Source of the DNA: Desulfosporosinus acidiphilus SJ4
GTDB taxonomy: Bacteria; Bacillota; Desulfitobacteriia; Desulfitobacteriales; Desulfitobacteriaceae
Direction of reading: 5' to 3'
Length of the DNA: 64,000 bases
Assembly: GCF_000255115.2 (NCBI RefSeq)
Contig: NC_018068.1
Coordinates: forward strand, 2,203,977-2,267,976
The notes under the pieces: generated by a model
The model's database searches: none
What the model saw: the letters and a program-made list of their open reading frames with translations, nothing else
What the model was told of the DNA's origin: nothing
Translations under genes and position numbers: made by a program
Part shown: positions 1 to 64,000 of the stretch, one piece after another
Layout: each line of letters begins with the position of its first letter
How positions within the stretch are numbered: position 1 is the first letter of the stretch

Positions 1-1098
1 AGTCTTTTATGGACCTTGATTCCCGCCTTCATCGCCCTTGTCGTTGTACAGGAAATGAATGCGAGAATGGGCATGGTTACAGGAAAAGGACTTGCAGATT
101 TAATAAGGGAAAACGCAGGCGTAAAAATCACATTTTTTATTTTTATTGGGCTTCTCATTGCCGACATCGGCAATACAACGACGGAGTTCGCAGGTGTAGC
201 GGGTAGTATGCAAGTTTTCAGCGTCAGCAAATATATTGCGGTACCCCTTGTGGCAATTGCTGTGTGGTTTCTGGTTGTCAAAGGAACTTATCGTATGGCT
301 GAAAAAATATTTTTGATCTTCAGTGTGTTCCTTCTTTCTTACATCATATCCGCTATCATGGGAAAACCAAACTGGGGAGAAATCGGCGCCTCAATAATTC
401 ACCCGGATATAGAATATAACTTTGATTATATTACGATGGTTATTGGCTTGATTGGGACAACGATAGCCCCATGGATGCAATTTTATATGCAGTCTGCAGT
501 AATAGAAAAAGGACTGGAAATTAAGGATTATAAATTTACCATGTGGGACGTAATTATTGGCAGTATTGCAACAGTGGTCGTCGCCTTCTTCATAGTGGTT
601 GCCTGTGCATCAACTCTTCACGTCAACGGTGTCAAGATACAAGAGGCAAAAGATGCAGCATTAGCCTTGGAACCTTTTGCCGGAACATTTGCATCTCAAG
701 TATTTGCTTTTGGTCTATTTATCGCCTCGGTCTTCTCGGCGACGATACTTCCGATTGCCACAGCATTTTATGTTTGTGAAGCATTTGGATTTGAAGCAGG
801 TATTGATAAAAAACTAAATGAAGCTCCCCAATTTTATACATTATTTACTGCTATCTTGATCATTGCTGTAGGGATTATTCTTATACCGAATGCGCCGCTT
901 ATCTTGATAAGCTTATGGTCACAGGTTCTTAACGGTGTTTTGCTGCCGGTCGTACTCATTTGTATGATGCTTTTAATAAATAATAAGGAGATTATGGGAG
1001 AACACACTAATAAGTTGTTTCATAATATTGTTGGATGGGTAACGACAGTTATTTTAATCGGTTTAACGATTGCACTTCTGATTGGTTCATTTATGTAA
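1..1098 (+). CDS. NRAMP-family divalent metal transporter, 5' end outside window
   Basis: The frame is open from the first base, so the start lies upstream and only about the last 365 residues are visible. It is a polytopic inner-membrane protein with about ten hydrophobic segments and the overall pattern of the NRAMP/SLC11 family, which imports Mn2+, Fe2+ or related ions with protons. The TM6 signature falls near nt 454-495 (GTTIAPWMQFYMQSA). Canonical NRAMPs carry Met-Pro-His here, and this protein has Ala-Pro-Trp. Loss of the metal-binding Met is a feature I associate with the NRAMP-related Mg2+ transporters (NRMT), so Mg2+ or another hard cation is a possible substrate. That is inference, because TM1 with the other ligands is outside the window. 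A strong terminator follows the stop codon. Confidence 0.8.
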   Translation, partial: SLLWTLIPAFIALVVVQEMNARMGMVTGKGLADLIRENAGVKITFFIFIGLLIADIGNTTTEFAGVAGSMQVFSVSKYIAVPLVAIAVWFLVVKGTYRMAEKIFLIFSVFLLSYIISAIMGKPNWGEIGASIIHPDIEYNFDYITMVIGLIGTTIAPWMQFYMQSAVIEKGLEIKDYKFTMWDVIIGSIATVVVAFFIVVACASTLHVNGVKIQEAKDAALALEPFAGTFASQVFAFGLFIASVFSATILPIATAFYVCEAFGFEAGIDKKLNEAPQFYTLFTAILIIAVGIILIPNAPLILISLWSQVLNGVLLPVVLICMMLLINNKEIMGEHTNKLFHNIVGWVTTVILIGLTIALLIGSFM

Positions 1099-1155
1099 GA
1101 TTATTGGAAGATTAAACACTTGAATCATGGGATAGACCAAAAACAATTAATTATA

Positions 1156-1194
1156 AAAGAGTGATTGATAGAACAGTTCAATCACTCTTTGTAA
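1156..1194 (+). terminator. Intrinsic terminator after NRAMP gene
   Basis: A perfect 13-bp inverted repeat (AAAGAGTGATTGA at 1156-1168 and its complement at 1178-1190) with a 9-nt loop lies 58 nt after the NRAMP stop. The arm ends in TTT, giving a short U-run. Confidence 0.8.
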
Positions 1195-1257
1195 TTACAG
1201 CGTCATTTTTAGGTTTGTTCTGATTAGGCACGTTATTAAATAGTTTTTTTCTTTTGT

Positions 1258-1863
1258 TTACGTTACTGATCGTGATTTCATTTTAGAAAATTTTCCGTAG
1301 CGAAAAAGCCGAAGGGCTATTAATGTTAAAGGCTTAAGTTTACGATTAAAAATCCAAGTTAATCGAGCACTAAAAATACCAATTACCATACCAGCTAGAA
1401 CGTCTGTTGGCCAGTGCACACCGGTATAAATTCGAGCAAAGGCCACAATAAATGCTAAAACTGTAAAAGTCCTTCTAACCCAGAACTGGGTTTTTCGCCA
1501 AGATCCTGCGGCAAAACCAAAGCTTCCTGAGGTGTGGTCGCTAGGAAATGAAGTATCAAGGGAATGTGGAATAAGTTGATTGAATGTCCCTTTAGGAAGC
1601 GCAACAAAGGGGCGTGGGCGGAAGAAAACATGCCCAATTACTACATTAAAGCACAGTGCCAATACTCCTGAAAAACCCGCAACAACCAAAGCATGACGTT
1701 TCATTGACTCCGCTTTGGGTAAAGTGAACCAAGCTAACAAAAACAAAACAACGTATAGTTCCAAAGCATACTGGGCAAAGAAGGCCATAATTCTGTCCAC
1801 GAAGGAATAATGTCCGGCCAAACCATTTATATGATGGTATATATAAAGGTCAAATGAATTCAA
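1258..1863 (-). CDS. PAP2-family phosphatase, probable undecaprenyl-diphosphatase (BcrC-like)
   Basis: This 201-residue membrane protein carries the three PAP2 signatures in order: FFRPRPF, PSDHTSGSF and ARIYTGVHWPTDV, the last containing the catalytic His. The family removes a phosphate from lipid diphosphates. In Firmicutes, proteins of this size (BcrC type) recycle undecaprenyl pyrophosphate for cell-wall synthesis and can give bacitracin tolerance. I place the start at the TTG at 1863 because it has a clear ribosome site (AAAGGAG) 8 nt upstream and begins with the usual short N-terminus. The frame stays open to 1929, but that extension lacks a good ribosome site and does not look like family sequence. 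It stands alone, convergent with the NRAMP gene. Confidence 0.82.
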   Translation of the reverse strand: MNSFDLYIYHHINGLAGHYSFVDRIMAFFAQYALELYVVLFLLAWFTLPKAESMKRHALVVAGFSGVLALCFNVVIGHVFFRPRPFVALPKGTFNQLIPHSLDTSFPSDHTSGSFGFAAGSWRKTQFWVRRTFTVLAFIVAFARIYTGVHWPTDVLAGMVIGIFSARLTWIFNRKLKPLTLIALRLFRYGKFSKMKSRSVT

Positions 1864-2161
1864 TTTACGGGCTCCTTTCGTTTTGAAAGATCCATAGTTA
1901 TAGATAGCATAAGATATATAATACAACAATATTCGATACTTGAAAATGAAATTTAATTAATGCGCATCATATATAATCTGCCAATTAGCAGACCAGAAAA
2001 AGAGTTGTTGAAAATAGGAAATACCCTTAGCTTGTTCAAGGGTATTCCTAAATTTGCAAAATATAATTCCAGTGTTTTAAATAATATTTTGCGGTCTGTT
2101 CCTTTTAATTTCTCCTTTAACGCTTCATTGATACTAGGCATATATCATTGTCAATTGTTCT

Positions 2162-2554
2162 TTATTTTTTCAACGAAGCTACGAAATCTCCAATTGCCTT
2201 TATTTGAGTGTCATTGAGTTTTCCGGTAAAAGCAGGCATCGTACCCTGCCCTTTTTTGACAACACCTTGAACCTTCGATGAATTATTCTTCCATTCATCC
2301 GTATTAATGGCGGGACCACTCGCGCCAGCTCCGGTAACTCCGTGACATCCTGAACAATTTGTAGTATATAGAGTTGCGCCGGTAACTTCGGTCTTAGCTG
2401 CAGATGCCCCGTTGGCGACGTTAGTCGCGGGAGTATTTGTTGATTGCCCTGTCTGAGCAGGGGGTGGAGTGGTAGGAGCTGGTTGTTTACTGCATCCTAT
2501 TAGGAGTAGGACAATAAGCAAAGTAACAATTGAAGTTAATTTTCGCGGGTGCAT
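2162..2554 (-). CDS. Lipoprotein c-type cytochrome (monoheme)
   Basis: This 130-residue protein starts with a lipoprotein signal peptide, with lipobox LLIG-Cys21. A Pro/Thr/Gln-rich linker (residues 22-60) precedes a class I cytochrome c domain. That domain has one heme-binding motif, CSGCH (residues 67-71), and a plausible axial Met in GTMPAF (about residue 106). It should be anchored to the outer face of the membrane and carry one electron. The layout resembles the small c551/c553-type lipoproteins of Gram-positive bacteria. Its redox partner is not visible here. The ribosome site GGAGGAAAA is well placed for the ATG at 2554. The gene is divergent from the sigma-54 regulator. CcdA/TlpA genes further on (44.0-45.3 kb) could serve cytochrome maturation. 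Confidence 0.85.
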   Translation of the reverse strand: MHPRKLTSIVTLLIVLLLIGCSKQPAPTTPPPAQTGQSTNTPATNVANGASAAKTEVTGATLYTTNCSGCHGVTGAGASGPAINTDEWKNNSSKVQGVVKKGQGTMPAFTGKLNDTQIKAIGDFVASLKK

Positions 2555-2762
2555 ATGTAATTTTCCTCCTTTTCGTAATCTGTAGTTAAAATGTACATAT
2601 TCCTTACCAATTATTCTGCTTATTCTGCGGTATTAAGCCTTGGCGTGACAAAACCTCAAGCAGGAAAATGTGATGAAGGGCTTGAATTTTTAGGAAGGAA
2701 AGAAAGATGATAGTGGAACAGACTTAGAGAAGTGTGTTTCAGAGTTTGGAAAGGAAATTGAA

Positions 2763-4331
2763 ATGAAACTTCTAGATATTATGAAACCTTGGATTGGCAA
2801 TAAGCAGATTAAAAATGGACTGAATGAAAATTCTAATGTTCACAGTTTAACCATTGATGATATAAATTGGAGCAGTTCAATGATTGAGGTAATGAATGAT
2901 GAGGGTAATAAGACTGGTGAAGTCACTAAAGAGTTATTGTTATACCTTCTAAAGGTAACAGCTATGTGGATGTTGGGCGATATCATGGATAAATTTCAAG
3001 AGGCTGTCATTGCAATTGACTTGGAAGGTAGAATTTTTTATGTAAATAGGGCATATTCCAGAATTCTTGGCGTTGCAACACGAAATATTATCGGTAGGAA
3101 AATTCAACAAATAGAGCCGGAAGCGGAGATTTTAAAAGTAATTGATACCAAACTACCTATTATCAAAAAGAACCAATATATAAAAACTCTTGATAAATAT
3201 GTTTCGGTCCATATATTTCCTATTGAACAAGATGGAGAGCTAAAAGCAGTTGCCTCAATATTTAGAGATTCAACAACTTTAGTTAAATTGGGTCAGGAAG
3301 TAGAGAATGCCAATGAAATTGCCATGTCTTACAGGCGTCAAATGGAAGCGCAAAATGACTTAGGGAAACTTAAGATTATAGGAAATAGTCCAAGCTTTTT
3401 AAGGACAGTTTCCCAGGCGATAATTGTTGCTAAAACAGAGGCAACGGTGCTGATTAAAGGAGAAAATGGAGTTGGCAAAGAGGAAATTGCCAAAGTTATA
3501 TACTCCCATAGTGAAAGAAAAGATCGTCCCATGATCATGGTTAATTGTGCAGCGATCCCTGAAAACTTAATTGAAAGTGAACTTTTCGGATATGAAGGGG
3601 GTTCCTTCACAGGCGCAAAATCCGGCGGCAAGATGGGCAAATTTGAATTAGCTAATGGAGGAACATTGTTTCTTGACGAAATTGGTGATATGCCGTTGGC
3701 CATGCAGTCAAAATTATTAAGAGTATTAGAAAATAGGGAAATCGAAAAAATAGGCAGGCAGAAAAACATTCCTGTGGACATACGAATGATTGCTGCCTCA
3801 AATCAACCGTTGGACATTTTGATCAAGGAAAAGAAGTTTAGGCAGGATCTCTACTTTAGACTCAATATAGTAGAAATTGAAGTGCCTTCCTTAAGAGATC
3901 GCAGGGAGGATATTGGGTTATTGGCAAATTATTTTCTGCAAAAGTATAACAAGAAATATGGGAAATCCATCGTTCTTTCTCAGGAGGTACTTTCGTTTTT
4001 ATACTCTTACAGTTGGCCGGGAAATGTGCGTGAACTTCAAAACTGCATGGAATATGCCGGAATAATGTGTTTTGAGGATACTTTTAAGCTGATTCACCTG
4101 CCGCCGCATATGAAAGAATCAATTGGCTTAACTGTTGAAAAAGAAAATGAATTTGACTATGGAAACGGAACGTTAAAAGAAGCAGTTGAAGCCTTTGAAA
4201 AGAAGGTAATTTTAAGTGCAATTTCAGCTTGTGAGGATAACCGAAGTAAAGCCATGAAATTATTAGGACTGAGTAGAAGAACCTTTTATCGCAAACTTAA
4301 TGACTACAGTATTCATAGTGGCGGAAAGTAA
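2763..4331 (+). CDS. Sigma-54-dependent transcriptional activator with PAS domain
   Basis: This 522-residue enhancer-binding protein has an N-terminal segment, a PAS domain (about residues 72-175), an AAA+ ATPase domain (about 203-435) and a Fis-type helix-turn-helix at the C-terminus (about 480-515). The ATPase shows Walker A (GENGVGKE, 233-240) and Walker B (LFLDEIGDM, 302-310). The sigma-54 contact loop reads GSFTGA (280-285) rather than the usual GAFTGA. There is no receiver domain, so it probably responds through PAS to a small molecule or redox signal rather than to a kinase. It lies just upstream of a sigma-54 promoter (4577) and the catabolic genes from 4787, which makes it their probable dedicated activator. 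The ligand is unknown; an acyl-CoA or free acid of the pathway is a reasonable guess. Confidence 0.92.
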
Positions 4332-4576
4332 ACAAGTGTAGCAAATATGCCCAAGAAATATTGATCGAACCTTGAATTTGTATCAAATATGGCACTGATT
4401 TGAGTTCGAGAATTTATAAGTAGGTGCAAGTACAAAAAGATTGCCCGCAAAAAGGGCTTAAATGCTTTGAAATCAATTTAATTTGGTGTAGAAAATAGAG
4501 TGTTTAACGGGATTGGCTTTCGGAAGTAAAAAGGAATAGCTCCTTTACGACCATTGAATTCAGAATATTTTAATTA

Positions 4577-4594
4577 TTGGCACTAAAATTGCAA
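4577..4594 (+). promoter_or_regulatory. Sigma-54 (-24/-12) promoter
   Basis: TTGGCAC, five bases, TTGCAA matches the sigma-54 consensus TGGCAC-N5-TTGCA at every conserved position. It sits 245 nt after the activator gene and about 190 nt before the AtuA-like gene, on the same strand. Transcription should start near 4604, leaving a leader of about 180 nt. No other sigma-54 site was noticed in the 4.3-16 kb gene string. The rest of the 4332-4786 gap shows a small GCCC/GGGC hairpin (about 4442-4458) and no coding potential. Confidence 0.85.
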
Positions 4595-4786
4595 CCATTA
4601 ATAACTCGAAGGGAGGGAAAAAAGGATAAATCTGAATTACGGTTACTGCAATTGTTTTACATGCCTGGTTGAGAAGTTCCTAAAGTAGTTGACATGGCCT
4701 CTGCTCACTTAAGTAGATGAAGTTTCGATGGCAGTCGAAGAAGTAGACCAGGTGTATTGAAAATTATCTAAGGAGAGGGCGATTAC

Positions 4787-6139
4787 ATGAAGTCTGTTAG
4801 AATTGGAGCCTCGGTAGGTTTTTGGGGTGATGTATTCACTTCTGCAGTCGATGTAGCTAAATACGGAAATGTTAAATATATCTGTGGAGACTCGTTAGCA
4901 GAGTTGACAATGGCCATTCTTCACAAAGCTAAGAAGAAAAATCCCAATGATGGGTACACAAAAGATGTCTTTCCTCTCATGAATGCTCTATTACCAATCT
5001 GCAGAGAAAAAGGAATTAAGATTATCAGCAATTGCGGCGGACTCAATCCGATGGGAGCAGCAGAAGCCGTAAAGGGAATTGCGCAAAAACTAGGTTTGTC
5101 GGATATTAAGATCGCCGTTGTTGAGGGCGATAATATTAAAGACCGTTTGCGCGAGTTCTGCGAAAAAGGTTATTTGACCCATGAGGGAGATTTAGACAAT
5201 CTTGAGGATAAGTATATGTTTGCCAATGTTTATCTGGGGGCCAGAGAAGTGGCCCTGGCCTTAGAAACAGGCGCTGACATTGTAATTACCGGCAGAACCA
5301 CCGACACCGGGCAATTTTTAGGTCCGGCTATCTATGAATTTGGCTGGAAAGATGGAGATTGGAACAAGCTTGCTCAAGGCATCGTCATGGGCCATCTGAT
5401 GGAATGTTCAGGACAAGGGACAGGCGGTAATTTCAGCGGAGAATGGTGGAAGGTAGAAAATCTGGGGAGTCATGGTTATCCTGTTTCGGAAATTTATGAG
5501 AACGGTGAATTTATTTTTACCAACCCCGAAAACACAGGCGGCCTGGTCTGCGTTGATTCGGTGAAGGAGCAGCTGTTGTATGAAATTCATGATCCTAACA
5601 GCTATCTGACGCCTGACGTGTCCGTGGACTTCACGACGATCAAGTTAGAAGATGTAGGGAAGAATCAAGTTAAGGTTTCTGGGGCAACAGGCAATCCGAA
5701 ACCCAAAACTTTAAAGGCCACCATGGGATACTCCAGTGGTTATGTTGGTGAGGGGCGAATTACGTACGCATGGCCTGATGCACTGCCCAAGGCCAGAAAA
5801 GCTGAAGAAATTATCAGGCAGAGAATAGACATGCAAGGGATACGATACGAAGAAATTCACAGTGAGTATATCGGCATCAACTCTATTCACGGCCCCTTGG
5901 CTCCGGAACCTGAAGTTGAGCCCAATGAAGTAATGCTGAGAGTTGCCATGCGAACTGATTCTAGAGATGAAGCTGCCAAAATCGGAAGGGAATTTCCTTC
6001 TATGGTATTGAATGGTCCGCCGCATGCTACCGGTTTGAGTGGGATGCAGCCGGTACGGGAATTGATTGGTCAAAAGTCGGCGTATATTCCCAGAGAAGAG
6101 ATTGAAGCCCAAGTAAAGATATCGGTTGTGGAGGTGTAG
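4787..6139 (+). CDS. atuA: AtuA family protein (DUF1446), N-terminal domain protein
   Basis: This 450-residue cytoplasmic protein matches the acyclic terpene utilisation AtuA family (PF07287, formerly DUF1446). It shows the N-terminal RIGASVGFWGD, the SNCGGLNPMGAAEA segment and the TGRTTDTG segment near residues 170-176. In Pseudomonas, AtuA is needed for growth on citronellol/geraniol, but no reaction is established. Relatives occur beside acyl-CoA carboxylases in many bacteria. The ribosome site AAGGAGAGG precedes the ATG. It is the first gene after the sigma-54 promoter. The next gene starts 3 nt after its stop and encodes what is a C-terminal domain in longer AtuA proteins, so the two probably form one functional unit. 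Confidence 0.88.
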   Translation: MKSVRIGASVGFWGDVFTSAVDVAKYGNVKYICGDSLAELTMAILHKAKKKNPNDGYTKDVFPLMNALLPICREKGIKIISNCGGLNPMGAAEAVKGIAQKLGLSDIKIAVVEGDNIKDRLREFCEKGYLTHEGDLDNLEDKYMFANVYLGAREVALALETGADIVITGRTTDTGQFLGPAIYEFGWKDGDWNKLAQGIVMGHLMECSGQGTGGNFSGEWWKVENLGSHGYPVSEIYENGEFIFTNPENTGGLVCVDSVKEQLLYEIHDPNSYLTPDVSVDFTTIKLEDVGKNQVKVSGATGNPKPKTLKATMGYSSGYVGEGRITYAWPDALPKARKAEEIIRQRIDMQGIRYEEIHSEYIGINSIHGPLAPEPEVEPNEVMLRVAMRTDSRDEAAKIGREFPSMVLNGPPHATGLSGMQPVRELIGQKSAYIPREEIEAQVKISVVEV

Positions 6140-6142
6140 CAA

Positions 6143-6502
6143 ATGGCCTTAGTTCAACTTTCTGAAATTGCCCAGACAAGATCCGGCGACAAGGGAGATA
6201 GCAGTGATATCTCCATCTTTGCTCAAAACCAAGAGCTTTACGAACTATTTAAGCAGGAAATAACGGAAGAACGCGTATTTGACCACTTTAAGCAACTAGT
6301 GACCGGACCGGTGCAAAGATTCGAAATGGATAATTTGCTGGCCCTTAAGTTTCTCATTGACGGGGCCTTGGCAGGGGGAGCATCTCAATCTTTGCGCAGC
6401 GACAGTTTGGGTAAATGCTTTGGTTCTAATCTTTTACGAATGAAAATCGAAGTTCCGGATCATATTTTAGCAGGTCTAAAGTCTTTCAGATATCCTAGCT
6501 AA
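6143..6502 (+). CDS. AtuA-associated small protein (AtuA C-terminal-like domain)
   Basis: This 119-residue protein carries near its N-terminus the motif EIAQTRSGDKGDSSDIS. It resembles the RSGDKGN-type motif of the small ferredoxin-fold domain found at the C-terminus of full-length AtuA proteins. Here the domain is a separate polypeptide, translated immediately after the 450-residue partner with 3 nt between them, which suggests translational coupling and a complex. The function is unknown; an accessory or subunit role in the acyl-CoA carboxylation pathway is inferred from position. The following 225 nt (6503-6727) hold no gene. Confidence 0.8.
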   Translation: MALVQLSEIAQTRSGDKGDSSDISIFAQNQELYELFKQEITEERVFDHFKQLVTGPVQRFEMDNLLALKFLIDGALAGGASQSLRSDSLGKCFGSNLLRMKIEVPDHILAGLKSFRYPS

Positions 6503-6727
6503 ACTGAATAATAGAAGTCAATATGAATGGAAAAATCAGGGGTGAAAGGCTATGCTCCCTCAGGTACAGTCGATTGTTGTAACCCAAGCCCTATATTCGG
6601 GAAGGTGAAGGTTGTATCAAAGTAATATTCGGAATATTCTACCAAGAGAGACATAAGGAATAATAAATTATCAATTGATTTTTGCAATAAGAGCCTTGAA
6701 CATGTGTTGAAAGGAATGGTTATAACA

Positions 6728-8257
6728 ATGGATGAAAGACAAGAAAAGTATTTATCAGAATTAGAAAGGATTCAAAAAGGAGGGCCGGAAAAATACCATT
6801 TGAGCCTAAAGAAACAAAACAAGCTCTTCGTGCGTGACCGGTTGAACCTACTGTTTGATGAGAGTTCGATTCTGGAGGAAGGGACGTTTAGCAATTGTTT
6901 GGACCCGGAGCTTCCGGAAGATGGCAACATTGTAGGTATGGCAAAGATTAACGGAAGGTTGGTTTGCTTTGCTGCCGCAGATTTCACCGTCAAAGCAGGA
7001 TCATGGGGGGCTAAGGGGGTCCGAAAACTTTTATATATCCAAGAGAAGGCGCTCTCGATGAAGCTTCCTATTATATACCTTGTTGATTCTGCGGGAGCTA
7101 GAATCACTGATCAAAAAGACGTATTCCCGGGAAGAAACCACATTGGCAGAGTTTTTTACAATCAGATAGAAATGTCTGGGATTATTCCACAAATCACAAT
7201 TCTATTCGGAGTTTCCCCAGCAGGTGCGGCCTATTTGCCGGCGTTTAGTGATTTAGTCATTATGGTGGAAGGAAAAGCCAGTGCCTTTTTGGGGTCTCCT
7301 CGTATGGTGGAAGCAGTCATTGGAGAAAAGGTGTCTCTGGAGGATTTAGGTGGCGCGCGTATGCACTGTAAAGTCAGCGGGCTTGGCGATGTTCTGGCAG
7401 CCGATGATACTCATGCCATTGAGCTCTGTAAGAACTATTTCGCCTTCTTGCCCCAAAACTATTTGGAAAAACCCGCACCCGCTGCTGCTAAAGAGCCGTC
7501 TGAAGGAAGACCCATCGCAGAAATTATCCCTCATAACCAAAATCAGCCCTTTGATATGTACGAATTAATCCATCGAATTATCGACGAGGGAAGCTTTCTG
7601 GAATATAAAGCCTTGTTTGCCCAAGAACTTATCACGGGATGGGCCAGAATCAAGGGAGAGACTGTAGGAATTGTAGCCAACCAGTCAAAGGTTAAAGGCG
7701 GGACTTTGTTTGTAGATTCCTCTGACAAGGGTGCAAGGTTTATTTGGCTTTGCAGTGCTTATAACATACCTCTGGTCTTTTTGGCGGATATTCCAGGGTA
7801 TATGGTAGGATCGCAAGTAGAACGGGCAGGAATAATTCGTCATGGTGCTAAGATGATTTCAGCTGTATCGGAAGCGACTGTTCCCAAAATAACGGTGATT
7901 GTGCGCAAATGCTACGGAGCAGGTCTCTATGCAATGGCTGGGCCGGCCTTTGGTACTGACTCAGTGTTAGCATTACCTACTGCTCTTATTGCCGTTATGG
8001 GACCGGAAGCGGCTGTTAAGGCTGTGTATTCTAATAAAATTGACGAATTGGAAGGAGAGGCTAAGCTGGCCTTTATGAATCAAAAGAAGGAAGAGTACTC
8101 GGACAATATTAATATCTATGGCTTGGCATCTGAACTTATTGTGGATCAATTAATCGATTTTGAAGGAGTTAGAAAAGAACTATCTTATCGGTTGGAGGCC
8201 TACCGAAATAAAGAACGGGTATGGCCTCAGAAAAACAATTCGATACATCCGGTTTAA
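6728..8257 (+). CDS. Acyl-CoA carboxylase carboxyltransferase subunit (MCC/GCC/PCC beta type)
   Basis: About 509 residues with the two crotonase-like halves of biotin-dependent carboxyltransferases. The acyl-CoA site lies in the first half (VDSAGARITDQ) and the carboxybiotin site in the second (ADIPGYMVGSQVE, YGAGLYAMAG). The enzyme moves CO2 from carboxybiotin to an acyl-CoA; with the separate carrier (11180) and carboxylase (11454) it would form one holoenzyme. Length and context fit methylcrotonyl-CoA, geranyl-CoA or propionyl-CoA carboxylase, and the substrate cannot be fixed by eye. I chose the ATG at 6728 (AAAGGA 12 nt upstream); in-frame GTG 6704 and ATG 6716 are alternatives. The stop is followed directly by repeat and insertion-sequence DNA, which separates it from the hydratase gene. 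Confidence 0.88.
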   Translation: MDERQEKYLSELERIQKGGPEKYHLSLKKQNKLFVRDRLNLLFDESSILEEGTFSNCLDPELPEDGNIVGMAKINGRLVCFAAADFTVKAGSWGAKGVRKLLYIQEKALSMKLPIIYLVDSAGARITDQKDVFPGRNHIGRVFYNQIEMSGIIPQITILFGVSPAGAAYLPAFSDLVIMVEGKASAFLGSPRMVEAVIGEKVSLEDLGGARMHCKVSGLGDVLAADDTHAIELCKNYFAFLPQNYLEKPAPAAAKEPSEGRPIAEIIPHNQNQPFDMYELIHRIIDEGSFLEYKALFAQELITGWARIKGETVGIVANQSKVKGGTLFVDSSDKGARFIWLCSAYNIPLVFLADIPGYMVGSQVERAGIIRHGAKMISAVSEATVPKITVIVRKCYGAGLYAMAGPAFGTDSVLALPTALIAVMGPEAAVKAVYSNKIDELEGEAKLAFMNQKKEEYSDNINIYGLASELIVDQLIDFEGVRKELSYRLEAYRNKERVWPQKNNSIHPV

Positions 8258-8311
8258 AGTCCTTCGGTAATATGTCAAGACCCTAAGTGAGTCAAATTTT
8301 CGGTAAGTTAG
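8257..8311 (+). repeat. 55-nt dispersed repeat B, copy 1
   Basis: This stretch starts on the last base of the carboxyltransferase stop codon and matches 23607-23661 at 49 of 55 positions by eye. It lies between that gene and the IS110-type transposase. It may be part of the insertion sequence end or an older repeat. Confidence 0.7.
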
Positions 8312-8410
8312 TTATCCGTTGGCAAAAAAAGGCAATAGAAAGCCCTCTTATTCCTAAAATTGAATGGGAATAAGTTACAAAAATGGGACTTCAATTCTCT
8401 TAGTTCGTGC

Positions 8411-9652
8411 CTAGTTTGCAATCCCCCTATTGCCATGTGGCATATAGATTTGGTTGCTGCGTAGCAGAGCATCAACCATACGGACGAGTTTGCGTGCAGT
8501 AAGCACGAGAGCACGGCGATGATGGTGAGTCTTACTTTCCGAGAATTTACGTTGGTAGAAGGCTTTGTACTCCGGCTCTTTTTGGCGTACTAGGTTAGCA
8601 GCCTGGATGATATAACTTCGCAAGTAGGTGTTGCCAGTTCGAGTTAAGGGCGTGTCATCGGCTGTAAAATCACCGGACTGGTGAGAACGCCAGGTTAGCC
8701 CAATAAACTTTGCTAAGGCTCCTTCATTCGGAAAACGGCGGATGTCTCCAATCTCAGCAATAATACCAGCTGAAAGCACAGGGCCAATACCGGGAATGGT
8801 AATGAGCGTATTAGGGAAATGCCTGATTTCAGCTTCGATCGCCTTATCGATTTTCTTTACCTGCTTCTCCAAAGCGTGGATGGTTTCGATGCTCGTGGCC
8901 AGGATAAGGTTAATTGGTTGCAATAGGCTTCCACGTAGTCGATGGGCCTTGCGAGCGGCTTCCTTCAACTCTCTGGCTTTGGATTCCGGATCCTCGAAAT
9001 GACTTCTTCCTTTCTCCATGAGGAAATCAATCAGTTCATCAAGCGGTCGAGCCGCAACCTCTTCTGGAGAAAAAAACTCAAGTGTCAAGGATTCAGAAGT
9101 AGCGCTGAAAGTATTACTAAAAACCGTACCTTGGGCAAGAGTGCTAAACTTTAAGAACAAGTTCGTGAGGAAATAATTCTTCTCTCTGGAGATCATTTCG
9201 ATCAGATGACAACGAAAGCGAGTGAGTCGCTGTAACGGTAAGTAGCGGAAATCGACCTGAGAGCCCTCCGGAAGCCGGCCGAAGCGTAAACGTTCGGCAA
9301 TGACCCAGGCATCAATCCAGTCGTTCTTCGGAAGGTCCACATAAGCCTTTTTGAAATTAGCAACGACCTTGGGGTTAAAGGAATAAATTTGGGGTTGTAA
9401 AGGTGCTAAACAATGGTCTTCCGCTAAGAACATTTGTAACGGCCAACTGTATACGGAAGTGGCCTCTAAACCAATAACCAGCCGATCCTCATTTTCTTTA
9501 TTACAGGCTTCAGAGAGATATCGGGCAACTTGCTCACAACCAGGCTGATCATTCAAAACCCTTAGCCTTTTAACAGGTTCATTACCACGCTCATCTAAGA
9601 TTCGCACTTTAAAATCGTTGGAACTCACATCTATACCGACAAATAAACTCAA
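8411..9652 (-). CDS. IS110-family transposase (DEDD recombinase)
   Basis: A 413-residue transposase with an N-terminal RuvC-like DEDD domain beginning VGIDVSSNDFKV (first catalytic Asp at residue 8) and GLEATSVYSWP (Glu, near residue 62). A helical middle follows, then a C-terminal Transposase_20 domain containing TIPGIGPVLSAGIIAEIG and the conserved Ser of SHQSGDF. It reads on the minus strand, against the surrounding operon. The frame is uninterrupted, so the element may be active. Recently described IS110 relatives use a structured bridge RNA from the non-coding end to choose donor and target DNA; the long 5' non-coding region here could supply one. Confidence 0.93.
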   Translation of the reverse strand: MSLFVGIDVSSNDFKVRILDERGNEPVKRLRVLNDQPGCEQVARYLSEACNKENEDRLVIGLEATSVYSWPLQMFLAEDHCLAPLQPQIYSFNPKVVANFKKAYVDLPKNDWIDAWVIAERLRFGRLPEGSQVDFRYLPLQRLTRFRCHLIEMISREKNYFLTNLFLKFSTLAQGTVFSNTFSATSESLTLEFFSPEEVAARPLDELIDFLMEKGRSHFEDPESKARELKEAARKAHRLRGSLLQPINLILATSIETIHALEKQVKKIDKAIEAEIRHFPNTLITIPGIGPVLSAGIIAEIGDIRRFPNEGALAKFIGLTWRSHQSGDFTADDTPLTRTGNTYLRSYIIQAANLVRQKEPEYKAFYQRKFSESKTHHHRRALVLTARKLVRMVDALLRSNQIYMPHGNRGIAN

Positions 9653-9659
9653 GTAAAAT

Positions 9660-9960
9660 CACCTCTCTTTCCGAGTCGAAGAATTTGTAAGATTAACGTT
9701 GGGACCAGGCACCACAACAGGTCAACAACCTCGCCGAATCAGCACTTGTCTTAAAAAGACCTCGGATCCAGCCGATCTGCTACCATCGGAGGGGTTCCCT
9801 TTAAGCTGTGCAACCTTCGAGTTAAAAGTTCAAATTGTGGGCTGGCAGTCAGACTTAATAAGAGGTCATAGCCTCAAGGAGTGAAAGGCCTTACCAGAAC
9901 GAACCTCACGGTATCATTTTGCCTGAAACCCCAACAAACTTAAATACTTTTTTGTTATCA
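9660..9960 (-). ncRNA. Candidate IS110 bridge RNA region
   Basis: About 300 nt directly upstream of the transposase start has no coding potential on the transposase strand and several short complementary segments. In bridge-RNA-guided IS110 elements the RNA is encoded in this position. The two guide loops could not be identified because the insertion site sequence before transposition is unknown. Position is the main evidence. Confidence 0.3.
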
Positions 9961-9989
9961 AAGAACGACTTAAGGAATCATTACTCAGG

Positions 9990-10262
9990 TATTCCTTATC
10001 CTTATCCTGAGCCTGTGGACAGTGCCAGCCTATGGAAAAGCCCTTATGGGTCTGTCTTAAAAGAGCTTTCCCTCAGGCTTTGGACAAGTCGAATTTGAAG
10101 TGTGCTTTGGGGTTGACTTGTCCACACTGCCCACAGGCACGACGACTGCATGGGGTATGCGTTATTCTGCGCGCATCTTGTTGATGATGACCAACCAACC
10201 GAATTTCCAGTTTTCTTTGGTCATTTAAATACCCCACGTTCCATTAGTTTTTTGGACTCGTG
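9990..10262. repeat. Non-coding block with nested inverted repeats
   Basis: CCTGTGGACAGTG (about 10012) is answered by a near complement in CACACTGCCCACAGG (about 10121-10137). Inside, GGACAAGTC (about 10082) pairs with GACTTGTCC (about 10114), and AAAAGC/GCTTTT-type arms flank a further loop. The block looks like a remnant or end of a mobile element, but I could not assign a family. The CCCCACG/CGTGGGG pair near 10231-10265 could act as a hairpin before the next gene. Confidence 0.5.
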
Positions 10263-10299
10263 GGGCAGGAACTAAATTAATTATACGAGGAGTGAGACT

Positions 10300-11085
10300 A
10301 TGGATTATAACTACCTTATTTATGAAGAAAAAGAAGGTATCGGTTTTATAAAGCTTAACAATCCTAGGCAAAGAAACTGCTTCACGGATGAGTTGAACGA
10401 TGAATTGGTAGCCCTCTTAAGATATTTAAATGAACGGGATGAGGTTAAAGTTATTTTATTAACAGCGGTGGGAGAGGTTTTTTCAGCAGGTGCCGATCTA
10501 AAAGCATTTGAGAAGGATACAGAACTCTCACCGGCCCAACATTATTTGCGCTTAAGAAACAGTTTAGACCTTTATAAGAGTATCAATGCCTTGCACAAGC
10601 CTCTGATTATTGGGGTCAACGGTTCCGCATACGGTGGGGGAGTAGGATTAGTGGCTGCTGCACATTTGGCGGTGGCCGCAGATAATGCCGTGTTCAGGCT
10701 TACAGAAATCAATCTTGGCTTAGCTCCCTTTGTGATTTATCCCTTCATTAGAGAGGCCCTGGGAAGTAAGAAGGCGCTAGAACTCATGTTGACTGCCGAA
10801 AGATTTAATGCAGTCCAGGCCTTAGAGTTTGGTCTTGTCAATAAGGTTGTTCCCTTGGCGGACTTGGAGAGTACTCTCTGGGCGTATGGGGAGAGGTTTG
10901 CTCGACTAAGTTCGCTGTCTGTTGATCTAGCCTTAAAGATTCATAATTTTAATCGAGAGGTCGATTTTGACAAAATGGTGGAAACCATGGGGGTTTACCG
11001 AATAATAGCCTTTACAAGCAAGGATTTGAAAGAGGGTATTAACTCATTTCTAGAAAAGCGTCCGGCAAACTTCAAAGGAATTTAA
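10300..11085 (+). CDS. Enoyl-CoA hydratase/isomerase family protein
   Basis: A 261-residue crotonase-fold protein. The oxyanion-hole segments are visible as FSAGADLKAFE (about residues 64-74) and NGSAYGGGVGLVAAAH (about 107-122). Beside a biotin-dependent acyl-CoA carboxylase, the natural reaction would be hydration of a glutaconyl-type product: 3-methylglutaconyl-CoA to HMG-CoA (LiuC type) or isohexenylglutaconyl-CoA (AtuE type). The usual second catalytic Glu region reads RLTEINLGLAPF, with Glu in place, so hydratase activity is plausible. The ribosome site GAGGAGTG is well placed. The insertion sequence upstream may have cut it off from the sigma-54 promoter, unless read-through or a new promoter serves it. 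Confidence 0.86.
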   Translation: MDYNYLIYEEKEGIGFIKLNNPRQRNCFTDELNDELVALLRYLNERDEVKVILLTAVGEVFSAGADLKAFEKDTELSPAQHYLRLRNSLDLYKSINALHKPLIIGVNGSAYGGGVGLVAAAHLAVAADNAVFRLTEINLGLAPFVIYPFIREALGSKKALELMLTAERFNAVQALEFGLVNKVVPLADLESTLWAYGERFARLSSLSVDLALKIHNFNREVDFDKMVETMGVYRIIAFTSKDLKEGINSFLEKRPANFKGI

Positions 11086-11179
11086 CAGCAGTTGAAGTCC
11101 AAACGCAGGACAAAGGCTAAAGTTTAATATTTTCATGCTGTTTGTGACTTGAGCGCAGTGAAAGGAATGATTTGTAACG

Positions 11180-11392
11180 ATGAAAATTCTGTCGAGTATG
11201 AGCGGACTAATTAATAATATCCTAGTCGCTGAAGGAACCAAGTTGAAGTCAGGAGATGTGGTGGCGGTTGTCGAATCGATGAAGATGTTGATAGATATAA
11301 AGTCTGAAGCCACGGGTACTGTAACGAAGGTTAACTGTCAATTAGAAGAGTTTGTTCAGGAAGGGCAAGTATTGTTTGAACTGGAGGATTAA
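11180..11392 (+). CDS. Biotin carboxyl carrier protein (free-standing biotinyl domain)
   Basis: A 70-residue protein consisting of a single biotin/lipoyl domain with the biotinylation motif ESMKM (Lys at about residue 36) and the usual glycine-rich turns. It carries carboxybiotin between the biotin carboxylase encoded 60 nt downstream and the carboxyltransferase at 6728. In most methylcrotonyl- and propionyl-CoA carboxylases this domain is fused to the carboxylase; here it is separate, as in sodium-pump decarboxylases and acetyl-CoA carboxylase. It has no membrane segment or Pro/Ala linker, which argues for a soluble carboxylase rather than a decarboxylase pump. Confidence 0.9.
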   Translation: MKILSSMSGLINNILVAEGTKLKSGDVVAVVESMKMLIDIKSEATGTVTKVNCQLEEFVQEGQVLFELED

Positions 11393-11453
11393 GGTTTCCG
11401 CTTGGTAGGGTGCTTACTGCATACTCAAGACATAAAGCTGAAGGGGAGACGTT

Positions 11454-12791
11454 ATGTTTAAGAAAATCCTTGTGGCTAATCGCGGGGAAATCGCTGTACG
11501 CGTAATCCGGGCGTGTAAAGAAATGGGTATTCAAACGGTGGCCGTATTTTCCGAAGCCGATCGGGACGCTCTGCATGTAAAAATGGCTGATGAGTCGGTG
11601 CTGATTGGACCTGCCTCGAGTTTAAAGAGTTACCTCAATGTCTCAAATATCATTAGAGCTGCAGAACAAACCAGAGCAGATGCTATTCATCCTGGGTATG
11701 GTTTTCTATCCGAAAACGCCGGCTTTGCCAGAATTTGCGAATCAAGCGGCTTGACTTTTATTGGCCCCCCGCCGGAAGCCATTGAAATTATGGGAGATAA
11801 AGCAAAAGCACGTCAGAAAATGATTGAGGCTGGAGTCCCTGTGGTACCAGGTTCACAGGCAGTGATGCTGGATGAGGAAACGGCTGAAGCTTTAGGTGAG
11901 GAGATTGGATATCCGTTGCTGATTAAAGCCTCTGCCGGCGGCGGTGGCAGAGGGATGCGTATTGCCCAAAATGTTGCGGAGCTAAACCAAGCAGTTCAGA
12001 ACGCTCAAAAGGAAGCCCAAATGTTTTTCGGGAATCCGGAAATATATTTGGAAAAATATATGGAGACAGTGCGTCATATCGAATTTCAAATTCTTGGAGA
12101 TAAGCATGGGAATATCGTCCATTTAGGCGAACGAGATTGTTCGCTGCAGAGGCGCAATCAGAAATTGCTGGAAGAAGCTCCTGCCAGTACCTTAACACCG
12201 GAGCTTCGGGCAGAAATGGGATTGGCTGCTGTTGAGGCAGCGAAGTCGGTTGGTTATTCCAGTGCCGGGACTGTCGAGTTTATCCTAGATCAGAGCGGTA
12301 GGTTTTACTTCATAGAAATGAATACCAGAATTCAAGTGGAGCACCCCGTGACTGAACTTGTGACGGGAATTGACTTGGTGAAAGAACAAATACGGATAGC
12401 GGCGGGGAAATCATTAGGCTTTCGGCAGGAGGATATTCGGATTTCCGGTTGGGCCATCGAATGCAGAATCAATGCCGAGAATACGGAAAAGAACTTCATG
12501 CCTTCCCCCGGCACTATCGGGATTTACCGAGAGCCTCAGGGTACCGGAGTTCGCGTCGATAGTTCTGCTTGTGAGGGATATTGTCTTTCCCCTTATTACG
12601 ATTCCCTAATTGGTAAGCTCATCGTCTGGGGAGCAAACCGGCATGAAGCTATTCAAAGATTAGAAAGGGCTTTAAAAGAGTATAAAATTGAGGGGGTTCC
12701 AACAACAATTCCCTTTCATTTAAAAGTCATTACTAATCCTGCCTACATTAGAGGTGAGGTTCATACGGATTTCATCGAGCGTTGGATGTAA
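11454..12791 (+). CDS. Biotin carboxylase subunit of acyl-CoA carboxylase
   Basis: A 445-residue biotin carboxylase of the AccC type. The N-terminal domain starts KILVANRGEIAVRVIRAC, followed by the ATP-grasp Gly-rich loop GGGGRGMR (about residues 162-169) and the metal/bicarbonate-site stretch EMNTRIQVEHPVTE (about 288-301). It uses ATP and bicarbonate to carboxylate biotin on the 70-residue carrier. Length equals AccC, and there is no fused carrier domain. The gene ends the carboxylase part of the cluster; 400 nt of repeat-bearing DNA separates it from the acyl-CoA dehydrogenase gene. A role in housekeeping acetyl-CoA carboxylase is possible but less likely given the neighbours. Confidence 0.9.
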   Translation: MFKKILVANRGEIAVRVIRACKEMGIQTVAVFSEADRDALHVKMADESVLIGPASSLKSYLNVSNIIRAAEQTRADAIHPGYGFLSENAGFARICESSGLTFIGPPPEAIEIMGDKAKARQKMIEAGVPVVPGSQAVMLDEETAEALGEEIGYPLLIKASAGGGGRGMRIAQNVAELNQAVQNAQKEAQMFFGNPEIYLEKYMETVRHIEFQILGDKHGNIVHLGERDCSLQRRNQKLLEEAPASTLTPELRAEMGLAAVEAAKSVGYSSAGTVEFILDQSGRFYFIEMNTRIQVEHPVTELVTGIDLVKEQIRIAAGKSLGFRQEDIRISGWAIECRINAENTEKNFMPSPGTIGIYREPQGTGVRVDSSACEGYCLSPYYDSLIGKLIVWGANRHEAIQRLERALKEYKIEGVPTTIPFHLKVITNPAYIRGEVHTDFIERWM

Positions 12792-12916
12792 AAGGATTAA
12801 CTTGACAGTGAAAGTACAGGCTAATGAAACGTGTCATTTCAGAGGACGGATTTTCGGGCAGATACTCCCTTTACTTCAATAATGGTCGAGTACCTAGCGC
12901 GATATGCTTTTCTAAT

Positions 12917-13030
12917 ACTACCAGAAAGTATAACCTTCGGTTGTATACCGCAAGAAGGCTTAATACGTGCGAAGACAGTGTCTTCGTTCTCTGGTAGAAG
13001 TGCAACTACGCAACTGCCTGCGCCAGCCAA
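12917..13030 (+). repeat. Dispersed palindromic repeat A, copy 1
   Basis: CTACCAGA (12918) and TCTGGTAG (about 12990) form the outer arms of a fold that contains GAAGACAGTGTCTTC, itself an inverted repeat. The core (AGAAAGTATAACCTTCGG and following) recurs at 23578 and 39896. The whole 12792-13200 gap holds no credible gene; the open frame there is made of repeat sequence. Confidence 0.7.
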
Positions 13031-13200
13031 ATTTTCTTTATATTACGGAATATTATCGGAAAGTATAAACTCGTGTTACAATGACTTTCCATTCATAGAA
13101 AACCGAACCAGCCAGATGCCGCTAAGTTCTTTTTTCTGTATATACGGAGTAGTTCCGAAGATGTGTCCCTCCTAATAAGGTAAAAAAAGGAGGAAGAGGT

Positions 13201-14340
13201 ATGTTTGGTTTAACTGAAGATCAAAAGTCAATACGTACAATGGTTCGTTCCTTTGCAGATGAGGTTGTCGAGCCTGGGGCAGAGGAACGTGACCGGACCG
13301 GTGAATTTCCAATGGAAATAGTTAAAAGGATGGGTGAGCTGGGACTTTTAGGTTTGCCATTTTCTGAAGCCGTAGGAGGGACCGGTGGAGACACAGTTAG
13401 TTATGCTTTGGCTGTTGAGGAAATAACTCGAGTATGTGCCTCCACTGGGATTACCTATGCGGCGTTACTTTCCCTGGGGATAAGTCCGATTTACTATTTT
13501 GGGAACTCTGAACAAAAAGCCAAATACTTGCCCTCCTTATTTAGCGGCAAATATTTGGCTGCCTTTGGTTTAACTGAGCCTGGAGCGGGCTCTGACTCGG
13601 GCGGTACGAAGACAAAAGCACGTAAAACGGATAAGGGTTGGGTTCTTAACGGCTCGAAATGTTTTATTACCAATGCAAGCTATTCGGGAGTTGTTACCGT
13701 AACAGCGGTTACCGATCCTGGAAAGGGAACCCGTGGGATAAGCTCCTTTTTAGTTGAGCCGGGTACTCCAGGATTCCAGATTAACACTCCTTATGAGAAA
13801 ATGGGCCTTTGTGCCTCCAATACTACGGAGCTTGTGTTTGAGGATGTAGAAATTCCGGCCGAAAATCTCTTAGGTGAGTTAAACAATGGTTTTCGTCAAT
13901 TTATGCAAATCTTGGATGGCGGCAGGATCAGTATTGGAGCAATGGGAGTAGGCATTGCTCAAGGGGCTCTTGATAAGGCCTTGAAGTATTCTATGGAGCG
14001 CAAGCAATTTGGGAAGACATTAAGTAGTTTTCAAGCCATCCAGTTTAAACTGGCAGATATGCTGACCCAAACGGAACTGTCACGTCTGATGATATTGCGG
14101 GCGGCAAGCCTTAAAGATGCCAACCTGCCTTTTGGGCAAGAATCAGCTATGGGCAAACTGCATTCCTCTGAAACTGCAGTTAAGAACTCGTTGGAGGCTA
14201 TTCAAATTCACGGCGGCTATGGCTATATGAAAGACTATCACGTCGAAAGATATCTGCGTGATGCTAAGCTGCTGGAAATTGGGGAAGGAACATCGGAAAT
14301 TTTACGCATGGTCATTTCCAGAAAGATGGGTTGTCGGTAA
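13201..14340 (+). CDS. Acyl-CoA dehydrogenase
   Basis: A 379-residue FAD enzyme of the short-chain/branched-chain acyl-CoA dehydrogenase family. It shows the family signatures GLTEPGAGSDSGG (about residues 122-134), RISIGAMGVGIAQGALD (about 241-257), QIHGGYGYMKDYHVERYLRD (about 336-355) and a C-terminal EGTSEI with the usual catalytic Glu. It would introduce a 2,3-double bond in an acyl-CoA and pass electrons to electron transfer flavoprotein, whose genes are not in the window. Next to a carboxylase and a hydratase, an isovaleryl-CoA or citronellyl-CoA type substrate fits, but butyryl-CoA cannot be excluded. The ribosome site AAGGAGGAAGAGG is very strong. Confidence 0.92.
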   Translation: MFGLTEDQKSIRTMVRSFADEVVEPGAEERDRTGEFPMEIVKRMGELGLLGLPFSEAVGGTGGDTVSYALAVEEITRVCASTGITYAALLSLGISPIYYFGNSEQKAKYLPSLFSGKYLAAFGLTEPGAGSDSGGTKTKARKTDKGWVLNGSKCFITNASYSGVVTVTAVTDPGKGTRGISSFLVEPGTPGFQINTPYEKMGLCASNTTELVFEDVEIPAENLLGELNNGFRQFMQILDGGRISIGAMGVGIAQGALDKALKYSMERKQFGKTLSSFQAIQFKLADMLTQTELSRLMILRAASLKDANLPFGQESAMGKLHSSETAVKNSLEAIQIHGGYGYMKDYHVERYLRDAKLLEIGEGTSEILRMVISRKMGCR

Positions 14341-14619
14341 AGTTCTTTTGATTTTCATCATCGAATATAGCTGCCTATAACGACGAAAAGATCAAATTGT
14401 AGTATAATTATAAATAACTGAATATTCAATATAATAAAACTATTATTCTCTAATCGGAAGGGGGTTTGGTATTTTCAGAATTAAGTTCTCCAACTAGGGC
14501 AGACGCCTTTCAGAAGAAAAGAACTCATTCAGCCATAGCTTAAGATTAAAGCTTGTCGGGAAGACTATCACCAATGGAGTTATGAACAAGGTGTGAAGTA
14601 AAAAGGCAAGGAGTGTATT

Positions 14620-15951
14620 ATGTATATTGATGAGTATCGTAAAAAGTGTGTTTCTGCCGATGAAGCCGTAAAAGTGGTACGCAGCGGAGATTGGGTTGAG
14701 TTTAGCTGGGCGGCAAATATGGCCTGCTTGTTAGACGAAGCCTTAGCCAGACGTAAGGAAGAACTGCATGATGTAAATATTCGTGCGGCGGTTCTGCTAA
14801 AGCCGTCAGCTATTCTGGACAGTGACCCATTGGGAGAACATTTCACTTGGAATAGTTGGCACCTTAGTGGCCGTGAACGAAAATTGGTACAAAACGGTCA
14901 GGCATATTACATCCCTATCAAATATTCTGAGGTGCCTCGATGGCTCCGCGAGAATTTGCAGACAGATGTGGTAGCAATTCAAGTCGCTCCAATGGATGAA
15001 CATGGGTATTTTAGTTTTGGTGTTACAATTTCTCACTATGCGGCAGCCATTGAAAAAGCAAGGGTTGTCATTGTTGAAGTTAATGAAGATATGCCCAGTG
15101 TACATGGCGGATATGACCATGTGGTTCATATTTCACAAGTAGATTATATTGTCGAAGGAGGCCATAGAGGATTACCTGAATTACCGTCAGCCCCTCCCTC
15201 TGAGAAGGACAAAATAATTGCTGCTTACGTAATGCCTGAAATTATGGACGGTGCCTGTATTCAGTTGGGAATTGGGGGTATGCCGAATGCCTTAGGGCAA
15301 ATGATTGCTGAATCGGATCTAAAGAACTTAGGGATTCACACAGAAATGTTAGTCGACGGGTTTGTAGATATGGTTTCAGCCGGGAAGGTCAATGGGACGT
15401 GTAAACAGTTGGACAAGGGCAGAATCACTTTTTCTTTCGCAGCAGGAACACAGAAACTTTATGATTTCATGAAAAATAATCAGGTTTTGGCGGCCTATCC
15501 TGTGGATTACACGAATCATCCTTGCAATGCTTCGCGCAACAACAACCTAATTTCTATCAACAGTTGTCTGGAGATCGACTTGACGGGCCAAGTTTGCTCT
15601 GAATCGGCCGGCGTCAATATGATAAGTGGTTCTGGCGGTCAGCTTGATTTTGTGGAAGCAGCTTATTACTCGAAGGGAGGCAAAAGTTTTATCTGTTTGC
15701 CCTCCACTTATAAGGATAAACAGGGACAAATCAAGTCTCGCATTAAAGGGCTTCTGACTTTGGGTGCTGTGGTTACAGATACCAGGACGACCGTTCATTA
15801 TATCGTCACGGAGTATGGAATGATTAATCTTAAAGGGTTGTCGACTTGGCAGCGGGCGGAAGCTTTGATTTCAATTGCCCATCCTGATTTTAGAGAAGAA
15901 TTGATCGATGAGGCAAAGAAGCTCAAGATTTGGCGCCGAAGTAATAAATAA
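14620..15951 (+). CDS. Acetyl-CoA hydrolase/transferase family CoA-transferase
   Basis: A 443-residue CoA-transferase of the 4-hydroxybutyrate/butyryl-CoA:acetate type. The probable catalytic Glu is in GIHTEMLVDGFVDM (about residue 241), followed by the GSGGQLDFVEAA segment near residue 340. Such enzymes move CoA from acetyl-CoA to a free acid. In this cluster it would activate the entering acid, for example isovalerate, without spending ATP directly. It is the last gene of the catabolic string and is followed by a terminator at 16035. The 279-nt gap before it shows no sigma-54 site; a separate promoter there is possible, but I see nothing strong. Confidence 0.88.
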   Translation: MYIDEYRKKCVSADEAVKVVRSGDWVEFSWAANMACLLDEALARRKEELHDVNIRAAVLLKPSAILDSDPLGEHFTWNSWHLSGRERKLVQNGQAYYIPIKYSEVPRWLRENLQTDVVAIQVAPMDEHGYFSFGVTISHYAAAIEKARVVIVEVNEDMPSVHGGYDHVVHISQVDYIVEGGHRGLPELPSAPPSEKDKIIAAYVMPEIMDGACIQLGIGGMPNALGQMIAESDLKNLGIHTEMLVDGFVDMVSAGKVNGTCKQLDKGRITFSFAAGTQKLYDFMKNNQVLAAYPVDYTNHPCNASRNNNLISINSCLEIDLTGQVCSESAGVNMISGSGGQLDFVEAAYYSKGGKSFICLPSTYKDKQGQIKSRIKGLLTLGAVVTDTRTTVHYIVTEYGMINLKGLSTWQRAEALISIAHPDFREELIDEAKKLKIWRRSNK

Positions 15952-16034
15952 CCTTTCGCGCAACATCCGTCATCATGAGCAATTATCAAATTAAAAACTT
16001 TCTATTAATATACAGAGATAACCACACTATAGTT

Positions 16035-16068
16035 AGAGGGACCGTCTTTATGTGACGGTCCCTTTAAT
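16035..16068 (+). terminator. Terminator after CoA-transferase gene
   Basis: AGGGACCGTC (16037-16046) and GACGGTCCCT (16054-16063) form a 10-bp stem with a 7-nt loop, followed by TTAATTG. The U-run is short, so efficiency is uncertain. Confidence 0.6.
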
Positions 16069-16089
16069 TGGTTGACGAATTGCCGTGGG

Positions 16090-16348
16090 TCTTATGATAG
16101 CTTATATATCCGTTAGGTTCAATTTGTGTTTGCCATATCTGGGATTATAGCCTTGCTACATGATGTTTTGGTTGCCGTCGGTCTTTATTTTAGGCGGCGA
16201 TTCAACAAGGGTCTTTTCCTTAGCAATGCTAATTGGGGTAGTCAGTGGAACTTATTCTTCAATCTTTAATGCCAGCCAAATCCTTGTGGAAATTAAGAAA
16301 CACATGAAGAATCCACGAATTAGAGCTGGAAAGGCGGTTCGCGCTTAA
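16090..16348 (+). pseudogene. Degenerate secF fragment
   Basis: Three pieces of SecF can be read in different frames. MIAYISVRFN (about 16094-16122) resembles the TM segment before the SecF histidine. FAISGIIALLHDVLVAVG (about 16123-16182) follows after a frameshift. GGDSTRVFSLAMLIG and GTYSSIFNASQILV (about 16190-16300) form the final membrane segment after another shift and an internal deletion. SecF is the SecDF subunit that helps protein export. This copy lacks the N-terminus and most of the middle, so it cannot be functional. An intact copy should exist elsewhere in the genome. The match rests on family motifs recognised by eye. Confidence 0.75.
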
Positions 16349-16415
16349 GAGAAATGATTGCGTTTAATTAAATGGTTAAATTTAGTCTAAACTCGAAAAT
16401 AAAAGTTTTATTATG

Positions 16416-16452
16416 CCTTTGCCATGTTTAATTTTTGGCGAAGGTTTTATTA
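16416..16452 (+). terminator. Hairpin with U-run after secF remnant
   Basis: CCTTTGCCA (16416-16424) pairs with TGGCGAAGG (16436-16444) with one G-T pair, followed by TTTTATT. It may be the old terminator of the lost secF gene. Confidence 0.55.
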
Positions 16453-16617
16453 CTTTAGAATAGGAGGTCGGTCGTGGCATTCTGTTTGACTTGAATTGCG
16501 ACCTTTTGAGGATTAATATGAGCGGAGTAGGTGTCTGTGGTCTTGTATAAGAATAAATTAATTAAGCAAGTATAATACTGTGAAATATGATAAAGCTGAG
16601 ATATAGGAGACCAAAAT

Positions 16618-17121
16618 ATGGATCTTATATTAACTGTTGTTGTTATTGTTGCAACAATCAAGTGGGGGAAAGTCAAAAACTGGAGACTCTATTATCCAAC
16701 TTTTCTTTTCTGGGCTCTCGGAAACTTTGTTTATTTACATCTTACTCGGTTAAAGCCCCTTTGGGCATTTTCTACACCTATGATGGCACGTCCTCTAGCA
16801 GAGATCCTGATGTCCTTAGTGATGTTTCCTTGTTTTCTTCTCCTATTCTTTTCATTCTATCCAGCAAAAGGGATTATACTAAAGATTCTCTATGTTTTCC
16901 TATGGGTACTCATCTTTTCAAGTATAGAATTTGCTGCTGTTAGGGCCGGTCATTTTAGCTATTATAATGGCTGGCGGTTTATCTATTCTGTATTATTTAA
17001 CGTTTTCATGTTCTCTTTATTAATTATCCATCAAATTAAACCGGGATGGGCTTGGGGATTATCATTTATTGCAGCATGTTTATTAATGTATGTTTTCAAG
17101 ATTCCCATTGGCAGCTTTTGA
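16618..17121 (+). CDS. CBO0543-like small membrane protein
   Basis: A 167-residue integral membrane protein with about five hydrophobic helices and few charged residues. The pattern (WxxYYPTFLFW near residues 27-37, an aromatic Leu-rich middle, and YYNGWR near 116-121) resembles the clostridial/Bacillus family annotated as CBO0543, which has no known function. The ribosome site GGAGACC precedes the ATG by 6 nt. It is monocistronic, with no informative neighbours. A role in spore or envelope biology is only a guess. Confidence 0.65.
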   Translation: MDLILTVVVIVATIKWGKVKNWRLYYPTFLFWALGNFVYLHLTRLKPLWAFSTPMMARPLAEILMSLVMFPCFLLLFFSFYPAKGIILKILYVFLWVLIFSSIEFAAVRAGHFSYYNGWRFIYSVLFNVFMFSLLIIHQIKPGWAWGLSFIAACLLMYVFKIPIGSF

Positions 17122-17447
17122 TACATTAATCAAACAAACATTGCTTCTTATTATTTTTCGAGCATATTACTACGATCCAATGATTATTCAGAGTTCATTC
17201 TTCGATGATATACGCTGGTAGATTTGCTTAAAAATTTAGTTTCTATCGCAACTAACATTCGTTATAATTGATTACGAAGCAATTTTATCTGAAAGAGATA
17301 GATAATATTAAGAGAGTATAATCCACACGGACGAGAATAAAGCGGTGGGTATCCGGAAGATCTTGTTTGGAAAACAGCAGTGCAGGATGTCTCCATCAAA
17401 ATTTATTGAGGCCGTCAAGGAAATATAATAAGAGGAGTTTATATATT
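17122..17447. other. Intergenic stretch without recognised content
   Basis: 326 bases between two membrane-protein genes. I see no credible gene, strong terminator or known RNA motif. AGTATAAT near 17315 could serve as a -10 box for the MFS gene. A reading frame from 17367 into the MFS gene is probably just an open extension, since a good ribosome site lies at 17431. Confidence 0.5.
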
Positions 17448-18692
17448 ATGGATAGTACTGAAATTCACAGCGTAGCAAAAAGATTAATGCTTGTAAGGGG
17501 ATTGCGAAGTATTGGGCAAGGAGCTATGGTCGTAGATATTACCCTTTATTTAGCGGCACTTCATTGGAGCGGTACTATGATCGGTGGTGTAACATCGGCG
17601 GCCGGTTTGTTCGGAGCAATCTTAATCTTATTTGTTGGTATCATCAGTGATAAGTTAGGAAGAAAGCCATTTTTGCTGATATTTGAACTATTGACTATGA
17701 CAGCAGCCGTTGCCTCTTGTTTTACGACTAAAGCGATTGTACTTGTTTTAGCTATTGTAGTTGTCGGGTTCGGTCGGGGTCAGAGTGGTGCAGCCGGTCC
17801 TTTCAGTCCTGCGGAACAGGCCTGGCTGGCTCGTTGTGTAAAACAATCCCAGCGCGGAAAAGTATTTAGCATAAATAATGCCATTGGTTTTATAGGGATG
17901 GCTCTGGGAGCAGCTATCGGCGGTTTACCGGGCCTGATGCATGTAAGCAGCCCACTGTTGGCCTACCGGCCGATTTTTATCTTGGTGGCGATATTCTCTT
18001 TGCTATGTGCAGTTGTTTTGATTAATACTAAAGAAACAAAAGATGTTTCGGATAGTCCGGCAAAAAGTAAAATTGAGAATGAAAAAATAACCCAAACCAG
18101 TGAAACTAATATCCTTCGTCAGGAAAATATAGCCATGTTTAAATTTGCCCTAATTAATACAATTAATGGTATTGCTGTTGGGTTAACTGGCCCGATGATG
18201 GCCTATTGGTTCAGTCTAAGGTATCATGTTGGAACAGAAGCGATTGGTGTAACACTTTCGCTGTCTTTTTTGCTGACTGGGATTTTCTCGATAATCAATG
18301 GGTTTTTAGCTGAAAGGTATGGTATGGTAAAGTCAGTAACTTGGATGAGAGTGATTGGTTCTATTTTAATGGTGGCACTGCCCTTTATGCCGAATTTTAG
18401 CTTAGCTTCATTTATCTATGTCATTAGAAACGCAATTAATCGTGGTACACAAGGCAGCAGATCGGCCTTAAGTGCCAGTTTGACCCGCGATAAGCGAAGG
18501 GGTCTGGCCACAAGTATTAATGCCCTGTCTATGAGACTGCCTTCAGCTATTGGCCCTGCTATATCAGGATACATGTTTGAAACAGGTCTTTTAGCCTTAC
18601 CTTTGGTATTAACTGCAGGCTTGCAATTGATTAATGCAGGGCTTTATCAATGGGTTTTTGGCAACTATGATCAAACGAAAAACAATTCCTAG
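17448..18692 (+). CDS. MFS transporter
   Basis: A 414-residue major facilitator with about twelve hydrophobic segments and the loop 2-3 signature ISDKLGRKPFLL. A charged central loop (around residues 200-225, rich in Lys/Glu) separates the two six-helix halves. The ATG at 17448 was chosen because AGAGGAG lies 10 nt upstream; the frame is open for 81 nt more without a good ribosome site. The substrate cannot be inferred, and sugar phosphate, drug or organic acid are all possible. A long hairpin downstream ends transcription from both sides. Confidence 0.82.
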   Translation: MDSTEIHSVAKRLMLVRGLRSIGQGAMVVDITLYLAALHWSGTMIGGVTSAAGLFGAILILFVGIISDKLGRKPFLLIFELLTMTAAVASCFTTKAIVLVLAIVVVGFGRGQSGAAGPFSPAEQAWLARCVKQSQRGKVFSINNAIGFIGMALGAAIGGLPGLMHVSSPLLAYRPIFILVAIFSLLCAVVLINTKETKDVSDSPAKSKIENEKITQTSETNILRQENIAMFKFALINTINGIAVGLTGPMMAYWFSLRYHVGTEAIGVTLSLSFLLTGIFSIINGFLAERYGMVKSVTWMRVIGSILMVALPFMPNFSLASFIYVIRNAINRGTQGSRSALSASLTRDKRRGLATSINALSMRLPSAIGPAISGYMFETGLLALPLVLTAGLQLINAGLYQWVFGNYDQTKNNS

Positions 18693-18753
18693 CATTAATG
18701 CAAGGAACCGGAAGGTATATTGATTTCTTTCGATGATAACTTAGTTATGATTG

Positions 18754-18800
18754 CTTACAAATAATCCTCGCCTTTATTCAAGGTGAGGATTATTTGTAAG
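18754..18800. terminator. Bidirectional terminator hairpin
   Basis: A 21-bp stem with one G-T pair (18754-18774 with 18780-18800) and a 5-nt loop lies between the convergent MFS and flavodoxin-like genes. It is AT-rich at the base, suiting termination on both strands. Confidence 0.75.
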
Positions 18801-18844
18801 TTCTTGTGGTACTAATGGCAGCGAAGCTTAGTAAGACAGGTTGA

Positions 18845-19159
18845 CTAGATTGCTTTTCCTGCTTCATAGGCTTCTAATAAAAGTTCTTTATTATTAGCTG
18901 CGGTGTTGGATTCTCTGCCGCCCGTTTGAAGAATAGTCTTAACGACATTTAAACCAAACATCTTAAGCATTGCCTCATTTGTTTGAAAGGATATCTGAAA
19001 AGCCTGTGCATTTGGATTTCCTTGAGAGTACACCATGATCAGGTTTTTAACATCGTACCGGGGCTTGTGGTTTTCATCGAACAAACCGCAGAGTCTATCC
19101 CATAATAGTTTCATTTGAGCTGAATGTGGGCTTCCCGTAAAAGCGACCACTTTTTTCAT
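18845..19159 (-). CDS. Internally shortened flavodoxin-like/FMN reductase protein
   Basis: A 104-residue protein that begins like NADPH-dependent FMN reductase and flavodoxin-fold proteins (MKKVVAFTGSP, beta strand plus start of the phosphate-binding loop). It then passes directly into the later part of such proteins (SAQMKLLWDRLCGL), which normally follows a second GSP sequence about 80 residues on. The C-terminal half looks normal. The easiest reading is an in-frame deletion between the two GSP-like positions, which removes most of the FMN site. It may be a decaying gene although the frame is intact. The stop and start are clear, with TGGAGGAAATTAG upstream of the ATG. Confidence 0.6.
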   Translation of the reverse strand: MKKVVAFTGSPHSAQMKLLWDRLCGLFDENHKPRYDVKNLIMVYSQGNPNAQAFQISFQTNEAMLKMFGLNVVKTILQTGGRESNTAANNKELLLEAYEAGKAI

Positions 19160-19514
19160 GCTCTAATTTCCTCCATTAAATCCTTTAGAATTGTATAGTT
19201 AAGGTCATTATATCATAAAGAAAGCTTGGCTGGCCAAGCCTCAAGCGAAAGGGAAGGGTAGTTGCACTGATTAAAGCATAGTACGGGTGTGGCGTCCGGA
19301 TGGGGCGTTTCGTTGAGTGTTATTTCGAGTTTTATGATTTCTTTATGCAGGAACTTTAGTAAAATGGTGGAATAATAATGAATAGAAATGGAGAATTTTT
19401 AAACCCAAATCGAAGCTCCTAAATATTTTTACTATGGCTAAACTTATTTTGGGTAAATAGCTGCATATTCTGTAGTAACGATATTTTTTCTATTAATCTT
19501 AGGAAGTGATTCTT
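19160..19514. other. Intergenic region upstream of NfeD-like gene
   Basis: About 355 bases between divergent genes. It contains a 16-nt near-palindrome, GCTTGGC-TG-GCCAAGC (about 19223-19240). I found no gene. The promoter of the flotillin operon should lie here, but no clear sigma-W type site was recognised. Confidence 0.5.
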
Positions 19515-20168
19515 ATGACGATATTTAGTTCAAGCGTCAATTTTCTGGAGGGTATTTACATAATTTGTTTAACAGTGGGCTTTATCCTCAGTGTGTTAGG
19601 CATAGCTTTTGGAGGACATGGCGGGCATATGTCTCATGTCGGTCATGCACAATTCGGTGATTCCCATAGTATGGGGCATTTGACGCATGCTAATATGCAA
19701 TCAACTAATAACAGCAACATAGCTAATGAAGGGGCGTCAGTCTATACCGCTCCAATATTAAATATCCAGGCTATCTTTGCTTTTCTGCTTGGTTTTGGGG
19801 CAGGTGGTCTTGTAGGCTTTCAAGTTTTTAATAGACTTTTACTCACACTTCCTCTTGCCATAGTCGGAGGTATAGCATTTTGGTGGGTAGTTCGAGCAGT
19901 AATAACAGTGATGCTCAGGAATCAGACCGCTTATTTAGACATAAAGGATAACGATGTGGTGGGGATAACCGGTTTAGTTATAACTAAAATATCCCAGGAT
20001 TCAATGGGTGAGATTATGTATCTTTTACAGGGTACAGATAGAATTATCAGGGCAAAAGCATTTGACGGGGGTCAAATAAATAAAGGCGAAAGTGTGGTAA
20101 TAGTTAAAGTAGAAAGGGGAGTAGCCTACGTAACTTCAGCTGATTCATTTGGTAGGCAAAAGAATTAG
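19515..20168 (+). CDS. NfeD-like membrane protein (YuaF type), flotillin partner
   Basis: A 217-residue protein with an N-terminal membrane segment, a His/Gly/Met-rich stretch (about residues 33-70), two further membrane segments (about 83-130) and a C-terminal OB-fold NfeD-like domain (about 140-210, VVGITGLVITKIS onward). Its place directly before flotillin matches the Bacillus yuaF-floT arrangement, in which YuaF helps control membrane fluidity and microdomains. I start at the ATG at 19515 because AGGAAGTG lies at the right distance; an in-frame GTG at 19506 is too close to it. The flotillin gene follows 15 nt after the stop. The His-rich segment might bind metal. Confidence 0.78.
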   Translation: MTIFSSSVNFLEGIYIICLTVGFILSVLGIAFGGHGGHMSHVGHAQFGDSHSMGHLTHANMQSTNNSNIANEGASVYTAPILNIQAIFAFLLGFGAGGLVGFQVFNRLLLTLPLAIVGGIAFWWVVRAVITVMLRNQTAYLDIKDNDVVGITGLVITKISQDSMGEIMYLLQGTDRIIRAKAFDGGQINKGESVVIVKVERGVAYVTSADSFGRQKN

Positions 20169-20183
20169 AGAGGGGTAAATCAG

Positions 20184-21680
20184 ATGTTTTTTTCGAGTAT
20201 TCTTATCGTTGTAGCGGTAGCGGTTGTAGGTTTGGTGCTTATCTTAAGTATTCTTGCTCGCATGTTTCAGAAAGCGGGCCCTGATGAAGCTCTTATTGTC
20301 TTTGGTATGGGTGGTTCTAATGTTGTTACAGGGGGCGGTCGTGTCGTCTGGCCGCTTGTGCAAACCTGCAAGCGTATATCTTTAGCCTTGATGTCCTTTG
20401 ATATTGCTCCGGCTAATGATTTATATACGAATCAGGGAGTTGCGGTAACCATTGAAGCGGTGTCACAAATTAAGATTATTGATACCTCAGAGGCAATTAA
20501 AACAGCGGCAGTTCAGTTTTTGTCCAAGAGTGATGAAGCTCAAGAGATTATGATTAAACAGGTCATGGAGGGTCACCTTCGCAGTATTATCGGCCAGTTA
20601 ACAGTAGAGCAAATTGTTAAGGAACCGGATATGGTTCAAACAAAGATGCTTGAGACCTGTCAGGGCGAGTTATCGAAGATGGGGCTTGAAGTTCGTTCAT
20701 TTACTATTAAGAGTGTCAAAGATCGAAATCAGTATATTGAAAATATGGGTAAACCAGAGATCGCCCGTGTACTTAAGGAGGCCGAGATAGCTAAGGCTAC
20801 GGCCTTCAAAGAAAGTGAAATCCAGAAAGCAGCAGCAGAGCGGGACGCAGCCATTGCCAGGGCAGAGGCGCAGCAAAAGACTGTAGAAGCTCAGACTCAG
20901 TCTGAGACACAACAAGCAGAGAATATGAAAGATTTGAATTTGAAAAGAGCTCAATATGATGCTGAAGTGCAAAAGGCACAGGCTGATAAGGAAAATGCTT
21001 ATAAACTGCGCGATGCCGAACTGCAGCAGGATTTGACCAAGAAGCAGTGGACTGTTAAAGAGATTGAACGTCAGGGTGAAACTGCCGTCGCCGAAGCTGA
21101 GATTAATCGTAAACAAAAAGAATTGGAAGCTAATGTCATTAAACCTGCGGAAGCCGAAGCTCAGGCTGTGAAAATTAAGCAGCAAGCTCAGGCTGAGGCT
21201 AATGCTCAGGTTACTGTAATCGAGAATAAAGCAAAGGCTGAGGCCACTGCCCTTAACATCAAGATGGAAAGCGAAGCAAAGGCCGAAGCTACTAAATCTA
21301 TCGGTACTGCCGAAGCGGATATTATTCGTTCCAAAGGTCTTGCTGAAGCTGAGGCTATTCAAGCTAAAGCAGAAGCATTTGCTAATTACTCAGAAGCGGC
21401 CATCTTAGACAAATTACTTGCCGGCTTGCCTGACCTCGCTAAAGCTGTCACTGCACCTCTTGAAAACATCGATAAGATTACGGTTGTATCCACAGGCGGG
21501 GACAATTCTGGGATGCAGAAAGTCACTCGCGATGTCACGAATATGATTGCCCAGGTTCCCGATCTTGTGGAAACTTTAACCGGCATAGACATCAAGGATG
21601 TTATTTCCGGTCTGGGCGGGTTGAAGAAAAATAATGGTTCTGCTTCAGTAAATGTTTTTGATGAAGATAACGTGACGTAA
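20184..21680 (+). CDS. floT: Flotillin-like protein (FloT/YuaG family)
   Basis: A 498-residue protein with an N-terminal membrane hairpin (residues 1-25), an SPFH/Band 7 domain (about 30-200) and a long Ala/Glu-rich coiled coil (about 205-400) with repeated AEA and KAEA units. A C-terminal flotillin domain follows (from about 405, EAILDKLLAGLPDLAKAV). Bacterial flotillins form membrane microdomain scaffolds that organise signalling and secretion complexes. It is the second gene of a four-gene operon (NfeD-like, flotillin, PspA, Tim44-like) with short spacings, suggesting a membrane integrity role. Length and domain order match B. subtilis FloT. Confidence 0.93.
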   Translation: MFFSSILIVVAVAVVGLVLILSILARMFQKAGPDEALIVFGMGGSNVVTGGGRVVWPLVQTCKRISLALMSFDIAPANDLYTNQGVAVTIEAVSQIKIIDTSEAIKTAAVQFLSKSDEAQEIMIKQVMEGHLRSIIGQLTVEQIVKEPDMVQTKMLETCQGELSKMGLEVRSFTIKSVKDRNQYIENMGKPEIARVLKEAEIAKATAFKESEIQKAAAERDAAIARAEAQQKTVEAQTQSETQQAENMKDLNLKRAQYDAEVQKAQADKENAYKLRDAELQQDLTKKQWTVKEIERQGETAVAEAEINRKQKELEANVIKPAEAEAQAVKIKQQAQAEANAQVTVIENKAKAEATALNIKMESEAKAEATKSIGTAEADIIRSKGLAEAEAIQAKAEAFANYSEAAILDKLLAGLPDLAKAVTAPLENIDKITVVSTGGDNSGMQKVTRDVTNMIAQVPDLVETLTGIDIKDVISGLGGLKKNNGSASVNVFDEDNVT

Positions 21681-21737
21681 GGGTTTAATCGATCAATTTA
21701 TTGGTTAATATCACTATCTGAAAGGAGCTTGGAAGCT

Positions 21738-22424
21738 ATGGGGTTATTTAGTAAAGTAAAAGATCTGCTTCAGGCAAATACTATGGATCTTATATCAAAG
21801 GCTGAAGATCCGGAAAAAATGTTAAATCTTTATGTAGAACGAGCAACGGAGGAAGTCCGTAATTTTCAAGTTCAAGTCAACCGTTCACTAGCTGATAAAA
21901 TTCAACTTGAGGAACGCATTGAAGGCTTGAATAAGGAAATTAAAGTGCGCAGCGAACAGGCCGCACTTGCCGTACAGCAGGGAAAGGATGATTTGGCGAG
22001 GACTGCCTTAACATATAAAAAACAGGCTGAGATCAGTAAGAGCGATTATGAGTCTCAACTTATAGAACAGAGTAAATCGGTTGAAGAACTTCAGGGAAAT
22101 CTTCGTTTGCTTTCGGAGAAACTGGAAAAGGCAAAGATGGAGCGTAATGATCTTGTGATGCGTCAACGGCGGGCGGAAACTATGAAAAAGGCCAATGAAG
22201 CTGTATCAGGACTCTCCTCTCATGACCCGTTAGATGATTTTGATCGAATGAAAGATCGCGTCGAGCGCATGGAGGCGGAAGCCAAGGCGTCCGGAACAAT
22301 GGTACACACGAAAACAATCGAAGATCAATTGGCAGAACTCGAAACGGGCAAAGTTAATTCTGAAATTGAAGATGAGTTAGCCAGGCTTAAAGAAGGAAAT
22401 AAAATTGAGTTAAATAAGAATTAG
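21738..22424 (+). CDS. pspA: PspA/IM30 family protein
   Basis: A 228-residue, almost entirely helical protein. It has an amphipathic N-terminus (MGLFSKVKDLLQANTMDLI), the PspA_IM30 pattern SKAEDPEKMLNLYVE and long coiled coils to about residue 190. These ESCRT-III-related proteins assemble on damaged membranes and help preserve the proton gradient. In Bacillus the homologue LiaH works with flotillin-type microdomains; here flotillin is encoded 58 nt upstream. The ATG at 21738 has AAAGGAG about 10 nt upstream; the open frame begins at a TTG three codons earlier. Confidence 0.92.
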   Translation: MGLFSKVKDLLQANTMDLISKAEDPEKMLNLYVERATEEVRNFQVQVNRSLADKIQLEERIEGLNKEIKVRSEQAALAVQQGKDDLARTALTYKKQAEISKSDYESQLIEQSKSVEELQGNLRLLSEKLEKAKMERNDLVMRQRRAETMKKANEAVSGLSSHDPLDDFDRMKDRVERMEAEAKASGTMVHTKTIEDQLAELETGKVNSEIEDELARLKEGNKIELNKN

Positions 22425-22494
22425 GTTCTCCGTTGAATACAACGGATCTTCATCACAAGGTTTCGAACAGAGATGCTTAGGATTGGTGATTGGC

Positions 22495-23439
22495 ATGAAT
22501 TTTAGGACAAAACGTACAGCGGTAATTCTAACGACACTCATTCTCTTGGGAAGTCAAGTATCACTAGCCTTAGCGCGCGGCGGCGGTGGTGTAGGCGGAA
22601 GCTTGGGTCATAGCTCGGGGGGCAGCCTTGGTAGTGGAGGATCTTTTTCGGGAGGCAGCCATTTCGGAGGCGGAGGACTTGGCGGTTTCTTTCCTATTCC
22701 TTTCTTCTTCGGGGGCGGGGGCTATGGGGGATCAGGAGTAATACTTTTCCTCATTATCCTGTATATAGCGTGGCGATACTTTAATGCAGGGAACCAAGAT
22801 AGACGGAAGTGGAGGCGTAATGATCGATTCCCGTCTGCGACAAACTCCGGATCGACGGATAATGACGGCCGCTCAAGGGAAACCTCTGTGGATATAAATG
22901 GCCGACCGATTTCAAATTCGGAAAATCTTCAGCGCTTTGGTAAAGCTATTAACTATACGCGCGAGAATATGAGCTATTTAGCTGAAACGTTTCCTCGTTG
23001 GGATCGGGACTTCCTTATCGGAAGGGTACGACAAGTTTTCTTTTGGCTGCAAGATAGTTGGAGCCGCCAGGACCTTTCTCAATCTGAAGAGTATCTAATA
23101 ACGACATTGAATGACAAGTATCAAGCAGATCTGCAAGGTATGAAAGCGCGCGGAGAGCGTAATATAATAAAAGAACCCATTTTGAACACTGGGGATATTG
23201 AGTTTATCCAGAGTCATTTGGATGAAGGATCACAGTATTTTATCGTCATGGTTTTTGCGAGTTTAATTGATTATACTGTCGACAACTCAGGAAAACTGAT
23301 ATCAGGAAACGATAATCACAGACTTTACTTTACAGAATTTTGGAAGTTTATCTGGCAGGATGAAAAGTGGTTATTGGCAAGTATTTATCAGGAAGACGCC
23401 TTAGAAATAGCTAAAATTGCTCGCGGAATAGACGATTAG
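22495..23439 (+). CDS. Tim44-like domain membrane protein with Gly/Ser-rich linker
   Basis: About 314 residues. A signal-like hydrophobic segment (residues 8-30) is followed by a very Gly/Ser-rich stretch (about 30-75), a second hydrophobic segment (about 80-95) and a charged linker. A C-terminal alpha/beta domain (about 160-310) resembles Tim44/NTF2-like domains. Proteins of this shape are often found next to PspA or in membrane stress loci; their function is not established. It follows PspA by about 70 nt and ends the operon, before a terminator at 23481. The Gly-rich segment may be an extended extracytoplasmic linker. Confidence 0.72.
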   Translation: MNFRTKRTAVILTTLILLGSQVSLALARGGGGVGGSLGHSSGGSLGSGGSFSGGSHFGGGGLGGFFPIPFFFGGGGYGGSGVILFLIILYIAWRYFNAGNQDRRKWRRNDRFPSATNSGSTDNDGRSRETSVDINGRPISNSENLQRFGKAINYTRENMSYLAETFPRWDRDFLIGRVRQVFFWLQDSWSRQDLSQSEEYLITTLNDKYQADLQGMKARGERNIIKEPILNTGDIEFIQSHLDEGSQYFIVMVFASLIDYTVDNSGKLISGNDNHRLYFTEFWKFIWQDEKWLLASIYQEDALEIAKIARGIDD

Positions 23440-23480
23440 AAACCCTACGGTAAAGGTAACATTATAATTATTTAAAAGGT

Positions 23481-23517
23481 CTGTCTCCAAGATATTTAGG
23501 AGACAGCTTTTTTTCTT
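23481..23517 (+). terminator. Terminator of flotillin-PspA operon
   Basis: CTGTCTCC (23481-23488) pairs with GGAGACAG (23499-23506) and is followed by C and a run of seven T. It is a classical intrinsic terminator. Confidence 0.85.
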
Positions 23518-23577
23518 ACGAAAATGCATTTTCATTCTACTATGAAAACGAAAAGGTTCATGAATGTTTATACTGTC

Positions 23578-23702
23578 AGAAAGTATAACCTTCGGCAGTA
23601 TACTGCAAGTCCTTCGGTAATAGGTCAAGATCCTGAGCAAGTCAAATTTTCAGTAAGTTAGAGCTAATCCGTGCGAAGACAGTGCCTTTGCACGGATTAG
23701 CC
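23578..23702 (+). repeat. Dispersed repeat A, copy 2, interrupted by repeat B copy 2
   Basis: CAGAAAGTATAACCTTCGG at 23578 matches repeat A copy 1 (12921). At 23607 it passes into the 55-nt repeat B (23607-23661), then returns to repeat A sequence (CGTGCGAAGACAGTG, about 23671). A 12-bp hairpin (GCTAATCCGTGC 23663 with GCACGGATTAGC 23690) closes it. The copy therefore looks like A with B inserted. Confidence 0.7.
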
Positions 23703-23746
23703 TTTCTTGCAGTATTTAAGAGAAGGTCATATTTTTTGATAGTATA

Positions 23747-23781
23747 AAAATGTTCGGCAATAAATTGCTGAACATTTTTTT
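23747..23781 (+). terminator. Strong hairpin with T-run
   Basis: AAAATGTTCGGCAAT (23747-23761) pairs with ATTGCTGAACATTTT (23764-23778), followed by TTT. It has no gene of its own upstream other than repeat DNA. The stretch from here to 23971 holds no gene. Confidence 0.65.
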
Positions 23782-23971
23782 GCCCTCTCAGATAATAAGG
23801 TAAAGTTTATATATTTCCAATGAATGGAGTGGAAACGATTATTGTATTAGGAGAGAACCAGTACATATCATTAGGGGCTGTCCTAATGGGGTTTGTCATC
23901 TCAGAGCAGAACTAGCGGATTGCAGACAAGTATTTTGAGCAGTGGCCGGCCTCCAAGGAGGATACATTTAC

Positions 23972-24127
23972 ATGAATGATATTATAAAGTTAGTAATCGC
24001 TTTGCTAATGAGTACGTTTGTCATAAGAATTCTTATGAATGTAAATAATCAATTCGGTATTGATTTTGTAGGATTATTTGAAGGTTTATGGAAGAAGATA
24101 AGGCGAAGACGAAGAAAATACGATTAA
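23972..24127 (+). CDS. Small membrane protein, 51 residues, unknown
   Basis: MNDIIKLVIALLMSTFVIRI starts a single hydrophobic helix (residues 4-22). The protein ends in a strongly basic tail (KKIRRRRRKYD), predicting an N-out/C-in single-pass protein by the positive-inside rule. The ribosome site AAGGAGG lies 10 nt before the ATG, which supports translation. I do not recognise a family. It stands alone between repeat DNA and the OPT operon. Confidence 0.55.
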   Translation: MNDIIKLVIALLMSTFVIRILMNVNNQFGIDFVGLFEGLWKKIRRRRRKYD

Positions 24128-24476
24128 AGATACAGAAGAGCTGCAGTGATGGTTTTTAGAATAAGCCTTATTATAAGTTGTGTACACTAATTTGAATTAG
24201 AAGAGAAGGGGCTGGATCTCCTAGAAAAGTCATATTCTGTACTAATACTATTCAATGTTCTCCTTACGTGGACAATAACACAAAATGTCCGCTCCTGGAG
24301 GACATTTCTGCTTTTGCAGATTTTGAAACAATGGGTATGAAGTAATTAATAGCTCTAAATCATGAAAGAAGTGAATATAAACGGTGTCGCATAAATAATT
24401 TGATATTTGTACACAAAATGCAGAATACTATAAAATGATGTCGAAATATTTAAATTTAATCCAGGAGGTAATGTGA
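24128..24476. other. Intergenic region upstream of OPT operon with one hairpin
   Basis: About 350 bases with no credible gene. AAATGTCC (24283-24290) pairs with GGACATTT (24300-24307), followed by CTGCTTTT, a weak terminator-like hairpin. The promoter for the peptide operon should lie between it and 24470. Confidence 0.5.
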
Positions 24477-26402
24477 ATGGAAAAGAGAGGTCTGGATCAT
24501 TCGGCTTACGGTGGAGTCAACGGAGAGGATTATATTCCGTATATACCCGCTAGTGAAGCCATGCCTGAGGTCACTGTAGTGTCGTTAGTAATGGGTGTTT
24601 TATTTGCCGCACTCTTTGCTGCCGCCAATACATATCTCGGACTTAAGGTAGGAATGACAATTGCCGCTGGGATTCCTTCGGCGGTCTTGGCTACCGGAAT
24701 ACTTAAAGGACTCTTTAAACACAACAATGTCTTAGAGGCTAATATGATTCAATCCATCGCCGCTATGGGTGAGGCCTTGGCGGGCGGAATAATTTTTACG
24801 TTGCCGGCGATTATCATCTGGGGGCTGGAGTTAAAATTATCAACAATTGTCGTTGCTACACTGCTCGGGGGATTAATCGGTATTTTCTTTGTTGTTCCCT
24901 TGCGTAAATATCTGACAGTGGAAGAACACGGGAAGCTTATCTTTCCTGAAAGTATGGCAGCCGCTGAAATCCTTGCTACAGGTAGTTCCGGCGGTACCGG
25001 ATTTAAGACAGTACTGACAGGTTTGTTGTATGGCGGTGGTTATAAACTCTTCTCCGGTGGTTTTGCTCTTTGGATGGAAGAACCACAATGGACGATTAAA
25101 TCCTTGCAGAGTACCGTCTTTGGTGTCGATACATTGGCATCACTTGCCGGGGTTGGTTTTATCATCGGGATTGAAGCTGCACTCTATATGTTTGCCGGTG
25201 CACTGGTGGCCTGGTTCGGGTTAATTCCTTTGATTAAATACGTAGGTGCAGGGCTGACTACCCCCTTGTTCCCTTCCACGACATTAATCTCGAAAATGAG
25301 TGCTTCAGCGATCTGGAGCAATTATATCAGATACGTGGGGGCAGGAGCTGTCGCTGCCGGTGGATTTATCAGTTTAGGCAGATCATTGCCCACCATTGGC
25401 CGCTCATTCAAATCAGCAATGGGTGGTCTGGGTAAAGGAACTGTCAGCGATAAACGTACAGATATAGATGCGCCGATTATTTGGGTTATTGGGGCAGCAG
25501 TTTTTGTATTCCTTCTTGCGTGGTTATTGCCTATGATTTCTATTGGACCGGTTGGGTCTCTGCTGGTTGTTATTTTTGCCTTCTTCTTTGCTGTGGTTTC
25601 TGCTCGGATGTGCGGAATCGTCGGTGCTTCCAATAATCCGGTGTCCGGGATGACCATTGCTTCCTTGCTCTTTATCACGGCTGTGTTAAAAGCTACAGGG
25701 TTAACTGGTCAGCATGGGATGGTTGCCGCTATCCTGGCAGGTTCTATTGTCTGTATTGCCATTGCTGTGTCCGGTGATGCTGCCCAAGCTCTTAAGACTA
25801 CTCATATCATTGGTGGTACACCGAAACGAGTGGAATTCAGCATGTATGCAGGTGTAGCTTTCGCCTCTGTATTTTCCGGTTTGGTGTTGTTAATGTTAAA
25901 CCATACTTACGGGATTGGCTCCGATGCTGTGGCTGCACCTCAGGCGACATTGATGTCCATGGTTGTAAAAGGTGTTATGACAGGTCAAATACCCTGGATT
26001 CTTGTTATTATCGGCGTTACCTTCGGAGTGATGTGTGCTTTAATGAGATTGCCGGTTTTGCCGGTGGCCCTGGGTCTCTACTTGCCGATTCACCTCAGTG
26101 CAGGTATTCTGGTCGGTGGTTTGATCCGAGTATTTGTTGACCGAAAATTCCGTGACAATAGTGAACAATTAAAGGAAAAGGTAGAAAAGGGAATTCTGCT
26201 GGCTTCCGGACTTGTTGCCGGGGATGCGATTATGGGTATCGTGATTGCGGTATTTGCTACCCTGAGTATAAACATCGGCTTTGGAGCTAACATTTTACCG
26301 GGAATTACCGGCAGCCCATATACGGCAATGCTTCTTTATATTCTGTTAGCTGTCTGGATGTACTGGATTACTGTAAAGAAAGATAAGAAACAGAATGGGT
26401 GA
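24477..26402 (+). CDS. OPT family oligopeptide transporter
   Basis: A 641-residue polytopic membrane protein with about 15 hydrophobic segments. It shows OPT-family sequence including NTYLGLKVGMTIAAGIPSAV (about residues 45-64), FPESMAAAEILATG (about 150-163) and SNNPVSGMTIASL (about 387-399). OPT proteins import peptides or metal chelates with protons. The two downstream genes overlap or abut: a PqqD-like protein, then the dipeptidase PepV. This makes uptake followed by intracellular hydrolysis of short peptides the likely job. The ribosome site AGGAGG is well placed before the ATG at 24477. Confidence 0.92.
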   Translation: MEKRGLDHSAYGGVNGEDYIPYIPASEAMPEVTVVSLVMGVLFAALFAAANTYLGLKVGMTIAAGIPSAVLATGILKGLFKHNNVLEANMIQSIAAMGEALAGGIIFTLPAIIIWGLELKLSTIVVATLLGGLIGIFFVVPLRKYLTVEEHGKLIFPESMAAAEILATGSSGGTGFKTVLTGLLYGGGYKLFSGGFALWMEEPQWTIKSLQSTVFGVDTLASLAGVGFIIGIEAALYMFAGALVAWFGLIPLIKYVGAGLTTPLFPSTTLISKMSASAIWSNYIRYVGAGAVAAGGFISLGRSLPTIGRSFKSAMGGLGKGTVSDKRTDIDAPIIWVIGAAVFVFLLAWLLPMISIGPVGSLLVVIFAFFFAVVSARMCGIVGASNNPVSGMTIASLLFITAVLKATGLTGQHGMVAAILAGSIVCIAIAVSGDAAQALKTTHIIGGTPKRVEFSMYAGVAFASVFSGLVLLMLNHTYGIGSDAVAAPQATLMSMVVKGVMTGQIPWILVIIGVTFGVMCALMRLPVLPVALGLYLPIHLSAGILVGGLIRVFVDRKFRDNSEQLKEKVEKGILLASGLVAGDAIMGIVIAVFATLSINIGFGANILPGITGSPYTAMLLYILLAVWMYWITVKKDKKQNG

Positions 26403-26406
26403 GTTC

Positions 26407-26778
26407 ATGTCTAGTCTTAAGAAGAAAAACAAGGAAGATAATTATCTTTGTTATATCCCATGGAAACAACATCAACAATGGGAATTAAGAAATGGAAAAG
26501 TGTTTCTCTTCTTTGAGCATGATAAATTTGTTGAGAAGTTTGCTCGTTGGTTGGTTAAGAAACCATATATTAGCGATGTTGAATTGGATGATTTAGGGTC
26601 GCAGGTTTGGTCCCTTATTGATGGCAAGTGTACGGTGTTCGAGATCGGACAAAAATTGCAAAATCTTTTTGGAACTGAGTTTGATCCTAAATACCAAAGA
26701 CTGATTTCCTATTTGAATTATCTGAACAAAAAAGGCTGGATCTTGTTTAAAAGAGGTCCGCAGTTGCAGGGGGATTAA
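26407..26778 (+). CDS. PqqD-like protein
   Basis: A 123-residue soluble protein with a winged-helix-like PqqD fold. Conserved features include the LDDLGSQVWSLIDGKCTVFEI segment (about residues 58-78), typical of PqqD domains that bind leader peptides for radical SAM or other modifying enzymes. No radical SAM or pqq gene is nearby. It sits between a peptide transporter and a dipeptidase, overlapping the former's reading frame (an earlier ATG at 26395 lies inside the OPT gene) and touching the latter. A peptide-binding or chaperone function coupled to transport is an inference. Such orphan PqqD genes occur in clostridia next to OPT genes. Confidence 0.8.
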   Translation: MSSLKKKNKEDNYLCYIPWKQHQQWELRNGKVFLFFEHDKFVEKFARWLVKKPYISDVELDDLGSQVWSLIDGKCTVFEIGQKLQNLFGTEFDPKYQRLISYLNYLNKKGWILFKRGPQLQGD

Positions 26779-26780
26779 TG

Positions 26781-28172
26781 ATGGAACTTAACCAACAAAT
26801 AGAGCAATATAAAAATGACCTGATTCAATCGGTTCAGGAACTTATTCGAATTAAAAGCGTCCAGGGAGAGGCACAGGAAGGTAAACCCTTCGGTGCTGAT
26901 GTCGATGAGGCTCTCAATAAGGCTTTGTCAATTGCAGAAAAAATGGGATTTAGAACCGTTAATTTGGATGGCTATATTGGTTATGCCGAGTACGGGGAAG
27001 GGGAGGACTATGTGGGTGTCCTCGGGCATCTAGATGTGGTTCCAGAAGGTGATGGCTGGATTTATCCTCCTTATGCTGCCGAGATTCATGACGGGAAAAT
27101 TTATGGCCGAGGAACTATGGATGATAAAGCGCCGATTCTAGCTGCTTTATACGGCCTTAAAGCCATCAAGGATCTTCAGCTTCACTTGAAACGCAAGGTT
27201 AGAGTCATATTTGGCACAAATGAAGAGAGCGGCTGCCAGGAAATGGAGCATTATCTGGCTAGGGAAAAACCACCGGTTTCCGGTTTTACTCCTGATGCTG
27301 AATATCCGATTATCTATGCTGAAAAAGGGATTACCTTTTTTGACTTGGTAAAAAATCTGGAGCAAAAGCACGAGGAAGACGTTGTAATCAAGTCGATGAA
27401 GGGCGGACAAAGAGCAAATATGGTGCCTGATTACTGTGAGGCACAAGTTGTGGCGAAGGATTCGGCTCAAATCATTAAGACTGTCCAAGAATTTGCAGAA
27501 ATCACTGGTTATACTATTTTTGCTGAGCCACAAGATAGTGGAGTGATAATTAAGTCAAAGGGTGTTTCAGCCCATGGCAGTCTGCCTCATCTGGGCAAAA
27601 ATGCCATCATGCAGATGATGCAATTGCTTGGTAAACTGTCATTGGGCGACAATGATGCAGCTAACTTTATCGCCTTCTTGAATAAGTATGTCGGCATGGA
27701 AACAGACGGGAAATCCTTTGGGGTTGATCTTGAGGACAAGGAGTCAGGGAAGCTGTCTTTTAATGTTGGGACAATTTCCTTAGAGAATAACGAAGTACGT
27801 TTGGGTTTGAATTTGCGCTACCCTGTAACCTATAACTTAGAGGATATGATGGATTTAATCTATAAACGCCTTGAGGGGACAGGTATCGGAGTTGAACTTA
27901 ACCTTCATCAAAAACCTTTATATTTCTCAGTAGATCATCCCCTAATTAAATCTTTGCAAAAAGTTTATACGGAACAAACCGGCATGGAAGCTACTTTATT
28001 AGCCATCGGCGGCGGAACATATGCCAAAGAAATGCCTAACATTGTCGCTTTTGGGCCAATACTGCCTGGTGAGGAGGATCTTGATCACCAAGCTAATGAA
28101 TACATTAAAATAGAACATTTAGTGCTAAATGCCAAGATCTATGCTCATGCAATCCACGAATTAGCGAAGTAA
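26781..28172 (+). CDS. pepV: Dipeptidase PepV (M20 family)
   Basis: A 463-residue zinc peptidase. The M20 metal-site motifs are visible: GHLDVVPEGDGW (about residues 79-90), GRGTMDDKAP (about 112-121) and EESGCQEME (about 149-157) with the catalytic Glu. The C-terminal GGGTYAKEMPN contains further active-site residues. PepV cleaves dipeptides in the cytoplasm. The length equals lactobacillus and Bacillus PepV. It is the third gene of the OPT-PqqD-PepV operon, and its start overlaps or follows the PqqD stop directly (ATGATG at 26778-26783). A terminator follows at 28211. Confidence 0.92.
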   Translation: MELNQQIEQYKNDLIQSVQELIRIKSVQGEAQEGKPFGADVDEALNKALSIAEKMGFRTVNLDGYIGYAEYGEGEDYVGVLGHLDVVPEGDGWIYPPYAAEIHDGKIYGRGTMDDKAPILAALYGLKAIKDLQLHLKRKVRVIFGTNEESGCQEMEHYLAREKPPVSGFTPDAEYPIIYAEKGITFFDLVKNLEQKHEEDVVIKSMKGGQRANMVPDYCEAQVVAKDSAQIIKTVQEFAEITGYTIFAEPQDSGVIIKSKGVSAHGSLPHLGKNAIMQMMQLLGKLSLGDNDAANFIAFLNKYVGMETDGKSFGVDLEDKESGKLSFNVGTISLENNEVRLGLNLRYPVTYNLEDMMDLIYKRLEGTGIGVELNLHQKPLYFSVDHPLIKSLQKVYTEQTGMEATLLAIGGGTYAKEMPNIVAFGPILPGEEDLDHQANEYIKIEHLVLNAKIYAHAIHELAK

Positions 28173-28210
28173 GGTAAGGCATTAGTGTACTAAGTACATT
28201 AACAAATAAG

Positions 28211-28250
28211 TCCCGGTTTAACTTGAAAAAAGTTGAACCGGGATTTGTTT
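28211..28250. terminator. Bidirectional terminator between PepV and MFS genes
   Basis: TCCCGGTTTAACTT (28211-28224) pairs with AAGTTGAACCGGGA (28230-28243) with one G-T pair, and TTTGTTT follows on the plus strand. Confidence 0.8.
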
Positions 28251-28296
28251 GCTCAAAATTATCTTGTAAGGTATTGGTACGATTGCTGCTTATTTG

Positions 28297-29469
28297 TTAG
28301 TCATTAAAATTGGTTTTTAAACGAATGACAAATGGAATGCTTATAAGAACCGCAAAGGCGGAGACATACAGACCAATGGTTGCCGAATAGTAGTCGGCTA
28401 TCAGACCTATCAAGGCTACGCCAAAAGTTCCTAATGTATTGCCAATCCCTAACGTCAGTCCTGAAGCCATGCCTTTATTCTTCGGGAAAAGGGCTTGACC
28501 AAAAACCATAACCACTGAACTGGTGGAATAAAGTGAGGCTCCCAGGAGCGCAATTAGGACAAATGAGAGAAACATTGTGTGAACATTTAAGAAAAGTACC
28601 AACCAAAGACAGGAAAGAAGCGCTGAGGCAATCAGAATCGGTTTAGGACCAATAATATCTGATAATGCACCTCCGGCAACATTTCCAAAGCTTCCTGCCA
28701 TAAACAAAAGGGATAAAAGCGTTGCGGTTTCAGTCAGCGGGTAACCTGAAGAGTGCCAAAGGATAGGAACAAGGGTCAGAGTCGTCAGGGATGTCATATT
28801 TCGCAGAGCAACAACCACTAGAAGACTACCGGCCTTCCGCAAACCGAGAATAAATTCCGGAGTCAGAAACTTGCCTTGGCCTGGTTTTGGCTCAGGAGGA
28901 GGTGACATTACCCAATACATGATTAAGGCCATCAGTAAACCTGGAACAGCAACGAAGAGAAGTCCAAACCGGCCTCCGATAAGAAAGGCTGTACTGGCCA
29001 AAATTGGGGCTATGGCACGACCAAAATTCCCTCCGATCATGAATAAACTCATGCCGAAACCTTTACGTTTACCTGTGATATCGCTTACGAGAGCAGAAGC
29101 ATGCGGATGAAAAGCCGCATTACCTAAACCGCTGATAAGAAGCAAGATAAGAAGAATAGCATAAGAGGGAGCCAAGCCGAAGGCAATGGCAGCTAAGAGA
29201 CTCCCCAAAGCAAGTCCTCCCACGACAAACTTTCTGCCGCCGGAACGGTCCGCCCAATACCCCATGAACGGCTGAAGCAACTGAGCACTTAACGCAGAAA
29301 CGGTGCTGATTAAGCCTGCTGCCGCGGTGCTAAAACTAAGTTGTGCCATCAAGGCCGGTAATAATACCGGATATAGATTTGGATAAGTGTCATTAATCAT
29401 ATGACTGACAGTAAAAACGAGCGTTCTTCCAAGGGAACGACCTGAAAAACCTTGTTCCTTCTCCTCCAT
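28297..29469 (-). CDS. MFS transporter, fosmidomycin-resistance (Fsr) type
   Basis: A 390-residue twelve-helix transporter. The N-terminal half has HMINDTYPNLYPVLLPAL, the typical start of Fsr-like exporters, and the loop GYWADRSGGRKF. Family members export small phosphonate antibiotics or other drugs. A PadR-family repressor gene lies 32 nt upstream on the same strand, so the two are probably co-transcribed and the transporter is likely induced by a toxic compound. The ribosome site AAAGGAGAGAC precedes the ATG. Actual substrates cannot be inferred. Confidence 0.85.
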   Translation of the reverse strand: MEEKEQGFSGRSLGRTLVFTVSHMINDTYPNLYPVLLPALMAQLSFSTAAAGLISTVSALSAQLLQPFMGYWADRSGGRKFVVGGLALGSLLAAIAFGLAPSYAILLILLLISGLGNAAFHPHASALVSDITGKRKGFGMSLFMIGGNFGRAIAPILASTAFLIGGRFGLLFVAVPGLLMALIMYWVMSPPPEPKPGQGKFLTPEFILGLRKAGSLLVVVALRNMTSLTTLTLVPILWHSSGYPLTETATLLSLLFMAGSFGNVAGGALSDIIGPKPILIASALLSCLWLVLFLNVHTMFLSFVLIALLGASLYSTSSVVMVFGQALFPKNKGMASGLTLGIGNTLGTFGVALIGLIADYYSATIGLYVSAFAVLISIPFVIRLKTNFND

Positions 29470-29500
29470 AAAAGTCTCTCCTTTAAAATCTTTCTCTCAG

Positions 29501-29860
29501 TTACTCCTCAGTGGGTGGGGTGCTCTGAAGAAGGGCTTGATATTCATTAATGAAGAATTGGAAATTTTCCTGGCGCATTTTTATATCTCTGAGATATTCT
29601 TCGAGACGTTCCTTCCCTTTAAGAGTTATGACATAAAACCTCTTGGGCTGACCAATGTCCTGAATGTCCCATCGTGATTCGATGCACCCTTCACCTTCAA
29701 GGGCACGCAACGTACGATAAACCATGGCGCTGTCTCCCAGAAAATGTGGCATTTCCCGTTTCATGCTGGCCAGAAGAGAGCCTCCGTAATCTGATTTTCG
29801 AGCCAAAAAAAGCAATATAAACGCAGGTGCATGCCGGGGAGCATATTCTTTTTTACTCAT
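29501..29860 (-). CDS. PadR-family transcriptional regulator
   Basis: A 119-residue protein with a winged helix (DYGGSLLASMKREM, then MVYRTLRALEGEGCIESRWD) typical of PadR repressors and a short C-terminal dimerisation helix (subfamily 2 length). Such regulators usually repress a nearby transporter and release on drug or phenolic binding. Here the next gene on the same strand is an Fsr-like exporter. Divergent to it lies an HTH regulator behind a perfect 44-nt palindrome. A weaker, related sequence, TTACATTATAGTGCAA (about 29891-29906), lies closer to the PadR start and may be its own operator. Confidence 0.88.
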   Translation of the reverse strand: MSKKEYAPRHAPAFILLFLARKSDYGGSLLASMKREMPHFLGDSAMVYRTLRALEGEGCIESRWDIQDIGQPKRFYVITLKGKERLEEYLRDIKMRQENFQFFINEYQALLQSTPPTEE

Positions 29861-29938
29861 AAAGCGATCTCTCCTTCGTTAATAGACAATTACATTATAG
29901 TGCAATTAACAGTATAGATCAAATTAACCTTAGTTGAA

Positions 29939-29982
29939 AACAACTCCCATATAGTGTAAGATTACACTATATGGGAGTTGTT
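29939..29982. promoter_or_regulatory. 44-nt perfect palindrome overlapping HTH gene ribosome site
   Basis: Two 21-bp arms (29939-29959 and 29962-29982) are exact complements with a 2-nt centre. The right arm contains GGGAG, the likely ribosome site for the GTG at 29987, so in RNA the hairpin would hide it. As DNA it could be an operator: the inner TTACACTATA recurs in altered form near 29891. Confidence 0.75.
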
Positions 29983-29986
29983 GTAT

Positions 29987-30448
29987 GTGACAAAAGATGA
30001 ATTTATTAAAAATCTGGACCAAAAACTAAAATTGATTCGTACAGAGTTTAATTATTCCCAGGATAAAATGGCGGAAATATTAGGTGTATCCAAGAAAACT
30101 CTCGTCCAGATCGAAAAGGGAAGGTCGACACTTGGCTGGATGGGTGCCGTTACACTCTGCACTATTTTCGAAAAAAGTGAGATTCTGACCTTGATGTTTG
30201 GCGGTCAGCCCAAAGAAGTAATTTTGGCCTTTGCGTTCAACAGCACAGAACAGGATTATCCCAAAACTCTGGGTGGAAGAGTATGGTGGGAAGAAGTTGA
30301 AGCTTCTTTTGGCTACAAATTGCAGAAAAACCTTATCACTCAGCATTATCGAATTCTTGACAGTCAAGACAGGCGAATTTGTTCTTCTTTTGAATTAGAT
30401 CAAATGAATAAACGACTTAAGGAGCTTGTTGAACATGAAGGAATTTGA
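29987..30448 (+). CDS. Helix-turn-helix (XRE-like) regulator
   Basis: A 153-residue protein with an N-terminal XRE-type HTH (LIRTEFNYSQDKMAEILGVS then TLVQIEKGRS, about residues 15-50). The C-terminal region of about 100 residues has several aromatic residues (RVWWEEVEASFGYKLQ) and no family I can name. I use the GTG at 29987 with GGGAG 8 nt upstream; TTG codons at 29978 and 29981 are too close to it. The esterase gene overlaps its end by 14 nt, so the pair is translationally coupled. The regulator may control itself through the palindrome upstream. Confidence 0.78.
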   Translation: MTKDEFIKNLDQKLKLIRTEFNYSQDKMAEILGVSKKTLVQIEKGRSTLGWMGAVTLCTIFEKSEILTLMFGGQPKEVILAFAFNSTEQDYPKTLGGRVWWEEVEASFGYKLQKNLITQHYRILDSQDRRICSSFELDQMNKRLKELVEHEGI

Positions 30449-31118
30449 AACAGGATGCCTGATAATTCATGGTTTTGCAGGAAGCCGTCGTGAGATTGAC
30501 TCACTCGTTACTAGACTTAATGAAAACGGACTTCCAACATCGGTGCCCGTTCTGGCAGGGCATGAATCAAGTCGTAGAGAACTTGCCAGAGCTAAATACA
30601 CTGATTGGATTCAATCTGTTTTTGCAGCCTATAATGACCTGGAAAAGCAATGTAATAATGTGGTCGTAATGGGCTTTTCAATGGGAGGTTTACTTGGGAT
30701 TCAACTTTGCCAAGCTCATAAGATTAAGGCGTTAGTGTTGATTAATACACCTATCTACTATTTAAATCTAAAAAGAGTTTTTCTCAATTTAGGATGTGAT
30801 TTTAGATTTTATGCTCGAAAATATCTGGTTTCGAGTACCAATCCTCCTCCATTTGCGGCCTTAATTCAATTTTTAATCTTACTACATAAGACAAAATCTT
30901 TATTAAAAGACACCAAATGCACTTCACTGATTTTTCAAACCCTCGATGATGACGTCATTAAGCCCAAGAGTGCAAATCACATCTATGCTAACATTAGCGG
31001 ACATAAAACTTTAAAACTATATCCTACTGGCGGGCATCTAGTTCTTTTGACTGAAACTGGTGAAAGGATCGGGGAAGAAATATACGGTTTTCTAGAGGGC
31101 CTAAAAAGGCTGGTGTAG
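30435..31118 (+). CDS. Alpha/beta hydrolase, carboxylesterase-like
   Basis: A 227-residue alpha/beta hydrolase close in length to Bacillus/Geobacillus carboxylesterase Est30. The oxyanion region HGFAGSRRE is near residue 14, the nucleophile elbow is GFSMGG (Ser at about 82), the acid is in LDDDV (about 174) and the catalytic His in TGGHLV (about 200). It would hydrolyse short-chain esters or acylglycerols in the cytoplasm. Its start lies inside the HTH gene, with AAGGAG at 30419. The natural substrate is unknown. Confidence 0.82.
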   Translation: MKEFETGCLIIHGFAGSRREIDSLVTRLNENGLPTSVPVLAGHESSRRELARAKYTDWIQSVFAAYNDLEKQCNNVVVMGFSMGGLLGIQLCQAHKIKALVLINTPIYYLNLKRVFLNLGCDFRFYARKYLVSSTNPPPFAALIQFLILLHKTKSLLKDTKCTSLIFQTLDDDVIKPKSANHIYANISGHKTLKLYPTGGHLVLLTETGERIGEEIYGFLEGLKRLV

Positions 31119-31274
31119 AAGTCACCAATTGATTTGGTATATATCAAGAATTAATTACAAAGGGATAAAAAATTAATTAATTATTAAGAGAAAGAAGTTA
31201 ATCGCCGGAACATTGAAGGAGATATTTGGAAAATAATTCAGACTATAAAAGCCTAATGTATCGTTATTTATATT

Positions 31275-32027
31275 TTAGAAAATCATTATTTCTCCATCAT
31301 TGGGTACATAGATTTGATTTGATAGTTTTTCTTCATCAATATATTGTTTCAGTTCCGAACGAGAAAGGGCACAATGATTCCAGGACTCCATGTGAACAAC
31401 GATAATTTTTGTATAGGGCGCTTTTCTTGCCAGGAGGCAAATATCTTGTTTCGTCATAGTGATGGGGTCTCCGGAACTAAATTGCGCTGCTCCGGCAAAA
31501 ACAACGGTTATGTCAGGATGGTATTTCTCTAAAGCCTGCTCAACATCGTCGCAAAAAATGGAATCTCCAGCAATATAAAGGGATGGTTCTTGAGGAGAGC
31601 GGAGAACAAAGCCAGAGACAGGTCCCATCTTTTCTCCAATATCACCTGTGCCGTGTTTTCCATTAGTTCGAAATATCAATATTTCGTTCCAAGCGCATGA
31701 TTCCAGCGGCAGTTTTGTATTGGTAAATCCGTGTTCAGCAAGTTTTTCAGCGTCAGAGGGCTGACCAAACATCAAAATATCTTTAGGCAGCATTTCGATG
31801 GCCGTATGATCAAAGTGGTCTCGATGGGTGTGAGTTACCAATACGGCATCTACATTGATTAGAGCAGCTGCGTCTTTTGGCAGATCTGTTAAAGGGTTTC
31901 TATTGGAATTTGCTACTCCTGGAATAGCTTCGAGTGTATTTTTGGGGCTGAACATTGGGTCTACTAAAAACCTCTTCTGATTAATTTTAAGTAACATTGT
32001 AGCGTGACGGATTAACTGAATTTCCAT
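31275..32027 (-). CDS. MBL-fold metallo-hydrolase
   Basis: A 250-residue metallo-beta-lactamase-fold protein beginning MEIQLIRHATMLLKIN, with the metal motif THTHRDHFDHT (about residues 65-75, the HxHxDH core). Further metal ligands occur in YIAGDSIFCDD (about 150) and near the C-terminal VVHMESWNH. It resembles the UlaG/YtkL-like group of small hydrolases. No substrate is evident. A Lrp/AsnC-type regulator is divergently encoded 53 nt upstream and may control it. Confidence 0.82.
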   Translation of the reverse strand: MEIQLIRHATMLLKINQKRFLVDPMFSPKNTLEAIPGVANSNRNPLTDLPKDAAALINVDAVLVTHTHRDHFDHTAIEMLPKDILMFGQPSDAEKLAEHGFTNTKLPLESCAWNEILIFRTNGKHGTGDIGEKMGPVSGFVLRSPQEPSLYIAGDSIFCDDVEQALEKYHPDITVVFAGAAQFSSGDPITMTKQDICLLARKAPYTKIIVVHMESWNHCALSRSELKQYIDEEKLSNQIYVPNDGEIMIF

Positions 32028-32080
32028 TGGATCATCCTCCTTGGTTTTCTTGTATTAATTATAAGAAAGGATCTGATTGA

Positions 32081-32599
32081 TTGGTGAATCAATATAAAGC
32101 AGATAACTTTCACAATCAAAATAATTGGAGCAAATTAATTGACCAAACGGATCGTGAGATTATCAACCTACTGAAACAGAATTCCAGGCTACAGTGGCAA
32201 GAGATTGGTGAGCGTGTCCATTTAACCGGCCAAGCGGTTGCCAATAGAGTGCGAAGATTAGAACAAATAGGAGTTATTAAAGGATTTACGGTTTCTGTAG
32301 ATGAGTCAATACACGGTAAACATTTAGAAGCCTTTGTTACAGTTTTTATGAAGACAACAGATCACTCAAGGTTTCAAAAATTTATTGGGAAGCATTCGCT
32401 GATTGAAGAAGCCCATCGTGTAAGTGGTGAGGGATGTTATTTACTCAAAGTTCAAGCTAATGATCATGCCGAGTTGACAAATTTCTTGGATGAGATATTG
32501 GAATTCGGTAACTACAGAGTGAATCTTTCAATTAAAAAAATAACAGAAAAACTCATTTCTCTTTCGCCCTTTAACGATGATAAGCCGCCGGAGACTTAG
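32081..32599 (+). CDS. Lrp/AsnC-family transcriptional regulator
   Basis: A 172-residue regulator with an AsnC-type HTH (TDREIINLLKQNSRLQWQEI and GQAVANRVRRLEQIGVIKGF, about residues 22-70), followed by a RAM/AsnC ligand domain (about 75-160). Such proteins sense amino acids or related small molecules. It is divergent from the MBL-fold gene, so that gene and itself are likely targets. TTG at 32081 (AAAGGA 9 nt upstream) is used as start; GTG at 32084 is nearly equal. The 200 nt after it contain no gene. Confidence 0.88.
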   Translation: MVNQYKADNFHNQNNWSKLIDQTDREIINLLKQNSRLQWQEIGERVHLTGQAVANRVRRLEQIGVIKGFTVSVDESIHGKHLEAFVTVFMKTTDHSRFQKFIGKHSLIEEAHRVSGEGCYLLKVQANDHAELTNFLDEILEFGNYRVNLSIKKITEKLISLSPFNDDKPPET

Positions 32600-32800
32600 A
32601 AAAAGTGGATAGGAAAGAAATTAGAATATTATATATTCGGCCATTTCTTTACTACTTTTAGAAAGGAAATTTATCTTATATTGAAGGAAATATATAATAG
32701 TAAGTATAAATATAGTTTATCGGAAATGAGATTATTATTTTGCACTTTACGCTTAAAGCAGTTTAGTCTTAATTTGAGATGAGGAAAAGGTGATTAGTGT

Positions 32801-33010
32801 ATGTCGGTTGCAGATTTTGAAGCAGTAAAAAAGTGGTCAAAAATCCCACCAAATATTCAGCAGCGTCTCTTAAATAACGTATTTTGTTCCAAATGTGGGG
32901 TAACAACGATAGTTGAGTACACTTTGCTTAATGACAAGTTTGGCATTTTACTGAAAGGTAAGTGCAAAAAGTGTGGCTTTGATGTGGCAAGGCTTGTTGA
33001 GGATGAATGA
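32801..33010 (+). CDS. Small zinc-ribbon protein, unknown
   Basis: A 69-residue protein with two Cys pairs, CSKCG (about residues 29-33) and CKKCG (about 54-58), forming a probable zinc ribbon. The N-terminal half is helical and polar. The start ATG is preceded by GAGGAAAAGGTGATTAGT, a usable ribosome site. I do not recognise a named family. Similar small ribbon proteins occur in many Firmicutes without known roles. The next DNA is an epimerase remnant. Confidence 0.6.
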   Translation: MSVADFEAVKKWSKIPPNIQQRLLNNVFCSKCGVTTIVEYTLLNDKFGILLKGKCKKCGFDVARLVEDE

Positions 33011-33078
33011 ACCAATGTATCAATAAATTCCGAAATAATCAAAAGAATGACTAATTTGCCTGGGTATTGAGGTGAACT

Positions 33079-33330
33079 ATGAATGTTTTGATTTTTGACG
33101 GTTCGGGTTTTGTAGGAAGAAACTTGAAAGAGGAATTGCTTGCTAACGGATAAGTTGCAATAAGGAATCCCAACAGAGTCAAAAATAGCTTAGATAATAG
33201 GGTTAAGGCCATAGAATGGACTAATTGCGAACTGTTGGACATTGATGTGGTAATTAACTTAGCGGGGGAGACCATCGGTAATCGTCGATGGTCTAGAAAT
33301 AAGATAAAAATATTAATAGTGAGGGTAACA
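33079..33330 (+). pseudogene. Remnant of TIGR01777-type NAD-dependent epimerase
   Basis: The sequence starts with MNVLIFDGSGFVGRNLKEEL, the dinucleotide-binding start of the family, then meets an in-frame TAA stop at residue 25. It continues as VAIRNPNRVK and VVINLAGETIGNRRWSRNK, a typical TIGR01777 segment, before losing all further homology at the start of the lipoprotein gene. A normal protein has about 300 residues, so about 70 percent is missing and the rest is interrupted. Only by chance does the end of this frame run into the next gene. Confidence 0.8.
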
Positions 33331-34245
33331 ATGACTAAAAAAATATTATTGGCAATAATTGCAGTGTCTCTTCTCTTGACAGGATGTGGAAATAACAACA
33401 ACTTGACAGATACTACTCAACATTCTAATGAAAAAGCCTCCACAGGGACAATGGGGTCAAGTGATAAACTTACGACCAGTGATTCATTGGATTATAGTCA
33501 GTATGTTAAGAAGATATGGCAGAATAGAAATGCAACAAGTGAAGTTTCATTTGCGTTCTCAAAAATCGAAAATGGTAAAGTAACCGGGAAATTAAACTTA
33601 CTTAACAATCTTCAAACCGATAGTAAGCTGCCCAGTATTGAGGTTGATTTTGAAGGAACAATTGACAAGGATACTGCTGAATGTCAGTATTTTGATTCAC
33701 AAGGAAATAAGGGAACACTCGAATTTATCTTAAAATCAAAAAATAAAATAGACGCAACTATTAAAATAATAGATAAATCAAAAAAGACGGTACAACCACC
33801 AGAAGGAACCTTTGAATTTGCGCCAGAGAATATTAAGGACATAAAGGGCTTTAGTCCAATTGAAAGTCAATCGTTTATGGTCAATTTAAATTCCTGGGGC
33901 AACGTTAAATTCGTTGCGGGTAAACTTACGGGTGGTAATCATGTACCCGTTGAGTTCTATTTAACGAACAAAGATGGGGATATCCTCTATGATTTTGCCG
34001 CAACACTACCCTATAGAGTTGACGTTAAAGCGGTTTCCTTTAATGATGTAAATAAAGACGGATTAAAAGATATAATCATTATCGTCGCTGATGAAGATGA
34101 TCATAGCAATTGTTTAGCTACAGTCTATATTCAAAATACAGATGGGTCTTTCAATAATAATCTAAAATTAGATCAAGAAATTAACGAATCAGGTAGCAAC
34201 AAAGATATACAAACTGTAACGAACTTTCTTGCTCGAAAATTTTAG
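33331..34245 (+). CDS. Lipoprotein with C-terminal FG-GAP/VCBS-like repeat
   Basis: A 304-residue protein starting with a lipoprotein signal (KKILLAIIAVSLLLTGC, Cys at about residue 19) and a Ser/Thr/Asn-rich tether. The middle is a beta-rich domain without a recognised family. Near the C-terminus, FNDVNKDGLKDIIIIVAD (about residues 235-252) is a calcium-binding FG-GAP/VCBS-like repeat. It is expected on the outer face of the membrane. The open frame extends 96 nt upstream into the epimerase remnant, but the signal peptide fixes the ATG at 33331. Function unknown. Confidence 0.72.
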   Translation: MTKKILLAIIAVSLLLTGCGNNNNLTDTTQHSNEKASTGTMGSSDKLTTSDSLDYSQYVKKIWQNRNATSEVSFAFSKIENGKVTGKLNLLNNLQTDSKLPSIEVDFEGTIDKDTAECQYFDSQGNKGTLEFILKSKNKIDATIKIIDKSKKTVQPPEGTFEFAPENIKDIKGFSPIESQSFMVNLNSWGNVKFVAGKLTGGNHVPVEFYLTNKDGDILYDFAATLPYRVDVKAVSFNDVNKDGLKDIIIIVADEDDHSNCLATVYIQNTDGSFNNNLKLDQEINESGSNKDIQTVTNFLARKF

Positions 34246-34410
34246 TTAGTCCTTTTCCTCAATCCATGAGAAATCCGAAGTTTCTGCCATCAACTGATCC
34301 GGAAGGATTTGAGAGAGAAAAATTCCACGTCCAATTACCAAAAGACATACTCCATTTATCCATGAAAAATTAGCGATATAGAAAAGAGTGTTCGTTGAAG
34401 AATAAAAATG

Positions 34411-34449
34411 GGAGTGTGGCAAAACTTTAAAAAAGTTGCCACACTCCTT
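34411..34449 (-). terminator. Terminator of panB
   Basis: GGAGTGTGGCAA (34411-34422) and TTGCCACACTCC (34436-34447) form a 12-bp stem; on the minus strand it is followed by CATTTTTATT. It lies 8 nt after the panB stop. The 160 nt between it and the lipoprotein gene hold nothing recognisable. Confidence 0.8.
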
Positions 34450-34456
34450 ACTATCA

Positions 34457-35290
34457 CTACTTGCCTCCATAAAGGAACTTTAATTCTTCCTCTTTCATCG
34501 TAAAGCTGTGCTGGTCATCTGGGAAAAGCTCACTACGTATTTCATGTACATATGTTCTTAAACCGTTGGTAATTTGCTTATTAATATCAGCATAGGGTTT
34601 AACAAACTTCGAAACACGTTCTATACCATAAGTGAGAATATCATGGTAAACAAGCACTTGGCCATCAGTATGAACCCCTGCCCCGATCCCTATTGTAGGG
34701 ACTGTCAATAATGAAGATATTTCCTCAGCGAGTTGTTTGGGAACACATTCGAGCAAAACCGCAAATGCCCCTGCGTCTTGGCAGCGCTTGGCATCTTCGA
34801 CGATTTGCCGGGCACTTTCGGCGTCTTTACCCTGAACTTTAAATCCGCCAAGGACTCCCACTGATTGGGGAGTAAGTCCCAGATGAGATATAACAGGTAT
34901 ACCGGCTTTTACAAGTGCTTCAATATGTTCAAGCACTTTGTCAGCTCCTTCAACTTTAACAGCATGAGCACCGGTTTCTTGAATAAGTCTGGCTCCATTT
35001 ATAAGTGTATCCCTAATTGAGAGATGATAACTCATAAAGGGCATATCCACTACAATGAAAGTATCACAAGCCCCACGTTTTACAGCCTTAGCATGATGAA
35101 TCATGTCCTCCATCGCCACATAGACGGTGGAATCATATCCTAGTACAACATTGCCCAAAGAATCACCTACAAGAATCATATCAACATCTGCTTGTTCGGC
35201 CAGCTTGGCTGAGGGATAATCGTAGGCGGTTACCATAACAATCTTTTTTCGTTGGTTTTTCATTTCCAAGAAGTCTTTTGTGGATTTCAT
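34457..35290 (-). CDS. panB: 3-methyl-2-oxobutanoate hydroxymethyltransferase (ketopantoate hydroxymethyltransferase)
   Basis: A 277-residue TIM-barrel enzyme making ketopantoate from alpha-ketoisovalerate and methylene-tetrahydrofolate, the first step of pantothenate synthesis. Family sequence is clear: [16 protein letters not shown] near the N-terminus, the Mg site region [15 protein letters not shown] (about residues 42-56), [19 protein letters not shown] (about 136-154) and [15 protein letters not shown] (about 201-215). The start at 35290 follows AGGAGGAG; an adjacent ATG at 35293 is equally possible. panC and panD are not adjacent. Its leader carries a terminator-like hairpin with a T7 run (35334-35364), suggesting attenuation. 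Confidence 0.93.
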
Positions 35291-35333
35291 CATTTCTCCT
35301 CCTTTTTTCAGGAGAGGCGAGAAACAAGTTAAC

Positions 35334-35364
35334 AAAAAAAGTTCCTTTAACAGAAGGAACTTTT
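35334..35364 (-). promoter_or_regulatory. Attenuator-like terminator in panB leader
   Basis: AAAAGTTCCTT and its exact complement (35337-35347, 35354-35364) form an 11-bp stem followed on the minus strand by seven T (35334-35340), about 45 nt before panB. Upstream, at 35370-35425, lies CCTG-TTA-CAGG and other short complementary pieces. In Firmicutes, panB genes are sometimes preceded by the pan RNA motif; I cannot verify that structure by eye. Confidence 0.55.
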
Positions 35365-35568
35365 AAATATAACAGTTTCATCCCTCTGTCCTTGCCTGTA
35401 ACAGGTCTAGGCAGAATCACTTAAATTTTTTGGATACCATTTAGGTGCAGTTCAAATGATACTGCCCAAAATGAGTATATCAGGTTACTTGTGTCTTGAC
35501 TATTACTAAATCCTTTTTAAATTAAAGTAGTATGGCCACGTAATTATCAAATATGGCATCTGATATTA

Positions 35569-35611
35569 AGTATACGGTTTTGAGAATTTCTTAAAAAAAA
35601 GCTTGTATACT
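35569..35611. promoter_or_regulatory. Inverted AGTATAC pair upstream of pyc
   Basis: AGTATAC (35569-35575) and GTATACT (35605-35611) are inverted repeats 29 nt apart, the second followed by GTATAAC. Such TTGTATAC-type sites resemble GntR-family operators. The pair lies about 155 nt before the pyruvate carboxylase start; the rest of 35365-35764 shows no gene. Confidence 0.3.
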
Positions 35612-35764
35612 GTATAACAACAGAAAAAAATGTTTTAAGGCTGATTATAAAGTATAATTAGAGTATTTACTATAAGTTTTAGTGCTGGGGTAAATGATAT
35701 GAAGGTACTAAACTATATCAGCAAAGATTGATTTAGATCAACTAAATGATGGGGGAAGACATTC

Positions 35765-38700
35765 ATGGGAAATTTTAAAAGGGTGATGGTCGCCAACAGA
35801 GGTGAAATCGCCATTAGGGTATTCAGAGCTTGCAATGAGTTGGGAATAAGGACGGTAGCCATTTATTCCAACGAAGATAAATATTCTCTTTTTAGAAGCA
35901 AAGCCGATGAAGCTTATCTCATTGGTGAAGGTAAAAGTCCAGTTGACGCTTATCTTAATATTGAGGAGATCATCAGCTTGGCCATTAAGAAGGGTGTAGA
36001 TGCTATTCATCCAGGCTACGGCTTTTTATCGGAAAACCCAGAATTCGCCAGGCGTTGCGAGCAGGAAGGCATCGAATTCATCGGACCGACGGCGGAGATG
36101 ATGGAACGGTTAGGGGACAAGATCAAGTCTAAGATCGTCGCCAAAGAAGTGGGAGTCCCGATCATCCCCGGGTATGAGAGGGATGTCAAAACGGTGGCTG
36201 ACGCAAGAAGGCATATGACAGAATGCGGTTACCCATTGATGCTTAAGGCAGCTGCCGGTGGCGGCGGAAGGGGCATGAGGGTCGTCAGGGACGAGAGCGA
36301 GCTGGAATCTGCTTTCTTAAGTGCTAAAAACGAGGCTAAAAAAGCCTTCGGCATTGATCATATTTTTATGGAGAAATTTATCGAAAAACCCAAACATATC
36401 GAAGTGCAGGTTCTCGGTGATAAGTACGGAAATATTGTTCATATGTTTGAACGGGATTGTTCTATCCAAAGAAGGCACCAGAAAGTTGTGGAATTCACGC
36501 CCGCCTTTTCCATCCCTCAGGAAATACGAAACAACATTTATCAGGATGCCTTGAAGATTGCCAAGGCTGTTAACTATCGAAGTGCCGGAACCCTCGAATT
36601 TTTGGTTGATAACCAGGGAAATTATTATTTTATTGAAATGAATCCACGGATTCAGGTTGAGCATACGGTTACGGAAATGGTTACCGGGATAGATATTGTA
36701 CAGGCCCAGATCAAGATTGCCCAAGGCTACGCCTTAAATTCTCCTGAGATCGGGATAAACTCGCAGGAGGATATCATGCTTAACGGGTACTCCATTCAGT
36801 GTAGAATCACAACGGAAGATCCCACCAATAATTTCGCGCCGGACACTGGGAAGATTGAGTCCTACAGGACCGGTTCGGGATTTGGGATCAGGCTGGATGG
36901 CGGCAATGGATTCACCGGCGCTGAGATTAGCCCTTATTATGACAGTCTTCTCGTCAAAAACATTTCTTGGTCCAGAAGTTTCCAGGATGCTATTAAAAAG
37001 TCAATTCGCTCTATAACTGAGACCCAGATTACAGGGGTTAAAACGAATATCGGATTTTTAATTAATGTTCTCAATCACCCGCAGTTTTTAAAAGGAGAAT
37101 GTCATACCGGTTTCATCGAAGAAAATCCTGATCTAATCTCTCTTACACATAAGACGGATGATGAAAGCAGGCTGCTTAAATTCCTTGGCAATATCGTAGT
37201 TAACGAGACAATGGGTATAAAATTGCAATATGATGTTCCAAAGGTGCCTCAGATCGACGGGGTTAATCCCAACGATCTGAGCGGAACAAGGCAGATCCTC
37301 GATGCTCAAGGGCCAGAGGGACTGGTTAGCTGGGTAAAAGCCCAGAAGAAGGTGCTGCTCACAGACACCACCATGCGGGATGCTCATCAATCGCTGATGG
37401 CCACCAGGATCAGGAGCAAGGATATGATTAAAATAGCCAAGGCGACATCGGTCTTTGGCAAAGATCTTTTTTCTCTTGAAATGTGGGGCGGCGCAACTTT
37501 TGATGTAGCTTACAGATTTCTGAAGGAATCTCCCTGGGAGCGGTTGGAGCAGCTGCGTAAAAGAGTTCCCAACATTCTATTTCAAATGCTCATCAGGGGA
37601 GCCAATGGCGTAGGTTATAAAAACTATCCCGACAATGTCATCAGAGAATTTATTAAAGAGTCGGCAGTTTCGGGTATTGATGTTTTTAGAATCTTTGATT
37701 CCCTTAACGAACTCAGGGGGATGGAAATATCTATTGACGAAGTATTAAAGAACGGGAAGGTCGCCGAAGCCTGTATCTGCTATACGGGAGATATCCTCGA
37801 CAGCAGGAGGGAAAAATATAACCTGGATTACTATATAAAGCTTGCTAAAGAGATAGAAAAAACCGGGGCCCATATCCTGTGTATTAAAGATATGTCGGCT
37901 CTCCTGAAGCCCCACGCAGCTTTTAAACTTGTCGGTGCCTTGAAGAACGAGATTGGAATCCCCATTCATCTTCATACACACGATACTACAGGCAATGGAG
38001 TGGCAACGGTCCTTATGGCGGTGGAAGCTGGGGTAGATATTGTGGATACTGCCTTTAACAGTATGTCGGGTTTGACAAGTCAACCTGCCATGAATTCTAT
38101 TGCGGCAGCCCTGAGAAATACGGAAAGGGATCCTGGCGTTGATCTTAAAGGAATTCAAAAGGTTTCTGACTACTGGGAGGCAGTCAGGCCGGTATACGGT
38201 AAATTCGAGTCGGGATTAAAATCGGGATCTGCCGAAATATACAAATATGAGATTCCAGGAGGACAGTATTCAAACCTAAAGCCTCAAGTGGAAAGTTTTG
38301 GCCTTGGTCATAAGTTTGACGAAATTAAAGAAATGTATAAGCAAGTTAATGTGATGTTGGGGGATATTGTAAAAGTCACACCTTCGTCAAAAGTTGTAGG
38401 GGATTTCGCCATATTTATGGTTCAGAATCACCTCACCCCCGAGAATATTTATGAAAAAGCAAAAAATATGACATTCCCTGATTCGGTGGTGGCATTTTTC
38501 ATGGGTATGATCGGTCAGCCGATGGGGGGATTCCCGGAGAAACTTCAGAAGCTTGTGTTGAAGGGAGAAAAGCCGATCACCGAACGTCCAGGCGAACTGC
38601 TTCCAGATGAGGATTTTGACAGAATCTCCAAGCACCTTAAGGATAAATTTGAAGTGACACCATCAAGGAAAGAGGTTCTTAGTTATGCCTTGTATCCGGA

Positions 38701-39217
38701 AGTATTTGAAGGATTTATGAAAATTGTGGGCGAATACGGGGACCTAAGCCGCCTGGGAAGCGATGTGTTCTTTCATGGTCTGAGTGAAGGAGAAATTATT
38801 GAGGCTGAGGTGGCGGAAGGAAGGAGCCTGATGATTAAGCTCAGCTCCATTGAAAAGCCGGATTTGGAAGGATACAGAACGCTGATATTCGAAGTCAATA
38901 GGAACAGAAGAGAGATCAAAATCAAAGACAAAAACTGGAGCAACATCAACCTTCTTAGCCAGTCAGGGGACTATAACCTAACGGAAATGGCGGACCCAGA
39001 CAATAAGAATGAAATTGGATCTCCTATCCCAGGAACGGTTGTGACCTTAATGGTTAAAGAGGGTGACAAGGTCACGGAAAACAAGACGCTTGCTGTTATC
39101 GAAGCAATGAAAATGGAAACTAGGATAACAAGTACCGTTTCTGGTATTGTCAGCTCAGTAAATATCAAGGAAGGACAACAGGTTAAGGCCGGAGAACTCT
39201 TAATCGTTGTTAAGTAA
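35765..39217 (+). CDS. pyc: Pyruvate carboxylase
   Basis: A 1150-residue, single-chain pyruvate carboxylase. Domains in order: biotin carboxylase (residues 1 to about 460, with VANRGEIAIRVFRAC, GGGGRGMR and EMNPRIQVEHTVTE), carboxyltransferase (about 530-810, starting TDTTMRDAHQSLMATRIR, with the metal-binding HLHTHDTTGNG), an allosteric/tetramerisation linker, and a biotinyl domain (about 1075-1148, EAMKMET with the biotinylated Lys). It makes oxaloacetate from pyruvate, bicarbonate and ATP to refill the TCA pathway. The ribosome site GGGGGAAG precedes the ATG. It is monocistronic with its own terminator at 39247. Length equals other Firmicute Pyc proteins. Confidence 0.97.
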   Translation: MGNFKRVMVANRGEIAIRVFRACNELGIRTVAIYSNEDKYSLFRSKADEAYLIGEGKSPVDAYLNIEEIISLAIKKGVDAIHPGYGFLSENPEFARRCEQEGIEFIGPTAEMMERLGDKIKSKIVAKEVGVPIIPGYERDVKTVADARRHMTECGYPLMLKAAAGGGGRGMRVVRDESELESAFLSAKNEAKKAFGIDHIFMEKFIEKPKHIEVQVLGDKYGNIVHMFERDCSIQRRHQKVVEFTPAFSIPQEIRNNIYQDALKIAKAVNYRSAGTLEFLVDNQGNYYFIEMNPRIQVEHTVTEMVTGIDIVQAQIKIAQGYALNSPEIGINSQEDIMLNGYSIQCRITTEDPTNNFAPDTGKIESYRTGSGFGIRLDGGNGFTGAEISPYYDSLLVKNISWSRSFQDAIKKSIRSITETQITGVKTNIGFLINVLNHPQFLKGECHTGFIEENPDLISLTHKTDDESRLLKFLGNIVVNETMGIKLQYDVPKVPQIDGVNPNDLSGTRQILDAQGPEGLVSWVKAQKKVLLTDTTMRDAHQSLMATRIRSKDMIKIAKATSVFGKDLFSLEMWGGATFDVAYRFLKESPWERLEQLRKRVPNILFQMLIRGANGVGYKNYPDNVIREFIKESAVSGIDVFRIFDSLNELRGMEISIDEVLKNGKVAEACICYTGDILDSRREKYNLDYYIKLAKEIEKTGAHILCIKDMSALLKPHAAFKLVGALKNEIGIPIHLHTHDTTGNGVATVLMAVEAGVDIVDTAFNSMSGLTSQPAMNSIAAALRNTERDPGVDLKGIQKVSDYWEAVRPVYGKFESGLKSGSAEIYKYEIPGGQYSNLKPQVESFGLGHKFDEIKEMYKQVNVMLGDIVKVTPSSKVVGDFAIFMVQNHLTPENIYEKAKNMTFPDSVVAFFMGMIGQPMGGFPEKLQKLVLKGEKPITERPGELLPDEDFDRISKHLKDKFEVTPSRKEVLSYALYPEVFEGFMKIVGEYGDLSRLGSDVFFHGLSEGEIIEAEVAEGRSLMIKLSSIEKPDLEGYRTLIFEVNRNRREIKIKDKNWSNINLLSQSGDYNLTEMADPDNKNEIGSPIPGTVVTLMVKEGDKVTENKTLAVIEAMKMETRITSTVSGIVSSVNIKEGQQVKAGELLIVVK

Positions 39218-39246
39218 CTATCAGAGAATAGATTAACTAATCATTT

Positions 39247-39290
39247 AACCCGTTGTGATTTAAATTGACTTAAATTACAACGGGTTTTTC
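39247..39290 (+). terminator. Terminator of pyc
   Basis: AACCCGTTGT (39247-39256) pairs with ACAACGGGTT (39277-39286), with an inner ATTTAA/TTAAAT pair, followed by TTTTCC. It lies 29 nt after the pyc stop. Confidence 0.85.
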
Positions 39291-39428
39291 CTTAGAGTAT
39301 AGAGTTATTTTAAGGATTTGAGTCTTTATTATAGACTGGGTCATGATATATAAAGAAAATTACCAGTATAAACTCTTTCGTTTTCTCAAATGTTATGTGT
39401 ATGCAGAAATTTGAAAAGGGGCCTTTCC

Positions 39429-39560
39429 ATGGCATTATTGTGTCCGAAATGTAAAAGTGAGACGTTTTATTACACCTTTATAAATCATCGTGAAATCGTG
39501 CTATGCCGAAAATGTGGTTATTGGGAAAACTATCCCACTCCATACTACAGTATTCATTAA
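39429..39560 (+). CDS. 43-residue zinc-ribbon microprotein
   Basis: This small frame encodes MALLCPKCKSETFYYTF and ends WENYPTPYYSIH. It has two Cys pairs (CPKC at residues 5-8, CRKC at residues 26-29) spaced like a zinc ribbon. AAAAGGGG lies 8 nt before the ATG. The diheme cytochrome gene starts 23 nt after the stop, so the two are probably co-transcribed. No family is recognised; aromatic residues are unusually frequent. Confidence 0.6.
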   Translation: MALLCPKCKSETFYYTFINHREIVLCRKCGYWENYPTPYYSIH

Positions 39561-39583
39561 AGAAATATTGGAGACGGATCAAT

Positions 39584-39829
39584 ATGTGGAAGAAGATTCT
39601 TTTGGGAAGTGGGATTACTGTTGTTGGATTATATGTCTTATTTCAGGTCGGTTATTATGCCACTTCCGGCCCCAACTTTTGTGGGTCATGTCATGAAGTC
39701 AATAAATATGTTACATCCTGGCAGACTGCGGCCCATAAAAATGTAAACTGTTTGGATTGCCATAGGGATACAGGGCATGCAGTAGATATTTATTTAAGAC
39801 CCGATTTAAAAGGTTATAAGCAATTGTGA
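39584..39829 (+). CDS. Small NapC/NirT-like membrane diheme cytochrome c
   Basis: An 81-residue protein with an N-terminal membrane helix (about residues 5-24) followed by two heme-binding motifs, CGSCH (about 33-37) and CLDCH (about 58-62). The pattern GPNFCGSCHEVNKY resembles the first half of NapC/NirT/NrfH quinol-oxidising cytochromes, which carry four hemes in about 150-200 residues. Only two are present here and the protein ends cleanly. It could be a short natural relative or a truncated NapC gene. It should face outward and handle electrons from the quinone pool. The ATG at 39584 is chosen because GGAGACGG precedes it and the signal anchor starts there. Confidence 0.78.
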   Translation: MWKKILLGSGITVVGLYVLFQVGYYATSGPNFCGSCHEVNKYVTSWQTAAHKNVNCLDCHRDTGHAVDIYLRPDLKGYKQL

Positions 39830-39863
39830 TAAAACGCTTCAAATTATTCTCGTTATTCATATT

Positions 39864-39889
39864 GGGCTGCTTTTGAGCAGCTTTTTTTA
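39864..39889 (+). terminator. Terminator after diheme cytochrome
   Basis: GCTGC/GCAGC stem (39866-39881) followed by seven T. Confidence 0.7.
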
Positions 39890-39895
39890 TTGCTA

Positions 39896-40063
39896 GAGGA
39901 AAGTATAGGCTTCCGTTGGTATACTGCAAGAAGAATTAGTATGTTCGAAGATTGTGTCTTCGTCTTCTGGCATAATTGCAGCCAGGTAGTCGCTGGCTGC
40001 GACGATAAGTGGACGAGCTTATCGCCACAATGCAACTCGTTAAGCATACGCATGCAGCTGGAT
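39896..40063 (+). repeat. Dispersed palindromic repeat A, copy 3 (longest)
   Basis: The copy begins GAGGAAAGTATAGGCTTCCG, matching copies at 12921 and 23578. It continues past them with two hairpins: GCAGCCAG/CTGGCTGC (about 39978-39999) and GATAAG/CTTATC (about 40002-40023). That second half is matched by the copy at 43911. No gene is likely between 39890 and 40197. Confidence 0.72.
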
Positions 40064-40203
40064 TGTCCAAGAGTCTCCTTAAACAAGTGTGATACTCTAC
40101 ACTGGAGATTGTAGGAAGGTTGTAAAGCTAGTTTTACATTATGAAGGAATGATGTTAATATTAATGGAAAGTAAACTTTACAATACCGCATGGAGGAATG
40201 AAT

Positions 40204-40401
40204 TTGAAAAATAGGCTCGAAGAAATTAGGAAGCAGCGGGGAATAACCCAAGAGGAACTGGCCGATAGGCTAGAAGTATCAAGACAAACTATTAGTTCTT
40301 TGGAAAACGGGCGTTATAATCCATCAATTATTCTGGCATTTAAAATTGCACATTTATTTAATTTGAGTATTGAAGAGATATTTATTTATGAGGAGGAGTA
40401 G
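40204..40401 (+). CDS. Small XRE-family HTH regulator
   Basis: A 65-residue protein that is almost only a helix-turn-helix: RLEEIRKQRGITQEELADRL and SRQTISSLENGRYNPS, of the YozG/Cro-like single-domain class. TTG at 40204 is preferred because GGAGG lies 6 nt upstream; the ATG at 40198 is too close. The next gene, 3 nt on, encodes a small membrane protein. Such HTH plus membrane protein pairs are frequent in Firmicutes, and the membrane partner may act as an antagonist. Confidence 0.85.
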   Translation: MKNRLEEIRKQRGITQEELADRLEVSRQTISSLENGRYNPSIILAFKIAHLFNLSIEEIFIYEEE

Positions 40402-40404
40402 GTC

Positions 40405-40833
40405 ATGAAAAGAAATAAACTATGGTTATACATTCTTCTAACGATTGCAGGAGCTGTGTTGTTCTACCTTGGGGGATTTGTACTTGTAAGCCGTGATGTA
40501 AAGCAAATTTCAGGCCTTGGCATAGGTTTAGGGGCTGCTTTATTTTGTCTTGGAATAGGAAAGTTCTTTGATGTTCTTTTAGTATCCCATACGGAGAGTG
40601 AAAAAATGAAACGCAGAATTGCCATTGAGCTTAATGATGAAAGGAATATTCGTTTAAAAGAAAAGGTTGGAGCAAAAATTAATCAAATATTAATTTATCT
40701 TCTAAGTCTCTTGGTAATGACTATGAGTTTTATGGGAGCCAAAAGTGTCTTTATCTTAATGGTTGCTGCAATTATGTTCATCCAGTTAGGTTTATCTATT
40801 ATTCTTTTCAATTATTATGGAAAGCGAATGTAA
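40405..40833 (+). CDS. Small membrane protein, partner of HTH regulator
   Basis: A 142-residue protein with four hydrophobic segments (about residues 7-28, 35-57, 92-108 and 114-135). A charged cytoplasmic loop contains IELNDERNIRLKEKVGAK, a pattern seen in DUF2178/DUF6442-type membrane proteins next to XRE regulators. The start follows GGAGGAGTAGGTC at the end of the HTH gene, so translation is coupled. Function unknown; it may modulate the HTH protein. Confidence 0.7.
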   Translation: MKRNKLWLYILLTIAGAVLFYLGGFVLVSRDVKQISGLGIGLGAALFCLGIGKFFDVLLVSHTESEKMKRRIAIELNDERNIRLKEKVGAKINQILIYLLSLLVMTMSFMGAKSVFILMVAAIMFIQLGLSIILFNYYGKRM

Positions 40834-40934
40834 TCTGAACTCAAGGAATTTATCATAGGATGGCAACTTGTCTCATAGTCTTTAGTAAAATACCTTTCTT
40901 CACTTATAAACGATCAGAGAGTAGGAGGGGAGTT

Positions 40935-41213
40935 ATGACTAAAGAGCAAGAGATTCTCGATTTTCTGGAAATTAATTTATTTAACCCCATTTTACAATCG
41001 ACATCCGCATCAGATCGCTTTAAGAAAGCAACTCGCGGGTTGCGTTTGCGGATGAAACAAAGAGATGCCCAAGGGATGATTCAATACTTTTGGACCACAG
41101 TGGTGGATACTAATACAAAGCATGCTAATTACGGACGTTTACTACAGAATGAGGGATTTCCCGAGTTCGAAGAAGTTGTTTCAAACTTTCGGTTTCGCTT
41201 CAAGGAACTGTAG
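40935..41213 (+). CDS. Unknown 92-residue protein
   Basis: A soluble, basic, mostly helical protein beginning MTKEQEILDFLE and rich in Arg/Lys in the middle (RFKKATRGLRLRMKQ). GGAGGGGAG lies just before the ATG, so expression is likely. The frame is open 75 nt further upstream but without a ribosome site. There is no membrane segment, metal motif or family that I recognise. Confidence 0.55.
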   Translation: MTKEQEILDFLEINLFNPILQSTSASDRFKKATRGLRLRMKQRDAQGMIQYFWTTVVDTNTKHANYGRLLQNEGFPEFEEVVSNFRFRFKEL

Positions 41214-41643
41214 AGAGGGGCTAGTACTGCTAACCAATTAAAAAATTGACAACACGAATCCCAAAAGGTTAAATTCTTAAGAATAAACCAGGAACATAAT
41301 TTAAACATAATTTTTATGAAGAGGTGATAAGGGCATACTTTAGCGAATTAATGATGATTAGGCTGTTAATCTATGAAATGTATTTAGAAATTGACGATCC
41401 GATAAATAACTTATTATTGAATTCTACAAAATTACCTACAGTATCAAAAAGGGATCAGCCTCTAATGGCTGTCCTTTTTTATTGAAAAAAATTAATGAAA
41501 CAGCGGAATGGAATAATAATCCAAATTCGCTTAAATAGGACACTATTATCAATTAATAGCGCCTCATCACAATGCTCTCTTCGACAGTCTTCATTTCTGC
41601 TGCGTGAGATAATTATCCAGATAATTGAAGGAGTGAGTAGTTG
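41214..41643. other. Intergenic region with terminator
   Basis: 430 bases. A short frame (MMIRLLIYEMYLEID from 41351) lacks a placed ribosome site and runs into the terminator at 41446, so I do not call it. Nothing else is recognisable. Confidence 0.5.
41446..41483 (+). terminator. Intrinsic terminator
   Basis: AAAAAGGGATCAGCC (41446-41460) pairs with GGCTGTCCTTTTTT (41467-41480); a T-run is included in the arm. Confidence 0.75.
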
Positions 41644-43404
41644 ATGAGGAAAAAGATGATAGTATTAATTATGATTGTTTGGAGTACGCTGATTGCAGCC
41701 CTTCCCGTCTTTGCAGCCACCAATAACACGAGTGATTTAAGTTCGAATACTAGTCAACCGCGAAGTGTTACCATGAATCGGCTTGCCGGCCAAACTGAAT
41801 TCGGAACTGCCAAGGCTATCGCTGAGTATTATTGTCATGAAAAAATCCAAAGTGTTATCTTAGCAACAGGAAATGATTTTGCCGACGGAATATCTGCCAG
41901 TGTTTTGGCTCATGAAAAGAAAGCCCCAATCCTCTTAGTTGATACAACGGTTGCTAAATCTCAAGATGCCTTTGACTATGTTCGTCAGCATCTTGATCCC
42001 CAAGGGACCGTTTACATTATTGGCGGAACAGGAATTATCGGGAACGAGTTTGAAGATAAACTTTATGAACTAGGTTATTCGCATATTATAAGAATTGCGG
42101 GTATGGACAGATATGATACATCCTATAAAATTGCTGCTTCGCTTAACACCACGACGGGATCTGCCCTTGTGATATCTTCCGGGAATCAATATTCTGATGC
42201 TTTAAGTATTTCTAGTTTTGCAGCAAATAAGGATTGGCCAATCCTTTTATCGCCGCCAGATGAGCTCCCGGAAGAAATGAAAAATTATCTAAGACATCTT
42301 AAACCTTCGCAAATCTATATAACCGGAGGGGAAATAGCCATCTCTGACAATGTTAAATCTGAAATCAGTAACCTATTGCCGGATACGAAGATCCAACGCT
42401 TGATGGGACAATCACGGTTTGATACCAATGTATTGATTGCTGAGACATTTGCCCCGCATCCCTCAACAGTCTTTCTTGCCAACGGTTATGGTTTTGCTGA
42501 TGCATTGGCTGGAAGTGTTGTAGCTGCTCAAGAAGGTGCCCCAATCATCATGGTTGATCCTTCAATTCCAACCTTGCCCAAATCGACGGCCGGATACTTT
42601 GGCAGTTTTCTGGCAACTAATTCGAGTACGGATTTAGTGACTTTCGGTGGAAGTGGCGTTATATCTGATGAAATCCTAACAAACTCAAAAGATTTATTGT
42701 TGGGAGCAGTAAAAGAAACGAGCATCTATTCCATCGCTGACCTTAATAATACTGTTACGCAAAATGAAAACTATACGTTACCCACTACGGTTCATGCAAC
42801 ACTGTACAACAGCGATATCATTGATGTTCCTGTTCAGTGGAGTAGTCAGACGGTGGATACTAGTAAGATAGGGACCACTGAATATACCGGAGTCGTCAAC
42901 GGTTTTGCCAATACCATAAAACTTAGGTTAATCGTTCAAGAACCATTACCCATGGCACAATATACTACTTATTTTGATACTCGCTTGATCAACCGGACTG
43001 AAAACATTCGTTTGGCTGCCAAAGCCCTTGATGGAAAAATCTTAGCACCTGGTGAACGTTTCTCTTTCAATCAAAGTGTTGGAGAACGAACCGCCCAGGC
43101 AGGATATAAAGAGGCCCTAATTATTGAAGGGGACTCATTCACTCCTGGGCTAGGCGGAGGCGTTTGCCAAGTTTCTTCTACCCTTTATAATGCTGTAATT
43201 CTTGCCCATTTAGAAATCATTGAACGCCACCCTCATTCCTTGCCAATCAGCTATGTCCCTCCGGGGCAGGACGCCACAGTAGCTTATCCTGAATTAGACT
43301 TTAAATTCAAAAATAATACCAAGGCTTACATACTTATTCGAAGCAGCGTAGAGGGGAACTCCTTAACGTTTAAGCTTTATAAAAAGACCAAGAATCAAAA
43401 TTAA
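41644..43404 (+). CDS. Surface protein: three CWB2 repeats, Ig-like domain and VanW domain
   Basis: A 586-residue exported protein. A signal peptide (residues 1-26) precedes three cell-wall-binding type 2 repeats, each opening alike: NRLAGQTEFGTAKAIAE (about 46), IRIAGMDRYDTSYKIAA (about 150) and QRLMGQSRFDTNVLIAE (about 258). A short beta domain follows (about 355-435, resembling the bacterial Ig-like class). Then comes a VanW domain (about 440-580) with GGGVCQVSSTLYNA. CWB2 modules bind anionic wall polymers; VanW is common in clostridia and of unknown function. The ATG at 41644 follows GGAGTGAGTAG. The combination suggests a wall-anchored VanW protein. Confidence 0.9.
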   Translation: MRKKMIVLIMIVWSTLIAALPVFAATNNTSDLSSNTSQPRSVTMNRLAGQTEFGTAKAIAEYYCHEKIQSVILATGNDFADGISASVLAHEKKAPILLVDTTVAKSQDAFDYVRQHLDPQGTVYIIGGTGIIGNEFEDKLYELGYSHIIRIAGMDRYDTSYKIAASLNTTTGSALVISSGNQYSDALSISSFAANKDWPILLSPPDELPEEMKNYLRHLKPSQIYITGGEIAISDNVKSEISNLLPDTKIQRLMGQSRFDTNVLIAETFAPHPSTVFLANGYGFADALAGSVVAAQEGAPIIMVDPSIPTLPKSTAGYFGSFLATNSSTDLVTFGGSGVISDEILTNSKDLLLGAVKETSIYSIADLNNTVTQNENYTLPTTVHATLYNSDIIDVPVQWSSQTVDTSKIGTTEYTGVVNGFANTIKLRLIVQEPLPMAQYTTYFDTRLINRTENIRLAAKALDGKILAPGERFSFNQSVGERTAQAGYKEALIIEGDSFTPGLGGGVCQVSSTLYNAVILAHLEIIERHPHSLPISYVPPGQDATVAYPELDFKFKNNTKAYILIRSSVEGNSLTFKLYKKTKNQN

Positions 43405-43452
43405 TCCAATTATGAGACTCACCGATGTTCAGCTTTAGCTGAACGAGTTCAC
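43405..43452 (-). repeat. IS200/IS605-like palindromic element C, internally deleted copy
   Basis: Its reverse complement reads GTGAACTCGTTCAGCTAAAG, then GCTGAACATCGG, then directly GAGTCTCA and ATTGGAT. The same two ends occur at 49095-49211, where about 70 nt of extra hairpin sequence lie between them. Confidence 0.7.
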
Positions 43453-43482
43453 ATGCCTTCCGGGAAATACATAAGGAACAAC

Positions 43483-43695
43483 TTAGTTATTAATCTCAGT
43501 TAATAGTCGTTGGATTTTTTCCGAACAGCGTTTGCCCTTACAAGAGCCTTGGCCTGCTCCGGTTGCTTTCTTAACTTCTTCTATCGTCGCGGCCCCATGA
43601 TCAATAGCCTTTTTAATAGTTGCTCTAGATATACCTTGACAGATACAAACTTTTGTAAGCTTATCAATAATTTCTGAGTTTATAGTTTCTTCCAT
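43483..43695 (-). CDS. BFD-like [2Fe-2S] protein
   Basis: A 70-residue protein with the four Cys of the bacterioferritin-associated ferredoxin-like domain: CICQG (about residues 17-21) and, near the end, GQGSCKGKRC. Such domains bind a [2Fe-2S] cluster, either as small carriers or as modules of dehydrogenases and NifU-like proteins. The ribosome site AAGGAGAAA precedes the ATG. No partner enzyme is adjacent. A role in electron transfer or Fe-S handling is likely but unspecified. Confidence 0.85.
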   Translation of the reverse strand: MEETINSEIIDKLTKVCICQGISRATIKKAIDHGAATIEEVKKATGAGQGSCKGKRCSEKIQRLLTEINN

Positions 43696-43805
43696 ATGTT
43701 TCTCCTTATACTGAAATCGCTTCTGCTGCCAGCAGATTATTTGCTCGTTCTAAAATCTCTGGCCTATCCTATAAATACCTTAATTCCATCATTCTGATGA
43801 AATTA

Positions 43806-43855
43806 AAGCTGCCTTTGGTTCATTACTATATCGAACTGAGGCAGCTTAATTTTGG
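43806..43855. terminator. Hairpin in 43.8 kb gap
   Basis: AAGCTGCCT (43806-43814) pairs with AGGCAGCTT (43839-43847), followed by AATTTTGG on the plus strand. It separates the divergent BFD and CcdA genes; its role is uncertain. Confidence 0.4.
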
Positions 43856-43910
43856 TTGCTTAGTGTTCCTCTTAAAGCTATACTCTATCTATTAAGAATT
43901 TTTATCATCT

Positions 43911-44000
43911 CGGCCGGCTGAAACGAACTTGCCGCCGGCCACGACGATAAGCGTATGAGCTTATCGCTGCACTGCATTCATTACGCATACTCCTGCAGTG
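43911..44000 (+). repeat. Dispersed repeat A, copy 4 (3' half)
   Basis: GACGATAAGCGTATGAGCTT and the following CTGCA-rich part match the second half of copy 3 (39998-40055), keeping the GATAAGC/GCTTATC hairpin. A GGCCGGC/GCCGGCC hairpin (about 43912-43940) replaces the GCAGCCAG one. The element ends about 34 nt before ccdA. Confidence 0.65.
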
Positions 44001-44033
44001 TGAATTGTACTATCTGTTGAGGGGGAGTGAGCA

Positions 44034-44738
44034 GTGGAAAATGTAACCATAGCATTTGCCTTTACTTCGGGAATATTATCTTTTCTCTCACCCTGCGTTT
44101 TTCCCTTGATTCCAGCCTATGTAACGAATCTAACCGGTTCGTCCTTTGAAAATAATAGGATTGTAGTTCCCAAACGTATGCTTTTGATTCGGTCGCTGAG
44201 TTTTATCATAGGCTTTAGTATTGTGTTTGTTATCATGGGAGCATCGGCTAGCGCTTTGGGAAAGCTTTTCAACCATAATCGCGCAGAAATTGAAAAGATA
44301 AGCGGGATATTAGTAATTGTCTTTGGCTTGCAGATGGCTGGGATCTTGAAACTTCGTTTTTTGATGATGGAAAGACGTTGGGAAGCAAAAACCGGCGGAA
44401 GAATGAATCTTGTGAGATCTCTCGTTTTGGGCATGTCTTTTGGCGCCGGTTGGACGCCCTGTGTTGGTTTGGCCCTATCCTCAATTCTTCTCTTGGCCGG
44501 ATCTACTAATACCGTTTATAACGGAATGGTTTTGCTTTTTGTTTATTCACTAGGTTTAGGTATTCCGTTTCTTATGATTTCAGTGGTTATCACGTATTCC
44601 TTCACTATTTTGAAGAAAATTAATCGAAACTTAGGCATTCTTTCTTGGGTCAATGGGTGGATTTTGATTGCTATGGGCTTTCTGATGTTTACCGGTCAGC
44701 TAGAGAAGATAAGCGCGTGGTTATCCAGATTCGTGTGA
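44034..44738 (+). CDS. ccdA: Cytochrome c biogenesis protein CcdA (thiol transporter)
   Basis: A 234-residue, six-helix DsbD/CcdA family protein. The two redox Cys sit in LSPCVFPLIPAY (about residue 22) and GWTPCVGLA (about 143). It moves reducing power from cytoplasmic thioredoxin to the outside. The next gene encodes a TlpA/ResA-like thioredoxin, the expected partner, 27 nt downstream. Together they reduce apocytochrome c heme-binding thiols or other exported disulfides, in keeping with the two small c-type cytochromes in the window. The GTG start follows GGGGGAGTGAG. Confidence 0.92.
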   Translation: MENVTIAFAFTSGILSFLSPCVFPLIPAYVTNLTGSSFENNRIVVPKRMLLIRSLSFIIGFSIVFVIMGASASALGKLFNHNRAEIEKISGILVIVFGLQMAGILKLRFLMMERRWEAKTGGRMNLVRSLVLGMSFGAGWTPCVGLALSSILLLAGSTNTVYNGMVLLFVYSLGLGIPFLMISVVITYSFTILKKINRNLGILSWVNGWILIAMGFLMFTGQLEKISAWLSRFV

Positions 44739-44765
44739 TTACATAAGCAGAAAGGAATTCTTGAG

Positions 44766-45344
44766 ATGAAAAGAATTATTGTTTTGGTTCCCATCATAGC
44801 TTTGGTGCTTTTGGGTATTTATAATGTCGGTGGAAATAAAAGTAAAAGCCCCGATCCCAAAACCATTTCCGCGGGGCCGACCGTAAAGGGGATTCAAGGT
44901 CAGGAACCAACGGTTGGCTTAGAAAAGGGAAATTTAGCCCCGGATTTTGAACTTCAAAGCGTTGACGGAAAGACTATAAAGCTATCGAGTCTGCGCGGCA
45001 AAAAGGTAATACTCAATTTCTGGGCATCTTGGTGTCCTCCTTGCCGCTTGGAGATGCCGGAAATGGAGAAGTTTTCAACTCAGAACAAATCTAAGGGAAT
45101 TGAAATTTTGTCTGTAAATCTAACAAAAGCAGAGAGAAATCGTGATGATGTTACAACGTTTATGAAAACAGACAGTATTACATTTCCGGTACTTTTAGAT
45201 GAGAAGGGTGATGCAGCACAGTTGTACAATATTTCATCGATCCCTGCCAGTTTTGTGATAGATACCCAGGGAGTTATCAGACAAACAATCGTTGGACCGA
45301 TGACCATGGAAACGATGGGAACTATGGTAAAGGCCATTAACTAA
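44766..45344 (+). CDS. TlpA/ResA-like membrane thiol-disulfide oxidoreductase
   Basis: A 192-residue protein with an N-terminal signal anchor (residues 3-20), a linker, then a thioredoxin domain (about 58-190) with the active site WASWCPPCR and the cis-Pro in SIPASFVID. CPPC-containing TlpA/ResA proteins keep heme-binding cysteines of apocytochromes reduced outside the cell; CcdA upstream would recharge it. Three nt separate its stop from the start region of the MFS gene. Confidence 0.9.
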   Translation: MKRIIVLVPIIALVLLGIYNVGGNKSKSPDPKTISAGPTVKGIQGQEPTVGLEKGNLAPDFELQSVDGKTIKLSSLRGKKVILNFWASWCPPCRLEMPEMEKFSTQNKSKGIEILSVNLTKAERNRDDVTTFMKTDSITFPVLLDEKGDAAQLYNISSIPASFVIDTQGVIRQTIVGPMTMETMGTMVKAIN

Positions 45345-45347
45345 TCA

Positions 45348-46592
45348 TTGGTGCAGAAAGAGAGAGGGCTGATTACCATTAACAATTTATCGATGCTGCA
45401 GAACAAATCACTGTCGTTTTTAATGATATCCCGGGTGGCCAATACTTTAGCTATTCAAATGCTGACAGTTGCTGTAGGATGGCAAATCTATTCCTTAACT
45501 CAATCGGCATTTTATTTAGGACTTGTTGGACTTGTCCAGTTTCTGCCTATGATTGTTCTGACTCTGGTCGTTGGGCATGTCGCTGACCGCTATGACAGAA
45601 AACTCATTATCTCGATAAGCCAGAGTGTCGAGGCACTGGCGGTTTTTTTACTCGCTTTCGGCTGTTACCATGGTTGGATTAACAAAGAAAGTATTCTTAT
45701 CATAATCTTTCTGATTGGCATTGCTAATTCCTTTCAGGGACCTCCAATGCAGGCTTTGCTCCCTAATATTGTCAGTGAAGAGATTTTTCCCAGGGCAGCG
45801 GCCCTCGTCGCTTCAGCTTTTCAGTTTGCCGTCATTATTGGACCGGGGTTAGGAGGTATCCTCTATTCCCTAGGACCAGGTGTAGTATACAGCATTACCG
45901 GAAGCCTCATGTTTTTGTCCAGTATGTTGATATTATTTGTGTCTACACGGAAGGAGCAAGTTAAGACAGAACCTAAGAGTTTAAAAACGTTATTTGCTGG
46001 GATATCCTTTATCAAGAGCAAACCGGTAATCTTGGGAGCTATTTCCCTTGATTTATTCGCGGTTCTTTTTGGCGGTGCCACAGCCTTACTTCCTATTTAT
46101 GCCAGCAAAATATTATTCATCGGTTCTTTCGGACTCGGCGTACTGCGCTCGGCCCCTGCTGTCGGTGCTTTGCTGATGTCCGCTTTTCTGGCCAGAAATC
46201 CTCTGAAGAAAAATGTAGGCCGCACGATGTTCATGGCGGTGATTTTGTTTGGGATTGCCACGGTCATCTTTTCCTTGTCAAAGTCTTTCATCATTTCTAT
46301 CCTGGCCCTTATTCTCTTAGGTGCATCAGATGTGATAAGTGTCGTTATTCGTTCGACCTTTGTCCAAATGGAAACTCCCGATAACATGAGAGGGAGGGTT
46401 AGTTCCGTCAATATGCTCTTTATAGGTACATCTAATCAACTGGGTGAATTTGAATCGGGCCTGACAGCCTCTTGGTTTGGAACGGTGCCGGCTGTATTAA
46501 TTGGGGGTATCGGAACCATCGTTGTAGCATTCTTGTGGATGAGATTATTTCCTGATCTTTTGCACATCGATAAGCTGGAAGCCAGAAAGTAA
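45348..46592 (+). CDS. MFS transporter (MFS_3 / EntS-like exporter)
   Basis: A 414-residue twelve-helix transporter with the loop signature GHVADRYDRKLII and the wide spacing of the MFS_3 group, which includes enterobactin exporter EntS and many drug or small-molecule exporters. It follows the TlpA gene with almost no gap. The exact start is unclear: TTG 45348, GTG 45351 and ATG 45393 are possible and none has a good ribosome site, so translation may depend on the upstream gene. The substrate is unknown. Confidence 0.82.
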   Translation: MVQKERGLITINNLSMLQNKSLSFLMISRVANTLAIQMLTVAVGWQIYSLTQSAFYLGLVGLVQFLPMIVLTLVVGHVADRYDRKLIISISQSVEALAVFLLAFGCYHGWINKESILIIIFLIGIANSFQGPPMQALLPNIVSEEIFPRAAALVASAFQFAVIIGPGLGGILYSLGPGVVYSITGSLMFLSSMLILFVSTRKEQVKTEPKSLKTLFAGISFIKSKPVILGAISLDLFAVLFGGATALLPIYASKILFIGSFGLGVLRSAPAVGALLMSAFLARNPLKKNVGRTMFMAVILFGIATVIFSLSKSFIISILALILLGASDVISVVIRSTFVQMETPDNMRGRVSSVNMLFIGTSNQLGEFESGLTASWFGTVPAVLIGGIGTIVVAFLWMRLFPDLLHIDKLEARK

Positions 46593-46658
46593 GCAATTTA
46601 CAAATTAAGTATTTTAGCATAAATCAACTTTGATTGTCTTCGTGAAGGGGGAGAAATT

Positions 46659-47756
46659 TTGAATAGGCTGGATCAACTAAAACAGCTTCCCCAGAAACCC
46701 GGTGTTTATATAATGTTTGATTCTAGGGGGAATATTATCTATATTGGTAAAGCCAAGAATTTAAAGAATAGGGTTTCACAATATTTCAGAAACTCGAAAA
46801 ACAGGGCTCCTAAAATCGTTGAAATGATACGAAATATCCATTCCTTTGAGTATATAGTTACAGATACTGAATTAGATGCTTTGATTGAGGAATGTCGCCT
46901 AATCAAAGAGAAAAAACCAATGTATAATAGGCAGATGAAAAATAGCGCCAAGTACATTTATCTGACGATTCCTAATGAAGACTTTCCTAAGATCGTTATA
47001 AAAAATAAAAAGGAAGTTGATGGAGCCGTTTATTTTGGCCCGTTTCCAAGTCTGAAGCATGTGGAGAAAACTGTTCAATATTTAAATGACCTTTACCCCT
47101 TGCGTAAATGCCCTTCACTGAGATTAGAAAAAAGTTCGAATGGCTGCCTCTTTCGGGAATTAGGTTCATGTTTGGGTGTTTGTACCGGTCAGGTAAGTAT
47201 TGAGGAATACAAGGCTTATGTAGACAAAATCCAGCAATTGTTCAACGGGAACGGCAAGAGAGCTCTGCAGGAATTGTCGGGGAAAATCAATCGTGCAATC
47301 GATAATCTTGAATATGAAAAGGCAGCCATCTATCGCGATTATTATTTAGGGCTAAGACATGTTTTAGGGAAGCAGAAACTGGTATTAACTGCGAGAAAAA
47401 ACAAGAATATTATTGCCTTTGAACCTATGGATGGATTTAAATTGAAGTTATTTTTGATCAAAGGCAATAGGCTTCTCGCCAGAAAAATCTTTGATTTAAT
47501 GAACATGGATCGCAGTGAATTAAGTTTGAACGTATTGCAAAATATCCGTGATACGTTCACCCCTCAAACAAGAGAAGACAGTCTTCTCACTCAGAATGAA
47601 ATAGATGAAGCGCAAATCATCGACTCCTATTTAAGGAGAAGTCCTAGTAACGTTCTACACTTTTGGATACCATCCTCATACTTGTCGAAAGATAAATTTA
47701 AGTTGGAAACGAAAGTTGTTTCCTTGATTGATCGAATTTATAGCGAGCTAATTTGA
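46659..47756 (+). CDS. UvrC-like GIY-YIG nuclease lacking the C-terminal nuclease half
   Basis: A 365-residue protein whose first 200 residues match UvrC. It has a GIY-YIG domain (KPGVYIMFDSRGNIIYIGKA, about residues 13-32) and the four Cys region (RKCPSLRL ... GCLFRELGSCLGVC, about 150-175) equivalent to UvrC's Fe-S site. A UVR-like helical pair follows (DNLEYEKAAIYRD, about 210-222). The RNase H-like and helix-hairpin-helix domains of UvrC (about 600 residues) are absent, and the last 130 residues are different. It is thus a stand-alone 3'-incision-type nuclease, comparable in idea to E. coli Cho. TTG start with GGGGGAGAAA upstream. Confidence 0.82.
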   Translation: MNRLDQLKQLPQKPGVYIMFDSRGNIIYIGKAKNLKNRVSQYFRNSKNRAPKIVEMIRNIHSFEYIVTDTELDALIEECRLIKEKKPMYNRQMKNSAKYIYLTIPNEDFPKIVIKNKKEVDGAVYFGPFPSLKHVEKTVQYLNDLYPLRKCPSLRLEKSSNGCLFRELGSCLGVCTGQVSIEEYKAYVDKIQQLFNGNGKRALQELSGKINRAIDNLEYEKAAIYRDYYLGLRHVLGKQKLVLTARKNKNIIAFEPMDGFKLKLFLIKGNRLLARKIFDLMNMDRSELSLNVLQNIRDTFTPQTREDSLLTQNEIDEAQIIDSYLRRSPSNVLHFWIPSSYLSKDKFKLETKVVSLIDRIYSELI

Positions 47757-47949
47757 TAGTTTAAGAATGGAAAACGAACGACTATAACTGAGTTTATGGC
47801 CGTTTTTTTATGCTATCAATCGAGCTCTAGCCAAGTTTTCTTTAGACGGATTTAGCAGTTTGAAAAATTTGGTTTATCTATCTGCAGAAATTTGGTGTAA
47901 AATATAGATATTTAAGCATATGTGTTTATTTGTAGTGGATGGAGGTAAA

Positions 47950-48996
47950 ATGAGTAATACAGGCATTCCAAGAATATCTGATCCAAGCGGGAAACCGAGA
48001 TTTAATAGAAAACCTGCCGGGGTTTATTATTATAGCCGCAAGAAAAAAAGGCTTAAGCAGTTTTTAATTGGACTCTCCACTCTTTTCATACTCTTTACCT
48101 TGTGCTTTTTAGGATTTTTATTTGCCCCAATAGAACCTTTCGAATCACTTCGTGAATTATGGGTAACTACTGCCATGACTACATTGCACCACCAATATCT
48201 GGCAACTGATTTATTCAGCACAGCAGAGATACAAAAAATTATGGATAAGAACAAAGCAACCAACCTGGGAAACTCTCATCCGGATGATGTTAAAACGAAA
48301 AATACGGCCCAAAACACTGGTATTGAGCTTATCGACGTTAGTCAAAAGAATTTTAAAGGCTACTTGCTAAAGATTCAGAATCCGGCTCGTGTTAAAGTTG
48401 CAGCCACGCGCTATTTGGGCCAAGTAGGAGAGAAGGCTGAAGCTATTGCTAAAGAGAACGGAGCCGTGGCTGTGATTAATGGCGGAGTGTTTGAGGACCC
48501 TCAGGGGACAGGAAATGGGGGCCAACCGCTAGGGATTCTTATCTCAAATGGCAAAGTTCTTCATAAGGATCCAGTCTCATCCTTTGATATCATTGGCTTA
48601 AACCGTGATAATGTTTTAGTGCTTGGACATTATACCTTAGAACAAATCAAACAAATGAATATACGAGATGCAGTTACGTTCAGCCCGTTCCTCGTGGTCG
48701 ATGGCAAACCTTCCATAACTCAAGGAGATGGAGGGTGGGGGATCGCTCCCAGGACAGCTATTGGACAGACAGAAGATGGCACTATTTTGATGCTCGTTAT
48801 TGATGGGCGGCAAATGGGTTCATTGGGCGCTACTCTAAAAGACGTGCAGGATATTATGCTGCAATATGGTGCTTATAACGTAGCGAACCTTGATGGCGGT
48901 GCTTCTTCAGTTCTCTATTACAGGGGCAAGATGATTAATCATCCGTCAAGCCAATACGGTGAACGTTCTATACCTTCTTTCTTCATCGTTAAATAA
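47950..48996 (+). CDS. Phosphodiester glycosidase family protein (NAGPA-like), membrane-anchored
   Basis: A 348-residue protein with a short basic N-terminus, one membrane helix (about residues 37-58) and an extracellular NAGPA/DUF2233 domain (about 130-345). The domain contains NGGVFEDPQGTGNGGQPLG, RTAIGQTEDGTILML and NLDGGASSVLYYRG. The family removes sugars linked by phosphodiester bonds, and in bacteria it has been linked to exopolysaccharide and teichoic acid metabolism. The ATG at 47950 follows GGATGGAGGT; the frame is open 30 nt further upstream. It is not in an obvious operon. Confidence 0.88.
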   Translation: MSNTGIPRISDPSGKPRFNRKPAGVYYYSRKKKRLKQFLIGLSTLFILFTLCFLGFLFAPIEPFESLRELWVTTAMTTLHHQYLATDLFSTAEIQKIMDKNKATNLGNSHPDDVKTKNTAQNTGIELIDVSQKNFKGYLLKIQNPARVKVAATRYLGQVGEKAEAIAKENGAVAVINGGVFEDPQGTGNGGQPLGILISNGKVLHKDPVSSFDIIGLNRDNVLVLGHYTLEQIKQMNIRDAVTFSPFLVVDGKPSITQGDGGWGIAPRTAIGQTEDGTILMLVIDGRQMGSLGATLKDVQDIMLQYGAYNVANLDGGASSVLYYRGKMINHPSSQYGERSIPSFFIVK

Positions 48997-49094
48997 TACG
49001 GCTCATTAATATGATTTTGGCACCGGAATTGGTAACGTGTACTTGAAGAGGAATAGCTTAATGTTTTAATCATTTTAGTGTATAATTATACGCA

Positions 49095-49211
49095 GTGAAC
49101 TCGTTCAGCTAAAGCTGAACATCGGGGCTTCGGTGGGGGGACTCAACTCCCACCGAAGCAGAGACCAGGGGCCACTCCCACTTACAAGAAGTGGGAGTCT
49201 CACGATTGGAT
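49095..49211 (+). mobile_element. IS200/IS605-like palindromic element C, full copy
   Basis: 117 bases with three adjacent hairpins: GTTCAGCT/AGCTGAAC (49104-49121), GCTTCGGTGGG/CCCACCGAAGC (about 49127-49159) and ACTCCCACTT/AAGTGGGAGT (about 49174-49199). No coding. The ends GTGAACTCG and GAGTCTCA...ATTGGAT recur at 43405-43452. Such folds occur at the right end of IS605-type elements, where they also form the TnpB guide RNA scaffold, so this is a probable non-autonomous derivative. It lies 44 nt before an AlkA-type gene. Confidence 0.6.
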
Positions 49212-49254
49212 GAATAAAATGGGATGTGGAAAATTTCATTTTTAGAGGTAAACT

Positions 49255-49875
49255 ATGGGTGAACTGTATAAAAATAAGCCTATCTTCGTTTATGGCCAAA
49301 AAGAAATTGATTATCTCAAACGAAAAGATAAAAAGCTTGGTTTAGCAATTGATAAGATTGGTTTCATTCGGCGTGAGATTATACCTGATCCTTTTACTGC
49401 ATTGATCTCTAGTATTGTTAGTCAGCAAATTTCCAATAAGGCAGCAGAAACTGTTTGGATGAGATTGACATCGCTGATTCCTGATTTAACACCCGGGAGC
49501 ATTGCCCGGGTGCCTCTTTCCGAAATCAAAGCCTGCGGAATGTCGGAAAGAAAAGCCGGTTATATAAAAGGGATTGCGGATTCGGCCCTGAATGGTGCCA
49601 TAGATTTCCAGGATATTAATAGTCTGTCCGATTTGGATATCATCTCAAAACTTACCTCTTTGAGGGGCGTAGGCGTTTGGACGGCGGAAATGATTCTTAT
49701 ATTTTCTTTGAACCGTCTCGATGTACTAAGTTTTAAAGACTTGGCCATTTGCAGAGGTATGATGAATTTATATAATCTCAAGGAACTACCGAAGGAGACC
49801 TTTGAACGATATCGCAAAAGATATTCTCCTTATGGTTCGGTTGCCTCGCTCTATTTATGGGCATTATCAATATAA
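49255..49875 (+). CDS. DNA-3-methyladenine glycosylase (AlkA-type HhH-GPD)
   Basis: A 206-residue helix-hairpin-helix DNA glycosylase. ISSIVSQQISNKAAETVW (about residues 46-63) and the hairpin LTSLRGVGVWTAEMILIF (about 132-149) are characteristic, with the catalytic Asp expected near the DLAICRG segment (about 163). It removes alkylated purines from DNA to start base-excision repair. It lacks the N-terminal domain of E. coli AlkA, as do many clostridial forms. Monocistronic. Confidence 0.9.
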   Translation: MGELYKNKPIFVYGQKEIDYLKRKDKKLGLAIDKIGFIRREIIPDPFTALISSIVSQQISNKAAETVWMRLTSLIPDLTPGSIARVPLSEIKACGMSERKAGYIKGIADSALNGAIDFQDINSLSDLDIISKLTSLRGVGVWTAEMILIFSLNRLDVLSFKDLAICRGMMNLYNLKELPKETFERYRKRYSPYGSVASLYLWALSI

Positions 49876-50007
49876 TTACGTTTTAAAACACTGTTTTATT
49901 TTGATACGAAAAAAGCCTCTCAATAATTGAATTATTAAACCGATTAGAGTAATATGTTGACAAGAATTTGAAAAAAAGATAAGGGAGTAAGTTGGGGAGG
50001 GGAGATT

Positions 50008-50172
50008 ATGAATCCGGATGAAATATTAGGTCTAATCGAGAGTTTAAGATCTCAGCTCGTCGTCTTAGCCCAACACAAATCCTTAATTGACCCTGAGGTG
50101 GTTACCCTCAGCCAGCGACTGGATTCGTATTTGACGCTTTACCACAACCTTATTACCAATTTCCTTAGTTAG
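50008..50172 (+). CDS. Spo0E-like sporulation regulatory phosphatase
   Basis: A 54-residue protein beginning MNPDEILGLIESLRSQLV, with the Spo0E family signature LSQRLDSYLTLYH near the C-terminus. Spo0E-like aspartyl phosphatases dephosphorylate Spo0A~P and delay sporulation. A strong ribosome site (GGGGAGGGGAG) lies just before the ATG. It supports a spore-forming host. The GNAT gene starts 28 nt after its stop. Confidence 0.85.
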   Translation: MNPDEILGLIESLRSQLVVLAQHKSLIDPEVVTLSQRLDSYLTLYHNLITNFLS

Positions 50173-50200
50173 ATTAAAAATGCTATTAGGAGTATTTAGG

Positions 50201-50701
50201 ATGCTTAGAAGAGCAATAATTAATGATATTCCACAAATCATGGCTATTATCCGTGAGACAATTTTGGAGATGCATTCTTATCAGAATTATCAATGGGATG
50301 AAAATTACCCTCAACAGAGTGATTTTGAAGTGGACATTAGGGCAGGGAATCTCTTCGTTAAAGAACGGGAGGGGAATTTAGCCGCATTTATTTGTGTAAA
50401 TAGAGTTGAGCCTGAGGAATATTCTACCCTCCAGTGGTCATCTCCTCAGGAAGGTATGGTGATTCACAGGATGTCTGTTCATCCGAATTACAGAAGATGT
50501 GGTTTGGCGAGTGAATTAATGCAATTTGCCGAAACTTTAGCTCAAAGCTTGAATTTTTCTTATCTGAAAACTGATACAAATTCTAAAAATGAAAAGATGA
50601 AGTCTCTTTTTCAAAAGTGCGGCTACCGGTTCGTTGGTGAAATTAATTTTATGGGGAAAGAAGCCCCTTTCTATTGTTACGATAAAATTATTAGAGCGTA
50701 G
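50201..50701 (+). CDS. GNAT-family N-acetyltransferase
   Basis: A 166-residue acetyltransferase. The acetyl-CoA loop is seen in MSVHPNYRRCGLASELM (about residues 88-104), within the usual central beta-alpha motif, and the C-terminal FQKCGYRFVGEINF matches the family end. It transfers acetyl groups to an amine; the substrate is unknown. The ATG at 50201 is chosen because AGGAG at 50188 is well spaced. A terminator follows. Confidence 0.88.
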   Translation: MLRRAIINDIPQIMAIIRETILEMHSYQNYQWDENYPQQSDFEVDIRAGNLFVKEREGNLAAFICVNRVEPEEYSTLQWSSPQEGMVIHRMSVHPNYRRCGLASELMQFAETLAQSLNFSYLKTDTNSKNEKMKSLFQKCGYRFVGEINFMGKEAPFYCYDKIIRA

Positions 50702-50726
50702 GCTTAAATTAACGCACAAAATTTAA

Positions 50727-50770
50727 AAGCGCTAGACATCTATAAAAATGGATGTTTAGCGCTTCGTATT
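50727..50770. terminator. Bidirectional terminator between GNAT and CDF genes
   Basis: AAGCGCTA (50727) with TAGCGCTT (50757-50764), plus an inner ACATC/GATGT pair; an interrupted T-run follows (CGTATTT). Confidence 0.75.
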
Positions 50771-50781
50771 TATGGATCCTC

Positions 50782-51756
50782 TTAAGGAGCAGCTGATTCC
50801 ATAGATCTCCAGTCTCTGATTCCATTATCTTCGATGATGCCAAGGGTCACATCCGTGACATCTTCGTAATCTAATAAATGGTCACGGATTCTCGCTTTAA
50901 TTTTGTCGGCCTCTGCTAAAGTATAGCCTCTATTTAGCTCGATATAGCTCTCAACATGATAAAAGCGTCCTTCCTGGAGGATACGCAGTTTGTTAATATC
51001 AGTGACGGCTGAATCGGCAAAGATAATCTGAGATACTTTATCCTCAACCTCTTTAGGGGCAGAAACTCCAATAAGACCGACCATATTGTCATATCCGACG
51101 CGAAAGACTACGACGCCCATGAGTAAACCAATAATAATGGCGGCGAATCCATCAAGAGATTTGAGTGGAGTATACCGTGTCAGGAGTATTGCCAATAGAG
51201 CTAGGACAGCCCCGGACGTTGCAACTAGGTCTTCATAAAAGACTAGACGTGTTGGAGGAGATGCTTTCTTAACATTTTTAAGAGCAAAAGGGATGAGATT
51301 TAGTCCTTTTTTATCGCTATGAGTCTCCTTTCCGATTTCACGAATCGCTTTAAGGAGAACATAACCATCCGTTGCCATTGAGGCCAAAAGACTAAAGATA
51401 GTAAAACCCAGAGCCTGAAACGATGAGGGATGTTTAATTAGATGGATTCCTTCCAGAACAGTTTCATAGGCCATGATCGTTACAACAATGACAGCCCCCA
51501 TACAAAATACGTTAATGAGTCTCCCAAAACCAGTTGGGAAGCGAGGCGTTGGCTTTCGTTCCGCCAGGATACTGCCAATAAAAACAAAGATTTGATTTAC
51601 AGTATCGGCTCCAGTATGCATAGCTTCGGCAAACATGGCGCCGCTTCCGCTAGTGAAAGCAGCAATACTTTTTATAATGACGAGGATGAGATTTCCCAAG
51701 GAAGCGTAGAGAGATGAAGAATTCCCCTTCCTGATTAATTCCCACAGATTGCTCAC
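50782..51756 (-). CDS. Cation diffusion facilitator (CDF) transporter
   Basis: About 324 residues with the CDF pattern: a metal site in TM2, EAMHTGADTVNQIF (His and Asp four apart), a second in TM5 near YEDLVATSGAVLALLA, and a C-terminal cytoplasmic ferredoxin-like domain (from about residue 245). It exports Zn2+, Mn2+, Fe2+ or related ions. The start is uncertain: the frame is open to 51864, but the family-like sequence begins at VSNLWELIRKGN, so GTG at 51756 is used. It is divergent from an SGNH hydrolase gene. Confidence 0.85.
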   Translation of the reverse strand: MSNLWELIRKGNSSSLYASLGNLILVIIKSIAAFTSGSGAMFAEAMHTGADTVNQIFVFIGSILAERKPTPRFPTGFGRLINVFCMGAVIVVTIMAYETVLEGIHLIKHPSSFQALGFTIFSLLASMATDGYVLLKAIREIGKETHSDKKGLNLIPFALKNVKKASPPTRLVFYEDLVATSGAVLALLAILLTRYTPLKSLDGFAAIIIGLLMGVVVFRVGYDNMVGLIGVSAPKEVEDKVSQIIFADSAVTDINKLRILQEGRFYHVESYIELNRGYTLAEADKIKARIRDHLLDYEDVTDVTLGIIEDNGIRDWRSMESAAP

Positions 51757-51876
51757 GATAACCACACCATTCAATTGTTTTTTTCTTAGCTTCCCAGAAA
51801 CAGTGGGGTTTATTCGCGGCACGTGACATAAATCAGTTGGAAAACATACCCTAATAGTGAACAAGGATTATAGGAA

Positions 51877-52506
51877 GTGGGTGCGAATTTGTCTTTGTAT
51901 CTGGCTTTAGGAGATTCTATTACGGCTGGTTATGGTGTTGGGGGGCTTTATTCATTTCCGACTGTGTATGCCCAATTTCTTAGAAGGCATGAACCAAACT
52001 TAAAACTGCTTAACCTTGGGATAAACGGTTTGACAACCGGCGGGCTGCTTGTTTTGCTACAGAAAGATCCTAGAATACGCCGCTTAATTTCTCAGGCTTC
52101 TCTAGTGACTATTACTATCGGTTCAAACGACTTACTTCAGTTCTTTAAAAATTCTTCTCGAGTTTCTAATCCGACTCAGTTAACCTTAATCATTTATTCG
52201 CTCCGAAAAACTATGTGTCAAATCGGGGAAGAAATCAGAAGCATTAACCCAACGGCGGTTCTGAAAATAGCTGCTATATACAACCCCTTACCGGCAGGTC
52301 CTTATGCTCAATATTCTAATCAAGCGCAACTCATTATTGATCAAGTTAATAGGATTATTATTGATTGGGCTTACCGATATGGAGGAAACGTCGCTTTTAT
52401 AGATCGAGAGTTTCATGGGAAGGAGCAACGGCTAATAGGACCTGATTACGCACATCCCAACGTAATAGGTCATCAGAGAATTGCAAGAGCTTTACTAAGA
52501 GCCTAA
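51877..52506 (+). CDS. SGNH/GDSL-family hydrolase
   Basis: A 209-residue esterase-like protein with all SGNH blocks: GDSITAGYG (Ser at about residue 14), the Gly of INGLTTGG, TIGSNDLLQ (Asn at about 88) and DYAHPNVIGH (Asp and His near 190). It has no signal peptide, so it is probably cytoplasmic. Substrates of this class include lysophospholipids and acylated sugars. The start is GTG 51877 or TTG 51889; AGGAAG lies just before the first. A terminator follows at 52520. Confidence 0.87.
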   Translation: MGANLSLYLALGDSITAGYGVGGLYSFPTVYAQFLRRHEPNLKLLNLGINGLTTGGLLVLLQKDPRIRRLISQASLVTITIGSNDLLQFFKNSSRVSNPTQLTLIIYSLRKTMCQIGEEIRSINPTAVLKIAAIYNPLPAGPYAQYSNQAQLIIDQVNRIIIDWAYRYGGNVAFIDREFHGKEQRLIGPDYAHPNVIGHQRIARALLRA

Positions 52507-52519
52507 GAAATCGTGAGAC

Positions 52520-52552
52520 AGCCTTCTTTCAGTTATGAGTGAAGGCTTTTAT
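52520..52552 (+). terminator. Terminator after SGNH gene
   Basis: AGCCTTC (52520-52526) pairs with GAAGGCT (52541-52547), followed by TTTATTAT. Confidence 0.7.
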
Positions 52553-52622
52553 TATATTTACTTAAAAGATTGAAATTATTTATAAAATTAACACATACCA
52601 TATAAATTATGATAGTCATTTA

Positions 52623-53273
52623 TTAAGCTTTTTGTTGGGGATCAGTTCTGTTAGTAGTGTACCAATAAAGAGCTACAGATCCAAATATGAAAATTCCCAT
52701 ACCTAGAGCAACCACAAAACGACCAGGGTGGTGGGAAGCTCGCCAAAAGTCGTGTCCTACCCAAGATTCCCAAATGATCATTGGAAATTTCCCGCAGAAG
52801 GTGGCGAGGAGAAAGGAGGGAAAAGGCATCTGAGATAATCCTGCCGCATAGTTGACGGCTGCAGATGGAAGAATAGGAACAAGCCTAGAGAGCAATACAA
52901 TGGAAAAGCTATTTCCTTCAATTAGAGTTCCCCATTTTCCCAATCCCGCAATTTTGGGTTGAGCCCATGCTTGCCCCAGCGATCGGGATAGGCCAAAGCC
53001 TATAGCTGCTCCTAAAAGGCTTCCTGCTAGAGAAAGCAAAAAACCGCCAATCCAACCATATAAGATAGTATTTACTCCGGCTATTAAAGCAAAAGGAACT
53101 AGAGGAAAGAGCATAAGTAGTGCAATAATTAACATGTCAATGAAAAGGCTGAGGTTTCCCCATCGTTTAATGAAGAATTGAAAGGCGAAAGGGTGCTGAA
53201 GCTTTGGATAAAGGAAAATTACCAGAGCTAGGGAGAGCAACAAAGTTAGAAATGAGAAATACTTTTTTTTCAA
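52623..53273 (-). CDS. TVP38/TMEM64 (VTT/DedA-like) membrane protein
   Basis: A 216-residue membrane protein with about five helices and the VTT-domain signature around FGLSRSLGQAWAQPKI and RLVPILPSAAVNYAAG (about residues 130-145). Members are thought to move phospholipids or undecaprenyl carriers across the membrane, but the activity of this one is not known. Its ribosome site is weak: GGGAGGCTATC lies just upstream of the ATG. Convergent with the SGNH gene. Confidence 0.85.
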   Translation of the reverse strand: MKKKYFSFLTLLLSLALVIFLYPKLQHPFAFQFFIKRWGNLSLFIDMLIIALLMLFPLVPFALIAGVNTILYGWIGGFLLSLAGSLLGAAIGFGLSRSLGQAWAQPKIAGLGKWGTLIEGNSFSIVLLSRLVPILPSAAVNYAAGLSQMPFPSFLLATFCGKFPMIIWESWVGHDFWRASHHPGRFVVALGMGIFIFGSVALYWYTTNRTDPQQKA

Positions 53274-53437
53274 AAGATAGCCTCCCGATATTGATTATTC
53301 GATCCTTATCTTAATCCTAACATACTATGCGCACTTTTGAACAGCAGCGATTAGATGATAACTATGTAAATGTCTTTTCCTTCTCTGAGTTTGTGTTAAA
53401 ATAGGTTATGACGTGAGAGTGAAAGGGTGATCAGCCC

Positions 53438-55000
53438 ATGTCGGTCCAAACTCAGGCCTATCGTCTGAAACCCGAAGACATCTTCGGACTTCTCCAAGAA
53501 ATTAATCGTGAAGAAAATTTTGAAGATGCCCTAAAAATTTTGACTAAAAGAGGGCTTGATTTTTTTAATTCGACAATGGCAGGTATTTGGCTATTTAAAG
53601 AAAATAAATTTCGTTCTCTGACAATTAGTGCGCGCACTGAACAACAAGAGAGTTTTTTGAAGCAGCGCTTTTTTCCTTTTAATTTTCAGATCATCTTAAA
53701 AAAGGTGATGGAAGGCAATACTGCTTTTGAACCCAAAATTGAAATTCATGAGATTGACGAGACAGGGGATGAATATCGTCCTGCTGAATTAAACGCTAGT
53801 TGTTCTTTTTCAGAGTGGAGAGAAAATTTACAGGAATTTAAGATACGCCGGATTTTATGTGTCCCGCTTGTTCATTATGGCTGCTTATTCGGCTTATTAG
53901 TTCTCTTTAGTGCTGACCCATTTGCTTTCGATGAAAATAGTATCTATTGGTTGGAGCAGCTCATGCCTCTAATTTCTTCTAATGTCTATGAACAACAGCT
54001 GCATCTGGCGGCTTTGGAGCGTGAGCAGGCCTTGTCTCTGCTTTTAAGAGGTACCGAAATTCTGGTTAAAGCCGTTTCAGAGAAACAGTTGTTAGCTGAA
54101 GCCGGAGAAATGGCCATGGAAATTTTATATCTTGAAGCAGGCTTTTTTCATATGGAACAAAAGGGTGAGTGGATCTTAGGCTCTTCTTTTGGCCGCCTTA
54201 AACAGTATGAAACGGTTTGGCAGGAGTGGATAAATCGTTATAAAGAATGTCATTTTCCGACCGGATATATTCCATCATCTACCCCGTCCTTAAAAGATCT
54301 GGAAGAATCAGATCAATGGGATATTCCCTATCCTGTGAAAAAGATTTCTATTCATCCCATCATTACCCATCATGGAATTGTCGGGGAATTATGGCTTATG
54401 GAATCAGGGGTTAGGGATCTTCAATATACTCAAGAGATACTTTCGGCTTTTGTGAGGATGCTAAGTATGTCCTTAGAAACAATCCGACAAAGAATGGAAC
54501 TGCGACGTTTAGCTACGACGGATGGTTTGACCGGTATATTGAATCGCCAGGGCTTTGAACAGAGGATTTTAGGGGAAATGGCAAATACCTTAAGGCGCGG
54601 TACAACCTTTCAATTTTTGCTGCTTGATATAGATGGCTTTAAAAATTTGAACGATACCAAGGGGCATCCTGCTGGAGATCTTGCGCTCATTCACCTGGCC
54701 CATAATTTGCAAAAATCTGTTCGCTTAGGTGATATTGTAGCCAGAACAGGTGGAGATGAATTTGCAGTGATACTTACGGATTTAAAGGCGGGTCAAGATT
54801 CAATTAAGATTATTGAACGTCTGAAAAACAACTTAGAACTTGAAAAGCTTGGTTTGGGCGTTACTATTGGGGTCGCTGAATTTCCAACAGAATCTAAGGA
54901 CTATGAATCATTGTATAAAGTTTCGGATCGACGTCTCTATATTGGTAAAGATAATGGGAAGGGACAGATCGTTGTGAGTGACATGGTCTCAGTTCGATAA
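53438..55000 (+). CDS. Diguanylate cyclase with GAF domains (GGDEF)
   Basis: A 520-residue cytoplasmic protein without membrane helices. Two GAF-like sensor regions (about residues 15-185 and 205-350) precede a GGDEF domain (about 360-515) opening TTDGLTGILNRQGFE, with the active-site loop RTGGDEFAVIL (about residue 437). An RxxD-type inhibitory site is not evident just before it. It should make cyclic di-GMP in response to a small ligand sensed by the GAF domains. No c-di-GMP effector or riboswitch is adjacent. Confidence 0.92.
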   Translation: MSVQTQAYRLKPEDIFGLLQEINREENFEDALKILTKRGLDFFNSTMAGIWLFKENKFRSLTISARTEQQESFLKQRFFPFNFQIILKKVMEGNTAFEPKIEIHEIDETGDEYRPAELNASCSFSEWRENLQEFKIRRILCVPLVHYGCLFGLLVLFSADPFAFDENSIYWLEQLMPLISSNVYEQQLHLAALEREQALSLLLRGTEILVKAVSEKQLLAEAGEMAMEILYLEAGFFHMEQKGEWILGSSFGRLKQYETVWQEWINRYKECHFPTGYIPSSTPSLKDLEESDQWDIPYPVKKISIHPIITHHGIVGELWLMESGVRDLQYTQEILSAFVRMLSMSLETIRQRMELRRLATTDGLTGILNRQGFEQRILGEMANTLRRGTTFQFLLLDIDGFKNLNDTKGHPAGDLALIHLAHNLQKSVRLGDIVARTGGDEFAVILTDLKAGQDSIKIIERLKNNLELEKLGLGVTIGVAEFPTESKDYESLYKVSDRRLYIGKDNGKGQIVVSDMVSVR

Positions 55001-55326
55001 TAAATAGTATGGACGAAACATCAGCCCAAGAGGACGTTTTTACTAACGCTTTTTGGGCCTTTCTTACTACCGGACCTCCATGCTGCTCAGAGGCATTACT
55101 GAAGAATAGAATCACGGAGATAGAGTGTTATTTAAAAAACCTCAGTGACCACGTATTCTTCTAAAGATACGAAGGGAAGAATAGGGAAATAGACAACTAA
55201 AGTAATTATAGAAATCTAAGCAGGAGATTGTTATAGAAAGTAGAATTATATTCTGGTGAATTATATTACAAGAAAGAATATTTCCTAAATGTGACATAGA
55301 TCAGAGGATTTGAGGAGGATTTGGCG
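55001..55326. other. Intergenic region with hairpin and a tiny open frame
   Basis: GCCCAA (55024) with TTGGGC (55053) plus an inner CGTT/AACG pair, followed by CTTTC, may terminate the cyclase gene. A 46-codon frame, MDETSAQEDVFTNAFW onward (55009-55149), overlaps it but has no ribosome site. Nothing else is recognised. Confidence 0.4.
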
Positions 55327-56508
55327 ATGAAGTATGCAAAATGGATGGAAAATACAGGGGAAAGCTTTATCGGAGAAATGTTAAAAGCAGCCCAGAATCC
55401 GGATATGATATCCTTTGCCGGTGGCTTACCGGCCCATGAACTTTTTCCGGATAAAGTCCTGAAGCACAGTTTCCAGCGAGTTTTTGAAGAACAAGGCAAA
55501 TCTGCTCTCCAATATGCACAGACTGCCGGGCATCCGCCTCTAAGGGAATGGCTGGCCAAGCAGCATACGAGAAACGGCAAATCAGCAAAGATGGAAAATG
55601 TGGTTGTAACTACCGGAAGCCAACAAGGTTTGAGTTTGCTGGCTCAAACGTTCCTAGATCCAGGAGACGTTGTTTTTTTAGAAATGCCGACCTATCTAGG
55701 AGCTATCCAAGCATTTCAAGCCTTTCGGGCGCAATTCAGGATGATTCCCTGTGATGACCAAGGGATCATACCCGAAGAACTGGAGAAGATGCTTGGAGAA
55801 GTAACGCCGAAATTTTTATATCTTATTCCAAACTACCAGAACCCAACCGGTAAGGTTATGGGACTTGCGCGCAGACTGCAGCTTTTGCGGGTAGCTCAAA
55901 TTTATAATCTCATGATCGTTGAAGATAATCCATACGGAGAGCTGCGTTTTGAGGGAGAAGCTTTACCCAATTTAGTAGATTTGGGTGAAAATGTCATCTA
56001 TCTGGGAACTTTCTCAAAAGTTCTAGCCCCCGGACTAAGGGTAGGATACGTAATTGCGGATGAAGATATTGTTGATCATCTTTGTCAAACAAAAGAAGGA
56101 GTAGACTTGCACAGTAATAATCTTACACAACGCGCTGTGCTGGAGTTTTTAAAAGAAGGTGTACTTCCCGATCATATTCAAACCTTACGAACAGTCTATA
56201 AGGAACGAAGGCAGGCTATGGTTGAGTCTATAGGAAAGCACTTAGGTGACGAAGTAGAAATGATCGTTCCTTCGGGAGGTCTCTTTCTCTGGGCGAGATT
56301 TAAAAATATTGCCAACAGTTTTGATTACGTGGAAAAGACGATACGTCAAAATGTCCTCTATGTTCCCGGTGCGCTATTTTATACGGACCAGCGTGTAACT
56401 TCGGAGGTGCGTTTGAACTATTCCTGCTCGACGCCGGAAGTTATTGAAGAGGGAGTTCAGCGTTTAGCACGTGCGATTTTAGGACAAGCATCTACTCATT
56501 CCCTGTAA
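55327..56508 (+). CDS. PLP-dependent aminotransferase, class I/II (2-aminoadipate transaminase-like)
   Basis: A 393-residue fold-type I aminotransferase. The PLP lysine is in GTFSKVLAPGLRVGYV (about residue 237). NYQNPTG (about 175-181), DNPYGELRF and the substrate-binding Arg near the C-terminus (RLNYS) are present. It belongs to the group of LysN/alpha-aminoadipate and MocR-like aminotransferases without the HTH domain, with broad amino-acid specificity. The ATG at 55327 is selected because GAGGAGG lies 8 nt upstream. Confidence 0.9.
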   Translation: MKYAKWMENTGESFIGEMLKAAQNPDMISFAGGLPAHELFPDKVLKHSFQRVFEEQGKSALQYAQTAGHPPLREWLAKQHTRNGKSAKMENVVVTTGSQQGLSLLAQTFLDPGDVVFLEMPTYLGAIQAFQAFRAQFRMIPCDDQGIIPEELEKMLGEVTPKFLYLIPNYQNPTGKVMGLARRLQLLRVAQIYNLMIVEDNPYGELRFEGEALPNLVDLGENVIYLGTFSKVLAPGLRVGYVIADEDIVDHLCQTKEGVDLHSNNLTQRAVLEFLKEGVLPDHIQTLRTVYKERRQAMVESIGKHLGDEVEMIVPSGGLFLWARFKNIANSFDYVEKTIRQNVLYVPGALFYTDQRVTSEVRLNYSCSTPEVIEEGVQRLARAILGQASTHSL

Positions 56509-56526
56509 CCAAAGAGATTAAAAAAG

Positions 56527-56628
56527 AAGCGTTCTCCTATCACAGGCTGATAATCCCCATGAAGATAAGCAGTGGAACTGTTTGATCTAAAGGCGGGTAT
56601 ATCAGTTAAAGTGGAGTGAGAACGCTTC
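56527..56628. repeat. 11-bp perfect inverted repeat 80 nt apart
   Basis: GAAGCGTTCTC (56527-56537) and GAGAACGCTTC (56618-56628) enclose 80 nt with further small complementary pieces. On the minus strand a T6 run follows the second arm (56521-56526), so it may terminate the cob operon despite the large loop. The remaining 56629-56825 shows no credible gene. Confidence 0.5.
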
Positions 56629-56825
56629 GCTTTTATCTTCTTGCGGGGAGAAGACACCCATCCTCTATAGGTGGCGAGATGAATTGATGAACATTAACCG
56701 TCTCTTTGCCTGTAATCGCACGTCGGCTCATGTTTGGAATGATTGTCAAGTTTGGCTTAAGAACATTTTCAACGATCGGGTCGATGGATTAACAGCGGGA
56801 AAGTTAGGGAAATGTCCAGTACTCT

Positions 56826-57563
56826 TTAGTGGAGAAAGGGAAAGGCAAAAAAAAGGAAAAGTACTTCAGAAAGTTCAATGATGGAACCGTATAGATCACC
56901 TGTTAATCCACCTAAAAGGGAGGTGACTCTATGTGCCCAAAGGATGACTGCAGCAACACAGATGAAAAATGAGACTAGGCCGGCAATGCCGGTTAAGAGG
57001 TAAGAAATTAGGCAAACAAAGCCGCCTGAGATAAGAAGGGTCAGCCATTGAGTTGCTTCATGAAATCCTTTGCCTAACCCCTGAGGTCGAGCATAAGGGA
57101 AGGCAATGACACCGATTTGAAAGACCCAACGGGAAAACATGGGCATTATTAGGAGGAGGGGATATTTGGAAGGAGTTAAACTGGCCAGCAGGGAGAATTT
57201 GAGCAAAAGTAATCCTACTAGAGCCATGGATGCATGAGCTCCCACTCGGCTGTCCTTCATGATCTCCAAGATCCGTTCCGGGCTTCGAGCAGACAATAAC
57301 CCATCCATGCTGTCCATAAAACCATCGAGATGGAGTCCACCTGTAAGTACAAGTTCACCAACTAAGAGCATGGAGCCCAGCACCAGAGGCGGAAAATAGT
57401 GGTATAATCCTTTGGCTATAAGCCAGAGGAAGAAACCTATAACGAGCCCTACCAGTGGATAATAACGATAACTTCCGGCAAATTCCTCGGAAGTCACCTC
57501 TACCTCAGGGGAAGGTAAAGGAAGTCTGGTTAAGAACGTGAGAGCAATGAGAAATCCTCGCAT
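56826..57563 (-). CDS. cobS: Adenosylcobinamide-GDP ribazoletransferase (cobalamin synthase)
   Basis: A 245-residue membrane protein with about seven helices and the CobS signatures TFLTRLPLP near the N-terminus, GLHLDGFMDSMDGLLS (about residues 75-90, the Asp-rich Mg site) and RVGAHASMALVGLLLL (about 105-120). It joins alpha-ribazole (phosphate) to adenosylcobinamide-GDP, the last assembly step of cobalamin. It starts 3 nt after cobU ends, so the two are coupled. The operon is under the cobalamin riboswitch at 58591. Confidence 0.93.
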   Translation of the reverse strand: MRGFLIALTFLTRLPLPSPEVEVTSEEFAGSYRYYPLVGLVIGFFLWLIAKGLYHYFPPLVLGSMLLVGELVLTGGLHLDGFMDSMDGLLSARSPERILEIMKDSRVGAHASMALVGLLLLKFSLLASLTPSKYPLLLIMPMFSRWVFQIGVIAFPYARPQGLGKGFHEATQWLTLLISGGFVCLISYLLTGIAGLVSFFICVAAVILWAHRVTSLLGGLTGDLYGSIIELSEVLFLFFAFPFLH

Positions 57564-57566
57564 AGG

Positions 57567-58199
57567 CTACCTCTCCTTGTGCAGAGAAGAGAGCAGGGTC
57601 TCAGCAGGCTTCTTGATTTCCATAGGAAGACCTGCAATCACCCAATAAACTCTACCTGCTTTTTTGGCAAGCGCTTGATTACATCGTCCGGCTAAATCCC
57701 GGTATGCTCGAGACAAAGGGTTTTCCGGAACAATACCTTGTCCAACTTCGTTCGTTACAAAAATGACGATTGGTTTAATTTCTTGGGCTATTATTGCTGC
57801 CTCTTGAACTATTGTCAGGATTTTTACTTCAATTTGTTCATATATGCTCTGATCAAACTGAGGGGTCGTCTGCCCAGCCTGGTGTGTTTGTTCAGGCTGT
57901 TCGGCAAGCAGAAGGTTTGTGAGCCAGAGAGTGACGCAATCCAGTAGAATAACTCCTTCGTCATTTTTTAGTTTGAGCAAGGTTTCTCGAATATTCAAGG
58001 GCTCTTCGATCAACTGCCAAGCAGCAGGCCTTTGAAGCTGATGCTTTTTGACTCGAGAAGCCATTTCTTCGTCCCAGATTTGAGCCGTTGCAATATAGGT
58101 TACAGGCAGGTTGGGAGAAGCACTATGAGCTGCTAATAGTTCGGCAAAACTGCTTTTACCGCTACGTGATCCTCCTGTGATAAGGGTAAATTGAGACAT
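57567..58199 (-). CDS. cobU: Adenosylcobinamide kinase/guanylyltransferase
   Basis: A 210-residue enzyme with the P-loop LITGGSRSGKSSFAE at the N-terminus, the GTP/GMP-binding His-containing segment (VKKHQLQRPAAWQLIEEP, about residues 50-67) and LLDCVTLWLTNLL (about 83-95). It phosphorylates adenosylcobinamide and adds GMP, giving the substrate for CobS encoded next. It starts 100 nt after the truncated cobT stop. The ribosome site upstream (GGGGAG) is somewhat distant. Confidence 0.93.
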   Translation of the reverse strand: MSQFTLITGGSRSGKSSFAELLAAHSASPNLPVTYIATAQIWDEEMASRVKKHQLQRPAAWQLIEEPLNIRETLLKLKNDEGVILLDCVTLWLTNLLLAEQPEQTHQAGQTTPQFDQSIYEQIEVKILTIVQEAAIIAQEIKPIVIFVTNEVGQGIVPENPLSRAYRDLAGRCNQALAKKAGRVYWVIAGLPMEIKKPAETLLSSLHKER

Positions 58200-58299
58200 T
58201 AGATTTCAACGACTCCCCTCATTGTCAGATATATTAATCCTATAGATGTGGATCTAAACTTATTTTTCGCTGCCCCCCGCATCTCTAAAGGTTGCTATC

Positions 58300-58475
58300 T
58301 CATTCAGAATGTGTAAGCACATCGAGCCCCTCTGTAATAATATTATACACCATTTGGGGAGTAACTTCTTGAGGAAAGGCATTAACGCCTTCTTCGACCA
58401 CACCATGATCATCAGCCATTAAAAGAACAGCTTTTTTCTTGATTCGGGGCTGAGAAGTTCGCTGAATTCCTCCAA
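58300..58475 (-). pseudogene. cobT: cobT fragment
   Basis: From TTG 58475, behind AAAGGAGG, the frame reads [15 protein letters not shown], then needs one extra A in an A6 run to continue as [19 protein letters not shown] and [13 protein letters not shown] before stopping. This is the family segment around residues 60-100 of nicotinate-nucleotide:dimethylbenzimidazole phosphoribosyltransferase (about 350 residues). Both the N-terminal part and about 250 C-terminal residues are missing. It occupies the first position behind the riboswitch. The frameshift alone could be a read error, but the truncation could not. Confidence 0.82.
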
Positions 58476-58505
58476 GCTTTTTCCTCCTTTATTGAATTGG
58501 ATAGC

Positions 58506-58551
58506 AAAAAGGCAAAGTCCCGCCACAAATCAATGTGGTCGGGACTTTGCC
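58506..58551 (-). terminator. Riboswitch-controlled intrinsic terminator
   Basis: GGCAAAGTCCCG (58511-58522) and CGGGACTTTGCC (58540-58551) with an inner CCACA/TGTGG form a 17-bp stem with one bulge. On the minus strand five T follow (58506-58510). It sits 40 nt after the riboswitch and 30 nt before the cobT remnant, the expected off-state terminator. Confidence 0.9.
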
Positions 58552-58590
58552 ATCGTCACCGACGCTTCCCAAGGTTTGGGAAGCCGTCAA

Positions 58591-58779
58591 CATTTTAGGC
58601 AGGTCTCCTGGCTATCGAATCATCGCCGTTTCGCAGCCTTCCCGGCTTAGGCCAGTGGTCAGCGAGGCTCCTCGACTACAGTGGTGGGTCCGCGTCGGTT
58701 TTTACTATCAGAAAGCATAACTTTCAGCTGGTTTGCTTTATCCGAACTTCCCTATTCTCCCCAAAGGGCACCTAAAATG
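58591..58779 (-). ncRNA. Cobalamin (adenosylcobalamin) riboswitch
   Basis: On the minus strand the order is AGGTGCC, then a GGGAA element, GCGGACCCACCACTGTA, GCCGGGAAGG and the B12 box AGCCAGGAGACCTGCC (58598-58613). The outer P1 stem is CATTTTAGG (58771-58779) with CCTAAAATG (58591-58599). All conserved parts of the class are present. It controls the cob genes to its left through the terminator at 58506. Confidence 0.95.
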
Positions 58780-59023
58780 GATTAATTTCCAATAGAATAT
58801 CACATTAATTGGTAATTCTCAAGAAGTAATGTGATAATTGGATTATCTCTCACGGATGTCTTATTTTACTAAAAAATAAATTGTATATATAATAAACTAT
58901 GACATAAAAAACGTATAATATAAATTGATTAAAAATAATTAATCAATGAATCAATAAGAATGAAATATTTAGAAAGGAAAAGATTAGGTTAGATGATTAA
59001 CTTAACCTAATCAGGAGAGTGTC

Positions 59024-60379
59024 ATAGAAGGTCTGTTTTGGAGCCTTTTCAAGGTTTTATTCGCATTTCTATTAATTGTTATAAATGGCGTTTTTGTGGC
59101 AGCGGAGTTTTCCATGGTTAAAGTCCGTAAAACCCGTTTGGCTGAATTGGCTGATAACGGGTCCCGTCGGGCACAGACTGCTTTGGAAGTCACCTCAAAA
59201 CTCGATGCTTATCTTTCGGCGAGCCAACTGGGGATTACTCTGGCTTCTTTGGGTTTAGGCTGGTTGGGAGAACCTGCTGTTTCCGCACTGATCGAACCTT
59301 TGTTTAAAGGCCTGGGCGTATGGGAGAGGCTGTATACTGAAACCATTTCCATAATTATTGCTTTTGCCTTGATTACCTGCTTACATATAGTATTGGGCGA
59401 ACTTGTTCCTAAATCTATAGCTATCCAAAAGGATGAGGGTACGGCTCTGGCAACAGCCGGTTTATTAAAAGGATTTTATAGGGTATTCTATCCGGTAATC
59501 TGGGCGCTCAACAACCTCGCGAACTTGGTCCTGCGTCTCTGGGGAATCGAACCGGCCAATGAACAGGACCTTGTCCACAGCGAGGAAGAACTGAGGATGT
59601 TGGTTGATGCCAGCCAAAGACACGGCTATTTAGATAAAATGGAAGGGAAACTTTTGGATAATGTGTTCGAGTTTTCCGACCGAATTGCCAGTGAGGTAAT
59701 GATTCCCCGCCAGGACATGGTTTGTATTTTTGTTCAGGACAAGTTTTCCGATATTCTTGAAGTTGTTAAGAAATATGGGCATACTCGTTATTTGCTCTGT
59801 GATGATGACAAAGATCATGTCCTAGGATTAGTACATATGAGGGACATTTTCTGGCTCCAAGAACAGTCTGAAGAGAAGGATATAACAAAAATTAAACGTG
59901 ACATTCTTGCCGTTCCCGAAGGGATGCCAATTTCCCACTTAGTACAGGCTATGCGAAGTCAACGAACGCATATGGCAGTGGTTGTTGACGAATTCGGCGG
60001 AACCGCAGGACTTGTGACCATTGAAGATATGCTGGAAGAACTGGTTGGAGAAATTTACGATGAATTTGAATCAGAGCAGCCTCCTATTGAAAAGCTGAAC
60101 GATCAAGAATATATCTTAAATGGCCGAGTTTTGATGGAAGAAGTATCGCAGTTACTTGAGATTCAGCTTGAGGAAGATACGGTATCGACCATTGGCGGTT
60201 ACGTTTTTTCCCGCTTAGGCCGCAAACCTTTAAAGGGTGACGTTATTTTTTTTGATGGATTTCTCTTTGAAGTGCTTGAAGTCAATGGTTTCAGAATAAC
60301 GAAAGTTAAGGTTACGAAAAAGCAGTCAATAGAAGAACCTATAGATGTTGAAACAAATGAGGGTGATAAAATGAAATGA
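59024..60379 (+). CDS. CNNM/CorC-type transporter with CBS domains (hemolysin family), apparent ATA start
   Basis: About 451 residues if started at ATA 59024. The first membrane segment (FLLIVINGVFVAAEFSMV) is part of the conserved DUF21/CNNM domain. Two CBS domains follow (about residues 215-335, EVMIPRQDMVCIF then VLGLVHMRDIF) and a C-terminal CorC/HlyC domain with DEFGGTAGLVTIEDMLEELV. Members move Mg2+ or Na+, or export metals. The nearest ATG or GTG (59096) would cut the first helix in half. AGGAGA sits 5 nt before the ATA codon, and a TAA closes the frame at 59003, so a non-ATG start, or a mutated or misread ATG, is likely. Confidence 0.85.
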   Translation: MEGLFWSLFKVLFAFLLIVINGVFVAAEFSMVKVRKTRLAELADNGSRRAQTALEVTSKLDAYLSASQLGITLASLGLGWLGEPAVSALIEPLFKGLGVWERLYTETISIIIAFALITCLHIVLGELVPKSIAIQKDEGTALATAGLLKGFYRVFYPVIWALNNLANLVLRLWGIEPANEQDLVHSEEELRMLVDASQRHGYLDKMEGKLLDNVFEFSDRIASEVMIPRQDMVCIFVQDKFSDILEVVKKYGHTRYLLCDDDKDHVLGLVHMRDIFWLQEQSEEKDITKIKRDILAVPEGMPISHLVQAMRSQRTHMAVVVDEFGGTAGLVTIEDMLEELVGEIYDEFESEQPPIEKLNDQEYILNGRVLMEEVSQLLEIQLEEDTVSTIGGYVFSRLGRKPLKGDVIFFDGFLFEVLEVNGFRITKVKVTKKQSIEEPIDVETNEGDKMK

Positions 60380-60453
60380 GCAGGTTGTCGCAAGATGCAT
60401 TTGCACGAGCACCTTTTGAGATAGATAGAGAAATGGTCCAGAAGTCGTTAAAT

Positions 60454-60482
60454 GATATGCTCCCCTTGACCGGGAGCATATC
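60454..60482. terminator. Hairpin between convergent CNNM and asnB genes
   Basis: GATATGCTCCC (60454-60464) and GGGAGCATATC (60472-60482) form an 11-bp perfect stem. U-runs on either side are poor, so termination strength is uncertain. Confidence 0.5.
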
Positions 60483-60566
60483 AAATAACGTACTCTTGGG
60501 CTATTTTTTTGCACATATACTGATTTGAAAAACTTTCTTACAATGACTCCCTTGGCTGAGTTAGTA

Positions 60567-62450
60567 TCAGAGGATTTGAATCTCCTTTTCCCTGAGCCAA
60601 AAATCCACTTGAATTAAGAAAGCAAAAAGTTGAGGTATATCCATAAGTTGGCCAAACCATGGGCGTCCTGAGGGCATAGCATCTGAAAGCTTCATGAGAT
60701 CTTCCAAGGCAGGAAGATTAATGAGGGGGAGCAAGGGTGATGAAGGGTCAGAAACGATTTCTCTCAGCCAACTGCGTACAGACTGCAGATACTCTGGGTG
60801 ATGGGTTTTGGGATAAGGGCTTTTACGGCGCCAAAGTACATCTTTCGGCAAAACACCTGTTAGTGCATGGCGGAGAAGTCCCTTTTCTCTTCCATCTAAA
60901 GCCTTCATCTCCCAAGGAATATTCCAAGCGTATTCTACAATGCGATGGTCACAGAAAGGAACCCTCACCTCTAAGCCAGTGGCCATGGTCATTCGGTCTT
61001 TGCGATCAAGCAGAGTAGGCATAAAACGAGTGATAGTTAGATAAGAGATCTCCCGGATTCGAGCCTCGCGTTGATGATCTGTGACGGTTCTGCTGTCTTG
61101 GTGTGTCGGAGCGCTGCCGGGAAGCTTTGAAATTTCGGTTAAGGCTTCCTCATAACGCTGTCTGATATAATCGTAAGGCTGAAGAAATTCTATTAATTCT
61201 GGAGAAAGCACTTGTAAGCGATTTTCTACGTGAAGTGCCCAGGGAAAGGTTTCCGCAGCCAGAGAGTCCGGGCGATGGAACCAAGGATAACCTCCAAATA
61301 CTTCATCTGCACATTCTCCCGAGAGACCCACTGTAACATGCTTTTTGATTTCTTGGGAAAAAAGCAGCAATGAAGAATCGACATCAGCCATACCCGGCAG
61401 ATCACGCGCCGATGCTGCAGCTTTCAGGGCATCCACAAGATCGGGAATCTTAAATGTACAATTCGTGTGCTGGGTAGAAAAAGCTTCGGACATTCGTTTT
61501 ATCCATGGACCGTCAGCATCGGGTTGAAAATCATTAGGTTTGAAATACTTGTCATTGTCGGCGTAATCCACCGAAAAGGTTGGCAAGGGGCCTTTTCCTT
61601 GATAGGCAACCGTATTGGCAGCAATGGCAGTAATGGCGCTGGAGTCCAAACCACCCGAAAGAAGGGTCCCAATCGGCACATCAGAGACCAATTGACGCTG
61701 GACAGTATCAAGAAAGAGGTTGCGGATTTTTGTCGCCGTCTGTGGAAGATCATCAGTATGGATGTTGTTCGGCAAAGCCCAGTATTGGTGGATTTTCAAG
61801 CCGTTATTGGAGTAGAGCATACTGTGTCCAGGTCTTAATTCGGATATCCCCTCGAAGACACCGTTGCCGGGAGTACGGGCGGGACCGATGAGGAAGACTT
61901 CTGCTAACCCGTTTTTCCCGATCAAAGGAGTAACTCCTGGGTGTTTGAGCAGGGCTTTAATTTCCGAAGCAAAAAGTAAGTAACCTTTTTGTTCGCTGTA
62001 AAAGAGAGGCTTAACCCCTAGCCTGTCTCTTGCAGCAAATAAATGCTGAGATTTACTGTCCCAGATGCCAAAAGCGAAAATCCCATTGAAGCGCTCCACA
62101 CAAGCCGGTCCCCATTCTAAATAGGAGACAAGCACGACTTCAGTATCCGAATGACCTTCAAACTGATAGCCGAGACTTTTAAGTTCTGTGCGAATATCTT
62201 GAGTATTATACAGCTCACCATTATAAATGAGAGTGTAAGTATGTTCTCCTCGTTGTCGGGTCATAGGCTGCAGTCCGCCTTCAGGATCAACAACTATCAA
62301 ACGACGATGACCAAGAGCAGCGCGAGGTGAGAACCAGTACCCTTCAGCATCAGGTCCGCGGGGTGTAAGAGTTTGAGTCATACTCCCCAGTACCTCTTTT
62401 TGAGATGACAAATCTCGTTTCCAATCAATCCAGCCAACAATACCGCACAT
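60567..62450 (-). CDS. asnB: Glutamine-hydrolysing asparagine synthetase
   Basis: A 627-residue enzyme. The N-terminal class II glutamine amidotransferase domain starts MCGIVGWIDW with the nucleophile Cys2 and continues with RGPDAEGYW, YNGELYN and ASEIKAL. The C-terminal synthetase domain has the ATP pyrophosphatase loop LLSGGLDSSAI (about residue 262) and LSGECADEVFGGYPW. It makes asparagine from aspartate, ATP and glutamine. Length fits the AsnB group of Bacillus (YisO/AsnB) rather than cell-wall amidases. GGGGGAAG is the ribosome site; a Fur-like box lies 25 nt before the ATG. Lone asnB genes can also modify peptidoglycan or peptides. Confidence 0.93.
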   Translation of the reverse strand: MCGIVGWIDWKRDLSSQKEVLGSMTQTLTPRGPDAEGYWFSPRAALGHRRLIVVDPEGGLQPMTRQRGEHTYTLIYNGELYNTQDIRTELKSLGYQFEGHSDTEVVLVSYLEWGPACVERFNGIFAFGIWDSKSQHLFAARDRLGVKPLFYSEQKGYLLFASEIKALLKHPGVTPLIGKNGLAEVFLIGPARTPGNGVFEGISELRPGHSMLYSNNGLKIHQYWALPNNIHTDDLPQTATKIRNLFLDTVQRQLVSDVPIGTLLSGGLDSSAITAIAANTVAYQGKGPLPTFSVDYADNDKYFKPNDFQPDADGPWIKRMSEAFSTQHTNCTFKIPDLVDALKAAASARDLPGMADVDSSLLLFSQEIKKHVTVGLSGECADEVFGGYPWFHRPDSLAAETFPWALHVENRLQVLSPELIEFLQPYDYIRQRYEEALTEISKLPGSAPTHQDSRTVTDHQREARIREISYLTITRFMPTLLDRKDRMTMATGLEVRVPFCDHRIVEYAWNIPWEMKALDGREKGLLRHALTGVLPKDVLWRRKSPYPKTHHPEYLQSVRSWLREIVSDPSSPLLPLINLPALEDLMKLSDAMPSGRPWFGQLMDIPQLFAFLIQVDFWLREKEIQIL

Positions 62451-62474
62451 GTTTAATTCTTCCCCCTATCTAAA

Positions 62475-62489
62475 AGATAATCATTATCA
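62475..62489. promoter_or_regulatory. Fur-box-like site upstream of asnB
   Basis: AGATAATCATTATCA matches the 7-1-7 Fur consensus TGATAATNATTATCA at all but the first base. It lies 25 nt upstream of the asnB ATG, in the leader or promoter. The rest of 62451-62802 has no credible gene: a frame from 62449 on the plus strand overlaps the site and lacks a ribosome site. Confidence 0.5.
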
Positions 62490-62802
62490 ATTAACTCCTT
62501 ACACTATATGCTTTGAGCATGCAATAGTTTACGGATTCGCTTTTGATTTGGGGAATCATATTTTTTCTAATTTACACCATTCATCGAGTTGTTTTGCCAA
62601 ATTCACTCAAGTGCCGAGAATTTCTATATATTTATTTCAAGCTGCGACAATTATAGGTATTCTTTGCATAGAGTCAAAAGAGTGAGGTTCTTTCGAAGGA
62701 AGATGAGAGAACATTTTATCTTAAGAAGATCAGCCATGCTCTAAATGGAACATTATGGAATAACTTGTAGGTAAGTGTATCACTGTAGGGGAGGTAATGG
62801 CT

Positions 62803-63033
62803 ATGACTGAAAATAAACTAGGTTGTTCCTGCAAATCGGTTAAGGAATTAGACAGCTTGCCGATTTTGATCGGCGGTATTATAGTTTATGAATTGGCAGT
62901 GACAGTCATAATGTTGGTCTTTATCTTATGGGAACTTGAAAAACCCAGTCAATGTCAATGTAATTCCTACAAGTCTGAGGAGGAAGAGTCTGAACCGGAA
63001 CGTGAAGTTATCGAGCTATCAACAGAAGAATAA
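62803..63033 (+). CDS. Small Cys-containing single-pass membrane protein, unknown
   Basis: A 76-residue protein: an N-terminal segment with CSCK (about residues 8-11), one membrane helix (about 20-42), then QCQCNSYKSEEEESEPE, an acidic tail. GGGGAGG lies 7 nt before the ATG at 62803 (an earlier ATG at 62797 is too close). Two CxC motifs at either end of the helix could bind metal or be palmitoylation-like/lipid-near sites; I do not recognise a family. It precedes dapL by about 500 nt. Confidence 0.5.
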   Translation: MTENKLGCSCKSVKELDSLPILIGGIIVYELAVTVIMLVFILWELEKPSQCQCNSYKSEEEESEPEREVIELSTEE

Positions 63034-63528
63034 TATCCTTAGAGATTACTAAATCCTAATCTAGAAAGCGTTATTCACTGAGATTCATAATCTTAAAGGG
63101 GGGGCTGCAAAACGAGCATCAAGTGCTCGGAGAGCAATTCCCCTTTCCATTAAACAATAAAATCTTGAGAGGTATTACTATTCGAAGATGAGTTCACATC
63201 GACTACTATCATATTCTCTGGGGATTTAATTACAAATCATTATACTGGGCATAGCTAGTTCTAGGTATGTCGGAAAAGCCTATAAGGAATTGTATTTGCC
63301 GTAGGCTTGTTCGATTATTGTTACTGTGCCGGGTATAAACCGTTCCTAAAAAGCTTAAGACTATTTTGAGGTATAGGGTGATAACTCTATAATTCAGATT
63401 TTGCTTTTGGCCAATCAGCGCTCTTGGCGGCATAAATTGTATACTTTACTGATTTAGTTGCAAAATCTTCGCACTGTAAATATAATTTGTAACATATAAA
63501 AGGAAAAAATAAAGGAGTTTGAATACAT
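63034..63528. other. Leader/intergenic region upstream of dapL with folded segment
   Basis: 495 bases without a gene. AAAGGGGGGGCTGC (63095) can pair with GCAATTCCCCTTT (63134-63146) around an inner GAGCA/TGCTC hairpin (63114-63128), a compact 52-nt structure of unknown kind. A lysine riboswitch was looked for and not found. A good ribosome site (AAAGGAG) lies before dapL. Confidence 0.45.
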
Positions 63529-64000
63529 ATGGCACTTGTCAACGAGAATTATCTAAAGTTACCGGGGAGTTACCTTTTTTCAGAAATAGCCCGCAGGATA
63601 AATAAATTTAAAGCAGACAATCCGGAAGCAGACATTATCCGTTTGGGAATCGGCGATGTAACCCGCCCATTATCTCCTGCAGTCATTGAGGCCATGCATC
63701 AAGGCGTTGAAGAGATGAGTAAGGCTGAAACGTTTAGGGGTTATGGGCCGGAGCAAGGGTATCAATTTCTTATAGAGAAAATAATGAATCATGATTTCAT
63801 TCCGCGAGGCGTAGAATTGTCTGTCGATGAGGTTTTTATCAGCGATGGAGCGAAAAGTGATACAGCAAATTTCCAAGAACTTTTTGGACTCAACAACATT
63901 ATGGCTGTGACAGACCCGGTCTATCCTGTTTACGTTGACAGCAATGTTATGGCAGGACGGACAGGATTTTATGACAGTAAGAAGGGACAGTACGATGCCA
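63529..64000 (+). CDS. dapL: LL-diaminopimelate aminotransferase, 3' end outside window
   Basis: The first 157 residues of a protein of about 410. [17 protein letters not shown] followed by [31 protein letters not shown] and [19 protein letters not shown] is diagnostic for DapL, the PLP enzyme converting tetrahydrodipicolinate straight to LL-diaminopimelate for lysine and peptidoglycan. The PLP Lys lies beyond the window. DapL is known from Desulfitobacteriaceae and other anaerobes, which agrees with the rest of the window. AAAGGAG lies 11 nt before the ATG. Confidence 0.95.

Follow-up and report, generated by a model that had tools for sequence, protein, structure and literature searches.

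CobT (nicotinate-nucleotide:5,6-dimethylbenzimidazole phosphoribosyltransferase; PF02277, TIGR03160) is the closest described counterpart of the two loci considered here: a remnant derived from CobT in a cob operon of Desulfosporosinus acidiphilus SJ4 (genome G000), and a complete CobT encoded at a second locus behind a cobalamin riboswitch. Unlike an ordinary cobT locus, the operon holds a fragment only, and the presumed working copy belongs to a non-native lineage. In two lineages of the genus, a resident gene is lost and a homologue of foreign lineage is found, which resembles the pattern termed xenologous gene displacement; our case differs in that the unit has its own foreign-type riboswitch and landed outside the old operon (in G000 and G024). 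ArsAB of Sporomusa are likewise CobT homologues that activate lower-ligand bases, but they are encoded by two adjacent genes, whereas one full-length gene was found here. The BzaA-BzaB route of anaerobic benzimidazole synthesis is matched by two tandem ThiC-like genes behind a cobalamin riboswitch (L155), but with no BzaD above cut-off this is probably not a full route to 5,6-dimethylbenzimidazole. In the open-licence literature, we found no papers on Desulfosporosinus with cobT and none joining xenologous, cobalamin, and riboswitch; the accessible part of PMC10378866 (Desulfosporosinus, cobamide, lower ligand) makes no mention of cobT. The locus adds one more instance to an evolutionary pattern that is already known. 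It offers a clear, small case of one pathway gene apparently displaced together with its riboswitch in two lineages, and for this sulfate reducer it yields a prediction of the cobamide that can be tested. It also cautions that a broken cobT in an otherwise intact operon is not the same as a broken or altered cobamide pathway, the missing step being encoded elsewhere here.

The window is the whole stretch of 64,000 nucleotides that was analysed (G000:C3:2203977-2267976). The assembly comprises 4.99 Mb in 3 contigs with 99.99% completeness, and the operon (window positions 56826-58790) lies on the 4.93-Mb contig. Read from right to left, its minus-strand order is riboswitch, terminator hairpin, cobT remnant, cobU, and cobS:

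58581-58790, minus strand: cobalamin riboswitch of the cob operon, intact (RF00174; cmscan 82.5 bits, gathering score 31.5)
58511-58551, minus strand: intrinsic terminator hairpin 3′ of the riboswitch (fold and U-rich tail)
58260-58483, minus strand: cobT remnant (pseudogene), composed of a core, a possible scrap, and a tail
58483-58338, minus strand: remnant core, 146 nt, corresponding to cobT nt 156-301 (120 of 146 bases identical to L007, 82%)
58337-58316, minus strand: possible scrap, 22 nt, corresponding to cobT nt 707-728 (weak, 15 of 22 bases identical to L007)
58315-58260, minus strand: C-terminal tail of cobT, from nt 1019 (alignment to L007)
57567-58199, minus strand: cobU (adenosylcobinamide kinase/guanylyltransferase), complete, 210 aa (NF004469 195.4 bits, cut-off 161)
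56826-57563, minus strand: cobS (adenosylcobinamide-GDP ribazoletransferase), complete, 245 aa (TIGR00317 119.6 bits, cut-off 110)

The above-threshold riboswitch match spans the entire RF00174 model (positions 1-189 of 189), and the leader shares 89% identity with its D. acididurans counterpart. The 66-nt fold of the terminator has an energy of −34.9 kcal/mol (z −7.48), and none of 200 shuffles folded equally well. At the DNA level, cobU is 76% identical to cobU of the D. acididurans locus L007, and the sequence 5′ of its start is conserved in the alignment. For CobS, the Pfam model also scored well above its cut-off (188.1 versus 23.2), while the top-scoring model, NF001278, remained below its own (165.1 versus 252). 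The RF00174 match, the fold z score, NF004469, and TIGR00317 thus bear out the sequence-only reading in that riboswitch, terminator, cobU, and cobS are all intact. One arm of the riboswitch at 58581-58790 is ~30 nt longer than in D. acididurans, with a similar score. Elsewhere in the window, a pan motif RNA (RF01749, 61.5 bits; 35382-35468) lies 5′ of panB (34457-35335), an ordinary arrangement, and no tRNA genes were found.

Between the riboswitch and cobU there are cobT fragments alone. They were aligned to the cobT of D. acididurans M1 (L007, genome G001), which is intact and has 359 codons. Relative to it, stretches of ~164 nt (with the start), ~405 nt, and ~290 nt (nt 729-1018) are missing, ~0.86 kb in total. 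The 22-nt scrap may be a chance match, as protein alignments running into it suggest; in that case, there were two deletions, not three. PF02277 matches the remnant at profile positions 35-85 of 329 (E 5.1e-14). The original start and about the first 50 codons are absent from the core, and the locus fails as a CobT, having neither a full-length open frame nor the catalytic Glu region. The initial description of a cobT cut to a fragment behind an intact riboswitch is therefore right as to the remnant but not as to the frameshift that it placed in an A6 run: the frame of the core is open across this run (58432-58437), the 48-residue reading is uninterrupted, and the frame changes at the last deletion junction, 5′ of the 17-residue tail.

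To find other sources of CobT, the whole genome was searched with PF02277. Three matches were obtained: a full-length gene (C3:3555815-3556822, 437 bits), the remnant, and a sub-cut-off match of 10.5 bits. The first of these, located 1.29 Mb from the remnant, is the second cobT whose existence had been suggested from the window, and it passes the TIGR03160 cut-off:

G000:C3:3555800-3556915 (L004 7798-8916): cobT2, full-length CobT, 372 aa (TIGR03160 429.7 bits, cut-off 319.3)

The gene has its own cobalamin riboswitch and terminator hairpin. Glu338 of the encoded protein, CobT2, aligns with residue 317 of the 1d0s chain, a glutamate that we take to be catalytic. CobT2 is predicted to be active and to form alpha-ribazole phosphate; it probably supplies the missing CobT step, leaving the pathway intact.

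The two loci differ in their affinities. The remnant core matches CobT of G022 at 41 of 48 residues and those of G001 and G017 at 40 of 48 each, compared to 34 of 48 for the CobT2 of its own genome, and is by this comparison of the native (genus) lineage. A native-type cobT, 55-60% identical to CobT2, is found in 27 of the 29 genomes of the genus, the exceptions being G000 and G024. In G024 and G035, a single cobT each was found, with 86% and 83% identity to CobT2, respectively; G035 belongs to a different genus of the same family. Identities of 74-81% were observed to cobT of 9 of 25 genomes of family f3 (including one gene truncated at a contig edge). One of the native genes, cobT of G022 (L056, G022:C25:7368-8450), has a single in-frame TGA, which is either an error or early decay.

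A CobT tree was built from 40 sequences representing 39 of the 45 genomes of the family. G010, which has an additional, distant cobT, is represented twice; G019 (a native cobT in two pieces at contig ends, left out of the trees), G040 (a fragment), and G037 and G042-G044 (no match) are not included. G000, G024, and G035 grouped together (100/100), apart from the 26 native sequences. Constraining the genus to be monophyletic lowered the log likelihood by 169 (p-AU 7.5e-10), and the constraint was rejected; without G024, the decrease was 160 log units (p-AU 8.1e-12). In the CobU+CobS tree (38 rows, without G019 and without G036 and G040, whose CobS is missing or short), the genus (28 rows) is monophyletic (100/100), G000 groups with G001 and G017 (100/98), G024 with G007 (100/100), and G035 with genus g3 (100/98). 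The phylogeny of CobT2 therefore conflicts with that of the host, as judged from the two trees and the AU test, the host reference being CobU+CobS rather than a genome-wide tree. By these affinities, CobT2 is foreign to the genus.

An enlarged CobT tree included 12 of 28 newly searched genomes (G059, with a CobT2-type gene cut by a contig edge, was among those left out) and came with a long-branch warning among the most distant rows. In this tree, 11 CobT2-type sequences (8 from f3, 2 from the genus, and G035) formed a clade (100/100) whose sister group is genus g3, from the same family as the window. The fork among G000, G024, G035, and the two f3 groups was unsupported, while the smaller tree paired G024 with G035 at 96/85. 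These trees leave several candidate donors, and transfer between the families could have run in either direction. In all eight f3 loci fetched, the CobT2-type gene stands behind a cobalamin riboswitch, and no relatives of the window's CobU or CobS were found in the 6-8 kb around these genes. In G035, the gene precedes cobU-cobS; a search of the gap between cobT and cobU for a relic of the native gene gave none (best E 0.52).

The second genome of the genus with the foreign gene presents a similar picture. The old operon of G024 contains the riboswitch, a terminator-like repeat (identified by eye), and cobU; the gap between riboswitch and cobU is 171 nt, and tblastn detected no trace of cobT in it (best E 0.06). 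The foreign riboswitch-cobT of G024 is on another contig, in surroundings that differ from those in G000. Since G024 is a metagenome-assembled genome (MAG) that is 79% complete, the absence of a native cobT elsewhere in it is not certain. As far as the two assemblies reveal, G000 and G024, which do not group as sisters by CobU+CobS, share both the foreign gene and the loss that goes with it. In a MAG of another genus (G040; L027 265-405 = G040:C20:9046-9186), the last ~47 residues of cobT precede cobU, with 264 further bases upstream; this is either a truncated gene or an assembly fault near the contig end.

Decay of the operon copy, the presence of the second gene, its foreign affinity, and the pattern of loss can be read from the sequences, and we consider it very probable that the native cobT became a pseudogene after the acquisition of a foreign riboswitch-cobT unit that took over the CobT step. 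As to the order of events, the activity of CobT2, and the ligand, we infer the following course. The lineage would have acquired a self-contained riboswitch-cobT unit from outside the genus; once this unit had taken over the CobT step, the native gene would have decayed through two or three deletions. The genes for CobU and CobS would have stayed in the old operon, behind its original riboswitch, and alpha-ribazole phosphate would come in trans from CobT2, the most likely substrate being 5-hydroxybenzimidazole produced by BzaA-BzaB.

The same distribution could arise by descent if the ancestor of the family had both types of cobT and most genomes lost one of them, without any transfer. The operon position of the CobT2-type gene before cobU in G035, a member of the family, is in keeping with such ancient paralogy, and since G035 goes with g3 on CobU+CobS and the CobT2 clade goes with g3 on CobT, a vertical origin in G035 is possible. 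We nevertheless regard this explanation as unlikely for the genus: it requires that 27 of 29 genomes lost the CobT2 type, leaves CobT2 closer to a gene of another genus (83%) than to the native copies of its own (55-60%), and has to accommodate two carriers that are not sisters and whose cobT2 genes lie in different surroundings.

We also considered that the remnant is retained because it serves some purpose itself, for example as a short peptide or as an RNA spacer that enables cobU translation. The conserved riboswitch, terminator, and sequence 5′ of cobU, together with the need of cobU for some leader, would fit this proposal, but the core is without the original start codon, and in G024 no cobT sequence can be recognised between riboswitch and cobU, so that we give it very little credence. 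Relative to L007, 15 codons of the core differ synonymously and 8 non-synonymously, compared to 14 and 7 between two intact genes. No long relaxed drift is thus visible, because the decay is recent or because a stretch of 48 codons is too short to reveal it. That the operon cobT is truly whole and was broken by sequencing or assembly is hardly conceivable, even though our view is that of the assembled sequence: the two or three deletions, which together amount to ~0.86 kb, are found within a single contig of 4.93 Mb, their flanks align, the cobU start is conserved, and a second genome, G024, lacks cobT at the same place. The remnant is a real pseudogene, and since two or three deletions, two of them spanning hundreds of bases, are not base-calling errors, re-sequencing is unlikely to restore the gene.

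We next considered what the displacement means for the cobamide. The genome contains nine cobalamin riboswitches. Among corrin-ring genes, CbiD, CbiE-CbiT, CbiL, CbiF, CbiH, and precorrin-6A reductase score above family cut-offs, CbiG-like and precorrin-8X-methylmutase-like proteins match below theirs, and the genome probably builds the corrin ring itself. Of the two ThiC-like genes at L155, the second encodes BzaB (789.7 bits, cut-off 700), and the gene before it is called bzaA by position only. A model search of the genome revealed no BzaD above cut-off; for BzaC, BzaE, and BluB, the analysis covered the neighbouring ORFs. BzaA and BzaB alone lead to 5-hydroxybenzimidazole. The set of bza genes predicts the lower-ligand base, as described in the accessible part of PMC6461909, and by this rule bzaA-bzaB without bzaD predicts 5-hydroxybenzimidazole as the ligand.

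The suggestion that the cobamide of this host could differ from cobalamin may thus be true, though not for the reason given, the loss of cobT: the ligand appears better predicted from bzaA-bzaB without bzaD. D. acididurans (G001, L184), with its native cobT, likewise has bzaA-bzaB, with no bza-like neighbour seen by eye, so this prediction is independent of the cobT swap. BzaB above cut-off is encoded in 22 of the 29 genomes of the genus, including G000. A link between the cobT swap and bza genes was sought and not seen: G024 (79% complete) and G035 have no BzaB match, while G000 has bzaB. According to the accessible part of PMC6389850, several bases can serve as lower ligands in Desulfitobacterium hafniense, among them purine and benzimidazoles that are added; with such flexibility, components of the medium could change the cobamide product.

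The distant cobT of G010 (L124 6614-13134) lies in a run of riboswitch, cobS-like gene (by eye), cobT, methyltransferase/DUF2284, BzaD, and radical SAM genes, and the native operon cobT is retained. In G030 (G030:C47:7503-8700), a cobT fragment (45%) is located beside fragments of ThiC/Bza-like genes, perhaps a decayed lower-ligand cluster.

A phenolyl cobamide made by ArsAB, also raised in the sequence-only reading, would be expected to involve two adjacent CobT homologues of 300-800 aa, by which putative ArsAB are recognised in the accessible part of PMC6461909. ArsA and ArsB are indeed homologues of CobT, and one solved CobT chain (6b5f, 232.6 bits) matches CobT2 no better than ArsA does (233), so that the score alone is not decisive; the phenolic ligand is nonetheless scarcely credible, since the PF02277 search of the whole genome found no tandem pair but one full-length gene and a remnant 1.29 Mb apart, CobT2 exceeds the CobT equivalog cut-off, and the seven best solved chains are all CobT (best 263.9 bits; ArsB 186).

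Finally, we analysed the site where cobT2 resides. Its leader is 78% and 83% identical to the cobT leaders of G035 and G024, respectively, compared to only 58-68% for five operon leaders of the genus (the window, G024, D. acididurans, strain PR, and D. hippei). The leader has the same foreign affinity as the gene, which indicates that the riboswitch arrived along with it. In G000, cobT2 lies directly upstream of a riboswitch-controlled ECF transporter operon and is thus flanked by two cobalamin riboswitches (L004 7591-9192 = G000:C3:3555590-3557191). The S component of the transporter is present in 18 of the 44 other genomes, and cobT2 was absent from all eight of those loci that were fetched. 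The homologous DNA of G017 (92%) starts at the ECF riboswitch. A TTGACA element precedes this riboswitch in all five loci aligned, of the eight fetched, and is absent in G000. No promoter-like site was found by scanning between cobT2 and the ECF genes on that strand; such scans are weak and carry little weight, as they returned no more sites, or little more, than shuffled sequences. Transcription of the ECF genes may therefore start at the cobT2 promoter and pass both riboswitches in series.

The ECF riboswitch of G000 bears a cobT-type arm instead of the native arm, followed by native ECF sequence, and the two L004 riboswitches share 67 nt at 91%. Given these features, insertion by a single crossover between riboswitches is conceivable, but cobT2 is preceded by a promoter and leader of foreign appearance, and a single crossover within the riboswitch would not yield this. 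A tandem-repeat scan of L004 added nothing. More tentatively, and with doubt outweighing confidence, the unit could be a portable riboswitch-cobT cassette among related Clostridia that arrives whole and lands in unrelated places, the resident operon cobT being gone in both carriers of the genus. In G000, it would have displaced the ECF promoter, placing riboswitch, cobT, riboswitch, and transporter on one transcript, and it might alter which lower ligands the cell attaches.

The S component itself (L004 4682-5212, 176 aa; 19 of 45 genomes of the family) has no Pfam match even at E 10 and no NCBIfam match at 0.001, and is followed in G000 by UbiD-like and hydantoinase-A-like genes. In G010 (L182 4192-4365), a group II intron D1-D4-3 match (RF02001, 97 bits) is located between the ECF cobalamin riboswitch and the ATPase gene.
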